A stretch of 64,000 nt of DNA from assembly GCF_900115685.1 (NCBI RefSeq), contig NZ_FOXJ01000001.1:1087796-1151795 (forward strand). Reading direction: 5' to 3'. A model generated the notes under the pieces. It saw only the letters and a list, made by a program, of their open reading frames with translations, did no database searches and was not told the origin of the DNA. Below, in pieces: positions 1-64,000 of the stretch (positions within the stretch are counted from its first letter, which is position 1; each line of letters starts with the position of its first letter). The stretch comes from Variovorax sp. 770b2. Lineage in GTDB: Bacteria; Pseudomonadota; Gammaproteobacteria; Burkholderiales; Burkholderiaceae_C. The translations under genes and the position numbers were made by a program.

Positions 1-462
1 GAAGATCTGCATCGGGTAGTTCCAGGGAATGATGTGGCCGGTGACGCCGTGTGGTTCCCGCCAGGTGAAGACGCTGTAGCCGTCCTGGTAGGGGATGGTC
101 TCGCCGTGCAGCTTGTCGCAGGCGCCGGCGTAGAACTCGAAGTAGCGCACCAGCGCCACCGCGTCGGCGCGCGCCTGCTTGACGGGCTTGCCGCAATCGC
201 GCTGTTCGATCAGCGCGAGCTCGTCGACGTGCTCGGCGATCTTCAGCGAGAGCTTGTAGAGCAGGCGGCTGCGGTCGGCGGCGCTGACCTTGTGCCACAC
301 ACCCTCGAAGCAGTCGCGCGCGGCGCGCACGGCGGTATCGATGTCGGCGGCGTTGCTGCGCTGGATGTCGTCGAAGGGCTGGCCGTCGGAAGGGTCGATG
401 ACGGGGAGGGTGCGGCCGGAGGCGGAGGGGACGTCGGCGTTGGCGATGTAGTTGAGCTGCAT
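1..462 (-). CDS. aldehyde dehydrogenase, N-terminal part (runs off the window)
   Basis: This is the first 154 residues of an NAD(P)-dependent aldehyde dehydrogenase; the C-terminal two thirds, with the catalytic Cys and Glu, lie outside the window. The reading frame is open from an ATG at 462 to the window edge. The N-terminal cofactor-domain pattern is typical of the family: an opening of the form NYIANADVPSASG, an alternating helical stretch with DIDTAVRAARDCF, and the segment IIPWNYPMQ at the very end, matching the conserved W-N-[FY]-P motif that contacts the cofactor. The substrate cannot be told from this fragment. No gene on the same strand lies close upstream that would place it in an operon. 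Confidence 0.85.
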   Translation of the reverse strand, partial: MQLNYIANADVPSASGRTLPVIDPSDGQPFDDIQRSNAADIDTAVRAARDCFEGVWHKVSAADRSRLLYKLSLKIAEHVDELALIEQRDCGKPVKQARADAVALVRYFEFYAGACDKLHGETIPYQDGYSVFTWREPHGVTGHIIPWNYPMQIF

Positions 463-517
463 GGGGCGGGATTTTGCGCGAAGCGGCCCAAACCGGTGGC
501 GCCCGCGCCCGTCCGCC

Positions 518-1081
518 TTACTTGGCTGCGGTGGCTTTGGGCAGCGCCCGCACCGCACTCAGCGTGCGCTCCACATGCTTGTCCGGATTCAGGTTCTGGT
601 AGTAGTAGGCGACCTTGCCGTCCGGCGAGATGACGTAGGACAGCCGGTTGGCGAAATCCGGCCGGGTCTGCATCAGCGCGTCGAAGCCGTTGATCACGGT
701 CTTGGCTTCGTCCGACGCCACCGGAAATCGGTTCTGGCAGGACTTGACCGAGAACTTCGAGAGGGTGTCGATGTCGTCGGCCGAGACGCCGATCACGGTG
801 GCGCCCAATGCCGCGAACTGGTCGACCGCCTCGGCGAAGGCATGGGCCTCGATCGAACAATCGTTGGAGTCGGCCGCCGGAAAGAAGTACAACACCACCG
901 GTCCCTTGGCGAGCGCCTCGGCCAGCGAGTAGCGGAAGGTCTTGCCGCCCAGCGCGGCGTTGGCGGTGAATCTGGGCACGGGATCGCCGATGTCCAGGGC
1001 GGCCCAGGCGGGGTGTGCAAGAGCGCAAAGGCCGGCAAGGGCCGTCATCAGCGCGATGCGTGAGAGGATCGGTCGGGCCAT
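518..1081 (-). CDS. secreted PrxQ/BCP-type peroxiredoxin
   Basis: A 187-residue thioredoxin-fold peroxidase of the AhpC/TSA superfamily, predicted to reduce peroxides in the periplasm. Residues 1-27 form a signal peptide ending in AWA. The active-site loop FFPAADSNDC fits the PxxxS/TxxC motif, with peroxidatic Cys75 and Ser in the threonine position; Cys115 (SVKSCQNRF) is a plausible resolving cysteine. The ATG at 1081 is chosen because it begins a good signal peptide; an in-frame start at 1126 would add 15 unlikely residues. It stands alone, divergent from the phospholipase-like lipoprotein gene. The reductant partner is not visible in the window. Confidence 0.8.
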   Translation of the reverse strand: MARPILSRIALMTALAGLCALAHPAWAALDIGDPVPRFTANAALGGKTFRYSLAEALAKGPVVLYFFPAADSNDCSIEAHAFAEAVDQFAALGATVIGVSADDIDTLSKFSVKSCQNRFPVASDEAKTVINGFDALMQTRPDFANRLSYVISPDGKVAYYYQNLNPDKHVERTLSAVRALPKATAAK

Positions 1082-1212
1082 GGTGTAACTCCGTGCAGGT
1101 GTGACGCGAATTCTAGGACGGCGCACCTCTCGCAGGAGCGAAATGAAACCGGCGCACCCCGGCCGGCGTATTCATGGCAGCGACTGAAAAACGAAAGACG
1201 GAAATCATCATC

Positions 1213-2787
1213 ATGAACGGCTGGGATCGACTTCTGCGCATGGCGCTCGCAGGCTTTCTGCTGGCGGTGCTTGCTGCCTGCGGCTCGCTGCCGCCGGCGA
1301 AAGAGCGGTCCGCCGAGCACGCGACCTCGGCCGATCCGTCGACCCGGCTCGCGAAGATCGCCGTGGCCTCCACTCCGCCCGGCGAGCATTCCGGCTTCCG
1401 GCTGATGCCGCTGGGCGTCTATTCGCTGGACGCGCGCATCCAGCTCGCGCAGCGCGCCCAGCAATCGCTGGTGGTGCAGTACTACCAGTTGGAGAACGAC
1501 GCCGTCGGCCGCCTGCTGCTGCGCACGCTGCGGGAAGCGGCGGCGCGCGGCGTGAAGGTGCGGGTGCTGGTGGACGACCTCTACACCGTCAAGAGCCAGC
1601 AGCTGCTGCTGGCGTTGTCGGAAACGCCCAACGTGCAGGTGCGGCTCTACAACCCCTTCTGCTGCGGCCGCAACGGCTTTCTCTCGCGCTTCGCGGCCTC
1701 GCCCTGGGAGATCGTGCGGCTCAACCACCGCATGCACAACAAGCTTTTCATCGCCGACGGCGTGATGGCGGTGGTGGGCGGCCGCAACATCGCCGACGAG
1801 TATTTCGTGCTGAGCGAAGCGCAGAACTTCATCGACATGGACGCGCTGGTGGTCGGCAAGGTGGTGCCGCAACTCGAGTCCATCTTCGACGCCTACTGGA
1901 ACAGCGTGCAGGTCTGGCCCATTGCCGACATCGTGAAGGGCGAGGGCGGCCGCATGCCCGGCAGCGCCGAGTTCGACGACTGGATCGGCATGGCCGCGCC
2001 GCCGCCCAGGATCGTGCTGCCGCCGTCCGACATCCTGGGCTACGGCCCGATCGCCGAGGAACTGGACGGTGGCCGCATGGGCCTCCTGTGGGGCGAGGCG
2101 CGCGCCATCGCCGACCCGCCGACCAAGCCCGCGACCATGACGGCCGAGGAAGCCATCTCCACCAGCGTGACGATGAAGGTCTGGGGCCTCCTGATGGACG
2201 CCAAGACCGAGGTCGACCTGACCTCGCCGTACCTCGTGCCGGGCGAGCGCGGCATGGAGGCCTTCGCCGACCTGGCCAGGCGCAACGTCAAGCTCACGCT
2301 GCTGACCAATTCGCTGGCCGCCAACGACGAACCGCTGGTGCACACCGGCTATGCGCGCTATCGCCAGCGGCTGCTCGAAGGCGGCGCCGACCTGTATGAG
2401 CTGAGCCCGCAGCGCACCAGCAAGGGCGAGCGCTTCGGCATGTTCGGCAAGTCGCTCGGCCGGCTGCACGCCAAGACCGCGGCCATCGACAAGACGCGCA
2501 TCTTCATCGGCTCGATGAACCTGGATCCGCGCTCGGCCAGCCAGAACACCGAGATGGGGCTGGTGGTGGACAGCCCGCAGCTGGCGCGCGAGATGCTGCG
2601 CATCATCAACATCAGCAAGCTGCAGAACTCCTACCGGCTGCGGCTGGCCAAGGACACCGGCACGCTGCAGTGGCTCACCAACGATGGCGAGAAGGAAGTG
2701 ATCCTCACCTCCGAGCCCGAGTCGGGCTTCTTCCAGCGCTTCTACAACATGCTCATTGCGCCGATCGTTCCCGAGATGCTGTTGTAG
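1213..2787 (+). CDS. phospholipase D / cardiolipin synthase-like lipoprotein (ClsC-like)
   Basis: A 524-residue phospholipase D superfamily protein. It has an N-terminal lipoprotein signal (lipobox LAAC, Cys23) and two HxKxxxxD motifs: HNKLFIAD followed by VVGGRNIADEYF in the first half and HAKTAAID followed by IGSMNLDPRS in the second. This double-HKD layout is that of cardiolipin synthases and phosphatidyltransferases, and the length and GGRNIADEYF motif resemble ClsC. A role in phospholipid headgroup exchange at the membrane is inferred. The ATG at 1213 starts directly at the signal peptide; an ATG at 1174 is possible. The next gene starts 9 bp downstream, so it probably heads the lipid-modification operon. 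Confidence 0.82.
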   Translation: MNGWDRLLRMALAGFLLAVLAACGSLPPAKERSAEHATSADPSTRLAKIAVASTPPGEHSGFRLMPLGVYSLDARIQLAQRAQQSLVVQYYQLENDAVGRLLLRTLREAAARGVKVRVLVDDLYTVKSQQLLLALSETPNVQVRLYNPFCCGRNGFLSRFAASPWEIVRLNHRMHNKLFIADGVMAVVGGRNIADEYFVLSEAQNFIDMDALVVGKVVPQLESIFDAYWNSVQVWPIADIVKGEGGRMPGSAEFDDWIGMAAPPPRIVLPPSDILGYGPIAEELDGGRMGLLWGEARAIADPPTKPATMTAEEAISTSVTMKVWGLLMDAKTEVDLTSPYLVPGERGMEAFADLARRNVKLTLLTNSLAANDEPLVHTGYARYRQRLLEGGADLYELSPQRTSKGERFGMFGKSLGRLHAKTAAIDKTRIFIGSMNLDPRSASQNTEMGLVVDSPQLAREMLRIINISKLQNSYRLRLAKDTGTLQWLTNDGEKEVILTSEPESGFFQRFYNMLIAPIVPEMLL

Positions 2788-2796
2788 CCTCGGGGG

Positions 2797-3600
2797 ATGG
2801 CGCAGACCTTCACTTCACTGCCCGCCCTGCAGGTCATGCTGTGGGGCGTGCTTTTCTTCGGCGGCATCTACCTGGGATTCGGCGCCATCACCTGGCTGCT
2901 GACCAGGCGGCTGCTGCCGGCAATGGGCATCGGGCGCGTGCTCGATCCGCGGCCGCTGCAGCCGGGGCAGTTGCGGCGGGAGCTCGGGCAGTCGGGCATC
3001 TCGGTGCTGATCTTCGGGCTGGGCATGGTGTTTCCGTGGGGCTTGCTGCAGTTGGGCTGGGCAAGGCTCGACCCGGACGCGGGCTGGCGGCAGATCGCCG
3101 TCGAGATCCTCGTGCTCGCGGTCTGGAACGACGTGCATTTCTGGATCAACCATCGCCTCTTGCACACGCGCCTGCTGCGCCGCTTTCACGGGCCGCATCA
3201 CCGCTCGTTCGTCACCACGCCGTGGGCCACCTACAGCTTTCACCCGATCGAGGCGCTGATGCTGGGCAACGTGATCCTGCTGCCGATGGTGGTGCACGAC
3301 TTCAGCTTCTGGTCGCTGGCGGCGGTGCCGGTGTTCAGCCTGTTCTTCAACTGCGTCGGGCATTCGAACTACGACTTCTTCACCGGGGTGTCGTACAGCC
3401 ACTGGTTCGCCGCGAGCCGCCGGCACCACCTGCACCATGCCTGCCACAACGGCAACTACGGCTTCCAGTTCACCTTCATGGACCGGCTGTTCGGCACGCG
3501 CATCGCAGCGGATGCAGCCGAGCCGCACTTCCAGGCCTTTCGCGAGAAGCAGGCGCGGCAGCAGCAGCAACAACCCGGGCAGCATGGCGCCCCCGCCTGA
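2797..3600 (+). CDS. sterol desaturase / fatty acid hydroxylase family membrane protein
   Basis: A 267-residue integral membrane diiron oxygenase of the fatty acid hydroxylase superfamily. Histidine boxes are intact: HFWINHRLLH (residues 114-123), HGPHH (131-135) and HHLHH (210-214), with a further His in the FNCVGHSNYDFF segment. At least four hydrophobic segments surround them. Family members hydroxylate or desaturate acyl chains, sterols or carotenoids in the membrane; the substrate here is unknown. It starts 9 bp after the ClsC-like gene and its 3' end overlaps the next desaturase gene by 17 bp, which implies translational coupling and a shared lipid substrate. Confidence 0.85.
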   Translation: MAQTFTSLPALQVMLWGVLFFGGIYLGFGAITWLLTRRLLPAMGIGRVLDPRPLQPGQLRRELGQSGISVLIFGLGMVFPWGLLQLGWARLDPDAGWRQIAVEILVLAVWNDVHFWINHRLLHTRLLRRFHGPHHRSFVTTPWATYSFHPIEALMLGNVILLPMVVHDFSFWSLAAVPVFSLFFNCVGHSNYDFFTGVSYSHWFAASRRHHLHHACHNGNYGFQFTFMDRLFGTRIAADAAEPHFQAFREKQARQQQQQPGQHGAPA

Positions 3601-4522
3601 CGCGTCGCGCCGCCTGCCGCGCCTGCGGCATTGGCGTGACTGGCAGAGCCTGGCGTACCTCGTCGCGCTGCCTGCGCTGGCGGCATGGCAATGGGTGAAT
3701 GGCTTGAATCTGCTGCTCTATGCGCTGATGCTTTTCCTCACGCTCGGCATCGGCGTGATCCATCACAACCATGTGCACCTGCGCATGTGGCGCGGGCGGC
3801 GCATGAACCGGCTGACCGACTTCTGGATCACGCTGCTGCAAGGCCATCCGACCTTCGTGTTCTGGCCCGCGCACGTGGCCAACCACCATCGGCACCGGCA
3901 TGGGCCGAAGGACGTGGCGCGCACCTATCGATTCGGTGGCGACACCAACCACCTGTGGGGCTACCTGCTGCATCCGTTCCAAGCGGTGTGGGTGCTGATG
4001 CCGGTCTTCGTCGGCTGGCTCGCGCGGTTGCGGGCGCATCGGCGTGGCGCCTGGCGCTATTGCATCGCGCAGTACGTGCTGTGGCTCGCGAGCTGGGCCG
4101 TGCTGCTCGCGCTCGACTGGCGCAAGGCCCTGGTGTTCGTGATCGTGCCGCAGCTGCACGGCCTGCACTGGCTGCTGGCCACGAACTACCTGCAGCATGC
4201 GCACGCCGACGGCCGCAAGGCGCTGCGCAAGGAGGCGTTGGGCGATACCCCTGGGGGCAGGCTGAACTACGCACGCAATTTCGAAGGGCTGGTGAACCCG
4301 TTGCTGTTCAACATCGGCCTGCACACCGCACATCACGAGAACCCGCATGCCCATTGGTCCGAGCTCACGCACCTGCACCGCACGCGCTACCGCGCCGAGG
4401 TCGATCCCGTGCTCAACGAGGGCGGGCTGGTTCCCTACATGGTGCGGGTCTTCGTGCTGGGGACCGTGTGGCCGCGTTTTCGCAGCCGCTCGCTGATGCC
4501 TCCCGATTCCTCCACTCACTGA
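3584..4522 (+). CDS. membrane fatty acid desaturase
   Basis: A 312-residue membrane desaturase. The three histidine clusters of the family are present: HHNHVH (60-65), HVANHHRHRH (97-106) and HTAHHENPHAH (247-257), between hydrophobic segments at roughly 22-58, 132-147 and 160-200. These bind a diiron centre that abstracts hydrogen from an acyl chain. The ATG at 3584 is chosen because it opens with MAPPPDASRR just before the first conserved region; earlier in-frame codons run deep into the preceding hydroxylase gene. The gene overlaps that neighbour by 17 bp and is followed after 3 bp by the KAS III fusion gene. Regiospecificity is unknown. Confidence 0.82.
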   Translation: MAPPPDASRRLPRLRHWRDWQSLAYLVALPALAAWQWVNGLNLLLYALMLFLTLGIGVIHHNHVHLRMWRGRRMNRLTDFWITLLQGHPTFVFWPAHVANHHRHRHGPKDVARTYRFGGDTNHLWGYLLHPFQAVWVLMPVFVGWLARLRAHRRGAWRYCIAQYVLWLASWAVLLALDWRKALVFVIVPQLHGLHWLLATNYLQHAHADGRKALRKEALGDTPGGRLNYARNFEGLVNPLLFNIGLHTAHHENPHAHWSELTHLHRTRYRAEVDPVLNEGGLVPYMVRVFVLGTVWPRFRSRSLMPPDSSTH

Positions 4523-4525
4523 ACC

Positions 4526-6487
4526 ATGCCTGTTTCATTCCAACGCGTGTACCTCGAGAGCGCCGGCTATTTCATGCCAGGCGAGCCCATTCCCAACGAC
4601 CGCATGGACGCGTACATCGCACCGCTCAACCGCATGTCCGAGCGCATCAAGCGGCGCATCCTGGCGGAGAACGGCATCCTCACGCGACACTACGCCATCG
4701 ATGCGGAAGGCGTGACGCAGCACACCAATGCGCAGCTCGCCGCCGGTGCGATCCGCGATTGCCTGCAGCGCGGCGGCGCGGAGCTGTCGCGCGTGTCGCT
4801 GCTGGCCAGCGGTTCCTCGGGTGGCGACACGCTGATGCCGGGGTTCGCCAACATGATCCAGGGCGAGCTCGCGGCGCAGCCGATGGAGACGCATTCGGTG
4901 CACGGCATCTGCGCGGCCGGCGTCTCGGCGATCCAGACGGCGGCGCAGGGCATCGAGCTGGGTGCGCATCGCTCGGCAATCGCGGTGGCCAGCGAGATGC
5001 CGTCGCGGCTTTTCAAGCGCTCGCGTTTCGCGGCGCGTGGGTATGAAACCGACTTCGACTCGCACTTCCTGCGCTGGATGCTGTCCGATGGTGCAGGGGC
5101 CCTGCTGCTGTCCGACGGCGCACCTGCGCTGGCGGGGGCGCCCGGTCTCCGTCTGAAGCTGAAATGGGTGCACCAGCGCGCGTTCTCGGGGGACTATCCC
5201 GTCTGCATGCAGTTGGGCCTGACCGAGGACCGTGCGCGCGGTCATCTCGACTTCGGTTCGTGGGCCGAGGCCGAAGCCGCCGGTGCGCTGTCGCTGCGGC
5301 AGGACATCCGCCTGCTGCCGCACCTGTTCGACATCGGTATCCACGAATACGCGGGACTCGTGCGCGACGGTTGGGTCGATCCGAAGCGGGTCGATCACTT
5401 CCTGTGCCACTACTCGTCGGAAAAATTCATCCCGGTGGTCGAGGACCTGATGAACAAGGCCGACCTGTCGATTCCGCGCGAGCGTTGGTGGAGCAACCTC
5501 GCGTGGCGCGGCAACACGGGGGCTGCGTCAATCCTGGTCATGCTGGCCGAATTCCTTCATACGAAGACGTTGAAGCCGGGCGAGCAGATCTTCTGCTACG
5601 TGCCCGAGTCGGGGCGTTTCATGGCGGCGTACATGCTGCTGGAAGTCGAAGCGACCGATGCGGTGCCTGCGACAACGGTGGCGCCCCGTGCCGCCGCCGT
5701 GCCGGACGACGATTTCGTCATCGCGCCCCCGCACGATCCCGCCGCCGCCCCTGACGGCCTGGGTGCGCTGTTGACGGAACTGGCCTCCATCTGGCACGAC
5801 TACCGCTCCCGCGTCTGGCGCACGCCGCTGATCCGCCAGATCCGCGAGCGCCGCTTCGCCTTGCCCGACTACCTGAACTGGATGGAGCAATGGGTGCCGC
5901 AGGTGCGCGAGGGCAGCAAGTGGATGCGCGAAGGCGCTGCTTCGCTGAGCGGACCGTACAAGATGCTGGCCTCGCTGATCGACGTGCATGCGGGTGAAGA
6001 GCAGAACGACTTCAACATCCTTTTCAGCGACTACCAGAAGGCCGGCGGCACGGTGGCGCAGATCGACGACCTGCGCCGCAACCCCGGCGGCGAGGCGCTC
6101 AACGCCTACCTGCACGGCCTGGCCGCCACGCGCGACCCGATCGGCCTTTTGGGCGCGATCTACATCATCGAAGGCACGGGCCAGCGGATCGTGCCGGCGC
6201 TGCTGCCGCTCATCAAGGCGAGCGTGAAGCTGCCGCCCGATGCCTTCCGCTTTCTCGAATACCACGGCCACAACGATGAGAACCATCTGAACCGCTGGCT
6301 CGCCGCGGTCGAGATGGTCATGGCCGTGGAAGGCCAGGCCCGCGCGGCCCGCCAGATCATCGACACCGCGCGCCACACGGCCGCGCTGTACCTGATGCAG
6401 TTCCAGCACATCACGGAGCGAATGCCACATGAGCCGCCGGGCCGCCCCAAGGCGAATACCGCAGCCGCAGGCGGAGGCTTCCAATGA
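4526..6487 (+). CDS. KAS III-like ketoacyl synthase fused to a heme-oxygenase-like (HDO) domain
   Basis: A 653-residue two-domain protein. Residues 1-375 are a FabH/KAS III-type condensing enzyme with a complete Cys-His-Asn triad: Cys129 in SVHGICAAG, His295 in HFLCHYSSEK and Asn330 in WRGNTGAAS. An Ala/Pro-rich linker (about 376-410) leads to an all-helical domain (412-630) resembling the heme-oxygenase-like metal oxidase family. Likely metal ligands there are His488/Glu491 (HAGEEQND), Glu549 (IIEG) and the His/Asp/Glu cluster 580-587 (HGHNDENH). The N-terminus should condense or transfer an acyl group and the C-terminus may oxidise the product, as UndA-type HDO enzymes oxidise fatty acids. 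It sits between a desaturase gene (3 bp) and an unknown gene (4-bp overlap). The product is unknown. Confidence 0.78.
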   Translation: MPVSFQRVYLESAGYFMPGEPIPNDRMDAYIAPLNRMSERIKRRILAENGILTRHYAIDAEGVTQHTNAQLAAGAIRDCLQRGGAELSRVSLLASGSSGGDTLMPGFANMIQGELAAQPMETHSVHGICAAGVSAIQTAAQGIELGAHRSAIAVASEMPSRLFKRSRFAARGYETDFDSHFLRWMLSDGAGALLLSDGAPALAGAPGLRLKLKWVHQRAFSGDYPVCMQLGLTEDRARGHLDFGSWAEAEAAGALSLRQDIRLLPHLFDIGIHEYAGLVRDGWVDPKRVDHFLCHYSSEKFIPVVEDLMNKADLSIPRERWWSNLAWRGNTGAASILVMLAEFLHTKTLKPGEQIFCYVPESGRFMAAYMLLEVEATDAVPATTVAPRAAAVPDDDFVIAPPHDPAAAPDGLGALLTELASIWHDYRSRVWRTPLIRQIRERRFALPDYLNWMEQWVPQVREGSKWMREGAASLSGPYKMLASLIDVHAGEEQNDFNILFSDYQKAGGTVAQIDDLRRNPGGEALNAYLHGLAATRDPIGLLGAIYIIEGTGQRIVPALLPLIKASVKLPPDAFRFLEYHGHNDENHLNRWLAAVEMVMAVEGQARAARQIIDTARHTAALYLMQFQHITERMPHEPPGRPKANTAAAGGGFQ

Positions 6488-7395
6488 GCCGAACGCCTGA
6501 ATTCCTGACGCAAGCTCACGACGAGCGCGACCCGAGCCCATGGCTCGCGCTCTACCTGGACCAGAGCACGCCGCTGCCGGACAACGTCAAGTCGGCGTGG
6601 CTCGCCGATTCGAGTTCGGGGTCGCGGCAGTACCTGCTGCCGTTTCTGCGGCCCATTGCACGGCTGACGATCATCCTGATCCAGATCGTGAAGGTGTTCG
6701 TGCCGCGCAACTGGTCGCACTCGATGCTGCTGCACCGCTTTCTCGCGTGGGGGCTCAAGCGCTTCGTGTCGCCGGAGGCCAACTGGCTGATCCTGCGGCA
6801 CTTCCACCTGGGGTCGCAGGTGCTGGCGTTCATCGGGCGCAATTCGCCCGCGCCCGTGGCCACCAACCCGCTGGAGCCGGCAGACATCGACGCGCTGAAG
6901 GACGAGATGTTCCTCAAGCACGACCTGAACCTCTTCAACTTCGTGATCCGCCTGAACACCGCGCTGCGCGAGAAGGGCATTGCGCTGTGCAAGGCGGAGC
7001 AGGTCGATTTTTCGATGATCAAGGAGCCGGGGCTGCGGCTGGAGGACATGCCGCACGGCAAGCTCAATTTCCTCGACCTGCAGAGCGCGATCGAGCTGTT
7101 CACGCCGCTCTACCAACTGATGCTGACCGACAACGATTTCTGGCGCGCGGCCAATTCATTGCAACTGGACGAAACCATAGGCATCTACACGGCGACGATC
7201 CTGAACGCGCCCGAGCACCTGATCCTGGTCAACAACAAGCACCCGCTGGTGCCCCTGTCGACCCTGCGGGCGGGGCACCGGCTGGTGATCCACGGGCTGT
7301 CCACGGAAATGCTCCACAGCCTGCTCCAGCGCATGCAGGCAGCCCAGAAAGCGGGGGAGCCGGAGACGGCCCTCTACGATCAGCCACTTGCATAG
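6484..7395 (+). CDS. unrecognised protein of the lipid operon
   Basis: A 303-residue protein I cannot assign to a family. It starts within the stop of the KAS III-HDO gene (ATGA overlap), so it is translationally coupled to it. One hydrophobic segment near residues 52-72 (FLRPIARLTIILIQIVKVFV) could be a membrane anchor or amphipathic helix. The rest looks soluble and is rich in acidic and Leu residues (DLNLFNFVIRLNTALREKG). Several His and Asp/Glu residues occur (HFHLGSQ, KHDLNLFN), but no recognised motif. The context suggests it binds, carries or modifies the product of the synthase and desaturases; that is inference only. Confidence 0.75.
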   Translation: MSRTPEFLTQAHDERDPSPWLALYLDQSTPLPDNVKSAWLADSSSGSRQYLLPFLRPIARLTIILIQIVKVFVPRNWSHSMLLHRFLAWGLKRFVSPEANWLILRHFHLGSQVLAFIGRNSPAPVATNPLEPADIDALKDEMFLKHDLNLFNFVIRLNTALREKGIALCKAEQVDFSMIKEPGLRLEDMPHGKLNFLDLQSAIELFTPLYQLMLTDNDFWRAANSLQLDETIGIYTATILNAPEHLILVNNKHPLVPLSTLRAGHRLVIHGLSTEMLHSLLQRMQAAQKAGEPETALYDQPLA

Positions 7396-7412
7396 GCGTA
7401 TGCTGCCCCCAG

Positions 7413-7781
7413 ATGCGAACCATGAACACGACCCACAATCCGTCCCCCAAGACCGATCTGGCAGTGACCCAGGTGCTGGCGCAACTGCTGGAACGGCTCG
7501 AACACAGCGCCGTGCCCGTAGGCGCCGAGCAGTACCGCTCGGTGGTCGAGCACCTGGTGCATGAGTTCGAGGATGTCGCGCCAGGCGCCGATCTGGGCCG
7601 CCTGCTGGATGCCTATCCGGCCGCATCCGAGGTTTATGAGAACCTCAACTATCAGCACGCCGGGCTTTGCCGCTCGGCATTGGACGCTTCCCTTGCGGCT
7701 GAAGTCAGCGCCAGGGAAGCCATTGCACGCGCCATGGGCGGTGCCAAAACGAACAAGGACAAGACGCATGGCGAAGGGTGA
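7413..7781 (+). CDS. small hypothetical protein
   Basis: A 122-residue soluble protein of unknown function, acidic and helix-rich, with a central part reading LERLEHSAVPVGAEQYRSVVEHLVHEFED. It begins 17 bp after the preceding lipid-operon gene and its 3' end overlaps the next small gene by 14 bp, so it is likely part of the same transcript. Two ATGs (7413 and 7422) are possible, and neither has a convincing Shine-Dalgarno sequence. Translational coupling to the gene downstream and the absence of any competing frame support it as a real gene. No motif suggests a function. Confidence 0.55.
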   Translation: MRTMNTTHNPSPKTDLAVTQVLAQLLERLEHSAVPVGAEQYRSVVEHLVHEFEDVAPGADLGRLLDAYPAASEVYENLNYQHAGLCRSALDASLAAEVSAREAIARAMGGAKTNKDKTHGEG

Positions 7782-8019
7782 AGTGAAGACGGCAGTGGTG
7801 GCGGACGGCCTGCGCTACAAGACCAAGACACCGGGTTCCCCGTTCCGCGCTTCGGCGTCTTTCAGCGGGGCGACCATGTCCTGCTTCATGTGCGGCAAGC
7901 ACCGCGTGCGCTCGCAATTGCGCACGCGCCAGGTGCTGGGCAAGTCGCAAACCGTCTGCGCGCCTTCGTGCAAGGCGCTGGACGAGGCGCTGGAGCAATC
8001 GGAAGCGTCGTCGGGCTAG
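7768..8019 (+). CDS. small Cys-containing (zinc-ribbon-like) protein
   Basis: An 83-residue basic protein with paired cysteines: CFMC in SCFMCGKHRVRSQL and CAPSC in TVCAPSCKALDEAL. This is a CxxC...CxxxC arrangement that could bind zinc. The start at 7768 (ATGGCGAAGGGTGAAG) lies inside the end of the preceding gene (14-bp overlap), indicating coupled translation. It has no signal peptide or membrane segment. It may bind nucleic acid or a protein partner, but I do not recognise the family. It is the last gene before an AT-rich non-coding gap of 231 bp, and so probably ends the operon. Confidence 0.6.
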   Translation: MAKGEVKTAVVADGLRYKTKTPGSPFRASASFSGATMSCFMCGKHRVRSQLRTRQVLGKSQTVCAPSCKALDEALEQSEASSG

Positions 8020-8124
8020 TTTCAGCTAGCACGAAGCGGCGACGTTTTGGCGACATGCCCGCGTGAACATGTCGCAGATTTCCTTCCACAACGGACTTAA
8101 TCGATATACAGTTAGACACAATTG

Positions 8125-8140
8125 ATGCATGTAATTGCAT
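8125..8140. promoter_or_regulatory. inverted repeat in an AT-rich intergenic region
   Basis: Between 8020 and 8250 the sequence turns markedly AT-rich and contains no gene. It holds the inverted repeat ATGCA-N6-TGCAT, the usual size of a dimeric repressor or activator site. It probably lies in the promoter region of the gene starting at 8251; the regulator is unknown. Confidence 0.3.
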
Positions 8141-8250
8141 TCATTCAAAAGTTCTAATCTGTAGCCGATGACAAATCAATTCCAGCAAGGCCGTGGCTGC
8201 CCGGCATCGGGCGTGGACGTTGACGTTGACGCGTGCGAAAGGGGCCTGCC

Positions 8251-8841
8251 GTGAGCAAGCCACGCCATGTCGTCATGCAGGTGGTCAAGCGCTCCTCGGG
8301 CAGCGCCACGCACCACGTCGAATTCCTCATGGACGACAACTTTGCGGAACGCCTGCGTCAGTTGCGTTCGCTGGTGCCGCCCCTGGGCAGTCTCAACAAG
8401 CAGCGCGATCTGGTGATCGACAAGGTCCGGGTGCGCCTGCCCAACGCCATCTGGCGTTCCGGCAACGAAATCGACATGGACGGGGGCGTCGAGGGCTCCT
8501 GCATCGTCATCGCGGCGGAAGGCTCCTTCAACTGCGGCGGCAAGGACCGCAAGACGCGCGAGAAGCTCGTGACGTACAACTTTTCGATCTCGCGCCTGGT
8601 CGAACTCCACGCCGAGCGTCCCGAGGGCGAGACCCTCTACATCCGCGACGGCACCTTCGCCAACGACGAGCCGGCCGATTCGGCCGCCGGCCGCTGGGTC
8701 GCGTCGATGCACGAGCTCGAAGTGGTGATGCGCATTCCCGACGCGCCCTCGGATTTCGACACCCTGCACGACCTGTCGCTGCGCCCCGAGCAGCAGCAAG
8801 CGGGCAGCGGCGGCGGCGCACACCGCGCCAGCATGTACTAA
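8251..8841 (+). CDS. hypothetical protein
   Basis: A 196-residue protein that I do not recognise. It lacks a signal peptide and obvious membrane segments, and has a basic start (MSKPRHVVMQVVKRSSG) and a Gln/Gly-rich tail. The middle reads like an alternating beta-sheet protein (GSCIVIAAEGSFNCGG, TLYIRDGTFAND). The GTG at 8251 is preferred because AAAGGGG lies 6 bp upstream; a GTG at 8233 is in frame but has no such site. It stands alone behind an AT-rich promoter region and ends convergently with the metal-dependent hydrolase gene, overlapping its stop by 4 bp. Confidence 0.6.
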   Translation: MSKPRHVVMQVVKRSSGSATHHVEFLMDDNFAERLRQLRSLVPPLGSLNKQRDLVIDKVRVRLPNAIWRSGNEIDMDGGVEGSCIVIAAEGSFNCGGKDRKTREKLVTYNFSISRLVELHAERPEGETLYIRDGTFANDEPADSAAGRWVASMHELEVVMRIPDAPSDFDTLHDLSLRPEQQQAGSGGGAHRASMY

Positions 8842-9680
8842 GACGCAGCAGCCGCTTCGGGCGCAACGCCCACGGGCGTGTACTGCGCGCGGTTGTCGGC
8901 CAGCCAGCGCGTGGACAGGCTGCTGTCCTGCTGTGCCGGATGGAAGTCCGCATGCAGGTAGTCGCGCCAGCCGCGCAGGTTGCCGCGCAGCAGGCCGTCC
9001 TTGCCCAGCAGGATGCGCGCCGCGCTTGTCCAGGTCGCCCACTTCCACAGCTGTTTTTCGTGGCGCAGGTTGTCGATGGTCTGGTGCATCAGGTCGCCGA
9101 GGAACATCACGGTCACGCGGCGGAACCAGCGCCTGCGCCATTCGTCGGAGCCGCCCGTGGCCTTGTAGATGTCGAAGGCGACCGACTTGTGCTCCAGCTC
9201 TTCGGCGCTGTGCCACAGCCACATGGTGCGCAGCCGCGGCTCCGCGCCGTCGAGGATTTCGGGGCGGGCCAGCAGCCATTCGGCGAACATCGCGGTGAAG
9301 TGCTCGGTGGCGGCCGTGACCGCCAGCGCGTGGCGCGGATCGGCTTCTTCCATCAGCGCCATGCGCTTGTTGGCACGCGCCGTCCAGCCGTCGACCAGTC
9401 CCTGTTCCTCGAGATGGTTGTTGAAGAGCGAGTGGATGCGTCGGTGCGTGGCCTCCTGGCCGATGAAGCCGCGCACGTCGGCGCGGTACTTTTCCTGCAC
9501 CTCGGTCGGCAGCGTGGCCACCGCATCGCGCACGGCGTCGATGAAGAATTGCTCGCCGAAGGGGAAGCTCATCGACAAGGCATTGAAGAAGGCGCTGGAG
9601 AATGCATCGCCGCCGCACCAGTTGCGGGCAAAGGGCGATTGCAGGTCGATCAGCAGGCGGCGGACAACGAGTTCAGTCAT
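8838..9680 (-). CDS. predicted metal-dependent hydrolase (PF10118-type, ferritin-like)
   Basis: A 280-residue helical protein of the family annotated as predicted metal-dependent hydrolase. Candidate metal ligands lie in helices in ferritin-like order: EATHRRIH (near residue 74), EHFTAMFAEW (near 122) and WHSAEELEHKSVAFDIY (near 150). The family is usually annotated as a hydrolase, although the E/H pattern also fits a diiron oxidase; the reaction is not established. The gene is divergent from a TetR-family regulator 120 bp away. The interval between them holds two matching palindromes, so it is probably repressed by that regulator and induced by a hydrophobic ligand. Confidence 0.7.
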   Translation of the reverse strand: MTELVVRRLLIDLQSPFARNWCGGDAFSSAFFNALSMSFPFGEQFFIDAVRDAVATLPTEVQEKYRADVRGFIGQEATHRRIHSLFNNHLEEQGLVDGWTARANKRMALMEEADPRHALAVTAATEHFTAMFAEWLLARPEILDGAEPRLRTMWLWHSAEELEHKSVAFDIYKATGGSDEWRRRWFRRVTVMFLGDLMHQTIDNLRHEKQLWKWATWTSAARILLGKDGLLRGNLRGWRDYLHADFHPAQQDSSLSTRWLADNRAQYTPVGVAPEAAAAS

Positions 9681-9716
9681 GAAAACAATCCTCGGAAGAT
9701 CGTGGGAAGAAAGGCT

Positions 9717-9776
9717 GGTACAGGTTCGTACCGCATGCCTCCATGGTGCGGGTCGATGCTGGTACTGTCAAGTACC
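9717..9776. promoter_or_regulatory. paired operators for the adjacent TetR regulator
   Basis: Two 16-bp inverted repeats share the same arms, GGTAC-N6-GTACC. They lie at 9717-9732 (spacer AGGTTC) and 9761-9776 (spacer TGTCAA), 44 bp apart centre to centre. They sit between the divergent hydrolase gene (start 9680) and the TetR gene (start 9801), the expected place for autoregulatory operators that also control the neighbour. Confidence 0.65.
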
Positions 9777-9800
9777 GAGACGTAGGAAAATGTGCCATCC

Positions 9801-10430
9801 ATGAGCGACACCATCGAAAAAACCGTGGCCTCCAAGTCCACCGAGGGCACGGAAAGCGAGCACTATGCGCGCCTTCTCCAGGGCATGGCGCACGCCGTGG
9901 CGGCCAAGGGCTACGCCGACACGACCATCGCCGACATCGTGCGCGAGGCCGCCGTCTCGCGCCGCACGTTCTACGAGCACTTCAGCACCAAGACCGAGTG
10001 CCTGATCGCGCTGTACGAAACCGCCAGCCGCCTCGCGCTGCAAGCCGTGAGCGAGGCCTTCGACCCCGCGCAGCCCTGGCACGCGCAGGTCGAGCAGGCG
10101 ATGACCGCGTACTTCGACTACCTGGCGCAGGACCCGGTGCTGCTGCGCACGCTCTTCGTCGAGATCCTGGGCCTGGGCATGCCGGGCCTCGTGGCGCGCC
10201 GCCGCGTCAATGACGAGATCGCCAACTTCATCCAGGTGGCCATCAACAGCAGCGACGTGGAATGCGGCCCCGCGGCCCACCTGACCAGCGAAATGGCGAT
10301 GACGGTGGTCGGCGGCATCAATGAACTGGTGCTGCAGGCCATCGAGCAGAACCGCGCCGGCGATCTGCGCGAACTGGTGGCGCCCGCCACGCGCCTCGTG
10401 CGTGCCGTGGCGGCCGAGAGCCGGCGCTAG
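9801..10430 (+). CDS. TetR/AcrR family transcriptional regulator
   Basis: A 209-residue TetR-type repressor. The N-terminal helix-turn-helix spans about residues 19-65 and contains the typical segment TTIADIVREAAVSRRTFYEHFSTKTECLIALY. The C-terminal part is a helical ligand-binding and dimerisation domain. The ATG at 9801 is preferred; a GTG at 9792 would add three residues. It is divergent from the ferritin-like hydrolase gene, and two identical-arm palindromes lie between them. Its 3' end overlaps the last codons of the convergent efflux permease gene by 4 bp. The ligand is unknown. Confidence 0.85.
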   Translation: MSDTIEKTVASKSTEGTESEHYARLLQGMAHAVAAKGYADTTIADIVREAAVSRRTFYEHFSTKTECLIALYETASRLALQAVSEAFDPAQPWHAQVEQAMTAYFDYLAQDPVLLRTLFVEILGLGMPGLVARRRVNDEIANFIQVAINSSDVECGPAAHLTSEMAMTVVGGINELVLQAIEQNRAGDLRELVAPATRLVRAVAAESRR

Positions 10431-11581
10431 GCGGCTTCGCGGACCGCTCGGCGCGGCGTCGCGGCGACCCAAAGAGCCATCAGCCCGGCAACGGCGAGCG
10501 ACAGCAGCACGCCGAGATACGGCAGCACGTCGTGCAGCGGCGCGCCCATCTGGTTGAGCCTGAGCGACGCCTGGATGCCCGCCGTGCTCGGGAACACCCA
10601 TCGCAAGACTTGCAGCGGCCCCGGCAAGGCCTCCACGGGCCACGAGAAGCCCGAGACAAACGCCATCGGCAACGCAGTGAACAGCAGCACCTGCAACGCC
10701 CGCTCGCGGTCGCGGAACCAGCACCCGAGCAACAGCCCGACCGTGCAGATCGCCGGCACGTAGAAAAACAGCAGCACCAGCGCGCCGAACGGGTTGCCAC
10801 CCCGCGGATAGTCCTGCAGGAAAAACACCCAGCCGAAATAAAAGAGGCCGCTCAGGAAGCCGAAGGCCGACAGCGCCGCGAGCCGGCCGAACCACGCGCC
10901 CATGCCTGCGCGCAATCGCCCGGCCTCGGCCCAGGTGCCGGCCAGCATTGCGGCGCCCATCAGCAGGGTCTGCTGCAGGATCAGCAGCGCCACCGCCGGC
11001 ACCACGTAGCTTCCGTAGCCCTCGGTCGGATTGAACAGCGCCACCAGCTGCGTGTTGAGCGGACTGCGGCTGCGCGCCGCCTGCACCGCGCCCTGTCCGC
11101 CGGCCTGCAGCTTGCGGATCTCGACCCCGGCCGACACCGTGCCCACTGCCTCCGAGAAGCCGTACAGCACCGCCTTGTTCAGCAGCGCATAGGCGCCGTT
11201 GCCCTCGATCGTCACCACTGCCGAGCGTCCGCGGATGACGTTGCGCTTGAGGTCCGATGGCAGCAGCGCGTAGCCCTCGATCTCGCCGCGCCAGAGCGCC
11301 TGCTGCGCCTCGTGCACGTCGGAGGTGACCAGGCGCACGTCCAGCCGCGGATTGGCCATCGCGAAGCGCGCGATCTGCCGCGACAGCCCGCTGTGGTCCT
11401 CGTCCACCACCGCCACCGGCACGCGCGTCACGGCCTGCGTGCCATAGGGCCACGGGTAGAAGAAGCCATAGATGATGGGCGCGAGCAGCATGATCAGCAG
11501 CACGCCCTTGTCGCGCAGCACGGCGAGCGCGGTGTCGCGCCAGGCGGCGGCGAAGCGGGAGCGCGTGGGGTCGAGGTCCAT
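10427..11581 (-). CDS. ABC-2 type transporter permease (second of two)
   Basis: A 384-residue inner-membrane permease of the ABC2_membrane_3/YhhJ type. It has one N-terminal membrane helix (about residues 27-45, LLIMLLAPIIYGFFYPWPY), a large periplasmic domain (about 50-200), then five or six membrane helices (ILQQTLLMGAAMLAGTW, FGALVLLFFYVPAICTVGLLLG and others). Such permeases work with an HlyD-type adaptor and a TolC channel. The start ATG at 11581 overlaps the stop of the upstream permease gene, so the two are co-translated and may form a heterodimer. No ATPase domain is present in this protein or its operon neighbours. Confidence 0.85.
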   Translation of the reverse strand: MDLDPTRSRFAAAWRDTALAVLRDKGVLLIMLLAPIIYGFFYPWPYGTQAVTRVPVAVVDEDHSGLSRQIARFAMANPRLDVRLVTSDVHEAQQALWRGEIEGYALLPSDLKRNVIRGRSAVVTIEGNGAYALLNKAVLYGFSEAVGTVSAGVEIRKLQAGGQGAVQAARSRSPLNTQLVALFNPTEGYGSYVVPAVALLILQQTLLMGAAMLAGTWAEAGRLRAGMGAWFGRLAALSAFGFLSGLFYFGWVFFLQDYPRGGNPFGALVLLFFYVPAICTVGLLLGCWFRDRERALQVLLFTALPMAFVSGFSWPVEALPGPLQVLRWVFPSTAGIQASLRLNQMGAPLHDVLPYLGVLLSLAVAGLMALWVAATPRRAVREAA

Positions 11582-12765
11582 CAGCGGCCTCCCCAGCTGT
11601 CGGGTGCGGCGGCGGCGCGCACCAGCGCCGCGGCCGACGCGGCCAGAAGCAACGCCGTACCCAGCACCATCCACAGCGGCGTGGCGGCCGAATAGGCCAG
11701 CGGCGCACCCATCTGCAATTGCTCCATCTGCACGCGGATGTAGTGCGTGTAGGGCAGCAGGCTCGCCCACATCTGGGCAAGGAGCGGCATCGCGACCAGC
11801 GGAAAGCCCACGCCGCCGAATGCGAACGCGGGCGCCGTGATGAAGCCCGTGGCCGACAGCGCCGTGCGCAGCGACCGCGTGAGCGCCGAGACGAACGCGC
11901 CGAGCGCGATGGAGAGCGCGAGGAACACCACGAGCGCGAAGAGCGTCCAGCCCACCGAGCCGACCGGGTGCCAGCCCCGTCCGGCCGCGATCCACAGCAT
12001 CGCCGCGATGCCGACCGCCGACAGGCTGGCGAACGGCAGCGCGAGCTTGCCCGCCAGCGCGGCCAGTGCCTCGTGCCAGCGCGGCGCGGCACCCAGCCAT
12101 TCGGCGATGGTGCGGTCGCGCAACTCGCGTCCCACGGCCCATGCGCCCGCCGTCATCGCCAGGATGTGCAGCAGCGCCGGAATGAGCGCGGCGCCCAGGA
12201 ACTGCTCGTAGTCCGTCGAGGTGTTGAACAGCGCCACCATGCTCGCCTTGATCGGCTCCATGCTCACGCGCGCGGACGTCATCGACTCGCCGCGCTTGTT
12301 GCGCACCGCGAGCTCGACGCCCCCCGAGACAGTGGCCACGGCGGTGCGCACATCGCGCTGGATCAGGCTCGAGTGCGTGCCGAGCTGCGCGTTGTGCAGC
12401 AGCACGACCTGGCCGACGCGCCCCCGCTTCACATCGCGGCTGAGGTCGCGCGGCAGTTGCACCGCGGCGTCGACCGCGCCGCTGGTGAGCGCGCGCGCCA
12501 TGGCGCCTTCGTCCGCGTAGTACTGCACGACGCGCAGGCCGGGCGTGGCATCCAGGAAGCGCACCAGCTGGCGCGAGAGCGCCGTGCGGTCCTGGTCGAG
12601 CACGCCGATCGGCAGGCGCTCGGGCAGCCCCGCCGAAAAGATCCACCAGATCAGGAACACCGCGAGCAGCGGCACCCACGAGACCATGGCCAGGTCCCAG
12701 GGGCGGGTGCGCAGCAGCGCGAATTCGCGCCGTGCGCTGGCTGCGGAAAAGCCTCGGAGGCTCAT
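11581..12765 (-). CDS. ABC-2 type transporter permease (first of two)
   Basis: A 394-residue permease homologous in layout to its downstream neighbour: an N-terminal helix (about 27-47, MVSWVPLLAVFLIWWIFSAG), a periplasmic loop with the family pattern PIGVLDQDRTALSRQLVRFLD, and a C-terminal group of helices (ALIPALLHILAMTAGAW, WTLFALVVFLALSIALGAFVS). It lies 19 bp after the HlyD-like gene and overlaps the next permease by 1 bp. It probably exports a drug, lipid or siderophore-type molecule. The YbhFSR pattern includes an ATPase gene that is not found here. Confidence 0.85.
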   Translation of the reverse strand: MSLRGFSAASARREFALLRTRPWDLAMVSWVPLLAVFLIWWIFSAGLPERLPIGVLDQDRTALSRQLVRFLDATPGLRVVQYYADEGAMARALTSGAVDAAVQLPRDLSRDVKRGRVGQVVLLHNAQLGTHSSLIQRDVRTAVATVSGGVELAVRNKRGESMTSARVSMEPIKASMVALFNTSTDYEQFLGAALIPALLHILAMTAGAWAVGRELRDRTIAEWLGAAPRWHEALAALAGKLALPFASLSAVGIAAMLWIAAGRGWHPVGSVGWTLFALVVFLALSIALGAFVSALTRSLRTALSATGFITAPAFAFGGVGFPLVAMPLLAQMWASLLPYTHYIRVQMEQLQMGAPLAYSAATPLWMVLGTALLLAASAAALVRAAAAPDSWGGR

Positions 12766-12784
12766 TGCCGTCCTGCGCCGATCT

Positions 12785-13792
12785 TCAGTCGACCAGCACG
12801 CTCATGCCCGGCCGCGCGCCTTCGATGGGCTGGAGCGGCCGCGCGCGGACTTCGAAGGTGCGCACGTCGAAGCCATTGCCGCCGCGTGTTGCGCGCCAGG
12901 TCGCGAAGTCGGGCAGGGCGGCGCTGTAGTAGACCTTGAAGCGGGCCGCGCGGTGTGCATCGGACTTGTCCCTGTCATTCACCAGCGCCGGCAGGCGGGC
13001 ATCGAACTCGCTGCCGACCGCGAAGCGCGCGAGCCGGTCTTCGCGCACGTTCAGTACCACCCACTGGTCGTTCAGATCGACCACTGTGACCACCGCCACG
13101 CCCTGCGGCGACAGCTCGCCGACCTTGGCGAGCACCTTGGCCACTTCGCCGCCCACGGGGCTGCGCAGTTCGGTCTCGGCCTTGGCCGCTTCCGCCTCGG
13201 CGACCACGCCGGCGACCTGGCGCGCCTGCGCGCTGGCCGCGGCCTGGTCCTCGGGGCGGGCGCCGATGCGTGCCATGTCGAACTGCGCCTTCGCGGCGAT
13301 GGCCGCGTCGCGCGAGGCCTTCCAGTTGGCTTCGGCCTCGTCGCGCTTCTGGTCGGCGACCAGGCCTTCGCGCGCGAGGCCATCGACGCGGCGGAACGAG
13401 GTCTGCGCGAGTTGTGCGGCGGTTTCGGCGCGCTGCCACTGCATGCGCGCCATCTCCACTTCCTGCGGACGCGCGCCGTTCTGCGCCTTGTCGGCGACGG
13501 CCTGCGCGGCCTGCTCGGCGGCCGTGGCCTGTGCGAGCTTGGCGCGCACCTCGGGGCTGTCCATGCGCACCAGCAGCGCGCCGGCCTGGATGCGGTCGCC
13601 TTCCTTCACCGCCACTTCGGCGATGCGCGCGGTGACCTTGCCGGCGACATCGGTCTCGCGCGCCTCCATCTGGCCCTGGAACACCTCGGCGGCGGGCTGC
13701 GAGGCGCGCCAGAAGCCCCACGCGAGCAGCGCCAGCACGAGCAGCGCCGCGGCGATGGCGATCAGTTGTCGGGTCTTGGCACTCATCATCAA
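12785..13792 (-). CDS. HlyD/MFP family periplasmic adaptor
   Basis: A 335-residue membrane fusion protein linking an inner-membrane pump to an outer-membrane channel. It has one N-terminal anchor (about residues 10-26, IAIAAALLVLALLAWGF), a split lipoyl-like domain (VAGKVTARIAEVAVKEGDRIQAG and LRSPVGGEVAKVLAKVGEL), and between them a long Ala/Gln/Glu-rich coiled coil (about 80-200). A beta-barrel part follows (DQWVVLNVREDRLARF). Its start overlaps the TolC-like gene stop by 4 bp (ATGA), and two permease genes follow. The three starting Met codons leave the exact start open by two residues. Confidence 0.87.
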   Translation of the reverse strand: MMMSAKTRQLIAIAAALLVLALLAWGFWRASQPAAEVFQGQMEARETDVAGKVTARIAEVAVKEGDRIQAGALLVRMDSPEVRAKLAQATAAEQAAQAVADKAQNGARPQEVEMARMQWQRAETAAQLAQTSFRRVDGLAREGLVADQKRDEAEANWKASRDAAIAAKAQFDMARIGARPEDQAAASAQARQVAGVVAEAEAAKAETELRSPVGGEVAKVLAKVGELSPQGVAVVTVVDLNDQWVVLNVREDRLARFAVGSEFDARLPALVNDRDKSDAHRAARFKVYYSAALPDFATWRATRGGNGFDVRTFEVRARPLQPIEGARPGMSVLVD

Positions 13793-15234
13793 TTCACCTT
13801 CACGTCGGCACGCGCGATGTAGTCGGAAAACTTCTCGGAGAGGCCCGCGCTCTCGAGCAACTGCGCGAGCGCCTGCACGTACTCGTTGGCTGCCTGCGCG
13901 CGCTCGGTCAGCACCTTGGCGCGGTTGGTCTCGGCGTCGATCAGGTCCAGCGTGGTGCTCGTGCCTTCGCGCAGGCCCGCCACGCGCAGCCTCACCACCT
14001 CTTCCGAGAGCGCGACCGAGGCCTTCATGTCCAGGTACTGGCGGCGGGCGTTTTCCAGCGCGCGCCAGTTGCGCTCGACCAGGAGCGAGATGTCGCTGCG
14101 CGCCTGTGCGTCGGTGTGCTCGGCCTGTTCGACCTGCTTTTGCGAGGAGGCGGAGAGCGCATCGCGGTCGACCGAGTCGTACAGCGTCCAGCGCACGCCC
14201 AGGCCCGCCACCCAGTCGGCATTGCCGCTCTTGAGCTGCCGCGTGCCGAAGGCGATGACCTGCGGGCGGCGCAGCGCCTCTTCGCCTTCGTGCAACTGCT
14301 CGGCCTGCGACTTCTTGGCCGCGACCTTGCCGAGGCCCGGATGCCGCGTGAGCGCCGAATCGATGAAGTAGGTGAGCGGCTCGATGGGGGCGCTGATGAG
14401 GAACAGCGGCGTCTGCGGCGTCACGCTGCCCTCGGCGCGCACCGTGCGGGCGAGGGCGACTGCCGCCAGCGCCGCGTCGTCCTCGGCCTTGCGCGCATTG
14501 CGCCGGGCCTCTTCGTAGGCGGCGCTCGCCTGCAGCCGCTCGACGCGCGAGATCACGCCGGCCGCGAGCATCTTCTGCGCGGCCGCATCGTGTTGGGCGA
14601 TGGTGCGCTCGGCCTGCGCGCGCAGCGTGGCCGCGCGCTGCGCGAGCTGGGCGCCGAAGTAGCGCTGCACCAGCAGCGTGTCGACCTCGTGGCCGGCCTG
14701 CTCGGCATCGGCCTGCGCCTCGCGCGTCTGCGCCGAGACGAAGCCGCGCACCGCATCGGTCGCCCCGCCCAGGTAGATCGGCCAGACCGCCGAGATCGAG
14801 GTGTTGGTGCCCGTGTCGTGCCGGTTGAGCGTGTAGCTGTTGGGCAGTTGCGGAATCGGCACGCGCGAGATGAAGCTCTGGATCGACGGCGGCAGCGACT
14901 GGCCGATCTGCCCGAGCTTCTGGTTGAGCGGGTCCAGGTCCAGGTTCAGGTTGGCGTTGTACGCGTAGGCCAGCCCCGAGACGCTCACGACCGGGCCGCC
15001 CAGGCGCTTCAGGCCTTCGCCCTGCAGTTCCTTGGACTCCACGGCCGAGCGCGCAGCGGCCAGCTTGTCGGAGCGCTCGACCATGCGGGCGCGCGCTGCG
15101 TCGAAGCTCAGCGGCAGGGCGTCCGGGCGGGCCTGCGCGAGGGCGGTGGTTGCCGCCATGGCCGGAAGCAACAGCAAGGCCAAGGCATGCAAGGAATGCA
15201 AGAAATGCAGGAAAGGTCGGCGAAGGCTTTTCAT
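13789..15234 (-). CDS. TolC family outer-membrane efflux protein
   Basis: A 481-residue outer-membrane channel protein. Residues 1-33 form a signal peptide (LLLLPAMAATTALA). Two outer-membrane-efflux repeats follow, each dominated by long Ala/Gln/Arg-rich helices, e.g. AELRA-type heptads around residues 190-260 and 360-440. TolC trimers give a continuous exit path when docked to an HlyD adaptor. It is the first gene of the efflux operon TolC-HlyD-permease-permease. No local regulator is adjacent apart from the convergent TetR gene at the other end. Confidence 0.87.
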   Translation of the reverse strand: MKSLRRPFLHFLHSLHALALLLLPAMAATTALAQARPDALPLSFDAARARMVERSDKLAAARSAVESKELQGEGLKRLGGPVVSVSGLAYAYNANLNLDLDPLNQKLGQIGQSLPPSIQSFISRVPIPQLPNSYTLNRHDTGTNTSISAVWPIYLGGATDAVRGFVSAQTREAQADAEQAGHEVDTLLVQRYFGAQLAQRAATLRAQAERTIAQHDAAAQKMLAAGVISRVERLQASAAYEEARRNARKAEDDAALAAVALARTVRAEGSVTPQTPLFLISAPIEPLTYFIDSALTRHPGLGKVAAKKSQAEQLHEGEEALRRPQVIAFGTRQLKSGNADWVAGLGVRWTLYDSVDRDALSASSQKQVEQAEHTDAQARSDISLLVERNWRALENARRQYLDMKASVALSEEVVRLRVAGLREGTSTTLDLIDAETNRAKVLTERAQAANEYVQALAQLLESAGLSEKFSDYIARADVKVN

Positions 15235-15302
15235 CGGTTCAGGAGGTCTCGTTGGAATGACTCCAGTGCCCGGCCGGCGGTGTGAAAAGGTCAGCGCATT
15301 CT

Positions 15303-15671
15303 TCAGCCCGGCTTTTTCTGCGCCGGGTCGTAGAAGAACTGTTCTTCGGCGATGCGCTCGCCGTCCCAGCGCTGCCAGGCGATCTCTTCCATGCGCATGG
15401 TGGCGCCGCCCTTGAAGGCGAACTCGAAGATCCAGTGGATCGCCACGCGGTCGCCGTTCACCAGCACGGGCCGCACGCAGGTGGAGGTGACCGAGTCGGT
15501 GCGGGCGAGCACGGCGCTCTCCTGCGCGACCAGCGTGCTGCGCCCCCGCCGGGGCTCGGCCTGGTTCTCGCGCATGGTGGCGTCTTCGGTGTAGTAGTCC
15601 TCGATGGCCTGCGCATGCGCGCCGCCTTCCACGGCGGCGATGAAGGCTTCCAGCCGTGCGGGCGTGGGCAT
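15303..15671 (-). CDS. SnoaL-like / NTF2-fold protein
   Basis: A 122-residue single-domain protein of the NTF2/SnoaL superfamily. Visible hallmarks are the opening helix ARLEAFIAAVEGGAHAQAIEDYYTEDATM and the strand HWIFEFAFKGGATMRMEEIAWQRWDGERIAEEQFFYDP, typical of cone-shaped alpha+beta barrels that bind small hydrophobic molecules. Catalytic activity cannot be read from the sequence. It starts 1 bp after the membrane pyrophosphatase gene stop, so the two are probably co-transcribed, although a functional link is not obvious. Confidence 0.75.
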   Translation of the reverse strand: MPTPARLEAFIAAVEGGAHAQAIEDYYTEDATMRENQAEPRRGRSTLVAQESAVLARTDSVTSTCVRPVLVNGDRVAIHWIFEFAFKGGATMRMEEIAWQRWDGERIAEEQFFYDPAQKKPG

Positions 15672-15672
15672 C

Positions 15673-18198
<2,526 letters not shown>

Positions 18199-18455
18199 GC
18201 TTTGCTTCTCCATTCGTTCGATGTGACTTGTGGAGACGGACAGCATGGATCCTGCGCGCAACGCGTACGGGACCCAGGTTTTCCGTCGCGTTGCTTCCTC
18301 GAAGCTCGCTGCACCGAAAAGGTGAGGAGCCGATTGGCCAACGGCTGCAATTTACAGGCAAAAACGCGGGCGCGTGCGACCGTGCGGTGACACGGAAAGT
18401 AAACTCAGGGTTTGTCCCCGTCTCCCCAATACTTTTCAACTACTCGAAAAACGTC

Positions 18456-18983
18456 ATGTCCTTCGACAAAGTCTCCCCCGGCAAGAACGTCCCCGATGCC
18501 TTCAACGTCGTGATCGAAATCCCGATGAATGCCGACCCGATCAAGTACGAAGTCGACAAGGAATCGGGCGCAATCTTCGTGGACCGCTTCATGACGACGG
18601 CCATGTACTACCCCGCCAACTACGGCTACGTGCCGCAGACCCTCTCGGGCGACGGCGACCCGGTCGACGTGCTGGTGATCGCGCCGTACCCGCTGCTGCC
18701 CGGCGTGGTCGTGCCCTGCCGCCCCCTGGGCATCCTGCTGATGGAAGACGAAGCCGGCGTCGACGGCAAGGTGCTGGCCGTGCCCACCGACAAGGTGCTG
18801 CCGATCTACAGCCACTGGAAGTCGGTGGACGACGTGAACCCGATGCGCCTGAAGGCCATCAGCCATTTCTTCGAGCACTACAAGGACCTGGAAGAAGGCA
18901 AGTGGGTCAAGGTGCTGGGCTGGGAAGGCATCGATGCGGCGAAGAAGGAAGTCATCGACGGCATCGCCGCGTACAAGAAGTAA
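18456..18983 (+). CDS. ppa: inorganic pyrophosphatase, soluble family I
   Basis: A 175-residue cytoplasmic family I pyrophosphatase that hydrolyses PPi to two phosphates. The signature DGDPVD is at residues 66-71 ([12 protein letters not shown]), and metal-binding acidic residues follow in [10 protein letters not shown]. The length is standard for bacterial PpaC-type hexamers. The ATG at 18456 gives the usual [27 protein letters not shown] start. It is divergent from hppA across a gap of 257 bp (18199-18455) that must hold both promoters; I see no clear operator there. The pairing of soluble and membrane enzymes suggests shared control of PPi. Confidence 0.95.
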
Positions 18984-18984
18984 C

Positions 18985-19632
18985 TCACTTCACGCCCTCG
19001 AGCTCGAAGGGCGAGCGGCGCGGGTCGCGCACGTAGACGCCCTTCAGCGCAGGCGTGCATTCGGCCCCGTCGGCGACCGTGATGCGGTCGGCGGCGAACT
19101 GGAAGGTGCGGGTGCAACGCCCGCCTTCCGCCACCCTCAGGCGCTGCCCGGCTTCGAGCACGTTCCTGCCCTGCAGCAGCATGTTGCCGCGCGGGTTGGG
19201 GCAGATGTAGATCTCCACATCGAGCTGCCCGGCGTCGCCGGGCGTGACGTCGAGGAAGCGGCCTTCGTGCGGGCATTTGCCCTGCACGTAGCGGCCCATC
19301 CATTGCAGCAGCGGATGGCTGAGGTAGGCGATGCGGCGCTGGTAGTCCTGCTTCAGGCATTCGGCGTTGCCCTTGCATTCGCGGTTGCGCACCGCGATCC
19401 AGTCGCGCTGGTCGCGTCGCAGGATCGTTCCCCATTGGCCCGCGTCGGGCATCTCGAGCTGGCGCTGGTAGAGCGCGGCCAGGGCCTCGTCCTGCCGCGA
19501 CAGGCCGGGGTCGGCGCAGATAGCTTTCTCGGTCGCGTTGCCGGCCTTGGCGCAATCGAAGCTCGCAGCAGAGGTGAGGCCGGCGCTCGCGAAGCAGAGC
19601 GCCGCAAGGGCGAAGCGGGTCGATGGGCGCAT
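18985..19632 (-). CDS. secreted LprI-domain (DUF1311) protein
   Basis: A 215-residue exported protein. Residues 1-22 are a signal peptide (ALAALCFASAGLTSA). The N-terminal half matches the LprI/DUF1311 pattern: SFDCAKAGNATEKAICADPGLSRQDEALAALY, then RDQRDWIAVRNRECKGNAECLKQDYQRRI, with cysteines that would pair in the periplasm. The C-terminal half (CPHEGRFLDV..., CTRTFQFAADRI) is unassigned. LprI-type proteins are reported as lysozyme inhibitors, so a protective envelope role is possible. The ATG at 19632 is chosen for the signal peptide. It ends convergently with ppa, one base apart. Confidence 0.7.
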   Translation of the reverse strand: MRPSTRFALAALCFASAGLTSAASFDCAKAGNATEKAICADPGLSRQDEALAALYQRQLEMPDAGQWGTILRRDQRDWIAVRNRECKGNAECLKQDYQRRIAYLSHPLLQWMGRYVQGKCPHEGRFLDVTPGDAGQLDVEIYICPNPRGNMLLQGRNVLEAGQRLRVAEGGRCTRTFQFAADRITVADGAECTPALKGVYVRDPRRSPFELEGVK

Positions 19633-19781
19633 GCGGTATCTCCTCGGGAACACGGGAACACGGGAATGCGGGAACGGGGCTTTTCTGGCCCGCATGCTAG
19701 GAGAGGCGCCGTGCGCCGTCGATGTGCCAAACGGTCAAGGGCGCTATGCCCTTGGACAGAGGCTGTGCAGAGGGCTGTGTT

Positions 19782-21008
19782 TCAGCCTGCCGCCTTGAAC
19801 GGGCTGCGCTCGCCCAGGTGGTCCATGTAGTTCCCGATGCCGGCACCCTCGCGCTCGAGAAAGCGCTCGACCGCGTCCGAGAACGCCGGGTGCGCGAGCC
19901 AGTGGGCGCTGGTGGTCTTCACCGGCATCAGCGCGCGCGCCATCTTGTGCTCGCCCTGCGCGCCGCCCTCGAAGCGCCGTGCGCCGTGTTCGATGCACCA
20001 GGCAAGGGGCTGGTAGTAGCAGGCCTCGAAATGCAGGCAGTCGACGCGCTCCAGCGCGCCCCAGTAGCGGCCGTAGGCGACGAGCGGTTCGTCCGGCTGC
20101 GTGGAGAGCGCGATCAGGCTGGTCGCCATGGGCTTGCCGTTGCGCTCGGCGACGAACAGCAGCCAGGCCTCGGGCAGGGTGTCGGCCATGCGCTGGAAGA
20201 AATCGCGCGTGAGATAGGGCGGGTTGCCGTGCTCGCGGTAGGTGCGCTCGTAGCAGCGGTAGAAGAAATCCCAGTCGGCCTTCGAGATGTCCTTGCCGCG
20301 CGACCAGCGGAAGCTCACGCCCGCGTCGGCGACCTTGCGGCGCTCCTGGCGGATCTTCTTGCGCTTGTCGTGCGCAAGGCTGGCGAGGAAGGCCTCGAAG
20401 TCGGGGTAGCCGGGCGGCTCCAGGGTGGAGCGCTCCCCATCGGAGGGCGGCGAGGGCATGTCGGTGCCGGGCGCCGGCGCCACATTCGTCCAGTGGAACT
20501 GCACCGTGTTGCGCAGCATCAGCCCGGCTTCGGTGCACGCGGCGATGTCATCGTCGGCGCCGAACAAGAGGTGCAGAGAAGAAAGTTCTTCCTGCTTGCA
20601 CCAGGCAACCAGCGCCTGCACCAGCAGCGTGCGGCTTTGCGCATCGCGCGCCAGGAGGCGCGTGCCCGGCACCGGTGTGAACGGCACGGCGACCACGGCC
20701 TTGGGGTAGTAGGCAAGCCCGTGCTGCTCGTAGGCGTTGGCCCAGGCCCAGTCGAAGACGTACTCGCCGTACGAATGGTCCTTGATGTAGACCGGGCAGG
20801 CGGCTTCGAGCTGCTTGCCGCGCCACAGCGTGATGAACTGTGCCGTCCATCCGCTCGCGGGCGATGCGCTGTCGCTTTCGTGCAGCGCCGCGAGGTATTC
20901 GTGGCGCATGAAAGGCGAGGGCTCGGCCTGCGCGGCGAGCAGCGCGTTCCAGGCTTTCGGGCTCACGTCCGACGGCGACGCCAGAACCCGAATGACATAA
21001 TCGTTCAA
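19782..21008 (-). CDS. FemAB-like / GNAT-fold acyltransferase (PF04339 type)
   Basis: A protein of about 408 residues of the peptidogalycan biosynthesis-like GNAT family (COG3146). Typical segments are PFMRHEYLAALHESDS near the N-terminus, YGEYVFDWAWANAYEQHGLAYYPKAVVAVPFTPVPG, LLFVAERNGKPMATSLIAL and YYQPLAWCIEHGARRFEGGAQGEHKMARALMPV. The last of these is the strongest family marker. The start is uncertain: TTG at 21008 (with GGAAGAAAAAGG just upstream) avoids overlap with the divergent nadE gene, whereas an ATG at 21047 would overlap it by 20 bp. The substrate of this family is not established. Confidence 0.75.
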   Translation of the reverse strand: MNDYVIRVLASPSDVSPKAWNALLAAQAEPSPFMRHEYLAALHESDSASPASGWTAQFITLWRGKQLEAACPVYIKDHSYGEYVFDWAWANAYEQHGLAYYPKAVVAVPFTPVPGTRLLARDAQSRTLLVQALVAWCKQEELSSLHLLFGADDDIAACTEAGLMLRNTVQFHWTNVAPAPGTDMPSPPSDGERSTLEPPGYPDFEAFLASLAHDKRKKIRQERRKVADAGVSFRWSRGKDISKADWDFFYRCYERTYREHGNPPYLTRDFFQRMADTLPEAWLLFVAERNGKPMATSLIALSTQPDEPLVAYGRYWGALERVDCLHFEACYYQPLAWCIEHGARRFEGGAQGEHKMARALMPVKTTSAHWLAHPAFSDAVERFLEREGAGIGNYMDHLGERSPFKAAG

Positions 21009-21027
21009 GCCTTTTTCTTCCTTCTGT

Positions 21028-23060
<2,033 letters not shown>

Positions 23061-23063
23061 GAG

Positions 23064-23147
23064 CTCGCCCCCAGGCTGCGCGCACTTCGTGTCGCGTCGC
23101 CAACCCCCTGCAGGGGGCAACACCTGAGGCCCGGCAGAGCCGGTTCC
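23064..23147 (+). repeat. dispersed 84-bp intergenic repeat, copy 1
   Basis: This 84-bp stretch begins CTCGCCCCCAGGCT, contains the hairpin CCCCCTGCAGGGGG and ends with GAGCCGGTTCC. By eye it matches the block at 46518-46601 at about 75 of 84 positions, without gaps. It sits 3 bp after the glnB stop. It is REP-like: short, GC-rich, palindromic and intergenic. Confidence 0.75.
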
Positions 23148-23200
23148 TCGGTGTTTCTGGAAGGGCCCGGCCCCTGGTGTCGCCTGGTGTCGAGCGGGCG

Positions 23201-23791
23201 TCAGAGGTTTTCCGACAGCCTGTCTTCGCGCGGATGGAGCGGCACTTCGGCGCGCAGCGTGGTGAGCAGTTCGGTGGCGTCGGTGCCGGTGCGGATCAAC
23301 TGCATCTGCCAGTCACCCATGAAGCCTTCGCGCACGCTGTGGGCGAGAAAGTCGAGCAGCTTGTCGTAGTAGCCGGCGGTGTTGAGGATGCCCGTCGGCT
23401 TGTCGTGGTAGCCCAGTTGGCGCCAGGTCCAGATCTCGAACAGTTCCTCGAAGGTGCCGATGCCGCCCGGCAGGGCGATGAAGGCGTCGGCGCGCTCGCC
23501 CATCATGGCCTTGCGCTCGTGCATGGTGTCCACCACGTGCAGTTCGTCGCACAGCGGGTTGGCCAGTTCCTTGTCGACCAGGGCCTTGGGAATGATGCCG
23601 ACGACGCGGCCGCCGGCCAGGCGCGTGGCTTCGGCCACCGTGCCCATCAGGCCGGTGCGGCCGCCACCGTAGACCAGTTGCCCGCCGTGCTGGCCGATCC
23701 ACTGGCCGACGGCCTTGGCGGCCTCGGAAAACTCGGGGCGCTCGCCGGGGCGCGAGCCGCAATACACACAGATCGAAAATTCAGGATTCAT
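23201..23791 (-). CDS. LOG family protein (cytokinin riboside monophosphate phosphoribohydrolase-like)
   Basis: A 196-residue Rossmann-fold protein of the TIGR00730/LOG family, whose members hydrolyse nucleoside 5'-monophosphates, including cytokinin ribotides, to the base and ribose 5-phosphate. The nucleotide site motifs GGGRTGLMG (42-50) and PGGIGTFEE (108-116) are intact. The ATG at 23791 gives the standard start MNPEFSICVYCGSRPG; a further upstream in-frame Met adds unlikely residues. It follows the dgkA operon on the same strand with a 31-bp gap. Its role could be housekeeping nucleotide clean-up or, in a plant-associated bacterium, cytokinin activation. Confidence 0.88.
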   Translation of the reverse strand: MNPEFSICVYCGSRPGERPEFSEAAKAVGQWIGQHGGQLVYGGGRTGLMGTVAEATRLAGGRVVGIIPKALVDKELANPLCDELHVVDTMHERKAMMGERADAFIALPGGIGTFEELFEIWTWRQLGYHDKPTGILNTAGYYDKLLDFLAHSVREGFMGDWQMQLIRTGTDATELLTTLRAEVPLHPREDRLSENL

Positions 23792-23822
23792 CCCGCCATC
23801 ATGCCTCGGGATGCCGGCCCGC

Positions 23823-24230
23823 TCATGACACGAAGCGCGCCCACAATGCCGCCGCCCAGATGCCACCGCACAACGTGAGCGAGAGCAGCACCGCGGCGCT
23901 GCCCATGTCCTTGGCGCGCTTGGAGAGGTCGTGCCATTCGGGGCCGATGCGGTCGATGGCAGCCTCCACGGCGGTGTTGAGCAGCTCCACGATCATCACC
24001 AGGATCGCGCTGCCGGCGAGCAGCGCCACCTCGACCCAGCTGCGCCCGAGCCAGAAGGACACCGGGATCATCACGATCGAGAGGATCGCTTCCTGCCGGA
24101 AGGCAGGCTCGCTCCAGCCGGCGCGCAGGCCCTGGAGCGAAATCAGCGTGGCATGAAAGACGCGCTCCAAGCCCTTGCGGGCCTTCTGCGGATTGACGGC
24201 GGGGTCGGGAAGCTCGGGCAGGGCACTCAT
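23823..24230 (-). CDS. dgkA: diacylglycerol kinase
   Basis: A 135-residue integral membrane kinase that phosphorylates diacylglycerol to phosphatidic acid for phospholipid recycling. The catalytic helix ELLNTAVEAAIDRI (82-95) and KRAKDMGSAAVLL match the DgkA family signature. Three hydrophobic helices are visible (about 48-62, 66-82 and 113-131). It is slightly longer at the N-terminus than the E. coli protein (about 122 residues). Its start overlaps the stop of the RDD gene by 4 bp, placing it at the end of the sigma factor-DUF3619-DUF3106-RDD transcript. Confidence 0.92.
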   Translation of the reverse strand: MSALPELPDPAVNPQKARKGLERVFHATLISLQGLRAGWSEPAFRQEAILSIVMIPVSFWLGRSWVEVALLAGSAILVMIVELLNTAVEAAIDRIGPEWHDLSKRAKDMGSAAVLLSLTLCGGIWAAALWARFVS

Positions 24231-24793
24231 CGGCGGCTCATGGGCTTGGAGGTGATGAGCCGCGTACCGGCCCAGGCGTCGTGCCAGAACTGGCGATCGG
24301 GGTGAAAACGTGCAAGAACCGCCCAGACTGCGACCCAGCCGAAGATCAGGACGGTCGATTCGCCGCCCGAGAGCCTGAAGGGCGCAATGGCGGCCAGCGG
24401 CGGCAGGAACCAGATCCAGCTCAGAAGATACCGGGCCAACGCCCGGCGCTGGCTGACGGGCTGGCCGTGGACGTCGACGATGCGGATGTTCCAGGTCTTC
24501 ATCGCAAGCGTCTGGCCCTTGGTCCAGAACCAGACGAAATACACGCCGAACACCACGAAAAGGAAGGCCTGGAACAGGTGCCGGCGCGAGTCCATGGCGT
24601 CGCGCATCTGGCCCAGCGTGCTGAACAGCCAGCCCGAGACGAACACGACCGCGAACAGCAGCATGCCCTCGTAGAGCCAGCAGGCCATCCGGGGCCAGAG
24701 GCCGGGTACCGTCGAGGGAGGGGCGCTGGTTGCCGGGGAAACAGGCGAGGCGGACTGATCGGGCCCCGAAGCCTCGGGAGAACTGGAAACCAT
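24227..24793 (-). CDS. RDD family membrane protein
   Basis: A 188-residue membrane protein of the RDD family. Helices are visible at about 37-62 (WLYEGMLLFAVVFVSGWLF), 75-95 (LFQAFLFVVFGVYFVWFW) and 125-160 (ARYLLSWIWFLPPLAAIAP, VLIFGWVAVWAVLARF). The family motif is partly kept (MKTWNIRIVDVHGQPVSQRRALARYLL). Some RDD proteins act as ion exchangers, but no function can be assigned here. The N-terminal 30 residues are Ser/Pro-rich. It starts 13 bp after the DUF3106 gene and overlaps dgkA. Confidence 0.85.
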   Translation of the reverse strand: MVSSSPEASGPDQSASPVSPATSAPPSTVPGLWPRMACWLYEGMLLFAVVFVSGWLFSTLGQMRDAMDSRRHLFQAFLFVVFGVYFVWFWTKGQTLAMKTWNIRIVDVHGQPVSQRRALARYLLSWIWFLPPLAAIAPFRLSGGESTVLIFGWVAVWAVLARFHPDRQFWHDAWAGTRLITSKPMSRR

Positions 24794-24806
24794 CGAAACC
24801 TTGGTG

Positions 24807-25640
24807 TCAGGGGGCGGAGGGAAGCTGCTCGGTCGCTGCGGGTGTCGGCGTTGGCGGCGGGACCTGGGCCTCGGCGGGAACCGGCGGCGATGCGACGTAG
24901 ACGGGTGCAGGTGCCGTGGCAGGGACGATGCTGGCTGCAGCAGGCGCCCGCTCCAGCGGCGTCGCCACCAGGATGGCGGCCGGTGCGGACGGCGATGGGG
25001 CCAGCACGATCCTGGGCGTGTGCTGGCCGGGCGGCGTGACGGCCGGCACCGGCACGAGCTTCTGCGACGAGACAGGGCGTACCGGAATGGCCGCGCCGCG
25101 GGGCTTGGCCGGGGCGCGTTCGGCGAGCTTGCGCTTTTCTTCTTCGCTCAAGGCCTGGTATTGCTCCCACTTGGCCTTGCGCTCGTCGGCCGGCACACGC
25201 TTGACCTCGGCGAAATTCAGGCGCGCCTGGGCGCGCTGCTGGTTGCTCAGGGCGGCCCACTCGATCATGCGGCTGTGCAAGGTGACTTGGTCATCTGCCG
25301 ACATGTTCGCGAAGTTTCGTGACAGCGCCAGCCATTTGCGCTTTTGCCCGGTGTTCATCGTGGTCCAGTGCGGGACCAGGGGCTTGAGGGCCTGCTGCTG
25401 TTCGGCGGTGAGTTCGCTCCAGAGCGGCTTGGTCGCGGGAACTGCCTTGGCGGCGCCCGCCGCCGCTGAATTCGCAACGCCCGTCTGCCCGGACTTGTTG
25501 GCCTCGGAGGGGGGCTGGGCGCAGGCGAGCGTCAGGCCGAAGGCTGCGACGGCAAACGCGCCCGCCCAAACGAATGCGCCCGCCGTGAGCGGGCGCAAGG
25601 GACGGGATGTGTTCGCGCTGGAGTTGGAACGGCGTCGCAT
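24807..25640 (-). CDS. exported DUF3106 protein
   Basis: A 277-residue protein with a signal or anchor segment near residues 19-41 (AGAFVWAGAFAVAAFGLTLACA). The central DUF3106 domain contains regularly spaced tryptophans and the family phrase LWSELTAEQQQALKPLVPHWTTMNTGQKRKWLALSRNF, followed by KWEQYQALSEEEKRKLAE. The C-terminal 110 residues are Pro/Ala/Val-rich and probably disordered. Function is unknown. The spacing of 14 bp from the DUF3619 gene and 13 bp to the RDD gene places it in the sigma-factor operon, as is usual in Burkholderiales. Confidence 0.82.
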   Translation of the reverse strand: MRRRSNSSANTSRPLRPLTAGAFVWAGAFAVAAFGLTLACAQPPSEANKSGQTGVANSAAAGAAKAVPATKPLWSELTAEQQQALKPLVPHWTTMNTGQKRKWLALSRNFANMSADDQVTLHSRMIEWAALSNQQRAQARLNFAEVKRVPADERKAKWEQYQALSEEEKRKLAERAPAKPRGAAIPVRPVSSQKLVPVPAVTPPGQHTPRIVLAPSPSAPAAILVATPLERAPAAASIVPATAPAPVYVASPPVPAEAQVPPPTPTPAATEQLPSAP

Positions 25641-25654
25641 TCGGTCGGTGGGGG

Positions 25655-26077
25655 TCAGTCGGAGGCGCCGTCGGCCTTCAGGAATTGGGCGAAGCCCGGG
25701 TCGGTGTAGGCGGCGGGGGGCAGGTCGCCGGTGAGCAAGGCGGAATCGACCTCGGCCAGTTCGCTGGCGCGGTCGTCGTCCTGCATCACGCTGATGGTGA
25801 TGAGGCCGGCCACGAGGGCGATCAGCGGCACCACCGACCCGATGCGGGTCCACCAGCCACCGCCCAGCGTGAGCGTGCTGCCGGACTGCACCACCGCTGG
25901 CGCGGTCCGCAATTGCGGAGCCTGCTTGCGCGCGGCCACGGCCTGGGCGCGCGCAACGCGCAGCCGCTCGCCGATGTCGTGCGACAGCTCCTGGTTGCCG
26001 GCGGACAGCCGGGCAGCCAGACGCTGACCGAACTGATCTTCGGCGGCGATAGAAGAGGTTGGAACCTTAGTGTTCAT
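25655..26077 (-). CDS. DUF3619 family single-span membrane protein
   Basis: A 140-residue protein with one central membrane segment (about 81-100, IGSVVPLIALVAGLITISVM). The N-terminus is cytoplasmic, helical and Arg/Gln-rich (FGQRLAARLSAGNQELSHDIGERLRVARAQAVAARK); the C-terminus is acidic. The layout, with coupling to the sigma factor gene (ATGA overlap, start 26077), is what one expects of an anti-sigma factor, and I infer that role. DUF3619 itself has no established function as far as I know. An upstream in-frame Met would run into the sigma gene. Confidence 0.8.
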   Translation of the reverse strand: MNTKVPTSSIAAEDQFGQRLAARLSAGNQELSHDIGERLRVARAQAVAARKQAPQLRTAPAVVQSGSTLTLGGGWWTRIGSVVPLIALVAGLITISVMQDDDRASELAEVDSALLTGDLPPAAYTDPGFAQFLKADGASD

Positions 26078-26640
26078 AGCGATATTCCCTTGGCCTTGAG
26101 CGCCTTGCTCAGAGCGTGAACGGCTCGCGAACAATGGGTTTTGACGCTGCCCTCGGAGCAGCCCATTGCGGCGGCCGTCTCTGCGACGTCCATTTCCTCC
26201 CAGTAACGCATCAGGAAAGCCTCGCGTTGACGGCCCGGCAATGCGGCGATCTGCTCCTCGATCTCGTGGAAGACCTGGGCGCGGCGGGTCGTGTCTTCGG
26301 CACTTTCCGTCTCTCTGGAGTCGGTTGGCGAGACGAAGTTCTCCAGAAGGTCGAAATCTCCGTCATCGTCGACCGATTCGAAATCACTGAGATTGGAGAA
26401 AAGGGCGCGGCGGGTTTTCCGGCGGCGGAACCAGTCGAGCGTGCAGTTCGACAGGATGCGCTGGAACAGCATCGGCAACTCGTTGGCTGGCTTGTCGCCA
26501 TAGTGCTGCGCCAGCTTCATCATGCTGTCCTGCACGATGTCGAGCGCCGCTTCTTCGTCCCGCACGTGGTAGACCGAGCGCTTGAAAGCGCGCCGTTCGA
26601 CGCTTTTCAGGAAGTCGGAGAGTTCTTGTTCAGTGGCCAA
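26074..26640 (-). CDS. ECF-type RNA polymerase sigma factor
   Basis: A 188-residue sigma-70 family factor with region 2 (about residues 8-75, with DEEAALDIVQDSMMKLAQHYGD and DWFRRRKTRRALF) and region 4 (about 125-180, LPGRQREAFLMRYWEEMDVAETAAAMGCSEGSVKTHCSRAVHAL). A long acidic linker (SDFESVDDDGDFDLLENF) separates them. It is the promoter-proximal gene of the operon that continues with DUF3619, DUF3106, RDD and dgkA, so it may control envelope or lipid functions and probably its own operon. The upstream gap (26641-26924) is shared with the divergent ilvB gene. Confidence 0.88.
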   Translation of the reverse strand: MATEQELSDFLKSVERRAFKRSVYHVRDEEAALDIVQDSMMKLAQHYGDKPANELPMLFQRILSNCTLDWFRRRKTRRALFSNLSDFESVDDDGDFDLLENFVSPTDSRETESAEDTTRRAQVFHEIEEQIAALPGRQREAFLMRYWEEMDVAETAAAMGCSEGSVKTHCSRAVHALSKALKAKGISL

Positions 26641-26890
26641 GCGAGAGGGGCGCGCAAAGGTGCGCCGCGTGGGAAGGGATGTCTAGCGAACGCTTATGGT
26701 TTTCCGCCGCGGATTATGCCCCGGCGCCTTTACAGACGACCTGAAGCGAATCTGAACGGCCGGTAATGTCATAATCCGCGCTGCAAGTCAAAAGGCAAAC
26801 GGGTCAAGGTCCGGCGGAACATCAGTCCGCTCATGGCCATGGCCTCAAGTCCTGGCGCGACCTCACAAGGGTTGGCAAGGGGCACCCAAG

Positions 26891-26911
26891 GTTTTTCGTT
26901 CCCGAAAAAAC
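26891..26911 (+). other. stem-loop in the ilvB 5' untranslated region
   Basis: GTTTTTCG and CGAAAAAAC form a hairpin that ends 13 bp before the ilvB start. The 284-bp gap 26641-26924 otherwise shows no gene. A short in-frame peptide there (from 26833) is not rich in Ile, Val or Leu codons, so a classical attenuator is not supported. Confidence 0.4.
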
Positions 26912-26924
26912 ACAAAGGTTGATC

Positions 26925-28709
26925 ATGGAAATCTCGAAGGCGGAGATCATCTCCGCAGCAGCCGCGTCCTCTGGCGCCGGCAACCCAACGCAAGAACTCA
27001 TGGGCGCTGAAGTGCTGGTCAAGGCACTGCAGGCCGAAGGCGTCCAGTACATCTGGGGCTACCCCGGCGGCGCGGTTCTGTACATCTACGACGCGTTCTA
27101 CAAGCAGGACACCATCCAGCACGTTCTGGTGCGCCACGAGCAGGCAGCCGTGCACGCGGCCGATGGCTATGCGCGCGCCACCGGCGAAGTGGGCGTGGCA
27201 CTGGTCACCTCGGGCCCTGGCCTGACCAACGCGGTCACCGGCATCGCCACGGCGTACATGGACTCCATTCCGATGGTGATCATCTCGGGCCAGGTGCCGA
27301 CAGCCGCCATCGGTCTGGATGCCTTCCAGGAATGCGACACGGTCGGTATCACCCGCCCCATCGTCAAGCACAACTTCCTCGTCAAGGATCCGAAGGATCT
27401 GGCCATGACGATGAAGAAGGCCTTCCACATCGCACGCAGCGGCCGCCCGGGCCCCGTGGTGGTGGACGTGCCCAAGGACGTTTCCTTCAAGAAGACGCCT
27501 TACGCCGGCTATCCCGACAAGGTCGAGATGCGTTCGTACAACCCGGTGCGCAAGGGCCACGGCGGCCAGATCCGCAAGGCGCTGCAGTTGTTGCTGGCGG
27601 CCAAGCGCCCGTACATCTACACCGGCGGCGGCGTGCTCCTGGGCAACGCCTGCAACGAACTGCGCACGCTGGTCGACATGCTGGGCTACCCGGTCACCAA
27701 CACGCTGATGGGCCTGGGCGCCTACCCGGCGAGCGACCGAAAGTTCCTCGGCATGCTGGGCATGCACGGCACCATCGAGGCCAACAACGCGATGCAGAAC
27801 TGCGACGTGCTGCTGGCCGTGGGCGCGCGCTTCGACGACCGCGTGATCGGCAACCCCAAACACTTCGCGACGAACGAACGCAAGATCATCCACGTCGACA
27901 TCGACCCGTCGAGCATCTCCAAGCGCGTGAAGGTCGACATCCCGATCGTCGGCGACGTGAAGGATGTGCTCACCGAGTTGATCTCGATGATCCGCGAGAG
28001 CACCACCAAGCCCGACGCCGGCGCACTGGCCGACTGGTGGAAGACCATCGAAGCCTGGCGCTCGCGCGACTGCCTCAAGTACGACCGCGGCAACAAGGAC
28101 GTGATCAAGCCGCAGTACGTGGTCGAGACGCTCTGGAACATGACCAAGGACGCCGACGCGTACATCACGTCGGACGTGGGCCAGCACCAGATGTGGGCCG
28201 CGCAGTACTACCGCTTCGACGAGCCGCGCCGCTGGATCAACTCGGGTGGCTTGGGCACCATGGGCGTGGGCATTCCCTACGCCATGGGCATCAAGCTCGC
28301 CAAGCCCGATTCGGAAGTGTTCACCATCACCGGCGAAGGCTCGGTGCAGATGTGCATCCAGGAACTCTCCACCTGCCTGCAATACAACACGCCGATCAAG
28401 ATCTGCTCGCTCAACAACCGCTACCTGGGCATGGTGCGCCAGTGGCAGGAGATCGAATACTCCGGCCGCTACAGCCACAGCTACATGGACGCGCTGCCCA
28501 ACTTCGTGAAGCTCGCCGAGGCCTACGGCCACGTCGGCATGCTGATCGAGCGTCCACAAGACGTGGAGCCCGCGCTGCGTGAAGCGCGCAAGCTCAAGGA
28601 CCGCACGGTGTTCATGGATTTCCGCACCGACCCCACCGAGAACGTGTTCCCGATGGTGAAGGCCGGCATGGGCATCACCGAGATGCTGTTGGGTTCCGAA
28701 GATCTCTGA
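26925..28709 (+). CDS. ilvB: acetolactate synthase, large catalytic subunit
   Basis: A 594-residue thiamine-diphosphate enzyme that condenses pyruvate to acetolactate, or pyruvate plus 2-oxobutyrate to acetohydroxybutyrate, the first common step of valine, leucine and isoleucine synthesis. Visible are the ThDP-activating Glu (VLVRHEQAAVHAADGYARATG), the FAD-domain region (AVGARFDDRVIG) and the ThDP/Mg motif (GEGSVQMCIQEL ... NNRYLGMVRQWQ). The ATG at 26925 is chosen; an in-frame TTG lies two codons earlier. It is followed after 108 bp by the regulatory subunit gene ilvH. Confidence 0.95.
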   Translation: MEISKAEIISAAAASSGAGNPTQELMGAEVLVKALQAEGVQYIWGYPGGAVLYIYDAFYKQDTIQHVLVRHEQAAVHAADGYARATGEVGVALVTSGPGLTNAVTGIATAYMDSIPMVIISGQVPTAAIGLDAFQECDTVGITRPIVKHNFLVKDPKDLAMTMKKAFHIARSGRPGPVVVDVPKDVSFKKTPYAGYPDKVEMRSYNPVRKGHGGQIRKALQLLLAAKRPYIYTGGGVLLGNACNELRTLVDMLGYPVTNTLMGLGAYPASDRKFLGMLGMHGTIEANNAMQNCDVLLAVGARFDDRVIGNPKHFATNERKIIHVDIDPSSISKRVKVDIPIVGDVKDVLTELISMIRESTTKPDAGALADWWKTIEAWRSRDCLKYDRGNKDVIKPQYVVETLWNMTKDADAYITSDVGQHQMWAAQYYRFDEPRRWINSGGLGTMGVGIPYAMGIKLAKPDSEVFTITGEGSVQMCIQELSTCLQYNTPIKICSLNNRYLGMVRQWQEIEYSGRYSHSYMDALPNFVKLAEAYGHVGMLIERPQDVEPALREARKLKDRTVFMDFRTDPTENVFPMVKAGMGITEMLLGSEDL

Positions 28710-28764
28710 TCGATCTGCGGCGCATTCGCTTAACTCTTTACTGACGAATCTATTGCCCGCCAAG

Positions 28765-28786
28765 CCCGCGCATTACCGTGCGCGGG
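28765..28786 (+). other. intergenic stem-loop between ilvB and ilvH
   Basis: CCCGCGCA and TGCGCGGG form a perfect 8-bp stem with the loop TTACCG. No U-rich tail follows, so it is more likely an mRNA-stability or processing hairpin than an intrinsic terminator. It ends 31 bp before the ilvH start. Confidence 0.5.
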
Positions 28787-28817
28787 GGAGGGCGGCGAAA
28801 AGAGGAGTCGCGCAAAC

Positions 28818-29309
28818 ATGAAACACATCATTGCAGTGCTGCTGGAAAACGAGCCGGGTGCTCTTTCCCGCGTGGTGGGCCTGTTCTCGGCCCGTGGCTA
28901 CAACATCGAATCGCTGACCGTCGCGCCGACCGAGGACGCGAGCCTCTCGCGCATGACCATCGTCACGACCGGTTCGGACGAGGTGATCGAGCAGATCACC
29001 AAGCACCTGAACCGCCTGATCGAGGTCGTGAAGGTCGTCGACCTGACCGAAGGCGCCTACACCGAGCGCGAGCTCATGATGGTGAAGGTGCGCGCCGTGG
29101 GCAAGGAGCGGGAAGAAATGATGCGCATGGCCGAGATCTTTCGCGGCCGCATCATCGACGTCACCGACAAGAGCTACACCATCGAACTCACCGGCGATCA
29201 CGGCAAAAATGACGCTTTTTTGGAAGCGATCGACCGTAGCGCTATCCTCGAGACTGTCCGCACCGGTGCCAGCGGCATTGGGCGCGGCGAGCGCATCCTG
29301 CGCGTGTAG
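28818..29309 (+). CDS. ilvH: acetolactate synthase, small regulatory subunit
   Basis: A 163-residue regulatory subunit that activates the catalytic subunit and mediates valine feedback inhibition. The N-terminal ACT domain is clear (MKHIIAVLLENEPGALSRVVGLFSARGYNIESLTV), followed by the C-terminal ALS_ss_C domain (MMVKVRAVGKEREEMMRMAEIFRGRIIDV). AGAGGAG lies about 12 bp upstream of the ATG. The gene is between ilvB and the DUF4282 gene in the ilv cluster. The length matches IlvH/IlvN proteins of about 163 residues. Confidence 0.95.
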   Translation: MKHIIAVLLENEPGALSRVVGLFSARGYNIESLTVAPTEDASLSRMTIVTTGSDEVIEQITKHLNRLIEVVKVVDLTEGAYTERELMMVKVRAVGKEREEMMRMAEIFRGRIIDVTDKSYTIELTGDHGKNDAFLEAIDRSAILETVRTGASGIGRGERILRV

Positions 29310-29362
29310 GGGGTGAAGATCCCCTCAGTTTCAATGTTTCAAATCAACATGAGGAGAAGGTA

Positions 29363-29626
29363 ATGCAAGACTTGCTGGGTTTCGAGAAGATGGTGACCCC
29401 GATCATCATTCGGATTCTGTACTTCCTCGGACTGCTGGGTGTGCTCGCGGCAACGGTCATCTCGTTGTTCCAGGGCCGCATCCTGGCTGCCATCGGTATT
29501 CTTGTTTTCGGCGCGATCATGGTTCGCGTCTACAGCGAATTGCTGATCCTGCTGTTCCGCATTCACGACAACCTCGTGTCCATCAACCAGCAAATGAAGG
29601 ACCGGAATCCCTCCGGCCAACTGTGA
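29363..29626 (+). CDS. DUF4282 small membrane protein
   Basis: An 87-residue protein with two membrane helices (about 13-34, IIIRILYFLGLLGVLAATVISLF; about 40-66, ILAAIGILVFGAIMVRVYSELLILLF) and a polar tail (RIHDNLVSINQQMKDRN). This is the DUF4282 layout. GAGGAGAAGG just before the ATG is a strong ribosome-binding site. Function is unknown. Its position between ilvH and ilvC may be incidental. A hairpin follows its stop. Confidence 0.8.
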   Translation: MQDLLGFEKMVTPIIIRILYFLGLLGVLAATVISLFQGRILAAIGILVFGAIMVRVYSELLILLFRIHDNLVSINQQMKDRNPSGQL

Positions 29627-29632
29627 GTGAAC

Positions 29633-29654
29633 GCACCCCCGCTTGAGGGGGTGC
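29633..29654 (+). terminator. hairpin between the DUF4282 gene and ilvC
   Basis: GCACCCCC-GCTTGA-GGGGGTGC forms a perfect 8-bp stem right after the DUF4282 stop. The tail (TCGAGATTAATTAGG) is only weakly U-rich, so termination is probably partial and ilvC may be reached by readthrough or use its own promoter. Confidence 0.45.
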
Positions 29655-29664
29655 TCGAGATTAA

Positions 29665-30696
<1,032 letters not shown>

Positions 30697-30805
30697 AGCC
30701 CCCCGGCTTTTCACTTCGCTTCGCTGCGTGTAATTTGCCACCCCCCCAAAGGGGGGGAGGCGCGGCTCGCCTTGGGGCGGCCCGGCGGCGGCCGCCTCGG
30801 TGGCC
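30697..30805 (+). repeat. possible divergent member of the dispersed intergenic repeat
   Basis: After ilvC the sequence has the same order of parts as the repeats at 23064 and 46518: a C-run followed by GGCTT, a CTTCGCT-rich stretch, a hairpin CCCCCCC-AAA-GGGGGGG, then a GGCCCGGC block. Identity to the other copies is low by eye, so membership in the same family is uncertain. No gene is present. Confidence 0.35.
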
Positions 30806-30822
30806 TTTGAAGCACGCAGGTC

Positions 30823-30854
30823 AAAGGGCCACCCGTTGCGGTGGCCCTTTTGTT
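30823..30854 (+). terminator. intrinsic terminator after ilvC
   Basis: AAAGGGCCACC-CGTTGC-GGTGGCCCTTTT is a perfect 11-bp stem followed by TTGTTTG. It stands 127 bp after the ilvC stop and before pssA, giving a clean end to the ilv transcript. Confidence 0.85.
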
Positions 30855-30914
30855 TGTCGGGGGCGCAGCGCCCCCTGAACTACACTGCGAACCATGCGAC
30901 TCACAGATCAAAAT

Positions 30915-30931
30915 GCTATCGATTGGATAGC
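30915..30931. other. short palindrome upstream of pssA
   Basis: GCTATC-GATTG-GATAGC forms a 6-bp stem, embedded in AAAATGCTATCGATTGGA followed by TAGCTGCTCGCGC. I recall similar sequences between genes in Comamonadaceae, so it may be a dispersed element. It could equally be a regulatory site of the pssA promoter. Confidence 0.35.
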
Positions 30932-30969
30932 TGCTCGCGCAGTGCCCATGAGGGATGGAGGCAATTTCA

Positions 30970-31794
30970 ATGCATGACGACACGCTCCCCGACGATGTGC
31001 AGCCGCGCAAGCGTCGCAAGGGCATCTACATCCTGCCGAACCTGTTCACGCTGGCTGCGTTGTTCGGCGGCTTCTACTCGGTCGTGATGGCCATGAACGC
31101 GCGTTTCGACCTTGCGGCACTCGGTGTGTTCGCCGCGATGATCCTGGACAGCCTGGACGGGCGCGTCGCGCGCATGACCAACACGCAAAGCGCGTTCGGC
31201 GAGCAGATGGATTCGCTGTCCGACATGGTGTCGTTCGGCGCCGCGCCGGCGCTCATCGCCTACGAATGGTCCCTCAAGGGCCTGGGCCGCTGGGGCTGGA
31301 TCGCGGCCTTCGTGTACTGCGCCTGTGCAGCCCTGCGGCTCGCGCGCTTCAACGTGAACACCGGCGTGGTCGACAAGCGCTGGTTCCAGGGGCTGCCATC
31401 GCCCGCCGCGGCAGCGCTCGTGGCAGGCTTCATCTGGCTGGTGAACGAATGGGGCAAGCGCGGCGGCGAGGTGCTGTACCTCTCGTGGACCCAGATCACC
31501 TGGGTCACCTTCGCGTTCACGCTCTATGCGGGTCTCTCGATGGTGACGAACGCGCCGTTCTACAGCTTCAAGGACGTGCAGATGAAGAAGAGCGTGCCTT
31601 TCGTCGTGATCGTGCTCATCGCGCTCGGCATCGCAGTCATCAACATCCATCCGCCGACGGTGCTGTTCGGCCTCTTCGTGGCTTACGGTTTGAGCGGCTA
31701 CGTGGTCTACGCGTGGCGCCGGGCCAAGGGCCAACCGGTCAGCGTGATCAGCACCTCGACCGAAGAGCCCGACGAGCGGGGCTTGCATAACTGA
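30970..31794 (+). CDS. pssA: CDP-diacylglycerol-serine O-phosphatidyltransferase
   Basis: A 274-residue integral membrane enzyme making phosphatidylserine from CDP-diacylglycerol and serine, the precursor of phosphatidylethanolamine. The CDP-alcohol phosphatidyltransferase motif is complete: DSLDGRVAR ... GEQMDSLSDMVSFG. About eight hydrophobic segments are visible. The ATG at 30970 is chosen because GGAGG lies 8 bp upstream; an ATG at 30955 overlaps that site. In many Burkholderiales the decarboxylase gene psd lies next to it; here it is absent. pssA lies between ilvC and leuA, and the leuA promoter appears to overlap its 3' end. Confidence 0.92.
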   Translation: MHDDTLPDDVQPRKRRKGIYILPNLFTLAALFGGFYSVVMAMNARFDLAALGVFAAMILDSLDGRVARMTNTQSAFGEQMDSLSDMVSFGAAPALIAYEWSLKGLGRWGWIAAFVYCACAALRLARFNVNTGVVDKRWFQGLPSPAAAALVAGFIWLVNEWGKRGGEVLYLSWTQITWVTFAFTLYAGLSMVTNAPFYSFKDVQMKKSVPFVVIVLIALGIAVINIHPPTVLFGLFVAYGLSGYVVYAWRRAKGQPVSVISTSTEEPDERGLHN

Positions 31795-31813
31795 ATGTCG
31801 CTTGTGCTACATT
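31783..31813 (+). promoter_or_regulatory. probable promoter of the leuA leader
   Basis: TTGCAT (31783-31788) and TACATT (31808-31813, preceded by TGTGC) resemble -35 and -10 boxes with a 19-bp spacer. They lie over the pssA stop. Transcription would start near 31820, only a few bases before the leader-peptide ATG. Confidence 0.45.
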
Positions 31814-31823
31814 CGCAACCCTC

Positions 31824-31880
31824 ATGACCAAGATTTCGCTGCTGGCCCTACTAGCCCTCCCTCACGGGCGGAGACGGTAG
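31824..31880 (+). CDS. leuL: leucine-rich leader peptide of the leuA attenuator
   Basis: An 18-residue open frame, MTKISLLALLALPHGRRR, has five leucines within seven codons (CTG CTG GCC CTA CTA GCC CTC), including two consecutive CTA codons, expected to be rare in GC-rich genomes. It is followed 22 bp later by an intrinsic terminator and then by leuA. This is the classic design of a ribosome-mediated attenuator: scarce charged leucyl-tRNA stalls the ribosome on the Leu codons and prevents terminator folding. No strong ribosome-binding site is seen, and the transcript may start only a few bases upstream. The symbol leuL is used by analogy with enterobacterial leu leaders. Confidence 0.75.
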   Translation: MTKISLLALLALPHGRRR

Positions 31881-31901
31881 CGCACGCGCAAATCCCTCAC
31901 C

Positions 31902-31938
31902 ACGGCCCGTTCGCACCAGCAACGGGCCGTTTGTTTTT
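31902..31938 (+). terminator. attenuator terminator upstream of leuA
   Basis: ACGGCCCGTT-CGCACCAGC-AACGGGCCGT is a perfect 10-bp stem followed by TTGTTTTT. ACGGGC inside the leader-peptide frame (31864-31869) can pair with GCCCGT (31905-31910) of the terminator's left arm, a possible competing antiterminator. leuA begins 41 bp after the U-run. Confidence 0.8.
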
Positions 31939-31979
31939 GGGGTTGCTGGTTGATTACCAACCATCACAGAGAAATCGAC

Positions 31980-33683
31980 ATGCTCAAGCAACCTCAAGCC
32001 AAATACCGCGCATTCGCCCCGATCGGCCTCAAGGACCGTACCTGGCCCGATGCCGTGCTGACCAAGGCCCCGATCTGGCTGTCGACCGACCTGCGCGATG
32101 GCAACCAGGCCTTGGTCGAGCCCATGGACATCGCGCGCAAGATGCGTATGTTCGAGACCCTGGTGGCCATCGGCTTCAAGGAAATCGAAGTTGGTTTTCC
32201 CTCCGCATCGCAGATCGAATTCGACTTCGTTCGCAAGCTCATCGAGGAAAACCGCATCCCCGACGACGTGACGATCCAGGTGCTGACGCAGGCGCGTGAC
32301 CACCTCATCGCCCGCACCTTCGAATCGCTGCAAGGCGCGCCACGCGCCATCGTTCACCTCTACAACGCTGTCGCCCCGGTGATGCGCCGCGTCGTGCTCG
32401 GCATGGACGAAGACCAGATTGTCGAACTCGCCAGCAGCCATGCACGCATGTTCAACGACTTCGCCGCCAAGCAGCCGGGCACGAAGTGGACCTTCCAGTA
32501 CTCGCCTGAAATGTTCTCGGGTACCGACGTCGTGTTCTCCAAGCGCGTGGTCGATGCGGTCACCGAAGTCTGGGCGCCGACGCCCGAGCGCAAGTGCATC
32601 GTCAACCTGCCCACGACGGTCGAGCATTCCACGCCGAACATCTTTGCCGACATGATCGAGTGGATGCACCGCAACCTGGCGCGTCGCGACGCCATCGTGC
32701 TGTGCGTGCACCCGCACAACGACCGCGGCACCGGCACCGCTGCCGGCGAGCTGGCCTTGATGGCCGGCGCCGAGCGCATCGAAGGCTGCCTCTTCGGCAA
32801 CGGCGAGCGCACCGGCAATCTCGATCTCGTGAACGTCGCGCTCAACCTCTACACGCAAGGCGTCTCGCCCGAGCTGGACTTCTCGAACATCGACGAAATC
32901 CGCGCAACGGTCGAGCACTGCAACCAGATCCCCGTGCACCCTCGCCATCCGTACGTCGGCGACCTCGTCTACACCTCGTTCTCGGGCTCGCACCAGGACG
33001 CGATCAAGAAGGCCTTCGCCGCGCGCAAGGAAGGCGACATCTGGGACATGCCCTACCTCCCCATCGATCCGAAGGACGTGGGCCGCAGCTACGAGGCCGT
33101 GATCCGCGTGAACAGCCAGTCCGGCAAGGGCGGCATGGCCTACCTGCTCGAGAGCGAGTACGGCCTTGAGATGCCGCGCCGCCTGCAGATGGAATTCATG
33201 CAGACGGTGCAGGGCGTGATGGACGTGGCCGGCAAGGAACTCACCGCTGCCGACCTCTGGCAGCTCTTCGTTCGCGAATATGGGATCGAAGCCGCCCACT
33301 CGTTGCAGCAGCGCGTGATCGAAGAAGAGGGCGAGGGCGCCAATGCCTCCGTGGTCCTGCGCGGCGACCTGCCCTGGGACGGTGAAATCCGCGCCATCGA
33401 AGGGCGCGGCAACGGCCCGATCGATGCCTTCACGCAAGCGCTGAGCAAGGCCACCGGCCATACCGTGCGCGTGATGGACTACCACCAGCACGCCATCGGC
33501 GCCGGTGCCGATGCCAAGTCGGTGGCGTACCTCGAACTGCGCGTCGACGAGACCCAGACGCTGTTCGGCGTGGGCATCGACGCGAACGTGATCTCGGCGT
33601 CGCTGAAGGCCATCGTCTCGGGCGTGCAGCGCGCGCGGACCCGGGGCGCGCACAGCGCACAATCGGTGGTTGAAGTCGCCTGA
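31980..33683 (+). CDS. leuA: 2-isopropylmalate synthase, long actinobacterial-type form
   Basis: A 567-residue enzyme that condenses acetyl-CoA with 2-oxoisovalerate, the first committed step to leucine. Metal-binding and catalytic elements are visible: [11 protein letters not shown] near the N-terminus, [15 protein letters not shown] (HxH metal site) and [15 protein letters not shown]-terminal LeuA dimer (regulatory) domain contains [14 protein letters not shown]. The start [12 protein letters not shown] and overall pattern match the long LeuA type known from Corynebacterium and some proteobacteria. The ATG at 31980 follows AGAGAAATCGAC. It is preceded by a leucine attenuator and followed, 51 bp later, by a second synthase of the other type. 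Confidence 0.93.
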
Positions 33684-33734
33684 CGTCGTCCTGCGGGACG
33701 CGCAAGGTGGAAACGAACAAAAAGGAGATTCACG

Positions 33735-35273
33735 ATGGCTGACCAACTCATTATTTTCGACACCACCTTGCGCGACGGCGAGCAATCGCCCGGCGCCTCC
33801 ATGACGCGCGACGAGAAGATGCGCATCGCCAAGCAACTCGAGCGGCTGAAGGTCGACATCATCGAAGCCGGTTTTCCGGCCAGTTCGAACGGCGACTTCG
33901 AGGCAGTGAAGGCGATCGCCAACGCCATCAAGGACTCGACCGTGTGCGGCCTCTCGCGCGCCAACGACCGCGACATCTCGCGTGCTGCGGAAGCCCTCAA
34001 GGGCGCGGCGCGCGGCCGCATCCACACCTTCATCGCGACCTCGCCGCTGCACATGGAAAAGAAGCTGCGCATGTCGCCCGACGAGGTGCATGAACAGGCC
34101 AAGCTCGCCGTGCGCTTTGCGCGCAACCTCGTGAGCGACGTGGAGTTCAGCCCCGAAGACGGCTACCGCAGCGACCCGGACTTCCTGTGCCGCGTGCTGG
34201 AAACCGTGATCAACGAGGGCGCCACCACCATCAACGTGCCCGACACCGTCGGCTACGCCATCCCCGAGCTCTACGGCAACTTCATCAAGATGTTGCGCGA
34301 GCGCGTTCCCAACAGCGACAAGGCGATCTGGTCGGTGCATTGCCACAACGACCTGGGCATGGCGGTGGCCAATTCGCTGGCCGGCGTGAAGATCGGCGGC
34401 GCGCGGCAGGTGGAGTGCACCATCAACGGCCTGGGCGAGCGCGCGGGCAATTGCTCGCTCGAGGAAGTGGTGATGGCGGTCAAGACCCGCCGCGACTACT
34501 TCGGGCTCGACCTGAACATCGACACCCAGCACATCGTGGCCGCGAGCCGCATGGTGAGCCAGACCACCGGCTTCGTGGTGCAGCCCAACAAGGCCGTGGT
34601 GGGCGCCAACGCCTTCGCGCACGCCTCGGGCATTCACCAGGATGGCGTGCTCAAGGCGCGCGACACCTACGAGATCATGCGGGCCGAGGACGTGGGCTGG
34701 GCCGCCAACAAGATCGTGCTGGGCAAGCTCAGCGGCCGCAATGCGTTCAAGCAGCGGCTGCAGGAACTGGGCGTGACGATGGCCAGTGAAGCCGACATCA
34801 ACGCCGCCTTCCTGCGCTTCAAGGAGCTGGCCGATCGCAAGTCCGAAATTTTCGACGAGGACATCCTCGCGCTCGTCAGCGCGGAGGAGCTGTCGAACGT
34901 TGACGAACAGTTTGCATTTGTCTCTCTCTCCCAGCACAGCGAAACCGGCGAGCGCCCCCAGGCGAAGGTCGTCTTCACCGTCCAGGGCAAGGAAGTGACC
35001 GGAGAATCCGACGGGAATGGCCCGGTTGATGCTTCCCTGAAAGCCATCGAGTCGCACGTCAAGAGCGGCGCCGAGATGGTTCTTTACTCGGTGAACGCGA
35101 TCAGCGGCTCGACAGAGAGCCAAGGTGAAGTTACAGTTCGGTTACAAAACGCAGGGCGGGTGGTCAACGGTGTGGGTGCAGATCCGGACATCGTGGTCGC
35201 TTCGGCAAAGGCTTATTTGAGTGCTCTCAATAAGTTACAGAGCCAAGCTGAGAGAGTTGCAGCGCAAGGTTAG
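33735..35273 (+). CDS. leuA: 2-isopropylmalate synthase, enterobacterial-type form
   Basis: A 512-residue second 2-isopropylmalate synthase. The N-terminal barrel has [18 protein letters not shown], the metal site is [16 protein letters not shown], and [17 protein letters not shown] and ASGIHQDG follow, all as in E. coli LeuA. The C-terminal regulatory domain includes [22 protein letters not shown] strong Shine-Dalgarno (AAAGGAG) precedes the ATG. Motifs favour leucine synthesis over citramalate or homocitrate synthase activity. It is in tandem with the long-form leuA, so leucine attenuation may control both. Different feedback sensitivity is a likely reason to keep two. Confidence 0.93.
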
Positions 35274-35390
35274 GTTTTCAGGCGTTCCTTGGTATTCGAA
35301 TGAAGAAGAGGATGCAAGTAACTGATATTGCGTGTCTTTTTTGAATTCGATACACTGCGGTCCTCGTTTGTCGCCGCTGGAGATTTATTA

Positions 35391-36602
35391 ATGCCTGAAG
35401 CCCGTCTCCGCCGAGTTTCCAGCCAGCGGTTCCTACCCGCATTCAAATTCATCGCCGTCGCGCTCTGCGCCACGGCGTTTTTGCTGCCTGGCGCCCAGGC
35501 CGCGAAGAAGGAAAAGCCCACCGCCGCCAAGACCGCTGTCGCCAAGAAGGCGAAGGGTCCGGTGCCGGTCGAAGTCAAGCGCAATGCCTCTGCCAAGGGA
35601 CCGCGCGTTGCCGTTGCCCAGCGCGGCGGCCGTGCCGAGCGAAGCGAAAAAGCAGAGAAGGTCGTTCGCGGTGGCCGCAACGTGGTGGCCACCATCCGCA
35701 AGAAGAACGGCAAGACCGTGGTGGCCGTCCAGCGCCGCTCGGTGGTACGCGTCGAGGCGCCTCCGCGCCAGTCCTTCGGCCAGATGGCCGGCCTGCACGG
35801 CACCGACGACGCGCTCGACCTGAAGTCGAGTGTCGCCCTCGTGATCGACCAGGACACGCACGAAGTGCTGTTCAGCAAGAACGACCACGCCGTGCTGCCG
35901 ATCGCCTCGCTCACCAAGCTCATGACCGGCCTGCTCATCAGCGAAGCCCATCTGCCGAACGACGAACTCATCACCATCACCCAGGACGACGTCGACACCG
36001 AAAAGGGCAGCCGTTCGCGCCTGACCATCGGCACGACGCTGTCGCGCGGCGAACTGCTGCACCTGGCGCTGATGTCGAGCGAAAACCGCGCCGCGCACGC
36101 GCTGGGCCGCACCTACCCGGGTGGCCTCACGACCTTCGTGAGCATCATGAATGCCAAGGCCAAGATGCTCGGCATGAAGGACACGCGCTACGTGGAGCCC
36201 ACGGGCCTGTCCAGCCGCAACCAGTCGAGCGCGCAAGACCTGGCGCTGCTGGTCAACGCCGCCTATTCCGACGCCACGGTGCGCTCGCTCTCCACGTCGC
36301 CTGAATACCAGGTCGAGGTCGGCAACCGCGTGCTGCAGTTCAACACCACCAACCGCCTGGTGAAGAGCCCCGATTGGGAAATCGGCGTGCAGAAGACGGG
36401 CTTCATCAATGAAGCCGGCCAGTGCCTCGTGATGCAGGCCAAGGTGGCCGGGCGCAAGCTGATCATGGTGTTCCTGGATTCGGCGGGCAAGTTCAGCCGC
36501 ATTGCCGATGCAGAGCGTGTTCGCCGCTGGGTCGAGGCGACGCATGCCATGCCGGGCTCGCCGGCCGCTTCGCGCAACGTGAGCTACCAGGTCGCGGGCT
36601 GA
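35391..36602 (+). CDS. pbpG: D-alanyl-D-alanine endopeptidase (PBP7-type)
   Basis: A 403-residue secreted S11-family serine peptidase that cuts peptidoglycan cross-links. After a signal peptide (about residues 18-38) comes an unusually long Lys/Ala/Arg-rich stretch (39-125). The catalytic domain has SxxK at 173-176 (IASLTKLMTG), SxN at 230-232 (MSSENRAAHA) and KTG at 335-337 (GVQKTGFINEAG). The ATG at 35391 is chosen as the start of the signal peptide. The basic stretch may bind the cell wall or anionic polymers. A strong intrinsic terminator follows the gene, and it has no operon partner. Confidence 0.88.
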   Translation: MPEARLRRVSSQRFLPAFKFIAVALCATAFLLPGAQAAKKEKPTAAKTAVAKKAKGPVPVEVKRNASAKGPRVAVAQRGGRAERSEKAEKVVRGGRNVVATIRKKNGKTVVAVQRRSVVRVEAPPRQSFGQMAGLHGTDDALDLKSSVALVIDQDTHEVLFSKNDHAVLPIASLTKLMTGLLISEAHLPNDELITITQDDVDTEKGSRSRLTIGTTLSRGELLHLALMSSENRAAHALGRTYPGGLTTFVSIMNAKAKMLGMKDTRYVEPTGLSSRNQSSAQDLALLVNAAYSDATVRSLSTSPEYQVEVGNRVLQFNTTNRLVKSPDWEIGVQKTGFINEAGQCLVMQAKVAGRKLIMVFLDSAGKFSRIADAERVRRWVEATHAMPGSPAASRNVSYQVAG

Positions 36603-36636
36603 GCAACAACAACGCCGCGATAGCGGCCGACAAAAG

Positions 36637-36667
36637 AAAGCGGGCCTCACGGGCCCGCTTTGTCTTT
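36637..36667 (+). terminator. intrinsic terminator after pbpG
   Basis: AAAGCGGGCC-TCAC-GGGCCCGCTTT forms a long perfect stem followed by GTCTTTC. It stands between pbpG and the convergent IclR gene (stop at 36688) and may serve both strands. Confidence 0.85.
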
Positions 36668-36687
36668 CAGAGCCCTCGCAAGGAGGG

Positions 36688-37521
36688 TCAGGCGCTCGCT
36701 GAAGGCGCGTTGCCTGCCGGGGAGGGGGGCGGCGTGGCGGCCACGCCGTCCTTGAACCCCAGCGCGCCCGAGATTTCGTTGGCCGTTGCCTGCAGCTTGG
36801 GCAGCCAGCCTTCGTCCAGCCGATCCGCCGGCGCCGAAATCGACAGCCCGGCCACCAGCTTGCCCTGGTCGTCGTAGATACCGGCGGCCATGCAGCGCAC
36901 GCCCAGCTCGAGCTCCTCGTTGTCGCGCGCGATGCCGTACTGGCGCGCCTTCGACAGTTCGCGCTCGAGCGCGGGCAACTGCGTGATGCTGTTGCGGGTG
37001 TGGCCCGCCAGGCCCGTGCGGGTGGCGTAGCTGCGCACCCGCGCCGGGTCATCCGCCGCCAGGAAAAGCTTGCCGGTGGACGTGAGGTGCAGCGCCGCGC
37101 GGCCGCCGATGGCGCGCACCACCTGCATGCCCGAGCGTTCGCTGTAGGAGCGCTCGATGTAGACGATCTCGTCGCCCTGGCGCATGCTGAGGTTCACCGG
37201 CTGCTGCGTGAGCTTGTGCAGCTCGCGCATCGGGCCCAGCGCGGCGTCGCGCACGTTGAGCCGGCCCTTCACCAGGTTGCCCAGTTCCAGCAGCCGCATG
37301 CCCAACCGGTAGCTGCCCGCCTCGGGCCGGTCGACAAAGCGACCGACCGCCAGGTCGTTGAGGATGCGGTGCGTGGTCGAAGGATGCAGCCCGGTCTTCT
37401 CGCTGATTTCCTTCAGGGAGATGGCCTCCTCGCGCGACGCCAGGACGTCGATGAGCGAAAACATGCGCTCGATCACCTGGATCACGGGAACGGCAGGAAC
37501 GTCGGATTGGTTTTTTCTCAT
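36688..37521 (-). CDS. IclR family transcriptional regulator
   Basis: A 277-residue IclR-type regulator. The winged helix-turn-helix is at about residues 15-75 (FSLIDVLASREEAISLKEISEKTGLHPSTTHRILNDL). The ligand domain has the family motifs YIERSYSERSGMQVVRAIGGRAALHLTSTGKLFLA and YGIARDNEELELGVRCMAAGIYDDQGKLVAGLSISAP. The ATG at 37521 avoids overlap with the bpt gene upstream. It lies 31 bp downstream of bpt on the same strand. No catabolic target gene is adjacent, so its regulon is not evident. Confidence 0.88.
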   Translation of the reverse strand: MRKNQSDVPAVPVIQVIERMFSLIDVLASREEAISLKEISEKTGLHPSTTHRILNDLAVGRFVDRPEAGSYRLGMRLLELGNLVKGRLNVRDAALGPMRELHKLTQQPVNLSMRQGDEIVYIERSYSERSGMQVVRAIGGRAALHLTSTGKLFLAADDPARVRSYATRTGLAGHTRNSITQLPALERELSKARQYGIARDNEELELGVRCMAAGIYDDQGKLVAGLSISAPADRLDEGWLPKLQATANEISGALGFKDGVAATPPPSPAGNAPSASA

Positions 37522-37552
37522 GGCGCTGTGCGGTGATGACCGAGCGCCCATT

Positions 37553-38302
37553 TTACCTTGTGAAATCGCCGGATGGCTGCCAATGTCCATCCACCAGCAC
37601 TTCGTGCGGGGAAAAGCGCGCCTTGTAGTGCATCTTGGGGCTGCGCTCGATCCAGTAGCCGAGGTAGACGTGCGGCAGGCCCAGCTTGCGCGCCTGTTCG
37701 ATCTGCCAGAGCACGCTGTAGGTGCCGTAGCCGGCGCTCGTGTCGGGTTCGTAGAAGGTGTAGACGGCCGAGATGCCGTCGTTCAGCACGTCCAGGATCG
37801 ACACCATCTTGAGCGTGCCCGCGCTGCCATCGGCCAGCGTCTCGCGGAATTCGACCAGTCGCGAGTTGACCCGGCTCTGCAGCAGGAACTGGGTGTACTG
37901 GTCGATGCTGTCGTGGTCCATGCCGCCGCCGGCGTGGCGACCGTTCTGGTAGCGCAAATAGAGCTGGTAGTGCTCGGGCACGAAGCAGAGCTTGAGCACG
38001 CGGGCCTGCAGATCGGAATGCTGCTTCACCGCCCGCCGCTGGCTGCGCGTGGGCTGGAAGCTGTTGGCCAGCACGCGCAGCGGAATGCAGGCGCGGCAGC
38101 CGTCGCAATACGGGCGGTAGGTGAACATGCCGCTGCGCCGGAACCCGCTGAGCACGAGGTCGGAGTAAGCGTCGTTGTGGATCAGGTGGCTGGGCGTGGC
38201 CACCTGCGACCGGGCCTGGCGATCCGGCAGGTAGCTGCAGGGATAGGGCGCCGTCGCATAGAACTGCAGCGTGTGAAGCGGGAGATCCTTGAGGTGCGTC
38301 AC
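37553..38302 (-). CDS. bpt: aspartate/glutamate leucyltransferase (N-end rule)
   Basis: A 249-residue aminoacyl-tRNA-protein transferase of the ATE/Bpt family, which adds leucine to proteins starting with Asp or Glu and so marks them for ClpS-ClpAP. Visible markers are the N-terminal cysteine motif ([14 protein letters not shown]), [12 protein letters not shown] and the C-terminal region [44 protein letters not shown]. Its start overlaps the aat stop (ATGA), giving an aat-bpt operon in which both bacterial N-degron transferases are made together. Confidence 0.93.
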
Positions 38303-39054
38303 GTCGGTGAAAGAGGTCGCGCGGAAAGGAGTTCAGTCCAGTATACGGGCTCGAATTGCCACCGTGGCCCCTCCTGTTCCCGGGCCTTGGCCACGTGGGC
38401 GACGAAACGCTTGCGCGGCATCTCGTGGGCGCCGAGGCTGGCGAGGTGGGCGGTGTTCTGCTGGCAGTCGATCATTTGCACGCCGGCGCGCCGGCACAGG
38501 CTCACCAGCGCGGCCAGCGCGATCTTCGAGGCGTCCGGCCGGCGGGTGAACATCGATTCGCCGAACACCGCGCGGCCGAGCGCTACGCAGTAGAGGCCGC
38601 CCGCGAGCTTGCCGTCGATCCAGGTTTCCACGCTGTGCGCATGACCCGCCGCGTGCAATTGCGTATAGGCCTCCACCATGTCCGGCACGATCCACGTGCC
38701 CGACTGGCCCACGCGCGGCGAGAGCGAACAGGCCTTGATCACCGCCGCGAAATCATGGTCGATGCGCACCTCGCAGCCGGGGGTTTCCGCGAATCGCACC
38801 AGCGTCTTGCGAAGCGACCGGTGCAGCTTGAAATCGGCCACCTGCAGCACCATGCGCGGGTCGGGGCTCCACCACAGGATCGGCTGGTCTTCGCTGAACC
38901 ACGGGAAGACGCAGTGGCTGTAGGCCTGCACCAGAGTATCGACGTCGAGTGCGCCGCCCGCCGCAAGAAGGCCCGGCACGGGGTCGGCCACACCCCACGC
39001 CGATGCCGGGTCGGGCAGGGTGTCTCCGGGTTCGAGCCAGGGCAGTTGTCGCAT
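38299..39054 (-). CDS. aat: leucyl/phenylalanyl-tRNA-protein transferase
   Basis: A 251-residue enzyme that adds Leu or Phe to proteins with N-terminal Lys or Arg. Family motifs are [54 protein letters not shown] and [20 protein letters not shown]. The ATG at 39054 (MRQLPWL) is the usual family start; another in-frame ATG at 39084 would add ten residues. It forms a coupled pair with bpt. The 221-bp gap to the divergent CoxL-like gene (39055-39275) shows no further gene. Confidence 0.93.
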
Positions 39055-39275
39055 GGCCGTAGGTATACACGGCTTCGCCTGCATCCCCTGTGGGATGAGG
39101 GAAAATGGCGCCCGGCCGCCAGGTGTCGCAAACGATTACGGTCCATGCGCCACAGGCCGCCGTCGTAGCGGACAAGAAGCTCCGAAGCCCATATAGTGCT
39201 GCTTCTATTTGCCCCCCATAAAGCGGATCCAGTGGGCCAGCGTTGCCCGCCGGGGATCAGCACAAGAGGACCACG

Positions 39276-41606
39276 TTGACCACTGAACCCAATCCCACCC
39301 GCTTTGGCAGCGGCCAGGCGGTGCGCCGCCTCGAGGACGAAAGCCTGCTGGCAGGCGCCGGACGCTACACGGACGACGTCACGCTCCCCGACCAGGCGCA
39401 TCTCGTCTTTCTTCGCTCTCCCTATCCGCACGCGCGCATCGTTTCCATCGACACGAGCACGGCCGCCGCCATGCCCGGCGTGCTGCGCGTGGTCACCGGC
39501 GCCGAGATGGCAGCCGCAGGGGTCAAGCCGATGCCGGGTGCCGCCGGGTTCAAGCGCGCGGACGGCAGCGACAGCGCCAGCCCGCCGCGCTACGCCATGG
39601 CGAACGAACGCACGCGCTTCGTGGGCGAGGCGGTGGCTGCCGTGATTGCCGAGACGGTCCAGCAGGCGCGCGATGCCGCCGAGGCCGTGATGGTCGACTA
39701 CGAAGACCTGCCGATGGTGGTCGATCTCGCCAGCGCCACCGCCGAAGGCGCGCCGCAGCTGTGCGAAGAGGCCTCCGGCAACATCGCCGCCGAAATGCGC
39801 CACGGCAGCAGCGAGGCCGCGACCGCCGCCTTCGCCAAGGCGAGCCACGTGGTGGCGCTCGACGTGATCAACCAGCGCGTGGTCGCGCTCACCATCGAGC
39901 CGCGCTCGGTGCTCGCCGCGCACGATGCCAAGACCGATCGCCTCACGATCCGCATGAGCACGCAAATGCCTTCGGGCGTGCGCGATTCCGTGTGCGCCGC
40001 CATCGGTCTTGCCAAGGAAAAGGTGCGCGTGGTGGTGGGCGATGTGGGCGGCGGTTTCGGCATGAAGACCGGCGCCTATCCCGAAGACATCGCGGTGGCG
40101 TTCGCCGCGCTGCAGGTCCAGCGCCCCGTGAAGTGGGTGGCCGACCGCAGCGAAGAATTCCTCTCCAGCGCGCACGGCCGCGACATCGAGGCACGGGCCG
40201 AACTCGCGCTCGATGCCGAGGGAAAGATCCTCGCGCTGCGCATCAAGACACTGGCCAACGTGGGCGCCTACGCCACCGGTACCGGCGTCGCGATCCAGCT
40301 GCTCATCGGCCCCTGGGTGCAGACCAGCGTCTACGACATCCAGACCATCGACTTCCATTTCAAGGCGGTGCTCACCAACACCGCGCCCACCGGCGCCTAC
40401 CGCGGCGCGGGCCGGCCCGAAGCCATCTTCACCATCGAACGGTTGATGGACGAGGCCGCGCGCCAGACCGGCATCGACCGCATCATCCTGCGCCGGATGA
40501 ACTTCATCCAGCCCGACCAGATGCCCTACAAGAACCCGATGGCGCAGGTCTACGACACCGGCAATTTCGAGTCGGTGATGGACCAGGCGCTCGCGCTGGC
40601 CGACTGGCAGGGCTTCGAGGCCCGCGCCGCGGAGTCCGCGAAGAACGGCAAGCACCGGGGCCTTGGTATCGCCACCTTCCTCGAATGGACCGGCGGCAAC
40701 GTGTTCGAAGAGCGCGTCACGGTGTCGGTGCAGGCCGACGGCGTGATCGAGGTGTTCTCCGCCGTCAACGCCATGGGGCAGGGCATCGCCACCTCGCTCG
40801 CGCAGCTGGCGGTCGATGCCTTCGGCGTGCCCATCGAGAAGGTGCGTGTGGTGCTGGGCGACACCGACCGCGGCGACGGCTTCGGCAGCGCAGGTTCCCG
40901 CTCCCTCTTCACCGGCGGCTCGGCCGTGCGCATCGGCGCGGAGCGCACCATCGACAAGGCGCGCGAACTCGCGGCGCAGGAGTTCGAGGCGGCCATCGAC
41001 GACATCATCTACAGCCGCGGCAGCTTCTCGGTGGCCGGCACCGACCTGGAACTCGACCTGTTCACGCTCGCGGGCAAGCAGCCCGAGCGCGAGATCTTCG
41101 TGGACTCCACCAGCACCGTGGCCGGCCCGACCTGGCCCAACGGCTGCCACATCTGCGAGATCGAGCTCGATCCGCCGACCGGCGAAATCAGCGTGGTGGC
41201 CTACAGCTCGGTCAACGACGTGGGCCGCGTGATCAACCCGATGATCGTGCGCGGCCAGCTCGAAGGCGGTGCGGTGCAGGGCATCGGCCAGGCGCTGTAC
41301 GAGCAGGTGGTGTACGACCACGAAACCGGCCAGCCCGTGACCGGCAGCCTGATGGACTACGCCGCGCCGCGCGCCGACATCGTGGACACCATGTTCCACA
41401 TGGAGATGGACGAATCGACGCCCTGCACGAACAACCCGCTGGGCGTGAAGGGCGTGGGCGAGCTGGGCACCATCGGCGCCACGCCGGCCATCGTGAACGC
41501 GGTGGCCGATGCCTTCGCGCGCAACGGGCTCGCCGCGACCGCGCCGCGCCTGCATATGCCGCTGAGCCCGTCGCGGGTATGGGCGGCGATGCACACTGTG
41601 GACTGA
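39276..41606 (+). CDS. xanthine dehydrogenase family molybdopterin-binding subunit (CoxL-like, form II type)
   Basis: A 776-residue molybdenum hydroxylase large subunit. It shows RFGSGQAVRRLEDESLLAGAGRYTDDV at the start, the cofactor motif GGGFGMKTGAYPED, AYRGAGRPEAIF in the active-site region and GVKGVGELGTIGATPAIVNAV near the C-terminus. AYRGAGR rather than AYRCSFR separates it from true aerobic CO dehydrogenases, so it probably hydroxylates an organic substrate. The TTG at 39276 is chosen because AGAGGA lies 7 bp upstream. No small (2Fe-2S) or medium (FAD) subunit gene adjoins it. An AraC gene follows. Confidence 0.87.
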   Translation: MTTEPNPTRFGSGQAVRRLEDESLLAGAGRYTDDVTLPDQAHLVFLRSPYPHARIVSIDTSTAAAMPGVLRVVTGAEMAAAGVKPMPGAAGFKRADGSDSASPPRYAMANERTRFVGEAVAAVIAETVQQARDAAEAVMVDYEDLPMVVDLASATAEGAPQLCEEASGNIAAEMRHGSSEAATAAFAKASHVVALDVINQRVVALTIEPRSVLAAHDAKTDRLTIRMSTQMPSGVRDSVCAAIGLAKEKVRVVVGDVGGGFGMKTGAYPEDIAVAFAALQVQRPVKWVADRSEEFLSSAHGRDIEARAELALDAEGKILALRIKTLANVGAYATGTGVAIQLLIGPWVQTSVYDIQTIDFHFKAVLTNTAPTGAYRGAGRPEAIFTIERLMDEAARQTGIDRIILRRMNFIQPDQMPYKNPMAQVYDTGNFESVMDQALALADWQGFEARAAESAKNGKHRGLGIATFLEWTGGNVFEERVTVSVQADGVIEVFSAVNAMGQGIATSLAQLAVDAFGVPIEKVRVVLGDTDRGDGFGSAGSRSLFTGGSAVRIGAERTIDKARELAAQEFEAAIDDIIYSRGSFSVAGTDLELDLFTLAGKQPEREIFVDSTSTVAGPTWPNGCHICEIELDPPTGEISVVAYSSVNDVGRVINPMIVRGQLEGGAVQGIGQALYEQVVYDHETGQPVTGSLMDYAAPRADIVDTMFHMEMDESTPCTNNPLGVKGVGELGTIGATPAIVNAVADAFARNGLAATAPRLHMPLSPSRVWAAMHTVD

Positions 41607-41645
41607 GCGCCTTTCACGACGGGGTGTTCGAAGGGTACAGGCACC

Positions 41646-42557
41646 ATGCGCATCACCACCGAACTGCAGACCGACCCGATCCGCGTGTCCAGCTACCGCT
41701 GCGACGCGGGGCCGGGCGCGCCGTCGTTCACCGAGATGCACGAGGACTACTCGGTCTCGTATGTGCGCAAGGGCAGCTTCGGCTACCGCACGCGCGGCAA
41801 TGCCTACGAGTTGGTGGCCGGCTCGGTGCTGGTGGGCTGCCCGGGCGACGAATACGTCTGCACCCATGACCACCACATCTGCGGCGACGAGTGCCTGGCA
41901 TTCCACCTCTCGCCCGGCTTCGTCGACCTGGTCGGCGGCGACAGGCAGACCTGGCGCACCGCGGGGCTTCCGCCATTGCCCGAACTCATGGTGCTCGGCG
42001 AGCTCGCGCAGGTCGCCGCCGAGGGCGAGAGCGACGTCGGCCTGGACGAGCTGGGCATGTGGTTCGCGAGCCGTTTCGTCGAAGTGGTGGGCGGCCGCGG
42101 CAAGCCGTCGCCGCAGTCCGCCGCCCCGCGCGACAGGCGCCGCGCCGTCGATGCCGCGATGTGGATCGACGCCAACTCGCACGACGACATCGGGCTCGAA
42201 GGTGCAGCCTTCGAAGCGGGCCTCAGTTCCTTCCATTTCCTGCGCCTGTTCTCGCAGGTGCTCGGCGTGACGCCGCACCAGTACCTGGTCCGCTCGCGCC
42301 TGCGCCACGCGGCGCGCCTGCTGGCGGACGACGACCGGCCCGTCACCGAGGTGGCCCTGGACGTGGGCTTTGCCGATCTCAGCAACTTCACTCGCACCTT
42401 CCATCGCGCGGCCGGCGTCTCGCCGCGCGGCTTCCGCCAGGCCGCCAGGGGCGATCGCAAGATTCTCCAAGTCCGCATGGCCGCCCTGCTCAATGATGAC
42501 CGCCTGGTTCATTCATCAAGCAGGAAGTCATCGCCATGTACGACCACATCGGATTGA
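41646..42557 (+). CDS. AraC family transcriptional regulator
   Basis: A 303-residue regulator with an N-terminal cupin-like sensor ([37 protein letters not shown]) and a C-terminal double helix-turn-helix (about 175-275). The latter contains [38 protein letters not shown] and [28 protein letters not shown]. It lies 39 bp after the CoxL-like gene, and its 3' end overlaps the VOC gene by 22 bp. It is the likely activator of this small cluster. The ligand is unknown. Confidence 0.88.
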
Positions 42558-42895
42558 AAGTCAAAGACCTCGCCGCGAGCCGGCGCTTCTACGAAGCGGC
42601 ACTCGCACCGCTCGGCCATGTGCTGGGCAGCCACGACGACAGCTATGCCGGCATCGGCCCGGCCGACGCGCCGGCCCTGTGGCTCTATGCGGCCAAAGGC
42701 GCGAAGGGACCGGGCACCCACCTCGCGTTCCGCGCACCCGATCACCAGGCCGTCGCGGCCTTCCACAAGGCGGGCCTGAAGGCCGGCGGCACCGACAACG
42801 GCGGCGCCGGTCCGCGCGCCGACTACAGCCCGACCTACTTTGCGGCCTTCCTGATCGACCCCGACGGCAACAACGTCGAGGCGGTCTGCCCCTGA
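42536..42895 (+). CDS. VOC (glyoxalase/bleomycin-resistance) family protein
   Basis: A 119-residue vicinal-oxygen-chelate fold protein. Typical parts are [53 protein letters not shown] and the end [15 protein letters not shown], with possible metal ligands His4, His61 and Glu near 115. Family members include dioxygenases, isomerases and binding proteins; which one applies is not visible. The ATG at 42536 follows AGGAAGTCATCGCC and lies inside the end of the AraC gene. An SRPBCC gene follows after 16 bp. Confidence 0.83.
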
Positions 42896-42911
42896 GGTAC
42901 GGAGACACACC

Positions 42912-43312
42912 ATGGCAACCATCTACAAGGAATTCACCGTCGAGGCCGATGCGGCGCAGGTGTGGGAGGCGCTGCGCGACTTCGGCGCCGTGCACACGCG
43001 CCTCGCGCCCGGCTTCCTCACGGACTGCAAGCTGGACGGGCAGGGCGCCCGCATCGTGAGCTTTGCCAACGGACTCGTCGCGCGCGAACTGCTGATGGGC
43101 ATCGACGAGGCGAACCGCCGCCTCGCCTACACCATCACCGATGGCAAGGCGAGCCACCATCACGCTTCCGCGCAGGTGTTCGCCGACGGCGAAGGGCGCT
43201 CCCGCTTCGTGTGGATCACCGACGTGCTGCCCGACGAATTCGCCGCCTACGTCGAGCCGATGATGGAGAAGGGGGGCGAGGCGATGAAAAAGACGCTGGA
43301 GAAACAACGCGA

Positions 43313-43316
<4 letters not shown>
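42912..43316 (+). CDS. SRPBCC (polyketide cyclase/START-like) family protein
   Basis: A 134-residue helix-grip fold protein: MATIYKEFTVEADAAQVWEALRDFGAVHTRLAPGF followed by VARELLMGIDEANRRLAYTITDG and a C-terminal amphipathic helix (VEPMMEKGGEAMKKTLEKQ). Such proteins bind hydrophobic ligands in a deep cavity; some are cyclases or hydratases. GGTACGGAGA lies about 11 bp upstream of the ATG. Its stop overlaps the start of the next NTF2-fold gene by 4 bp, so VOC, SRPBCC and NTF2 proteins are co-expressed. Confidence 0.8.
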
Positions 43317-45012
<1,696 letters not shown>

Positions 45013-45036
45013 GCAACACTTCCATCTGTACCCCGA

Positions 45037-45807
45037 ATGACCATCGCCAAGGCCGATTTCATCGAAGGCATCGCCAAGGGAATGGCGGTGCTCGAAAGCT
45101 TCGACACCGAGCGCCAGCGCCTCAATGCCACGCTGGCCGCCGAGCGCGCCGGCCTCACGCGCGCCGCCGCCCGCCGCCACCTGCTCACGCTGGCCCACCT
45201 TGGCTACCTGGAGACCGACGGCAGCTATTTCTGGATGGCGCCCAAGGTGCTGCGCTTCTCGGGGAGCTACCTCGCCTCGTCGCGCCTGCCGCGCGCGCTG
45301 CAGCCCACGCTGAACCGGCTCGCGGCGCAGACCGGCGAATCGTTCTCCGCGGTGGTGCTCGATGGCGAAGAAGTGGTCATCGTCGCGCGCAGCGGCAGCT
45401 ACGGCACGCCGACGCGCGTGCTGGCCTACGGCCTGCATCTCGGGGCGCGGCTGCCGGCGCATGCGACCTCCACCGGGCGCGTGCTGCTGGCGGCCATGGC
45501 CTCCACCCAGCTCACGCAGTGGCTCAAGGGCCGGCACCTGGCACGGCTGACACCGCACACCGTCACGCAGGCGCGCGGCCTTCGCCAACTCATTGCCCGC
45601 ACGCGCAAGGACGACTATTGTTTCGCCAGCGAGGAGCACGAGCTCGGCGTGCAGGCGCTCGCGGTGCCGCTGCGCGACATGCAGGGCCACACGGTGGCCG
45701 CGCTCAACATGGTGCTGTCGGGCACGCGCTACCAGGAAGAAGCCTTGCAGCGCGAGATGCTGCCGCTGCTGTTCGAGGCCGCGCGCGAGGTCCGGTCGCT
45801 GCTCTGA
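45037..45807 (+). CDS. IclR family regulator, probable activator of pobA (PobR/PcaR-like)
   Basis: A 256-residue IclR regulator of the PobR/PcaR/PcaU subgroup. The helix-turn-helix spans about residues 10-65 (KGMAVLESFDTERQRLNATLAAERAGLTRAAARRHLLTLAHLGYL). The ligand domain has SFSAVVLDGEEVVIVARSGSYG and the typical end VQALAVPLRDMQGHTVAALNMVLSGTRY. Its opening DFIEGIAKGMAVLESF is characteristic of aromatic-acid IclR activators. Divergence from pobA implies that it responds to 4-hydroxybenzoate. I have not assigned pobR because the subgroup also contains PcaR. Confidence 0.88.
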   Translation: MTIAKADFIEGIAKGMAVLESFDTERQRLNATLAAERAGLTRAAARRHLLTLAHLGYLETDGSYFWMAPKVLRFSGSYLASSRLPRALQPTLNRLAAQTGESFSAVVLDGEEVVIVARSGSYGTPTRVLAYGLHLGARLPAHATSTGRVLLAAMASTQLTQWLKGRHLARLTPHTVTQARGLRQLIARTRKDDYCFASEEHELGVQALAVPLRDMQGHTVAALNMVLSGTRYQEEALQREMLPLLFEAAREVRSLL

Positions 45808-45857
45808 ACTGAACTTCGCCGCAGCCACTGCCTCGAAATCTCGAAACGGAAACAACC

Positions 45858-46517
45858 ATGCGACTCCTCCTTCTCGAAGACGACGTGATGATCGGCGAGG
45901 CCGTGCTCGACCTGCTGCGCGCCGAGCAATACGCGGTGGACTGGGTGAAAGACGGCGAGGCGGCCGAGTCCGCCTTGCGCACCCAGCAATACGACCTGGT
46001 GCTGCTCGACCTGGGCGTGCCGCGCCGCGACGGCCTGGAGGTGCTGCGCAGCCTGCGCGCCCGCAAGCAGCGCATGCCGGTGCTGATCGCCACCGCGCGC
46101 GATTCGGTGCAGCAGCGCATCGAAGGCCTGGATGCCGGCGCCGACGACTACGTGCTCAAGCCCTACGACCTGGACGAGCTGCTGGCCCGCATCCGCGCTT
46201 TGCTGCGCCGCGCTGCGGGGCGCGCCGAGCCGGTGTACGAGCACATGGGCGTGAGCATCAACCCCGCCACGCGCGAGGTCACGGTGGCGGGCCAGCCGGT
46301 GGTGCTGTCGGCGCGCGAATGGGCGGTGCTCGAGCCGCTGCTGGCGCGTCCGGGCATGGTGCTCTCGCGCGCCCAGCTCGAGGAAAAGCTCTACAGCTGG
46401 AAAGATGAGATCAGCAGCAACGCGGTCGAGGTGTACGTGCACGGCCTGCGCAAGAAGCTGGGCGCCGAGTTCATCCGCAACGTCCGCGGCGTCGGCTACA
46501 TGGTGCCGAAACTATGA
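45858..46517 (+). CDS. OmpR-family response regulator (QseB/TctD-like)
   Basis: A 219-residue response regulator. The receiver domain (1-115) has the acidic pair EDD at 7-9, phospho-acceptor Asp51 (LLDLGVP), Thr79 and Lys101 (VLKPYD). The winged-helix domain (125-219) ends VEVYVHGLRKKLGAEFIRNVRGVGYM. Its partner kinase gene begins 109 bp downstream, separated by a dispersed repeat. By position the pair may control the DegP-type protease gene behind it, which would fit an envelope-stress or substrate-sensing role; this is inference. Confidence 0.92.
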   Translation: MRLLLLEDDVMIGEAVLDLLRAEQYAVDWVKDGEAAESALRTQQYDLVLLDLGVPRRDGLEVLRSLRARKQRMPVLIATARDSVQQRIEGLDAGADDYVLKPYDLDELLARIRALLRRAAGRAEPVYEHMGVSINPATREVTVAGQPVVLSAREWAVLEPLLARPGMVLSRAQLEEKLYSWKDEISSNAVEVYVHGLRKKLGAEFIRNVRGVGYMVPKL

Positions 46518-46601
46518 CTCGCCCCCAGGCTTCGCGCACGTCGTGTCGCTTCGCCCACCCCCTGCCGGGGGCGACGCCTGCGGCCCGGCAAAGCCGGTTC
46601 C
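46518..46601 (+). repeat. dispersed 84-bp intergenic repeat, copy 2
   Basis: This is an 84-bp block starting CTCGCCCCCAGGCT, containing the hairpin CCCCCTGCCGGGGG and ending AAGCCGGTTCC. It is equal in length to copy 1 at 23064-23147 and differs from it at about nine positions by eye. It begins directly after the response-regulator stop and separates that gene from its kinase partner. Confidence 0.75.
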
Positions 46602-46626
46602 GTGTCGTCCCACGGAGGGAGTGCGC

Positions 46627-47964
46627 ATGAGCAGGACCATGGGCTCGTTGACCGGATCGCTGCGCGCGCGCCTCTTGTGGTTCCTGCTCGCGGCCATCGT
46701 GCTGGCCGCGGGCGCGCAGGCGCTGGTGGCCTACCGCACGGTGCTGCACGAGGCCGACGACATCTTCGATTACCACATGCAGCAGATGGCGATGTCGCTG
46801 CGCTCGGGCCTGCCGCCCAGCGCGGCCGTCGGCGGCATCGGCGGCGGCGAGCAGAACTTCGACTTCGTGGTGCAGGTGTGGACCGCCGACGGCGTGCGCG
46901 TCTTCGAGTCCGCCGACCAGGCGGCGCTGCCGCAGTTGGCGGTGCTGGGCTTTGCCGACGTGCGCGCGCGCGGCACCACCTACCGCGTGTTCTCGATGCA
47001 GACGCGCGGCCTCGTGATCCAGGTGGCGCAGGACATGGCGGCGCGGCGCAGCATGGCCGGCACGCTGGCGCTGCGCACCATCGCGCCGGTGGCGCTGATG
47101 GCGCCGCTCCTGATGCTGGTCGTGTGGTGGGTCGTGAGCCGGTCGCTCGCGCCGGTGGCCCGCGTGAGGAAGCAGGTGGCGTCGCGGCAGGCCGACGACC
47201 TGTCGCCGGTGAGCGAGGAAGGCCTGCCCGAGGAGGTGCGCCCGCTGGTGCAGGAACTCAACCTGCTGTTCGGCCGCGTGCGCCATGCCTTCGATGCGCA
47301 GAAGCACTTCGTCGCCGATGCCGCGCACGAGTTGCGTTCGCCGCTCGCAGCCTTGAAGCTGCAGGTGCAGGGCCTGCAGCGCGCGCCCGACGATGCGACG
47401 CGCGACCTGGCGGTGAGCCGGCTGGTCGCGGGCATCGACCGCTCGACACGGCTGGTCGAGCAGATGCTCGCGCTGGCCCGGCACGAGGCCAGCATGGCGG
47501 CCGGCGCGAAGCCCGAGCCGGTCGATCTGGCCGAGGTCGCGCGCCTGGCCATCTCGGACGCCGTGGCCGCCGCGCAGGCGCGGCGCATCGACATCGGCGT
47601 CGCGCATGCCGACGACGCGGTGGTCGAAGGCCAGCCCGAGGCGCTGCGCATGTTGCTGCGCAACCTGCTGGACAACGCGGTCAAGTACACGCCCGAGGAA
47701 GGGCGCGTGGACATCGGCATCGCCAAGCTCGGCGATGCGGTCGAACTCAGCGTGGACGACAGCGGCCCCGGCCTGCCCGAGGTGGAGCGCGAGCGCGTGC
47801 TCGATCGCTTCTACCGCTCGGGCGAACCGCAGGCGCCGGGCAGCGGCCTGGGGCTGGCCATCGTCAAGTCGATTGCCGATCTGCACGGTGCCACAGTGGC
47901 GCTCGATGCATCGCCGAGTCTCGGCGGGCTGCGGGCAACGGTGCGTTTTCCCGTGCCGGCCTGA
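46627..47964 (+). CDS. sensor histidine kinase
   Basis: A 445-residue membrane kinase. Membrane helices are at about 15-36 and 152-171, enclosing a periplasmic sensor of about 115 residues. A HAMP-like linker follows (SRSLAPVARVRKQVASR). The dimerisation domain has phospho-acceptor His234 (HFVADAAHELRSPL), and the ATPase domain has NLLDNAVKYTPEEG, DSGPGLP and GSGLGLAIVKSI. The ATG at 46627 follows GGAGGGAGTGCGC. It pairs with the OmpR-type regulator upstream. Its signal is unknown. Confidence 0.92.
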   Translation: MSRTMGSLTGSLRARLLWFLLAAIVLAAGAQALVAYRTVLHEADDIFDYHMQQMAMSLRSGLPPSAAVGGIGGGEQNFDFVVQVWTADGVRVFESADQAALPQLAVLGFADVRARGTTYRVFSMQTRGLVIQVAQDMAARRSMAGTLALRTIAPVALMAPLLMLVVWWVVSRSLAPVARVRKQVASRQADDLSPVSEEGLPEEVRPLVQELNLLFGRVRHAFDAQKHFVADAAHELRSPLAALKLQVQGLQRAPDDATRDLAVSRLVAGIDRSTRLVEQMLALARHEASMAAGAKPEPVDLAEVARLAISDAVAAAQARRIDIGVAHADDAVVEGQPEALRMLLRNLLDNAVKYTPEEGRVDIGIAKLGDAVELSVDDSGPGLPEVERERVLDRFYRSGEPQAPGSGLGLAIVKSIADLHGATVALDASPSLGGLRATVRFPVPA

Positions 47965-47979
47965 GCGCCGCAGGGCGGC

Positions 47980-47999
47980 AGCGCCGTTTAAGCGGCGCT
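47980..47999 (+). terminator. hairpin after the histidine kinase gene
   Basis: AGCGCCG-TTTAAG-CGGCGCT is a 7-bp stem, 16 bp after the kinase stop, followed only by TAAGTC. It may weakly terminate the two-component operon before the protease gene. Confidence 0.4.
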
Positions 48000-48017
48000 T
48001 AAGTCAGCGCAACGACA

Positions 48018-48058
48018 TTCCTTTCATCGTGTTTTGCGTCATACGCAATTGAAAGGAA
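48018..48058 (+). promoter_or_regulatory. hairpin sequestering the Shine-Dalgarno of the DegP-type gene
   Basis: TTCCTTTCA (48018-48026) is exactly complementary to TGAAAGGAA (48050-48058), which contains the Shine-Dalgarno AAGGA. Inside, TTGCGT-CAT-ACGCAA adds a 6-bp stem. The protease ATG follows at 48066. If transcribed as one RNA, the ribosome-binding site would be paired until melted. Confidence 0.55.
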
Positions 48059-48065
48059 CCGAGCC

Positions 48066-49547
48066 ATGAACACCCGCCTGACTTCCCCCCGCGCCCTGGT
48101 GATTGCACTGGCAAGCGCCGGCGTCATCGGCGCCGTTGGTGCCGGCGCCTACACCAGCGCCGTGAGCGCGCCGACCAACGCCACCCCCATCGCCGCAGCC
48201 CCCGCGATGGTCACGCTGCCCGATTTCTCCACCATCACCTCGCGCGACGGCCCCGCCGTGGTCAACATCAGCGTGACCGGCACCATGAAGGCCTCGGACG
48301 ACGAAGCCGCGGCCGAGATCCAGGGCATCGATCCGGACGATCCGATGTTCCAGTTCTTCCGCCGCTTCCAGGGCCAGATGGGCCCGCGCGGCCAGAAGCA
48401 GCAACAACGCGACGTTCCTGTGCGTGCGCAGGGCTCTGGCTTCATCGTCGACCCCAGCGGCATCATCATCACCAACGCCCACGTCGTGAAGGACGCGAAG
48501 GAAGTCACCGTCAAGCTGACCGACCGCCGCGAATACCGCGCCAAGGTGCTCGGCGCCGATGCCAAGACCGACATCGCCGTGCTGAAGATCGATGCGAAGA
48601 ACCTGCCCGTGCTCGCGCTGGGCAACACCAAGGACCTGAAGGTCGGCGAATGGGTGCTGGCCATCGGCTCGCCCTTCGGTTTCGAGAACACGGTGACGGC
48701 CGGCGTGGTGAGCGCCAAGGGCCGCTCGCTCCCCGACGACAGCTACGTGCCCTTCATTCAGACCGACGTCGCGGTGAACCCCGGCAACTCGGGTGGCCCG
48801 CTGCTCAATACGCGCGGCGAGGTGGTGGGCATCAACTCGCAGATCTACAGCCGCAGCGGCGGCTACCAGGGCGTGTCGTTCGCGATCCCGATCGACGTCG
48901 CCGTGCAGGTGAAGGACCAGATCGTCGCGACCGGCAAGGCCTCGCACGCGCGCCTGGGCGTCGCGGTGCAGGAAGTGAACCAGGCCTTCGCCGATTCGTT
49001 CAAGCTGGACAAGCCCGAAGGCGCGCTGGTCTCCAACATCGAGAAGGGCGGCCCCGGCGACAAGGCCGGCCTGAAGGCGGGCGACGTGATCCGCAAGGTC
49101 GACGGCCAGGCCATCGTCTCCTCGGGCGACCTGCCCGCGGTGATCGGCCAGCAGGCGCCGGGCAAGAAGGTCACGCTCGAAGTGTGGCGCCAGGGCGAAC
49201 GCCAGGAGCTGCAGGCCAGGCTCGGCGATGCCAGCGACAAGCCGGCCCAGGTCGCCAAGGCCGACACCGGCGCGGGCCAGGGCAAGCTGGGCCTGGCGCT
49301 GCGCCCCCTGCAGCCCCAGGAAAAGCGCGAGGCAGGCATCGACACCGGCCTCCTGATCGAAGACGCGGCAGGCCCCTCGGCGCTGGCCGGCGTGCAGGCG
49401 GGCGACGTGCTGCTGGCCATCAACGGCACCCCGGCCCAGAGCCTGGAGCAGGTGCGCGAGGTGGTGGCGAAGGCGACCAACAAGTCGGTGGCGCTCCTGA
49501 TCCAGCGCGGCGAAGACAAGATCTTCGTGCCCGTCCGCATCGGCTGA
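48066..49547 (+). CDS. DegP/DegQ (HtrA) family periplasmic serine protease
   Basis: A 493-residue trypsin-like protease and chaperone of the periplasm. Residues 1-33 are a signal or anchor segment. The triad is His139 (ITNAHVVKDA), Asp169 (KTDIAVLKI) and Ser242 (NPGNSGGPL). Two PDZ domains follow at about 285-375 (GALVSNIEKGGPGDKAGLKAGDVI) and 400-490 (GPSALAGVQAGDVLLAING). Length and the MucD/DegQ-type loop are usual for the family. It follows a two-component operon, and its 5' region contains a hairpin over the ribosome-binding site. I leave the symbol open between degP, degQ and mucD. Confidence 0.92.
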   Translation: MNTRLTSPRALVIALASAGVIGAVGAGAYTSAVSAPTNATPIAAAPAMVTLPDFSTITSRDGPAVVNISVTGTMKASDDEAAAEIQGIDPDDPMFQFFRRFQGQMGPRGQKQQQRDVPVRAQGSGFIVDPSGIIITNAHVVKDAKEVTVKLTDRREYRAKVLGADAKTDIAVLKIDAKNLPVLALGNTKDLKVGEWVLAIGSPFGFENTVTAGVVSAKGRSLPDDSYVPFIQTDVAVNPGNSGGPLLNTRGEVVGINSQIYSRSGGYQGVSFAIPIDVAVQVKDQIVATGKASHARLGVAVQEVNQAFADSFKLDKPEGALVSNIEKGGPGDKAGLKAGDVIRKVDGQAIVSSGDLPAVIGQQAPGKKVTLEVWRQGERQELQARLGDASDKPAQVAKADTGAGQGKLGLALRPLQPQEKREAGIDTGLLIEDAAGPSALAGVQAGDVLLAINGTPAQSLEQVREVVAKATNKSVALLIQRGEDKIFVPVRIG

Positions 49548-49564
49548 CCGCGGGGCGCAAGCGG

Positions 49565-49906
49565 ATGAAGCCGCCAGGCCAACTGCCCCTCGTCGTGGTC
49601 CAGGAGCGCGCGGCGGCCAGCGGCCTCTCCGCGCACATCCTGCCCACGTCGGCCACGATGATCGGCGTGTGCATGACCGTCATGTCGATCGGCCATCTCG
49701 GGCCGCACGATGGCGCGCGGCTTCTGATCGACCGGCTGCTCGCCCTGGGCGCGCTGGTCTTCCTGGCCAGCGCGCTGTTGTCTTTCATCTCCATGCGTTC
49801 GCGCCGCTCGGGTGCGCGGCTGGAAGCCTGGGGCGAGACGGTGTTCATCGTCGGTCTCGGGTTGCTGGCGCTGGGCGCGGTCGCGCTGGCGTTCGCGTTG
49901 CGCTGA
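49565..49906 (+). CDS. small membrane protein of unknown function
   Basis: A 113-residue protein with three predicted membrane helices (about 26-44, 55-74 and 92-112: SATMIGVCMTVMSIGHLG, LLALGALVFLASALLSFISM, GETVFIVGLGLLALGAVALAFAL). The start is 17 bp after the protease stop, so it is probably co-transcribed with it. I do not recognise a family with confidence. A role linked to envelope stress is suggested only by position. Confidence 0.65.
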   Translation: MKPPGQLPLVVVQERAAASGLSAHILPTSATMIGVCMTVMSIGHLGPHDGARLLIDRLLALGALVFLASALLSFISMRSRRSGARLEAWGETVFIVGLGLLALGAVALAFALR

Positions 49907-49977
49907 ATTCCTGGCGCCTGTCTACCGTCCGTGGGGCGTGTTCCGCGCCGCGGCACGAGATTTGGTTCGCCGGGGAT

Positions 49978-51189
49978 TCATTCGACGCGGAAGCGCCAGA
50001 GCACCACTGCGCCCAGGAGGCCGGCCGCAACCAGCAGGACGGCGTACGAAACGTCGGTGCCCGTCCGGGCGCCGAGCGCCGCGAATGCAATCGGCGCCAG
50101 CGCCAGCCCCGAATAGCCGAACAGCAGCACCGCACCGGTCACTGCGCCCGCACGCGCGGGCCCGGCGATGCGCGCGACCTCGGCCATCATCACGCCGTTC
50201 CAGCCGCTGGCGCTCAGGCCCACCAGCGCGAGCAGCGTGCCGAGCACCCACGCGGGCGGGGTCGCGGGCCACAGGAACAGCGGCAGGCCCGAGGCCGCCA
50301 TCGACAGCCCGAGCGCGCCCAGCAGGCGACCGGTCGAAAGGCCGGGGCGCTGCGCGATCCAGCCCCACAGCAGGCGCCCCACCAGGCCCGCGCCCTGCAT
50401 GAGCGCGACCAGCGATGCAGCCAGGGCGATGGGCAATTGCCAGTGGCGCACCGCATGGCTCATCACGAAAAGATTGAGGCACACCTGCGTGACCATGTAG
50501 ACCAGCATGGTGGCCGTCAGCAGGCGCAGGGGCGCGGAGGTGGCCAGCTCATGCAGGCCGCTTCCTGCACTGTTCGAACGTCCCGCGCCCGCTTCACCCT
50601 GGCCGCTCTGCGACAGCGCAGCGACCGCGCCACCATCGCGCCCCACGAGCCGAAGGCACCAGAGCCCGACGCACAGCGCAAGCGACGCGACCAGCGCAAA
50701 GGGCAGCGCGGCGTGCCGGAAGAGCAGCAAAGGCAGCAGCAACGAACCGGCCATCGCGCCGATCTGGTTGCCGGTCTGCCGGATCGAGAACACCCACGGT
50801 CGGCGCGCCAGCGGCGTGACGCGCGCCAGCACCGATGCGCTGGCGGGCGTCTCCGGGCCGAACGCCAGGCCCAGAAACAGCACGGCAGGCCACAGTGCCC
50901 AGCGCGAGGGGCCGATGCCCGCAGCGTCGCAAGCCAGGCACAGCATGGCCAGCATGACGGCCGCCATGCACAGCGCCGCCAATTGCAGATCGCCGAAGCG
51001 GCGGATCAGCCGCCCGGCCATCAACGAGGAAAAGGCGCCGACCGCGAACAGTGCGCTGCCGAGCAACCCCAGCTGCTGCACTTCCAGGCCCAGCTGCGGC
51101 GCGAGCACCGACAGCGCGAAAGTGCCCGTCGCCACCAGGGCCTGTACCGCCGTCAGGGCCGGCAGCGTGCGGGCGACGGCCGTACTCAC
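49978..51189 (-). CDS. MFS transporter
   Basis: A 403-residue major facilitator protein with twelve hydrophobic helices. Visible landmarks are LMAGRLIRRFGDLQLAAL after the second helix (the loop 2-3 motif), PWVFSIRQTGNQIGAMAGSLLLPLLLF, and GRLLWGWIAQRPGLSTGRLLGALG in the second half. The start is a GTG at 51189 that overlaps the racemase-like stop by 4 bp (GTGA). It is the last gene of the reverse seven-gene operon and may import a related substrate or export a product of the hydantoinase pathway. Confidence 0.85.
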   Translation of the reverse strand: MSTAVARTLPALTAVQALVATGTFALSVLAPQLGLEVQQLGLLGSALFAVGAFSSLMAGRLIRRFGDLQLAALCMAAVMLAMLCLACDAAGIGPSRWALWPAVLFLGLAFGPETPASASVLARVTPLARRPWVFSIRQTGNQIGAMAGSLLLPLLLFRHAALPFALVASLALCVGLWCLRLVGRDGGAVAALSQSGQGEAGAGRSNSAGSGLHELATSAPLRLLTATMLVYMVTQVCLNLFVMSHAVRHWQLPIALAASLVALMQGAGLVGRLLWGWIAQRPGLSTGRLLGALGLSMAASGLPLFLWPATPPAWVLGTLLALVGLSASGWNGVMMAEVARIAGPARAGAVTGAVLLFGYSGLALAPIAFAALGARTGTDVSYAVLLVAAGLLGAVVLWRFRVE

Positions 51190-51938
51190 CGCGCGGCGTT
51201 GCCTTCGAGCAGGCGGGCGATGGCTTCCGGCAAGCCGCGATGGGGTTTGGCCGGCGGCGGTGCGAAGCTTCCCATCGCGGCCTTGCCCGGTTGCAGCGCC
51301 ACCAGTGTTTCGGCATGGCGCACCGCGCTCGAAACGCCATCGACCACGGGCACCGGCAACTGGCCGTGCAGCGCGCGCGCCAGCCCCGCCAGCGGCGCGC
51401 CGGCCAGCACGATGACTTCGGCGCCGTCTTCGCGCACCGCGCGCTCGCAGAGTTCGTGCAGGGCTTCGGCATGGTCCGCCTGCACGTTGCCGATGCTGGC
51501 CAGCGGCCGGTCGAGCGCGCGAATGCTCGCGAGCCGGCCGATGAGCCCGTTGGCCTCGACCACCTCGCGGTACCAGGCCTGGATGCGCTGCGAAATCGCG
51601 ACGATCGAGAAGCGGTGCCCCAGCATGCAGGCCGTGGCCAGTGCCGATTCGGTCATGCCGAGCACGGGCACCGGCATCACCTCGCGCAGGGCGGCAAGGC
51701 CCGGATCGCCGAAGGCCGCGACCACTACCGCGTCGTGGCCCGCATGGTGCTCGGCCGCGAGTTGCGCGGCGGCGTAGGCGCCGACGAGCGCTTCGAAGCG
51801 GGTCTCGATGTAGGCCACGCCGAAGGCGGCCGTCTGCATCGTGATCTGCGTGGCGGGCGATGCCGTGCGCCGCGCCTCGGCCTCGATCAGCGCCGTGACG
51901 CTTTCGGAAATATTGGGGTTGATGACCAGCAGGCGCAT
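51186..51938 (-). CDS. hydantoin-racemase-like protein lacking both catalytic cysteines
   Basis: A 250-residue Asp/Glu racemase superfamily protein of the hydantoin racemase type: MRLLVINPNISESVT, then FGDPGLAALREVMPVPVLGMTESAL and EVIVLAGAPLAGLARALHGQLPVPVVDGV. In active hydantoin racemases, Cys residues stand in the ACFGDPG and LGCAG positions. Here they are Ala75 (AAFGDPG) and Gly180 (LAGAPLAG), so two-base racemisation as known is impossible. It may bind a ligand or do another reaction. It lies between the hydantoinase gene (27 bp) and the MFS gene (overlap). Confidence 0.8.
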   Translation of the reverse strand: MRLLVINPNISESVTALIEAEARRTASPATQITMQTAAFGVAYIETRFEALVGAYAAAQLAAEHHAGHDAVVVAAFGDPGLAALREVMPVPVLGMTESALATACMLGHRFSIVAISQRIQAWYREVVEANGLIGRLASIRALDRPLASIGNVQADHAEALHELCERAVREDGAEVIVLAGAPLAGLARALHGQLPVPVVDGVSSAVRHAETLVALQPGKAAMGSFAPPPAKPHRGLPEAIARLLEGNAAR

Positions 51939-51965
51939 CGGGGGCCGTCGTTCTGCGGCTGTCGT

Positions 51966-53384
51966 TCAGCGGCGCGCGGGCATCAGCGTGGGCGCACCGC
52001 AGGCCAGCAGTTGGCCGCGTCCCGGCTGCGGGTGAAAGTCCGTGCCGTCCCACACCACTTCGCCGCGGCTGAGCGTGACGCCTGGCCAGGCCTTGAGCCG
52101 CATGCCTTCGTAGGGCGTGTAGTCGACCTCGTGGTGCAGTTGCGCGTTCGTCACCACGACGTCGCGCTCGTCCCAGATCACGAGGTCGGCGTCGGCGCCG
52201 ATGGCGATCGTGCCCTTGCGCGGGTGCAGTCCGTAGGCCTTGGCCGGTCCGGTCGCGGTGAGCTCGACGAAGCGGTGCGGCGTCATGCGCCCCGCGAGCA
52301 CGCCTTCGGACCACAGCAGCGGCATGCGCGTCTCCAGGCCCGGAATGCCATTGGGAATGTGGCGGAAGGCCACCTCTTCGCCATGCGGCTTCTTTCCCTC
52401 GGGCGCGTCATACCTGAAGGGCGCGTGGTCGGACGAGAACACCGTGAACAGCCCGTCGTTGAGCCCGTCCCAGATCACCTGCTGGTTGGCCTTGTCGCGC
52501 GGCGGCGGGCTGCACACGCAGCGGGCGCCCTTGTAGCTGTCGTCGATGCCCAGGTCTTCAGCGGTGAGAAACAAGTACTGCGGGCAGGTCTCGGCGAACA
52601 CATTGAGGCCGTGCGCGCGCGCCCAGCGGATCTGCTCGACGGCCTCGCGGCCCGACACGTGCACGATCAGGATCGGCACGTCGACCAGCTCGGCCAGCGC
52701 GATGGCGCGGTGCGTGGCTTCGCGCTCCACCAGCATCGGCCGCGCGTGGGCATGAAAGCGCGGCGCGGTGCGGCCCGCGGCTTCGAGCCGACGGGTCAGC
52801 CATTCGATGCAGTCGGCGTTCTCGGCATGCACCATGGCCATTGCGCCGTGCTGGCGCGCCACGTCGAGCACGTCCAGGATCTGGCCGTCGTCGAGCTTCA
52901 TGTCGTCGTAGGTCATGTAGATCTTGAACGAGGTGAAGCCCTCGCGGATCAGCGCGGGCAACTCGTCCTTCAGCACCGTGGGCGTGGGGTCGCTCACGAT
53001 GAGGTGGAAGGCGTAGTCCACGTGCGCCTTGCCTTCGGCGCGCTGGCGATAGTCCTCGACCGCGGCGCGCAGCGACTGGCCCTTTTGCTGGGCCGCGAAA
53101 GGAATGACCGTGGTCGTGCCGCCGCAGGCCGCCGAGCGCGTGCCCGAGTCGAAGCCGTCGGCGGTGCGCGTGGGCGGCGGCATCGGCTGGTCGAGGTGGC
53201 AATGCGCATCGACGCCGCCGGGCGTTACCGCGCGGCCCGCCGCGTCGATCTCGCGCGCGCCGGGGCCCAGGGCGAGGCCGAGCTGCACGATGCGGCCGTC
53301 GCGGATGCCGATGTCGCAATGCATCTCGTCGGAGGCCGTGATGGCGCGCGCGTTGCGCACCACGAGGTCGAAATCAGGGGTCAT
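51966..53384 (-). CDS. dihydropyrimidinase / D-hydantoinase
   Basis: A 472-residue cyclic amidohydrolase opening hydantoin or dihydropyrimidine rings to N-carbamoyl amino acids. The binuclear metal site is complete: His61 and His63 (GGVDAHCHLDQP), carbamylated Lys154 (TSFKIYMTYDD), His186 (MVHAENAD), His242 (IVHVSG) and Asp319 (SSDHAPF). The length is that of typical bacterial enzymes. The ATG at 53384 opens MTPDFDLVVRNARAIT. It follows the two ABC permease genes by 26 bp. The D-hydantoinase and dihydropyrimidinase labels cannot be separated by sequence alone. Confidence 0.92.
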   Translation of the reverse strand: MTPDFDLVVRNARAITASDEMHCDIGIRDGRIVQLGLALGPGAREIDAAGRAVTPGGVDAHCHLDQPMPPPTRTADGFDSGTRSAACGGTTTVIPFAAQQKGQSLRAAVEDYRQRAEGKAHVDYAFHLIVSDPTPTVLKDELPALIREGFTSFKIYMTYDDMKLDDGQILDVLDVARQHGAMAMVHAENADCIEWLTRRLEAAGRTAPRFHAHARPMLVEREATHRAIALAELVDVPILIVHVSGREAVEQIRWARAHGLNVFAETCPQYLFLTAEDLGIDDSYKGARCVCSPPPRDKANQQVIWDGLNDGLFTVFSSDHAPFRYDAPEGKKPHGEEVAFRHIPNGIPGLETRMPLLWSEGVLAGRMTPHRFVELTATGPAKAYGLHPRKGTIAIGADADLVIWDERDVVVTNAQLHHEVDYTPYEGMRLKAWPGVTLSRGEVVWDGTDFHPQPGRGQLLACGAPTLMPARR

Positions 53385-53410
53385 GTATCGAGGGGAAATG
53401 AGAGAGGAGT

Positions 53411-54226
53411 TCAGCGCATGCGCTTGCTGATGCCCGTGAGCCGCTCCATCACGATCATGAGCACCAGCGTCGCCAGCACCATGAGGCTGGACACGGCGGC
53501 AATGCTCACGTCGAGGCGGCCTTCGAGGTCTTGCCACATGCGGATCGGCAGCATGTCGGTCGATGCGTCGCGCAGGAAGAGCGACACCGGCACGTTGTCG
53601 AACGACGACATGAAGCTGATGAACGCACCCGCCGCAATGCCCGGCGCAATGAGCGGCAGGGTCACGCGGCGAAAGGTGTAGGCGCGGCTCGCGCCCAGGC
53701 TTGCGGAGCTCTCGAGCAGCGCGGGCGGCAGTTGCGACAGCGCCGCCACCGTGGTGCGGATCACATAGGGCACGCCCACCACCGTGTGGCCGATGACCAG
53801 CGTCCACAGCGAGAGCTCGATGCCGATGCGCGAAAAGTAGATCAGCGAGGCCAGGCCGAAAGCGAGGGCGGGCAGGATCAGCGGCGACATGAAGAACGAG
53901 TCGAGCACGCGCGCCATCGTTTTCTCGGAGCGCGCGATGGCCATGGCGGCCGCCACGCCCAGCACGACCGCCAGCAGCGTCGAGGCCGATGCGACCTTCA
54001 GGCTGTTGATCACCGCGTACTGCAGCTGAAAGGCGTCGGGCAGCGATTCGTACCAGCGCAGCGAATAGCCCGGCGGCGGAAACTTGAGCGAGAAGCCATT
54101 GGTGAACGACAGCACGATCACCACGACCGTGGGCGCGAGCAGCAGCAGCGTTGCAATGGTCGCGATGGCGCCGAGCACGGCGGTCAGCGCGATGGTGGCG
54201 GGTTCGTGGCGGCGGCCTGCGCTCAT
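53411..54226 (-). CDS. ABC transporter permease, spermidine/putrescine (PotC) type
   Basis: A 271-residue inner-membrane permease with six helices. The cytoplasmic EAA-like loop reads SSASLGASRAYTFRRVTLPLIAPGIAAG. The first helix region (AIATIATLLLLAPTVVVIVLSFTNG) is as in PotC-type proteins. It pairs with the PotB-type gene 7 bp upstream and precedes the hydantoinase gene. The substrate of the complex is probably a compound processed by the hydantoinase and amidase of this island rather than a polyamine; that is inference from context. Confidence 0.9.
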   Translation of the reverse strand: MSAGRRHEPATIALTAVLGAIATIATLLLLAPTVVVIVLSFTNGFSLKFPPPGYSLRWYESLPDAFQLQYAVINSLKVASASTLLAVVLGVAAAMAIARSEKTMARVLDSFFMSPLILPALAFGLASLIYFSRIGIELSLWTLVIGHTVVGVPYVIRTTVAALSQLPPALLESSASLGASRAYTFRRVTLPLIAPGIAAGAFISFMSSFDNVPVSLFLRDASTDMLPIRMWQDLEGRLDVSIAAVSSLMVLATLVLMIVMERLTGISKRMR

Positions 54227-54233
54227 GAGGCTG

Positions 54234-55100
54234 TCAGTCCGCGATGTGGCCGCGGCTCAGCCGGCCGAGCGCGTTGAGAAGGGTCACGCACGCCATCACG
54301 GCGACGAGGAACACGAGCGAGATGGCGGCTGCAAACGGCCAGTTCTGCAGCGACGATGCCTGCTGGTAGATGTACATGGGCATGAAGAGCATCTGGCCGC
54401 CGCCGATGAGCGACTGCGAGATGAAGGCCGTGATGCTGGCCGCGAAGGTCAGCAGGCACCCCGCAAGAATTCCGGGCAGCGTGAGGGGCAGGGTGATGCG
54501 AACGAAGGTGCGCAGCGCGCTCGCGCCGAGCGCCGACGAGGCGTCTTCCAGGTTCGGGTCGAGCTTTTGCAGCGCGGTGATGAGCGGCAGCGCCATCAGC
54601 GGAAGCTGCACGTTGGCCAGCGCCACGATCAGCCCGCCGCGCGTGTAGAGCAGCTTGAGCGGCCCCGGGATCCAGCCCATTTCCATCAGCATCGAATTCA
54701 CGATGCCCTGCCGCCCGAGGATCACCACCCATGCGAAGGTGCGCACCACCACGCTGGTGAGCAGCGGCATGACGATGATCAGCATCAGCACCTTCTGCAT
54801 CGTGCGCGGGCTGCGCACGTAGCTCCATGCCAGCGCATAGCCCAGCACCAGGCACAGCAGCGTGGTCTGCACGCCCAGCCAGAGCGTGTCGGCCAGCACG
54901 GGCAGCGTGAAGCCGTCGGTGGCGATCTTGATGTACTGGTCCAGGCCGAACGACTTGAGATCGGGCGTGGCGTAGAAGCTGATGACGACGAGCAGCAGCA
55001 GCGGCGCCAGGAAGAAGAGCACGAAGAACGCCGCGAGCGGCGAGGCGAAGGCCAGGCTGTAGCCCGTGGCGGGCGGGCCCTTGATGGCGGCGGTGTTCAT
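54234..55100 (-). CDS. ABC transporter permease, spermidine/putrescine (PotB) type
   Basis: A 288-residue permease with six helices; the first is AAFFVLFFLAPLLLLVVISFY at about residues 23-44. The EAA-like loop is DASSALGASALRTFVRITLPLTLPGILAG. It lies 24 bp after the binding-protein gene and 7 bp before the second permease. Together with the ATPase and binding protein it makes a complete importer of the polyamine/opine/peptide class. Confidence 0.9.
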   Translation of the reverse strand: MNTAAIKGPPATGYSLAFASPLAAFFVLFFLAPLLLLVVISFYATPDLKSFGLDQYIKIATDGFTLPVLADTLWLGVQTTLLCLVLGYALAWSYVRSPRTMQKVLMLIIVMPLLTSVVVRTFAWVVILGRQGIVNSMLMEMGWIPGPLKLLYTRGGLIVALANVQLPLMALPLITALQKLDPNLEDASSALGASALRTFVRITLPLTLPGILAGCLLTFAASITAFISQSLIGGGQMLFMPMYIYQQASSLQNWPFAAAISLVFLVAVMACVTLLNALGRLSRGHIAD

Positions 55101-55124
55101 CGTGCGGCGTGATTCAGCGGCGGA

Positions 55125-56168
55125 TCAGAGCTTGATCTCGCGGTTGAAGCGATCGATCCAGGCCGAGCGGTGCTCGTTGATCTTCTTCCAGTCCTGGAAC
55201 ACGAACTTCTTCTTCATCTCGGCCGTGTCCTTGGCCAGCACCTTGGCGATCTCGCCTTCCATCTTGACCTTGCCGTTGGTCGGAACGACCAGGTAGGGGC
55301 TGCGCATCAGCTTGCCCTGCACCTCGGGCGACAGCGCCACGTCGATCAACTGCGCCGCGAGCGCCTTGTTGGGCGAGTTCTTCACGATGTGAATGCTGGT
55401 CTTGAAGGCGATGGCGCCTTCCTTCGGGGCGACGAACTCGACCGGCACGCCACGCGCCTTCAGGATCTGAATGGCGTTGAAGTTGCCGGGGCTGATGTCC
55501 ACCTGCCCCTGCTGGAACAGCGCCGCGAGCGCGCCCGGGTTGGCCGCCACGGCCGCGAGGTTGGGCTTGAGCTTCTCGATGGCCTTGAAGCCTTCCTCGA
55601 CGTTGCCTTCGTTGCCGCCGTGCATGCGCGCCACTTCGACCAGGAAGCCGGTGCCCAGCGTCGAATTGAGGTTGGTGATGCCGACGCGGCCCTTGTACTC
55701 GGGCTTCCACAAGTCGGCCCACGAGGTCGGCGGTGTCTTCACCGTCTCGGGGTTGTAGGTGATGCCCACGACCTGGAAGAACATCGAGGGGCCCATCGGG
55801 TCCTGGGCTTCGGGAATCAGGTCCTTGTAGTTCTTGCTCGCTGCAACCGGGAAGGGCTCGACCAGGTCCTGGCCGATGGCGACCAGGGCCGGACCCGGGT
55901 CGTGCAGCATCACGTCGATCGGCGGGTTGGTGCGCGCTGCCGAGACCTTGGCGATCTGGTCGACCGACAGCATCGCGTCGAGCAGCATGTCCTGGCCGCT
56001 GGCCTTCTTGAAGGCGGGCACCAGCACGTCGCGGTGGGCTTCCTCCCAGCTGCCGGTGAAGGTGGCGAACACCAGCTTGCGCGCCTGCGCATGGCTGATG
56101 CCGGGGAAGAGCTCCATGGCGCTCAGGGTGAGCGCGCTGCCGAGCAGGTGACGACGGGTGAGTTGCAT
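55125..56168 (-). CDS. ABC transporter substrate-binding protein (PotD type)
   Basis: A 347-residue periplasmic binding protein. Residues 1-28 form a twin-Arg-like or Sec signal (TRRHLLGSALTLSAMELFPGISHA). The body has the PotD/AfuA-type segments LVFATFTGSWEEAHRDVLVPAFKKASG, VDVMLHDPGPALVAIGQ-type loops and PTSWADLWKPEYKGRVGITN. The ligand cannot be read off. It lies 56 bp after the ATPase gene and 24 bp before the first permease gene of the same operon. Confidence 0.9.
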   Translation of the reverse strand: MQLTRRHLLGSALTLSAMELFPGISHAQARKLVFATFTGSWEEAHRDVLVPAFKKASGQDMLLDAMLSVDQIAKVSAARTNPPIDVMLHDPGPALVAIGQDLVEPFPVAASKNYKDLIPEAQDPMGPSMFFQVVGITYNPETVKTPPTSWADLWKPEYKGRVGITNLNSTLGTGFLVEVARMHGGNEGNVEEGFKAIEKLKPNLAAVAANPGALAALFQQGQVDISPGNFNAIQILKARGVPVEFVAPKEGAIAFKTSIHIVKNSPNKALAAQLIDVALSPEVQGKLMRSPYLVVPTNGKVKMEGEIAKVLAKDTAEMKKKFVFQDWKKINEHRSAWIDRFNREIKL

Positions 56169-56224
56169 GGCGTTCCTTGTGAGGTGAAGGACAAGAGCGG
56201 GATGAAGAAGACGCGAAGGCGGAT

Positions 56225-57367
<1,143 letters not shown>

Positions 57368-57397
57368 ACGCTTGCCTTACGCAATCACTGTGCCAAC

Positions 57398-57536
57398 TTT
57401 GTATCCAATCTGGCGAGGCCGGATGTTCCCGCGGTATTGCAGTGAAATCTCCTGCTGGAACCGGACTTGCATGCCCACGTGCGATCGGTCGGCATTCGCC
57501 AATCCACGATGAATGTCGCACCAGATTGGATACAAA
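57398..57536. promoter_or_regulatory. GntR-type operator pair between the ABC operon and the amidase gene
   Basis: TTTGTATCCAATCTGG at 57398-57413 recurs as its exact reverse complement at 57521-57536. Each contains GTATCCAATC (or its complement), one near the start of the ABC operon (57367) and one near the amidase gene (57582). The same 10-mer occurs at 59838-59847 upstream of the GntR gene. The 214-bp gap (57368-57581) holds no gene. Confidence 0.7.
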
Positions 57537-57581
57537 CTAAATGTTATGGTGCATCCAAAAACTGAAAAGAGAGCGTCGAAC

Positions 57582-59003
57582 ATGCATGAAGACCTGCACC
57601 GCCAGAGCGCATTGCGCATCGCCCGGGACGTCAGGGACAAGAAGCTGTCCGCGACGGAGGTCGCCAGGACCTTCATCGAGCGGGCGGAGCGGCTCGACCC
57701 CTTGCTCAACGCCTTTGCGGATTTCGAACCGGGGCTGACATTGGCCGCGGCGCAGTCGGTTGATGCGCGCATCGCCGCCGGCGAGCAGCTCCCGCTCGCG
57801 GGCGTGCCGTTCACCGTCAAGGACAACCTCTGGCTCGGCGGTCGCCCCGCGACATTCGGCTCCCGGGTGTTCGCCGATTTCGTGGCGCCGCGCGACTCGT
57901 GGTGCGTGGAGCGGCTGTGCGCGCTGGGCGCGGTGCCGCTGGCCGTCACCAACTGCTCCGAGTTCGCCTGCAAGGGCATCACGGCCACGCCGTTGCACGG
58001 CGAAACGCGCAATCCGTGGGACCTGCAGCGCACGCCCGGCGGCTCTTCGGGCGGCGCGGTGGCGGCTGTGGCGGCAGGGCTCGGCCCGATCGCGCTGGCC
58101 ACCGACGCCGGCGGATCGGTGCGCCGGCCCGCGGCGCATGCGGGGCTGGTGGGCATGAAGCCCACGCTGGGCCGCGTGCCCAATCCGTGGGGTTTCGACG
58201 ACCCCAACCACCTGCTGTCCGTCATCGGGCAGATCGGGCGCAACGTCGAGGACGTGGCCTTCATGCTGGACGCGCTCACGGCGTGGGAGCCGGCAGACAC
58301 CTTGTCGTCGCCGACCTTCTCGGTGCCCGATGCGATGGCATCGTTGCGCGAACCGCTGGGGCCGCTGCGCCTTGCGTGGTCGCCTCAGCTCGGTTGCGGG
58401 CTGGCAATCGATGCCGACGTGCTCGCCACGATGGAAGTGGCCATCGACCGCCTGCAGCGCGCGGGCTGGCAGATCGAACGCGCCGATCCCGCATGGCCCG
58501 CCGAGGCGAACGAGTACCCGCTCATCGCGCTGCAGCAGGCGGGCCTGGCGCAGCGCTTTGGCGCCGTGTGGCGCCGGACGCCGGAGCGCCTCGATCCGGA
58601 CATCGGCGCGCAGATCGAACTGGGCTTCGCGATCTCCGGCACACGGGTGACGGAACTGCTGAAGCTGCGCGAAGACTTCCACGCCAGCTTCACGCGATTC
58701 TTCTCGCGCTTCGACGCCTTGCTCTGCCCCACGAGTCCGGTCGAAGCCTGGCCGCTCGGCAGCCTGGGCCCTTCGGAAATCGGTGGCCTGCCCGCGGGGC
58801 CGCGCGGCCATGCGGCCTTCACGCCGCTCTTCAACTACGGCGGTGTGCCCGCGCTGTCATTGCCCTGCGGCACTGGCCGCCAGGGCCTGCCGGTCGGCTT
58901 GCAGATCTCGGGGCCGCGCTTCGCCGATGCGCGCGTGCTGCAACTGGCGTGGCACGCCGAACAGATCCTGGGCGTCGGGCCTGCGTCTCCGCTGATGGAC
59001 TGA
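57582..59003 (+). CDS. amidase signature family enzyme
   Basis: A 473-residue amidase with the Ser-cisSer-Lys triad: Lys80 (PFTVKDNLWLGG), cis-Ser155 (TPGGSSGGAVAAV) and nucleophile Ser179 (TDAGGSVRRPAA). The 24-residue spacing between the two serines matches the family. It could hydrolyse an amide or N-carbamoyl product downstream of the hydantoinase. No typical N-carbamoylase is present, so it may fill that step; this is inference. The ATG at 57582 (MHEDLHRQSALRIA) follows AAAAGAGAG; upstream in-frame starts overlap the operator. It is divergent from the ABC operon. Confidence 0.88.
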   Translation: MHEDLHRQSALRIARDVRDKKLSATEVARTFIERAERLDPLLNAFADFEPGLTLAAAQSVDARIAAGEQLPLAGVPFTVKDNLWLGGRPATFGSRVFADFVAPRDSWCVERLCALGAVPLAVTNCSEFACKGITATPLHGETRNPWDLQRTPGGSSGGAVAAVAAGLGPIALATDAGGSVRRPAAHAGLVGMKPTLGRVPNPWGFDDPNHLLSVIGQIGRNVEDVAFMLDALTAWEPADTLSSPTFSVPDAMASLREPLGPLRLAWSPQLGCGLAIDADVLATMEVAIDRLQRAGWQIERADPAWPAEANEYPLIALQQAGLAQRFGAVWRRTPERLDPDIGAQIELGFAISGTRVTELLKLREDFHASFTRFFSRFDALLCPTSPVEAWPLGSLGPSEIGGLPAGPRGHAAFTPLFNYGGVPALSLPCGTGRQGLPVGLQISGPRFADARVLQLAWHAEQILGVGPASPLMD

Positions 59004-59024
59004 GGTACCTGAAGGCGCGTGCGT

Positions 59025-59756
59025 TCAGCCGAACAGCACGTCCGCCAGATCGACTTCCTGCACCGCCTGCGCATCGAGCTTGAGCGCGTTCTCGATGTGC
59101 CTCAGATGCTCGACCATGAGCTGCGCCGCGGTCTTCGGGTCGCGTGCCTCGATGGCGTCGATCAGCAGCGCGTGCTCGTCGTTCGGGCAGGCGACGGCCG
59201 TCGGCGCCTCGAAGGTGAGGATCGCCAGGCAGGTGAGCGGCGTGAGCTCGCGCATCAGCCGCGAGAGGATGCTGCTGCCCGACAGCTCGGCGAGCAGCAC
59301 ATGGAAATCGCCCGAAAGGCGCACGGCCTGCCGACGGTCGTCGCGCGCATGCGCCTGCTGTTCGCGCTTGACCAGTGCGCGCAACTGCTTGACGGCGGTC
59401 GGCGCCTTGCCGGCTTCGATGCGCTCGATCAGCCGCGCCACCACCGCCGGCTCCAGCGTGCGGCGCACGCCGAGCACGTCACGCGCCTCGTCGGCGCTGG
59501 GCATGGTCACGAAAGCGCCCCGGTTGGGAATGAGCGTGACCAGCTGCTCCACGGCCAGCCTTTGCAGCGCCCCGCGTACCTGCGTGCGGCTCACCGCGAA
59601 GAGTTCGGCCACGCGTTCCTCCGAGAGCTTGGTGCCGGGCAGGAGCCGGTGTTCCACGATGGCGTTGTAGACGCTCTGGTGGATATCGGCCTGGCTCGCG
59701 ACGCTGCGCGTTGCGGGCAACGTGGTCTTGGAGGTGGTGGATTTGGATTTGTTCAT
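59025..59756 (-). CDS. GntR family (FadR/FCD subfamily) transcriptional regulator
   Basis: A 243-residue regulator. The N-terminal winged helix (about 22-90) reads SVYNAIVEHRLLPGTKLSEERVAELFAVSRTQVRGALQRLAVEQLVTLIPNRGAFV. The C-terminal FCD ligand domain has VLGVRRTLEPAVVARLIERIEAG, DFHVLLAELSGSSILSRLMREL and the metal-type His in NDEHALLIDAIEARDPKTAAQLMVEHL. The ATG at 59756 begins MNKSKSTTSKTT. It is convergent with the amidase gene and divergent from the decarboxylase-like gene. Sites matching a common 10-mer in both nearby divergent promoters suggest it controls the whole island. Confidence 0.9.
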   Translation of the reverse strand: MNKSKSTTSKTTLPATRSVASQADIHQSVYNAIVEHRLLPGTKLSEERVAELFAVSRTQVRGALQRLAVEQLVTLIPNRGAFVTMPSADEARDVLGVRRTLEPAVVARLIERIEAGKAPTAVKQLRALVKREQQAHARDDRRQAVRLSGDFHVLLAELSGSSILSRLMRELTPLTCLAILTFEAPTAVACPNDEHALLIDAIEARDPKTAAQLMVEHLRHIENALKLDAQAVQEVDLADVLFG

Positions 59757-59812
59757 TGGCTGACAACAGTTCTCGCCATCATGCAAGCAAAAGTTCGGCC
59801 CGCCCGAAAGGG

Positions 59813-59847
59813 GTGGATACAATTTAGAAGTTGGATCGTATCCAATC
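59813..59847. promoter_or_regulatory. GntR-type operator between the gntR and racemase-superfamily genes
   Basis: GTGGATACAA (59813-59822) and TCGTATCCAATC (59836-59847) form an inverted pair 23 bp apart. GTATCCAATC at 59838-59847 is identical to the 10-mer at 57401-57410. The position between divergent starts at 59756 and 59906 fits autoregulation. Confidence 0.65.
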
Positions 59848-59905
59848 GTTAGAGATTCGGCACGATTCTGGCTTGCAGGCCTGCCATCCCCAACGGAGAA
59901 GAACC

Positions 59906-60637
59906 ATGTCGCGCACGCTGATCGGAATGCTGACGCCCTCGTCCAATACCGCGCTGGAGCCGGTGACCAGCGCGATGCTGGCGGGGCTGCCCAACGTCAG
60001 CGCGCACTACGGCCGCTTTCGCGTCACGGAGATCGCGTTGTCCAGCGGGGCGCTCTCGCAGTTCGACGACCGCGAGATCCTCGCCGCCGCCGAACTGCTG
60101 TCGCATGCCCGCTGCCAGGTGATCGGGTGGAACGGCACCTCGGCGGGCTGGCTGGGCTTCGAGGCCGACGAGCGGCTGTGCGCCGCCATCGCGCGTGAAA
60201 CGGGTGCGCTGGCGTGCACTTCGGTGCTCGCGCTCAACGAGGCGCTGAAGGCCACCGGCGTGCGGCGCCTGGGCCTGGTGTCGCCTTACCGCGCCGACGT
60301 GCAGGCGGCCATCGTGCGCAACTACGCCGCGTCGGGCATCCAGGTGGTGGCCGAACGCCATCTCGGGCTGCAGGACAACTTTTCTTTCTCCGAGGTGAGC
60401 GCAGAGGAGATCCGGGACATGGTGCGCGCCGTGATGACCTCGCCTCTGGACGGCCGGCCCGAGGCCGTGGCGATCTTCTGCACCAATCTCTTCGGCGCGC
60501 CGCTCGTGGCCGAGCTGGAGGCCGAGTTCGGCGTGCCCGTCTACGACACCGTTGCCACGGTGGTGTGGAAGGCGTTGCGCCTGGCGGGTGTGGACACCCG
60601 GCCGTTGGCGGGTTGGGGTCGCCTCTTTCTTTCCTGA
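59906..60637 (+). CDS. arylmalonate decarboxylase / maleate isomerase-like protein with one catalytic Cys
   Basis: A 243-residue Asp/Glu racemase superfamily protein. The opening MSRTLIGMLTPSSNTALEPVT is typical of the maleate isomerase/arylmalonate decarboxylase branch. The C-terminal catalytic Cys192 is present (AIFCTNLFGAPL). The N-terminal one is replaced: the loop reads WNGTSAGW, with Gly-Thr-Ser at 77-79, as in arylmalonate decarboxylase (Gly-Thr-Ser with a single Cys). A decarboxylase-type or otherwise one-sided reaction is therefore more likely than racemisation. GGAGAA precedes the ATG. It is divergent from gntR and shares its operator. Confidence 0.8.
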   Translation: MSRTLIGMLTPSSNTALEPVTSAMLAGLPNVSAHYGRFRVTEIALSSGALSQFDDREILAAAELLSHARCQVIGWNGTSAGWLGFEADERLCAAIARETGALACTSVLALNEALKATGVRRLGLVSPYRADVQAAIVRNYAASGIQVVAERHLGLQDNFSFSEVSAEEIRDMVRAVMTSPLDGRPEAVAIFCTNLFGAPLVAELEAEFGVPVYDTVATVVWKALRLAGVDTRPLAGWGRLFLS

Positions 60638-60676
60638 ATCCGCCGCCGGGGCATCCCGGATTGCCCGCAGCCGCGC

Positions 60677-60805
60677 ATCGGAACGGATGTCAACGCGGGC
60701 TGGACGCAGAACGAGTTCGCAATGTTCGGCGGCTCCGGTCCTCGGGGCGGCGATGCGAAGGTGAAGCGCTCGATCAACGGTTCGCTGGGCGTGCGCGTGA
60801 AGTGG
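60677..60805 (+). pseudogene. possible remnant of an outer-membrane beta-barrel gene
   Basis: The 189-bp gap 60638-60826 has no intact gene, but one frame reads like the end of a beta-barrel: IGTDVNAGWTQNEFAMFGG, then INGSLGVRVKW. It has no start, and no stop follows the terminal aromatic residue. It may be a decayed fragment, or chance. Confidence 0.2.
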
Positions 60806-60826
60806 CGACCCGGCTCGTCGCTGCCT

Positions 60827-61516
60827 TCAGGCCGGCTCCATGCCGTGGCGGCGCTTCGATTCGACGCTGCCCGCCGAGACCATGAAGTCGAGCAGGGCAC
60901 GCACCGCATCCGGCTGCTCCGAGCCGATGGCCGGCGCCGCCGAGAAGGTCGTGACGATCTGGATCTCCGGCGGCAGGGGGCCGAGCAACTCGATGCCTTC
61001 GACGCCGATCAGCTCGCTCATCTGCTGGAACCCCAGCGCGGCATCGCCGCGCGCGACCAGCGACCCGACCGGCACGCCGGGCGGGGCCAGGACCAGCCGG
61101 TCGCGCAGTTCATCGGCCATGCCCCAGCGCTCGAACAAGGCGATCAACGCGACGCCGCTCGGGCCCGTCGAATAGGCGATGCTGGCCGCCGCCCGCACGG
61201 CGGTGCGGACCGCATCGCCGGTGGAGACGTCGGGCCGCTGAGCACCGGCGGGCACCGCCACACCGACGCCCGACCGGACGATATCGACCTTGCCAGCCGC
61301 GTCGAGCTTGCCCGCGGCGATGAGCTTGTCGATCGCGTCCGAGGCCAGGGCCACCACGTCGAAATGCTCGCCATCGGACACGCGCCGCGCGGCATCGACG
61401 CCGCCCACCGCGAGGAACGAAACCGACACCCCGATGCGCTGCGCATGCGCGGCCGCGAGTTCGTCCAGCAACCCGCGCGTTGCCATCGAGCAGATTCCCC
61501 GAAGCGGCGTCGCCAT
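60827..61516 (-). CDS. ModA-like substrate-binding-fold protein without signal peptide
   Basis: A 229-residue protein of the type 2 periplasmic-binding fold, closest in pattern to molybdate-binding ModA: GLLDELAAAHAQRIGVSVSFLAVGGVDAARRV, EHFDVVALASDAIDKLIAAGK, VDIVRSGVGVAVPAG and a C-terminal LGPLPPEIQIVTTFSAAPAIG. No signal peptide is visible at the N-terminus (MATPLRGICSMATRG), so it should stay in the cytoplasm. It starts 4 bp after the Bug-type binding-protein gene and ends the reverse ligJ-ligK operon. It may sense or bind an aromatic intermediate; no function is established. Confidence 0.72.
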   Translation of the reverse strand: MATPLRGICSMATRGLLDELAAAHAQRIGVSVSFLAVGGVDAARRVSDGEHFDVVALASDAIDKLIAAGKLDAAGKVDIVRSGVGVAVPAGAQRPDVSTGDAVRTAVRAAASIAYSTGPSGVALIALFERWGMADELRDRLVLAPPGVPVGSLVARGDAALGFQQMSELIGVEGIELLGPLPPEIQIVTTFSAAPAIGSEQPDAVRALLDFMVSAGSVESKRRHGMEPA

Positions 61517-61520
61517 GGGA

Positions 61521-62510
61521 TCAGTCCGGCTTGATGTTGGCTTCGCGAATCAGCTTGCCGTAGCGCGCCGCGTCGCTCTTGAGCAGTGTCTCGAACTGCG
61601 CCGTCGGCCCCGGCAGCGGCACGCCACCGGCCGCCGCGAGCTGTTCGCGCACCTCTTTCGAATCGATCGCCTTCTGCACGGCATCGTGCAGCTTCTCCAG
61701 CACCGGCTTCGGCAGTCCCGCCGGCGCCACGAAGCCATACCAGACGCTGGCCTCGAACCCCGGATAGCCCGACTCGGCCACCGTCGGCACGCCGGGCAGC
61801 ACGGCGGAACGCTCGGTGCTCATCACCGCCAGCACCTTCAGCTTGCCGCCCTTCACGAGCGGCAGCACTTCGAGCGCATTGACCGCCACCACGTCGACGT
61901 GGCCGCCGAGCACGTCGGTGATCGCCTGCGCGCCGCCCTTGTAGGGCACGTGGCTCAGCTTGAGGCCGGCGGTGTGCTGGAACAGTTCCATCGCCAGGTG
62001 CGGCGTGGCGCCGTTGCCCGGGGTCGCGACCGTCACGCCGCCCGGCTTGGCCTTGGCGGCGGCCACGAACTCGGGCAGCGTCTTGATCGGCGAGCCTTCG
62101 CGCACCGCGAACACCACGGGCACGCGGCCGACCATCGAGATGGGCGTGAAGTCGTGGTCCAGGTCGTAGGGCGCGGGCTGGTACATCGACGGGTTCACCG
62201 CGAGCGCATTGGCCGCCAGCAGCAGCGTGTAGCCATCGGGCGCGCTCGAGGTCAGCGACTTGATCGCGATGTTGGTGCCGGCGCCCGGCTTGTTCTCCAC
62301 GACCACCGGCTGGCCGAGGATGCCCGCCATGCGCTGGCCGACGGAACGCGCGATGGCATCGACCGCGCCGCCGGCGCTGTAGCCGACGAGGATCTTCACG
62401 GGCCTGGAGGGATAGGCGTCGGCGGCGGTTGCGGAAGTCCAGGCGCCGAGCGCCAGAGGGGTGGCCAGGGCCAGGGTCAGCAGTCGGCGGCGAAGGGAGC
62501 GTGTGTTCAT
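61521..62510 (-). CDS. Bug/TctC family tripartite tricarboxylate transporter receptor
   Basis: A 329-residue periplasmic binding protein. Residues 1-30 are a signal peptide (LLTLALATPLALGAWTSATAADA). The family markers are YPSRPVKILVGYSAGGAVDAIARSVGQRMAG, VVVENKPGAGTNIAIKSLTSSAPDGYTLLL, VATPGNGATPHLAMELFQHTAG and HVPYKGGAQAITDVLGGHVD. Such proteins bind carboxylates for TctAB-type carriers or act as orphans; no TctA/B genes are in the window. Its position behind ligK suggests uptake or sensing of protocatechuate or a related acid. Confidence 0.92.
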   Translation of the reverse strand: MNTRSLRRRLLTLALATPLALGAWTSATAADAYPSRPVKILVGYSAGGAVDAIARSVGQRMAGILGQPVVVENKPGAGTNIAIKSLTSSAPDGYTLLLAANALAVNPSMYQPAPYDLDHDFTPISMVGRVPVVFAVREGSPIKTLPEFVAAAKAKPGGVTVATPGNGATPHLAMELFQHTAGLKLSHVPYKGGAQAITDVLGGHVDVVAVNALEVLPLVKGGKLKVLAVMSTERSAVLPGVPTVAESGYPGFEASVWYGFVAPAGLPKPVLEKLHDAVQKAIDSKEVREQLAAAGGVPLPGPTAQFETLLKSDAARYGKLIREANIKPD

Positions 62511-62557
62511 GGTTTCAGGGGGAAGAGGAGGGGGCGTCCCAGATCTGCGGGCGCCGC

Positions 62558-63253
62558 TCAATCGATATAGCGCAGGCCCGCCTTGGCCAGCGGCTCGCGC
62601 ATCGCGTACATGTCCAGGCCCAGTTCGCCTGCGGCGAAGCGCTCGCGCTTGGCGGTCTCGTTGGCTTCGCGGGCCTCGGCCGCATCGGCCACCTGCTGTG
62701 CACGCGATGCCGGCACCACCACCACGCCGTCGATGTCGGCGACGATCACGTCGCCCGGGTTCACCAGCGCGCCCGCGCACACCACCGGCACGTTGACCGA
62801 ACCGAGCGTTGCCTTGATGGTGCCCTTCGAATGGATCGCGCGGCTGAACACGGGGAAGTTCATCGCGTTGAGGTCGCGCACGTCGCGCACGCCGCCGTCG
62901 ATCACCAGGCCCTTGCAGCCGCGCGCCTTGAACGAGGTGGCCAGCAGGTCGCCGAAGAAGCCGTCGGTGCTGTCGCTGGTGCACGCGGCCACGACGACGT
63001 CGCCGGGCTGGATCTGCTCGGCCGCGACATGCAGCATCCAGTTGTCGCCGGGCTGCAGCAGCACGGTGATGGCGGTGCCGCAGAAGCGCGCATCGGGGTG
63101 GATGGGACGGATGCGCGGCTGCATCAGCCCCAGGCGGCCCAGCGCCTCGTGCACGGTCGAGACGCCGAAGCGGGAGAGCTTTTCGACGGCGGCCGGGTCG
63201 GCGCGCACGATGTTGCGATGGACGACGCCGAGTTGTTGGATGGTGCTGGACAT
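62558..63253 (-). CDS. ligK: 4-carboxy-4-hydroxy-2-oxoadipate aldolase / oxaloacetate decarboxylase
   Basis: A 231-residue class II aldolase of the RraA-like fold. It cleaves 4-carboxy-4-hydroxy-2-oxoadipate to pyruvate and oxaloacetate, the last step of the protocatechuate 4,5-cleavage pathway. Typical parts are [53 protein letters not shown], the active-site region [28 protein letters not shown] and [39 protein letters not shown]. It lies 2 bp after the ligJ-like gene. The names galC and proA are used for the same enzyme elsewhere. Confidence 0.93.
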
Positions 63254-63255
63254 GG

Positions 63256-64000
63256 TCAGAGGCCTTTGGCAATGAGTGCGCGGTCGAGGCGCGGATAAAC
63301 GCGGCGTGCGTTGCCTTCGAACACCTTGTGGCGCGCGTCGGCGTCCAGCATGGGGGTCTGGTCGATGTAGCGGCGCGTGTCGTCGTAGAAGAAGCCGGTC
63401 TCCGGATCGATGCCGCGCACCGCGCCGATCATCTCGCTCGCGAAGAGGATGTTGTCCACGGGAATCACACGGGTGAGCAGGTCGATGCCCGGCTGGTGAT
63501 ACACGCAGGTGTCGAAGAAGATGTTGTTGAGCAGGTGGTCTTTCAGCAGCGGCTTCTTCATCTCTTGCGCCAGGCCGCGAAAGCGCCCCCAGTGGTAGGG
63601 CACCGCGCCACCGCCGTGCGGAATCACGAAGCGCAGCGTCGGAAAGTCGATGAAGAGGTCGGAGGTGAGGCACTGCATGAACGCCGTGGTGTCCGCGTTC
63701 AGGTAGTGCGCGCCCGTGGTGTGAAAGCACGCATTGCAGCTCGTGCTGACGTGCACCATCGCCGGGATGTCGTGCTCGACCATCTTCTCGTAGAGCGGAT
63801 ACCACTGGCGGTCCGACAGCGGCGGCGAGGTCCAGTGCCCGCCCGACGGATCGGGGTTGAGGTTGATCGCAACGAAACCGTACTCGCGCACGCAGCGCTC
63901 CAGCTCGGGGATGCAGCTGCGCGGGTCCACGCCGGGCGATTGCGGCAGCATCGCAGCGCCGATGAAGTGATCGGGGAACAGTTCGCTCACCCGAAAGCAC
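63256..64000 (-). CDS. ligJ: 4-oxalomesaconate hydratase (amidohydrolase family), N-terminus outside the window
   Basis: The C-terminal 247 residues of an amidohydrolase-fold hydratase that converts 4-oxalomesaconate to 4-carboxy-4-hydroxy-2-oxoadipate, the substrate of LigK. Visible markers are [100 protein letters not shown] and [30 protein letters not shown]. The reading frame is open to the window edge at 64000; the true start lies beyond. It is 2 bp from ligK, so the two form an operon with the Bug and ModA-like genes. Confidence 0.9.

What the first reader, a model, noticed from the sequence alone, without database searches (positions are those of the whole stretch)
2797..8019. Compact lipid-modification operon that may make an undescribed fatty-acid-derived product
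A diiron hydroxylase, a membrane desaturase, a KAS III-type synthase fused to an HDO domain and an unrecognised protein follow each other with overlaps or gaps of 3-9 bp. A ClsC-like phospholipase D-family lipoprotein sits directly upstream and two small unknown proteins follow downstream. Acyl activation, condensation, desaturation and oxidation functions in one transcript look like a biosynthetic pathway for a modified lipid, alkene or membrane component. I know of no described pathway with this set.
Basis: partly seen in the sequence, partly recalled or inferred. Interest (0 to 1): 0.72.

Follow-up and report, generated by a model that had tools for sequence, protein, structure and literature searches.

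The report
Ketosynthase–oxidase operon for new lipid
In a Variovorax genome, as in relatives from other groups of proteobacteria, a ketosynthase related to ring-forming enzymes is encoded together with a predicted metal-dependent oxidase and a protein of unknown function, and the set is likely to make an undescribed oxidised lipid.

Summary
The operon is real and tightly packed: membrane hydroxylase (2797-3600), membrane desaturase (3584-4522), StlD/DarB-related ketosynthase fused to a PF14518 heme-oxygenase-like (HDO) domain (4526-6487), and DUF6999 (6484-7395). Comparison separates core from passengers. Of 399 genomes of the window's order, the 17 with DUF6999 are exactly the 17 with the full ketosynthase-HDO protein, neighbours in all 17. 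In a second class (alphaproteobacterial by named hits) 6 of 6 genomes with DUF6999 keep ketosynthase, HDO, DUF6999 in order. Exceptions: one orphan DUF6999 beside a transposase gene, and one genome with decayed remnants. Hydroxylase and desaturase are adjacent in 16 and 15 of the 17 but were not found in the alpha loci. The phospholipase D and two small proteins are Variovorax neighbours. The same genome has a separate dar-type locus: a DarA-like protein lies within 1 kb of the ketosynthase in 8 of 8 DarB-type loci fetched, and in none of the other 106 sequences. Best reading: a dialkylresorcinol-like ring assembly whose oxidative step is likely done by the HDO (with DUF6999) instead of DarA, then tail desaturation/hydroxylation. 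Chemistry and product are inferred. DUF6999 has a confident model but no detected PDB relative.

The parts
2797..3600 (+). Membrane FA_hydroxylase / sterol-desaturase-type protein, 267 aa
   Evidence: PF04116 80.7 bits; HxxxH and two HxxHH boxes, hydrophobic segments; near the core in 16 of 17 genomes of the order
3584..4522 (+). Membrane fatty-acid desaturase-type protein, 312 aa (ATG at 3584 chosen)
   Evidence: PF00487 71.9 bits (scanned from 3590); His boxes; near the core in 15 of 17
4526..5665 (+). Ketosynthase domain (residues 1-380) related to StlD/DarB; C129, H295, N330 kept
   Evidence: PDB StlD 8e-60 by sequence, top Foldseek match; NF005293 317 bits, below its 450 cut-off; residues
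5723..6487 (+). HDO domain (PF14518, about residues 400-653) fused to the ketosynthase; candidate metal ligands among H488, E492, D495, E523, E549, H580, D584, H587
   Evidence: PF14518 36.5 bits; these residues invariant in 12 aligned sequences
6484..7395 (+). DUF6999 protein, 303 aa, helical; core partner
   Evidence: PF22523 437.8 bits; AF2 pLDDT 87.9, pTM 0.88; no PDB fold match with E<=0.001
1174..2787 (+). Two-domain phospholipase D-like protein, probable lipoprotein; Variovorax neighbour, not core
   Evidence: PF13091 127.3 bits; 39 of 84 loci, 38 of them Variovorax and one a 32% partial match in a Bordetella locus
7413..7781 (+). Small ORF, 122 aa (the part from 7443 was scanned), no family; neighbour, not core
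   Evidence: 36 of 84 loci
7768..8019 (+). Small Cys-containing ORF, 83 aa; weak PF12156 below cut-off; neighbour, not core
   Evidence: 38 of 84 loci

Best explanation
The operon at 2797-7395 encodes a ketosynthase fused to a heme-oxygenase-like domain, DUF6999 and two membrane hydroxylase/desaturase-type proteins, and together they would likely build an oxidised ring lipid of the dialkylresorcinol/cyclohexanedione type. Shown: the genes, their packing, the recurring order ketosynthase-HDO-DUF6999, the kept ketosynthase Cys/His/Asn and HDO His/carboxylate residues, and that no DarA-like gene was found nearby. Inferred: (1) the ketosynthase joins two fatty-acyl-derived thioesters from primary metabolism into a 1,3-cyclohexanedione-like intermediate; (2) the HDO domain, with a dimetal centre and O2, oxidises it (aromatisation and/or oxidative decarboxylation or hydroxylation), the step ascribed to the DarA aromatase in dar clusters; (3) DUF6999 acts on the same intermediate, as a second enzyme or a membrane-side carrier; (4) in the window's order the membrane desaturase and hydroxylase then tailor the alkyl tails. 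The product would be a modified phenolic or quinol-like membrane lipid or signal.
For: Ketosynthase closest to StlD (206 bits; next different protein 37) and to StlD in fold search. Co-occurrence: 17 of 399 genomes of the order have DUF6999 and the same 17 have the full ketosynthase-HDO protein, neighbours in all. Second class: 6 of 289 have DUF6999, all 6 with KS, HDO, DUF6999 in order. Order and strand kept in 35 of 35 loci compared (chosen because they hold the set). Pairwise distances correlate (KS-HDO r=0.96, HDO-DUF 0.87, KS-DUF 0.83; lowest HDO-desaturase 0.76; no background genes as control). Two Variovorax genomes hold hydroxylase-DUF6999 and desaturase-KS-HDO at separate places and keep all four. 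A DarA-like protein lies within 1 kb of the KS in 8 of 8 DarB-type loci fetched (8 of 12 KS-only hits) and in 0 of 106 other sequences, window included (E<=1e-5). DarB as 'DAR-cyclase' and DarA as 'DAR-aromatase': PMC3949708, passages. 3H/3C as the majority HDO ligand set: PMC13108848, passages.
Against: The ketosynthase fails NCBI's StlD/DarB cut-off (317 vs 450; DarB model 256 vs 550), whereas the genome's own DarB-type protein reaches 586 on the first but also fails the second (461), so ring formation may not be conserved. The DarA-like protein of L149 matched no Pfam or NCBIfam family; its name rests on position and on the dar table of PMC3949708. No ACP, ligase or export gene seen in the operon. 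One genome (G1014) keeps DUF6999 with no KS or HDO found, beside a transposase gene, so DUF6999 may act alone or be a leftover. One Variovorax (L055) lacks the hydroxylase (best other match in its genome 32% over part). Metal ligands are unassigned; the spacing of the first carboxylate does not fit the CADD motif as I recall it. The Pseudoalteromonas HDO is not called by Pfam, though NCBI names it iron-containing redox enzyme.
Confidence: 0.42

Rival explanations
1. Linear product: the ketosynthase makes a linear beta-keto acid or head-to-head product and the HDO domain cleaves it UndA-like to an alkene, ketone or shortened acid, which desaturase and hydroxylase modify.
For: UndA, the first validated HDO, is a fatty acid decarboxylase (PMC13108848, start of abstract, passages); the ketosynthase lies outside the curated ring-forming set.
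Against: Best sequence and fold match is StlD, with OleA and PqsD behind; none of the ten ORFs scanned is an OleB/C/D-type partner.
Confidence: 0.2
2. Protective redox function: the trio makes or is an O2/peroxide-handling system or membrane antioxidant, comparable to DtpC of Acinetobacter, whose HDO domain is needed for desiccation survival.
For: DtpC precedent: alleles with changed predicted metal ligands no longer improved survival (PMC13232832, abstract and section 6).
Against: DtpC is co-transcribed with a catalase gene (abstract), not with a ketosynthase; the KS catalytic residues are kept here, which points to biosynthesis. Not exclusive of a phenolic lipid product.
Confidence: 0.15
3. 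Phospholipid remodelling: with the phospholipase D protein upstream, the operon modifies existing phospholipid acyl chains.
For: Gap of 7-10 bp to the phospholipase D gene in 34 of 38 loci with both; in one alpha locus an MFS-acyltransferase-AMP-ligase gene follows DUF6999.
Against: Apart from one partial match, phospholipase D was not found in the non-Variovorax loci, and it lies elsewhere in L041, L042 and L047; the Aas-like gene was matched only in its own locus among the six alpha loci.
Confidence: 0.1
4. The set makes a diffusible signal or antibiotic (pyrone, tetronate or cyclohexanedione) rather than a membrane lipid.
For: Dialkylresorcinols and cyclohexanediones are discussed as possible cell-to-cell signals (PMC6403133, passage); AbyA1, a tetronate-condensing enzyme, is the next protein after StlD in the fold search.
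Against: Membrane hydroxylase and desaturase suggest a long-chain, membrane-bound substrate (inference); no other ORF cluster was shared by more than 8 of 22 loci (not annotated), so no receptor or exporter gene is constantly linked.
Confidence: 0.13

Closest known systems
Dialkylresorcinol (dar) clusters, DarA-DarB, including a dar-type locus in this same genome (L149)
   Same: Related ketosynthase with the same catalytic residues; likely fatty-acid-derived substrates
   Different: DarB-type KS with a DarA-like protein within 1 kb in 8 of 8 loci; here HDO fused, DUF6999, membrane hydroxylase and desaturase, no DarA-like gene found; separate KS branch
StlD ketosynthase (PDB 5gk0; Photorhabdus stilbene biosynthesis, recalled)
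   Same: Top sequence and fold match
   Different: About a third identical; the solved StlD chain is about 400 residues without an HDO part; partners differ
Heme-oxygenase-like dimetal oxidases (UndA, SznF, CADD, PolF, DtpC)
   Same: PF14518 domain, invariant His/carboxylate set
   Different: Joined to a ketosynthase in one chain; the words 'ketosynthase', 'fused' and 'fusion' do not occur in the main text of the 2026 review
DUF6999 (PF22523)
   Same: Member, 437.8 bits
   Different: Family has no function; here given a recurring pathway context

Membership tests
StlD/DarB family beta-ketosynthase (NCBIfam NF005293) | Score at or above curated cut-off 450 | tested here: not met
   317.2 bits; three alpha and one gamma partners 322-372, also below; two DarB-type controls 586.5 and 567.7
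StlD/DarB family beta-ketosynthase (NCBIfam NF005293) | Thiolase-fold KS with Cys/His/Asn | tested here: met
   C129, H295, N330 invariant in 14 aligned KS
Dialkylresorcinol DarAB pathway | DarA-like aromatase encoded beside the ketosynthase | tested here: not met
   0 of 106 sequences incl. window at E<=1e-5; 8 of 8 DarB-type loci positive; the loci are at most about 21 kb long, some short
Dialkylresorcinol DarAB pathway | Forms cyclohexanedione or resorcinol | not testable with these tools
   needs enzyme assay
HDO superfamily (PF14518) | Profile match over gathering score | tested here: met
   36.5 vs 28.9 bits
HDO superfamily (PF14518) | 3 His / 3 carboxylate dimetal ligand set | tested here: inconclusive
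   H488, H580, H587 and E492, D495, E523, E549, D584 invariant in 12 sequences; which bind metal is not settled
DUF6999 (PF22523) | Profile match over gathering score | tested here: met
   437.8 vs 27 bits
FA_hydroxylase (PF04116) and FA_desaturase (PF00487) | Profile match and His boxes | tested here: met
OleABCD head-to-head olefin pathway | OleB/C/D partners | tested here: not met
   none recognised by Pfam among the ten ORFs scanned at 1174-10430; elsewhere in the genome not tested

The most novel reading that the evidence does not exclude
A new way to finish ring lipids from fatty acids: a ketosynthase with its own built-in dimetal oxygenase and a new-fold partner enzyme (DUF6999) makes an oxidised alkyl-quinol or resorcinol membrane lipid, spread across alpha-, beta- and gammaproteobacteria and so far unseen.
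Probability: 0.3. Interest if true: 0.8.

Novelty: new variant of a known kind. Interest (0 to 1): 0.6.

Why it matters
It gives DUF6999, a family with thousands of database hits (3396 proteins at E<=0.001; 798, perhaps overlapping) and no function, a recurring pathway partner, and it pairs a ketosynthase of the ring-forming kin with a dimetal-oxidase-type domain in one chain. If the predicted chemistry holds, a small gene set, portable to a laboratory host, would yield an unknown class of bacterial lipid and a new HDO reaction on lipid substrates. Genome miners may already see it: Variovorax sp. S12S4 was reported with a 'resorcinol' cluster without similarity to known clusters, besides an arylpolyene-resorcinol hybrid (PMC10946135, passage); that the former is this operon is my inference.

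Tried and rejected
Rejected: phospholipase D and the two small proteins as pathway members (Variovorax only but for one 32% partial match; elsewhere relative to the operon in L041, L042 and L047). Rejected: ordinary FabH; the genome has a FabH-like ORF of its own (L001, sequence shown), and the KS here scores 47 bits on the fabH model against a cut-off of 292.

Not done: adjacency in Caulobacter vibrioides, which rings for PF22523 and PF14518 as a control genome, was not looked at. The genome taxonomy used by the tool seems to put the window's order inside its gamma class (my reading). Hydroxylase and desaturase were sought outside the order only with the window's proteins at E<=1e-4, so remote ones could be missed.

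Papers: abstract, section 6 and passages of PMC13232832; passages only of PMC13108848, PMC3949708, PMC6403133, PMC9872631, PMC10946135. Other papers were seen in search listings only, and several lists were cut (20 of 38, 15 of 27, 8 of 107, 6 of 8). The 2013 paper on cyclohexanedione-forming ketosynthases was seen only as a reference-list entry and may already contain KS-HDO proteins. Subscription journals are mostly missing from the library.

Full report
The window lies in a genome of 7.45 Mb that is Variovorax-like: nearly all named hits of the ketosynthase-HDO protein are Variovorax. At 2797-7395 four genes follow each other on the plus strand: an FA_hydroxylase-type membrane protein, a fatty-acid-desaturase-type membrane protein, a 653-residue ketosynthase-HDO fusion and DUF6999. 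Spacings are -17, +3 and -4 bp, and a phospholipase D-like gene ends 9 bp upstream.

The ketosynthase is not an ordinary KAS III. Its best solved relative is StlD (206 bits; next different protein 37), its best NCBIfam model is the StlD/DarB subfamily (317 bits), and Foldseek on the predicted model lists StlD chains first. It keeps Cys129, His295 and Asn330. It does not reach the StlD/DarB cut-off of 450, nor do the three alpha and one gamma partners scanned (322-372 bits), while the DarB-type protein elsewhere in the same genome scores 586 (that protein in turn stays below the stricter DarB model, 461 vs 550). It is kin to, but not filed as a member of, that curated family. In a maximum-likelihood tree of 43 rows the HDO-linked ketosynthases of the window's order and of the second class form two well supported groups (99/100 and 100/100) apart from eight DarB-type ones, whose own group is weakly supported (77/72).

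The HDO domain passes Pfam's cut-off for PF14518 and matches the heme-oxygenase-like structure 3dde. Across 12 sequences (five from the window's order, six from the second class, one Pseudoalteromonas), three His and five carboxylates are invariant: H488, E492, D495, E523, E549, H580, D584, H587. That is enough for the 3H/3C set that a 2026 review gives as the majority type (PMC13108848, passages), though I cannot say which carboxylates bind. It is the only PF14518 match in this genome at E<=0.001.

DUF6999 gives a confident helical model (mean pLDDT 87.9, pTM 0.88) without a detected PDB relative. Polar residues invariant in 12 such sequences include R105, H106, H146, D147, D198, N224, D229, N251, H253, R266, H270 and E275, which looks more like an enzyme site than a scaffold (inference). 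One hydrophobic segment passes the threshold used (51-69).

Linkage. In 80 named loci fetched with a DUF6999 profile (at least 527 relatives existed and the best 80 were kept) plus four from the first genome search, tblastn found DUF6999 in 84, KS and HDO in 82, hydroxylase in 81, desaturase in 80, but phospholipase D in 39 and the small ORFs in 36 and 38. The missing ones are L012 (second class), L050 (3.3-kb contig), L055 (hydroxylase absent; one search found only a 32% partial match elsewhere in its genome) and L043 and L046 (split operon). KS and HDO are one frame in 81 of 82. These loci were selected by DUF6999 and are mostly Variovorax and Achromobacter, so the draw of whole genomes matters more: of 399 genomes of the order 17 had DUF6999 and, searched again, exactly those 17 had the full-length KS-HDO protein, as neighbours. 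Hydroxylase is near it in 16 and desaturase in 15 of the 17 (missing in G657, and in G722 and G698). Ten other genomes, and a second locus in G000 and G897, had KS-only hits.

Beyond the order, 6 of 289 genomes of a second class (alphaproteobacterial by the named hits) had DUF6999, and all 6 have KS, HDO and DUF6999 as separate genes in that order, with no hydroxylase or desaturase match at E<=1e-4. In the window's own class (369 genomes) 7 had DUF6999: the window and G082 (full operon), G961 (KS-HDO fused, then DUF6999), G1017 (three genes), G1232 (three genes, the last cut by the contig end), G994 with decayed fragments of KS and DUF6999, and G1014 with DUF6999 beside a transposase gene and no match to the window's KS-HDO protein in its genome at E<=1e-6. 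A Pseudoalteromonas record, the only hit among 72,556 plasmid records, carries the same trio, its DUF6999 at 322 bits. Order and strand are the same in 35 of 35 loci compared, chosen for holding the set. Two Variovorax genomes hold hydroxylase-DUF6999 at one place and desaturase-KS-HDO at another, the KS-HDO frames open at 637 residues each: the operon came apart but all four genes stayed.

Contrast with dar clusters. The same genome has, at L149, a DarB-type ketosynthase next to a protein that I call DarA-like, an ABC ATPase, a BtrH_N-domain protein and another ketosynthase. This resembles the dar table of Azoarcus (PMC3949708, passage), where DarB is called DAR-cyclase and its neighbour DarA DAR-aromatase. 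The DarA-like protein itself matched no Pfam or NCBIfam model, so its name rests on position. It is found within 1 kb of the KS in 8 of 8 fetched DarB-type loci (8 of the 12 KS-only hits) and in none of 106 other sequences, window included. So one ketosynthase branch goes with DarA and the other with HDO plus DUF6999. This exchange of partners is the main ground for proposing that the HDO takes over the oxidative step; the chemistry itself is inferred.

Verdict. A real, conserved gene set with a core trio and, in the window's order, membrane tailoring enzymes, most likely biosynthetic. The literature searches made here showed no description in the listed titles and abstracts, within an open-licence library only. 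It is a new variant of the StlD/DarB-type pathways, with a possible new class of lipid behind it.

Noticed in passing
L157:6621-7178 and L167:2623-3186: A 185-aa hydrophobic protein with many conserved His/Glu (66% identical between the two) lies directly upstream of the ketosynthase in two gamma loci and matches no Pfam family at E<=0.1 (L157 copy); it may stand in for the hydroxylase/desaturase.
   Followed up: partly
L012:5700-9098: An MFS-acyltransferase-AMP-ligase fusion (Aas/LplT-like) follows DUF6999 in one locus of the second class; not matched in the other five such loci (one of them short).
   Followed up: partly
L166:6892-8909: Orphan DUF6999 beside a transposase-like gene; no KS-HDO match in that genome.
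   Followed up: yes
L169:1317-2358: Decayed fragments of KS and DUF6999 side by side, as if the set was lost together.
   Followed up: partly
L043, L046 with L106, L107: In two Variovorax genomes the operon is split into hydroxylase-DUF6999 and desaturase-KS-HDO at separate places.
   Followed up: yes
L055: A Variovorax operon without the hydroxylase gene; the genome has only a 32% partial match elsewhere.
   Followed up: yes
window 8838-9680 (-) and 9792-10430 (+): PF10118 predicted metal-dependent hydrolase divergent from a TetR-type regulator downstream of the operon; matched in 30 and 28 of the 84 loci.
   Followed up: no
L149:4046-11071: Dar-type cluster (DarA-like, DarB-type KS, BtrH_N protein, ABC ATPase, second KS) in the window's own genome.
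   Followed up: partly
window 7768-8019: 83-aa ORF with two Cys pairs, weak PF12156 match (19.4 bits, cut-off 27), 78-100% identical in the loci that hold it.
   Followed up: no
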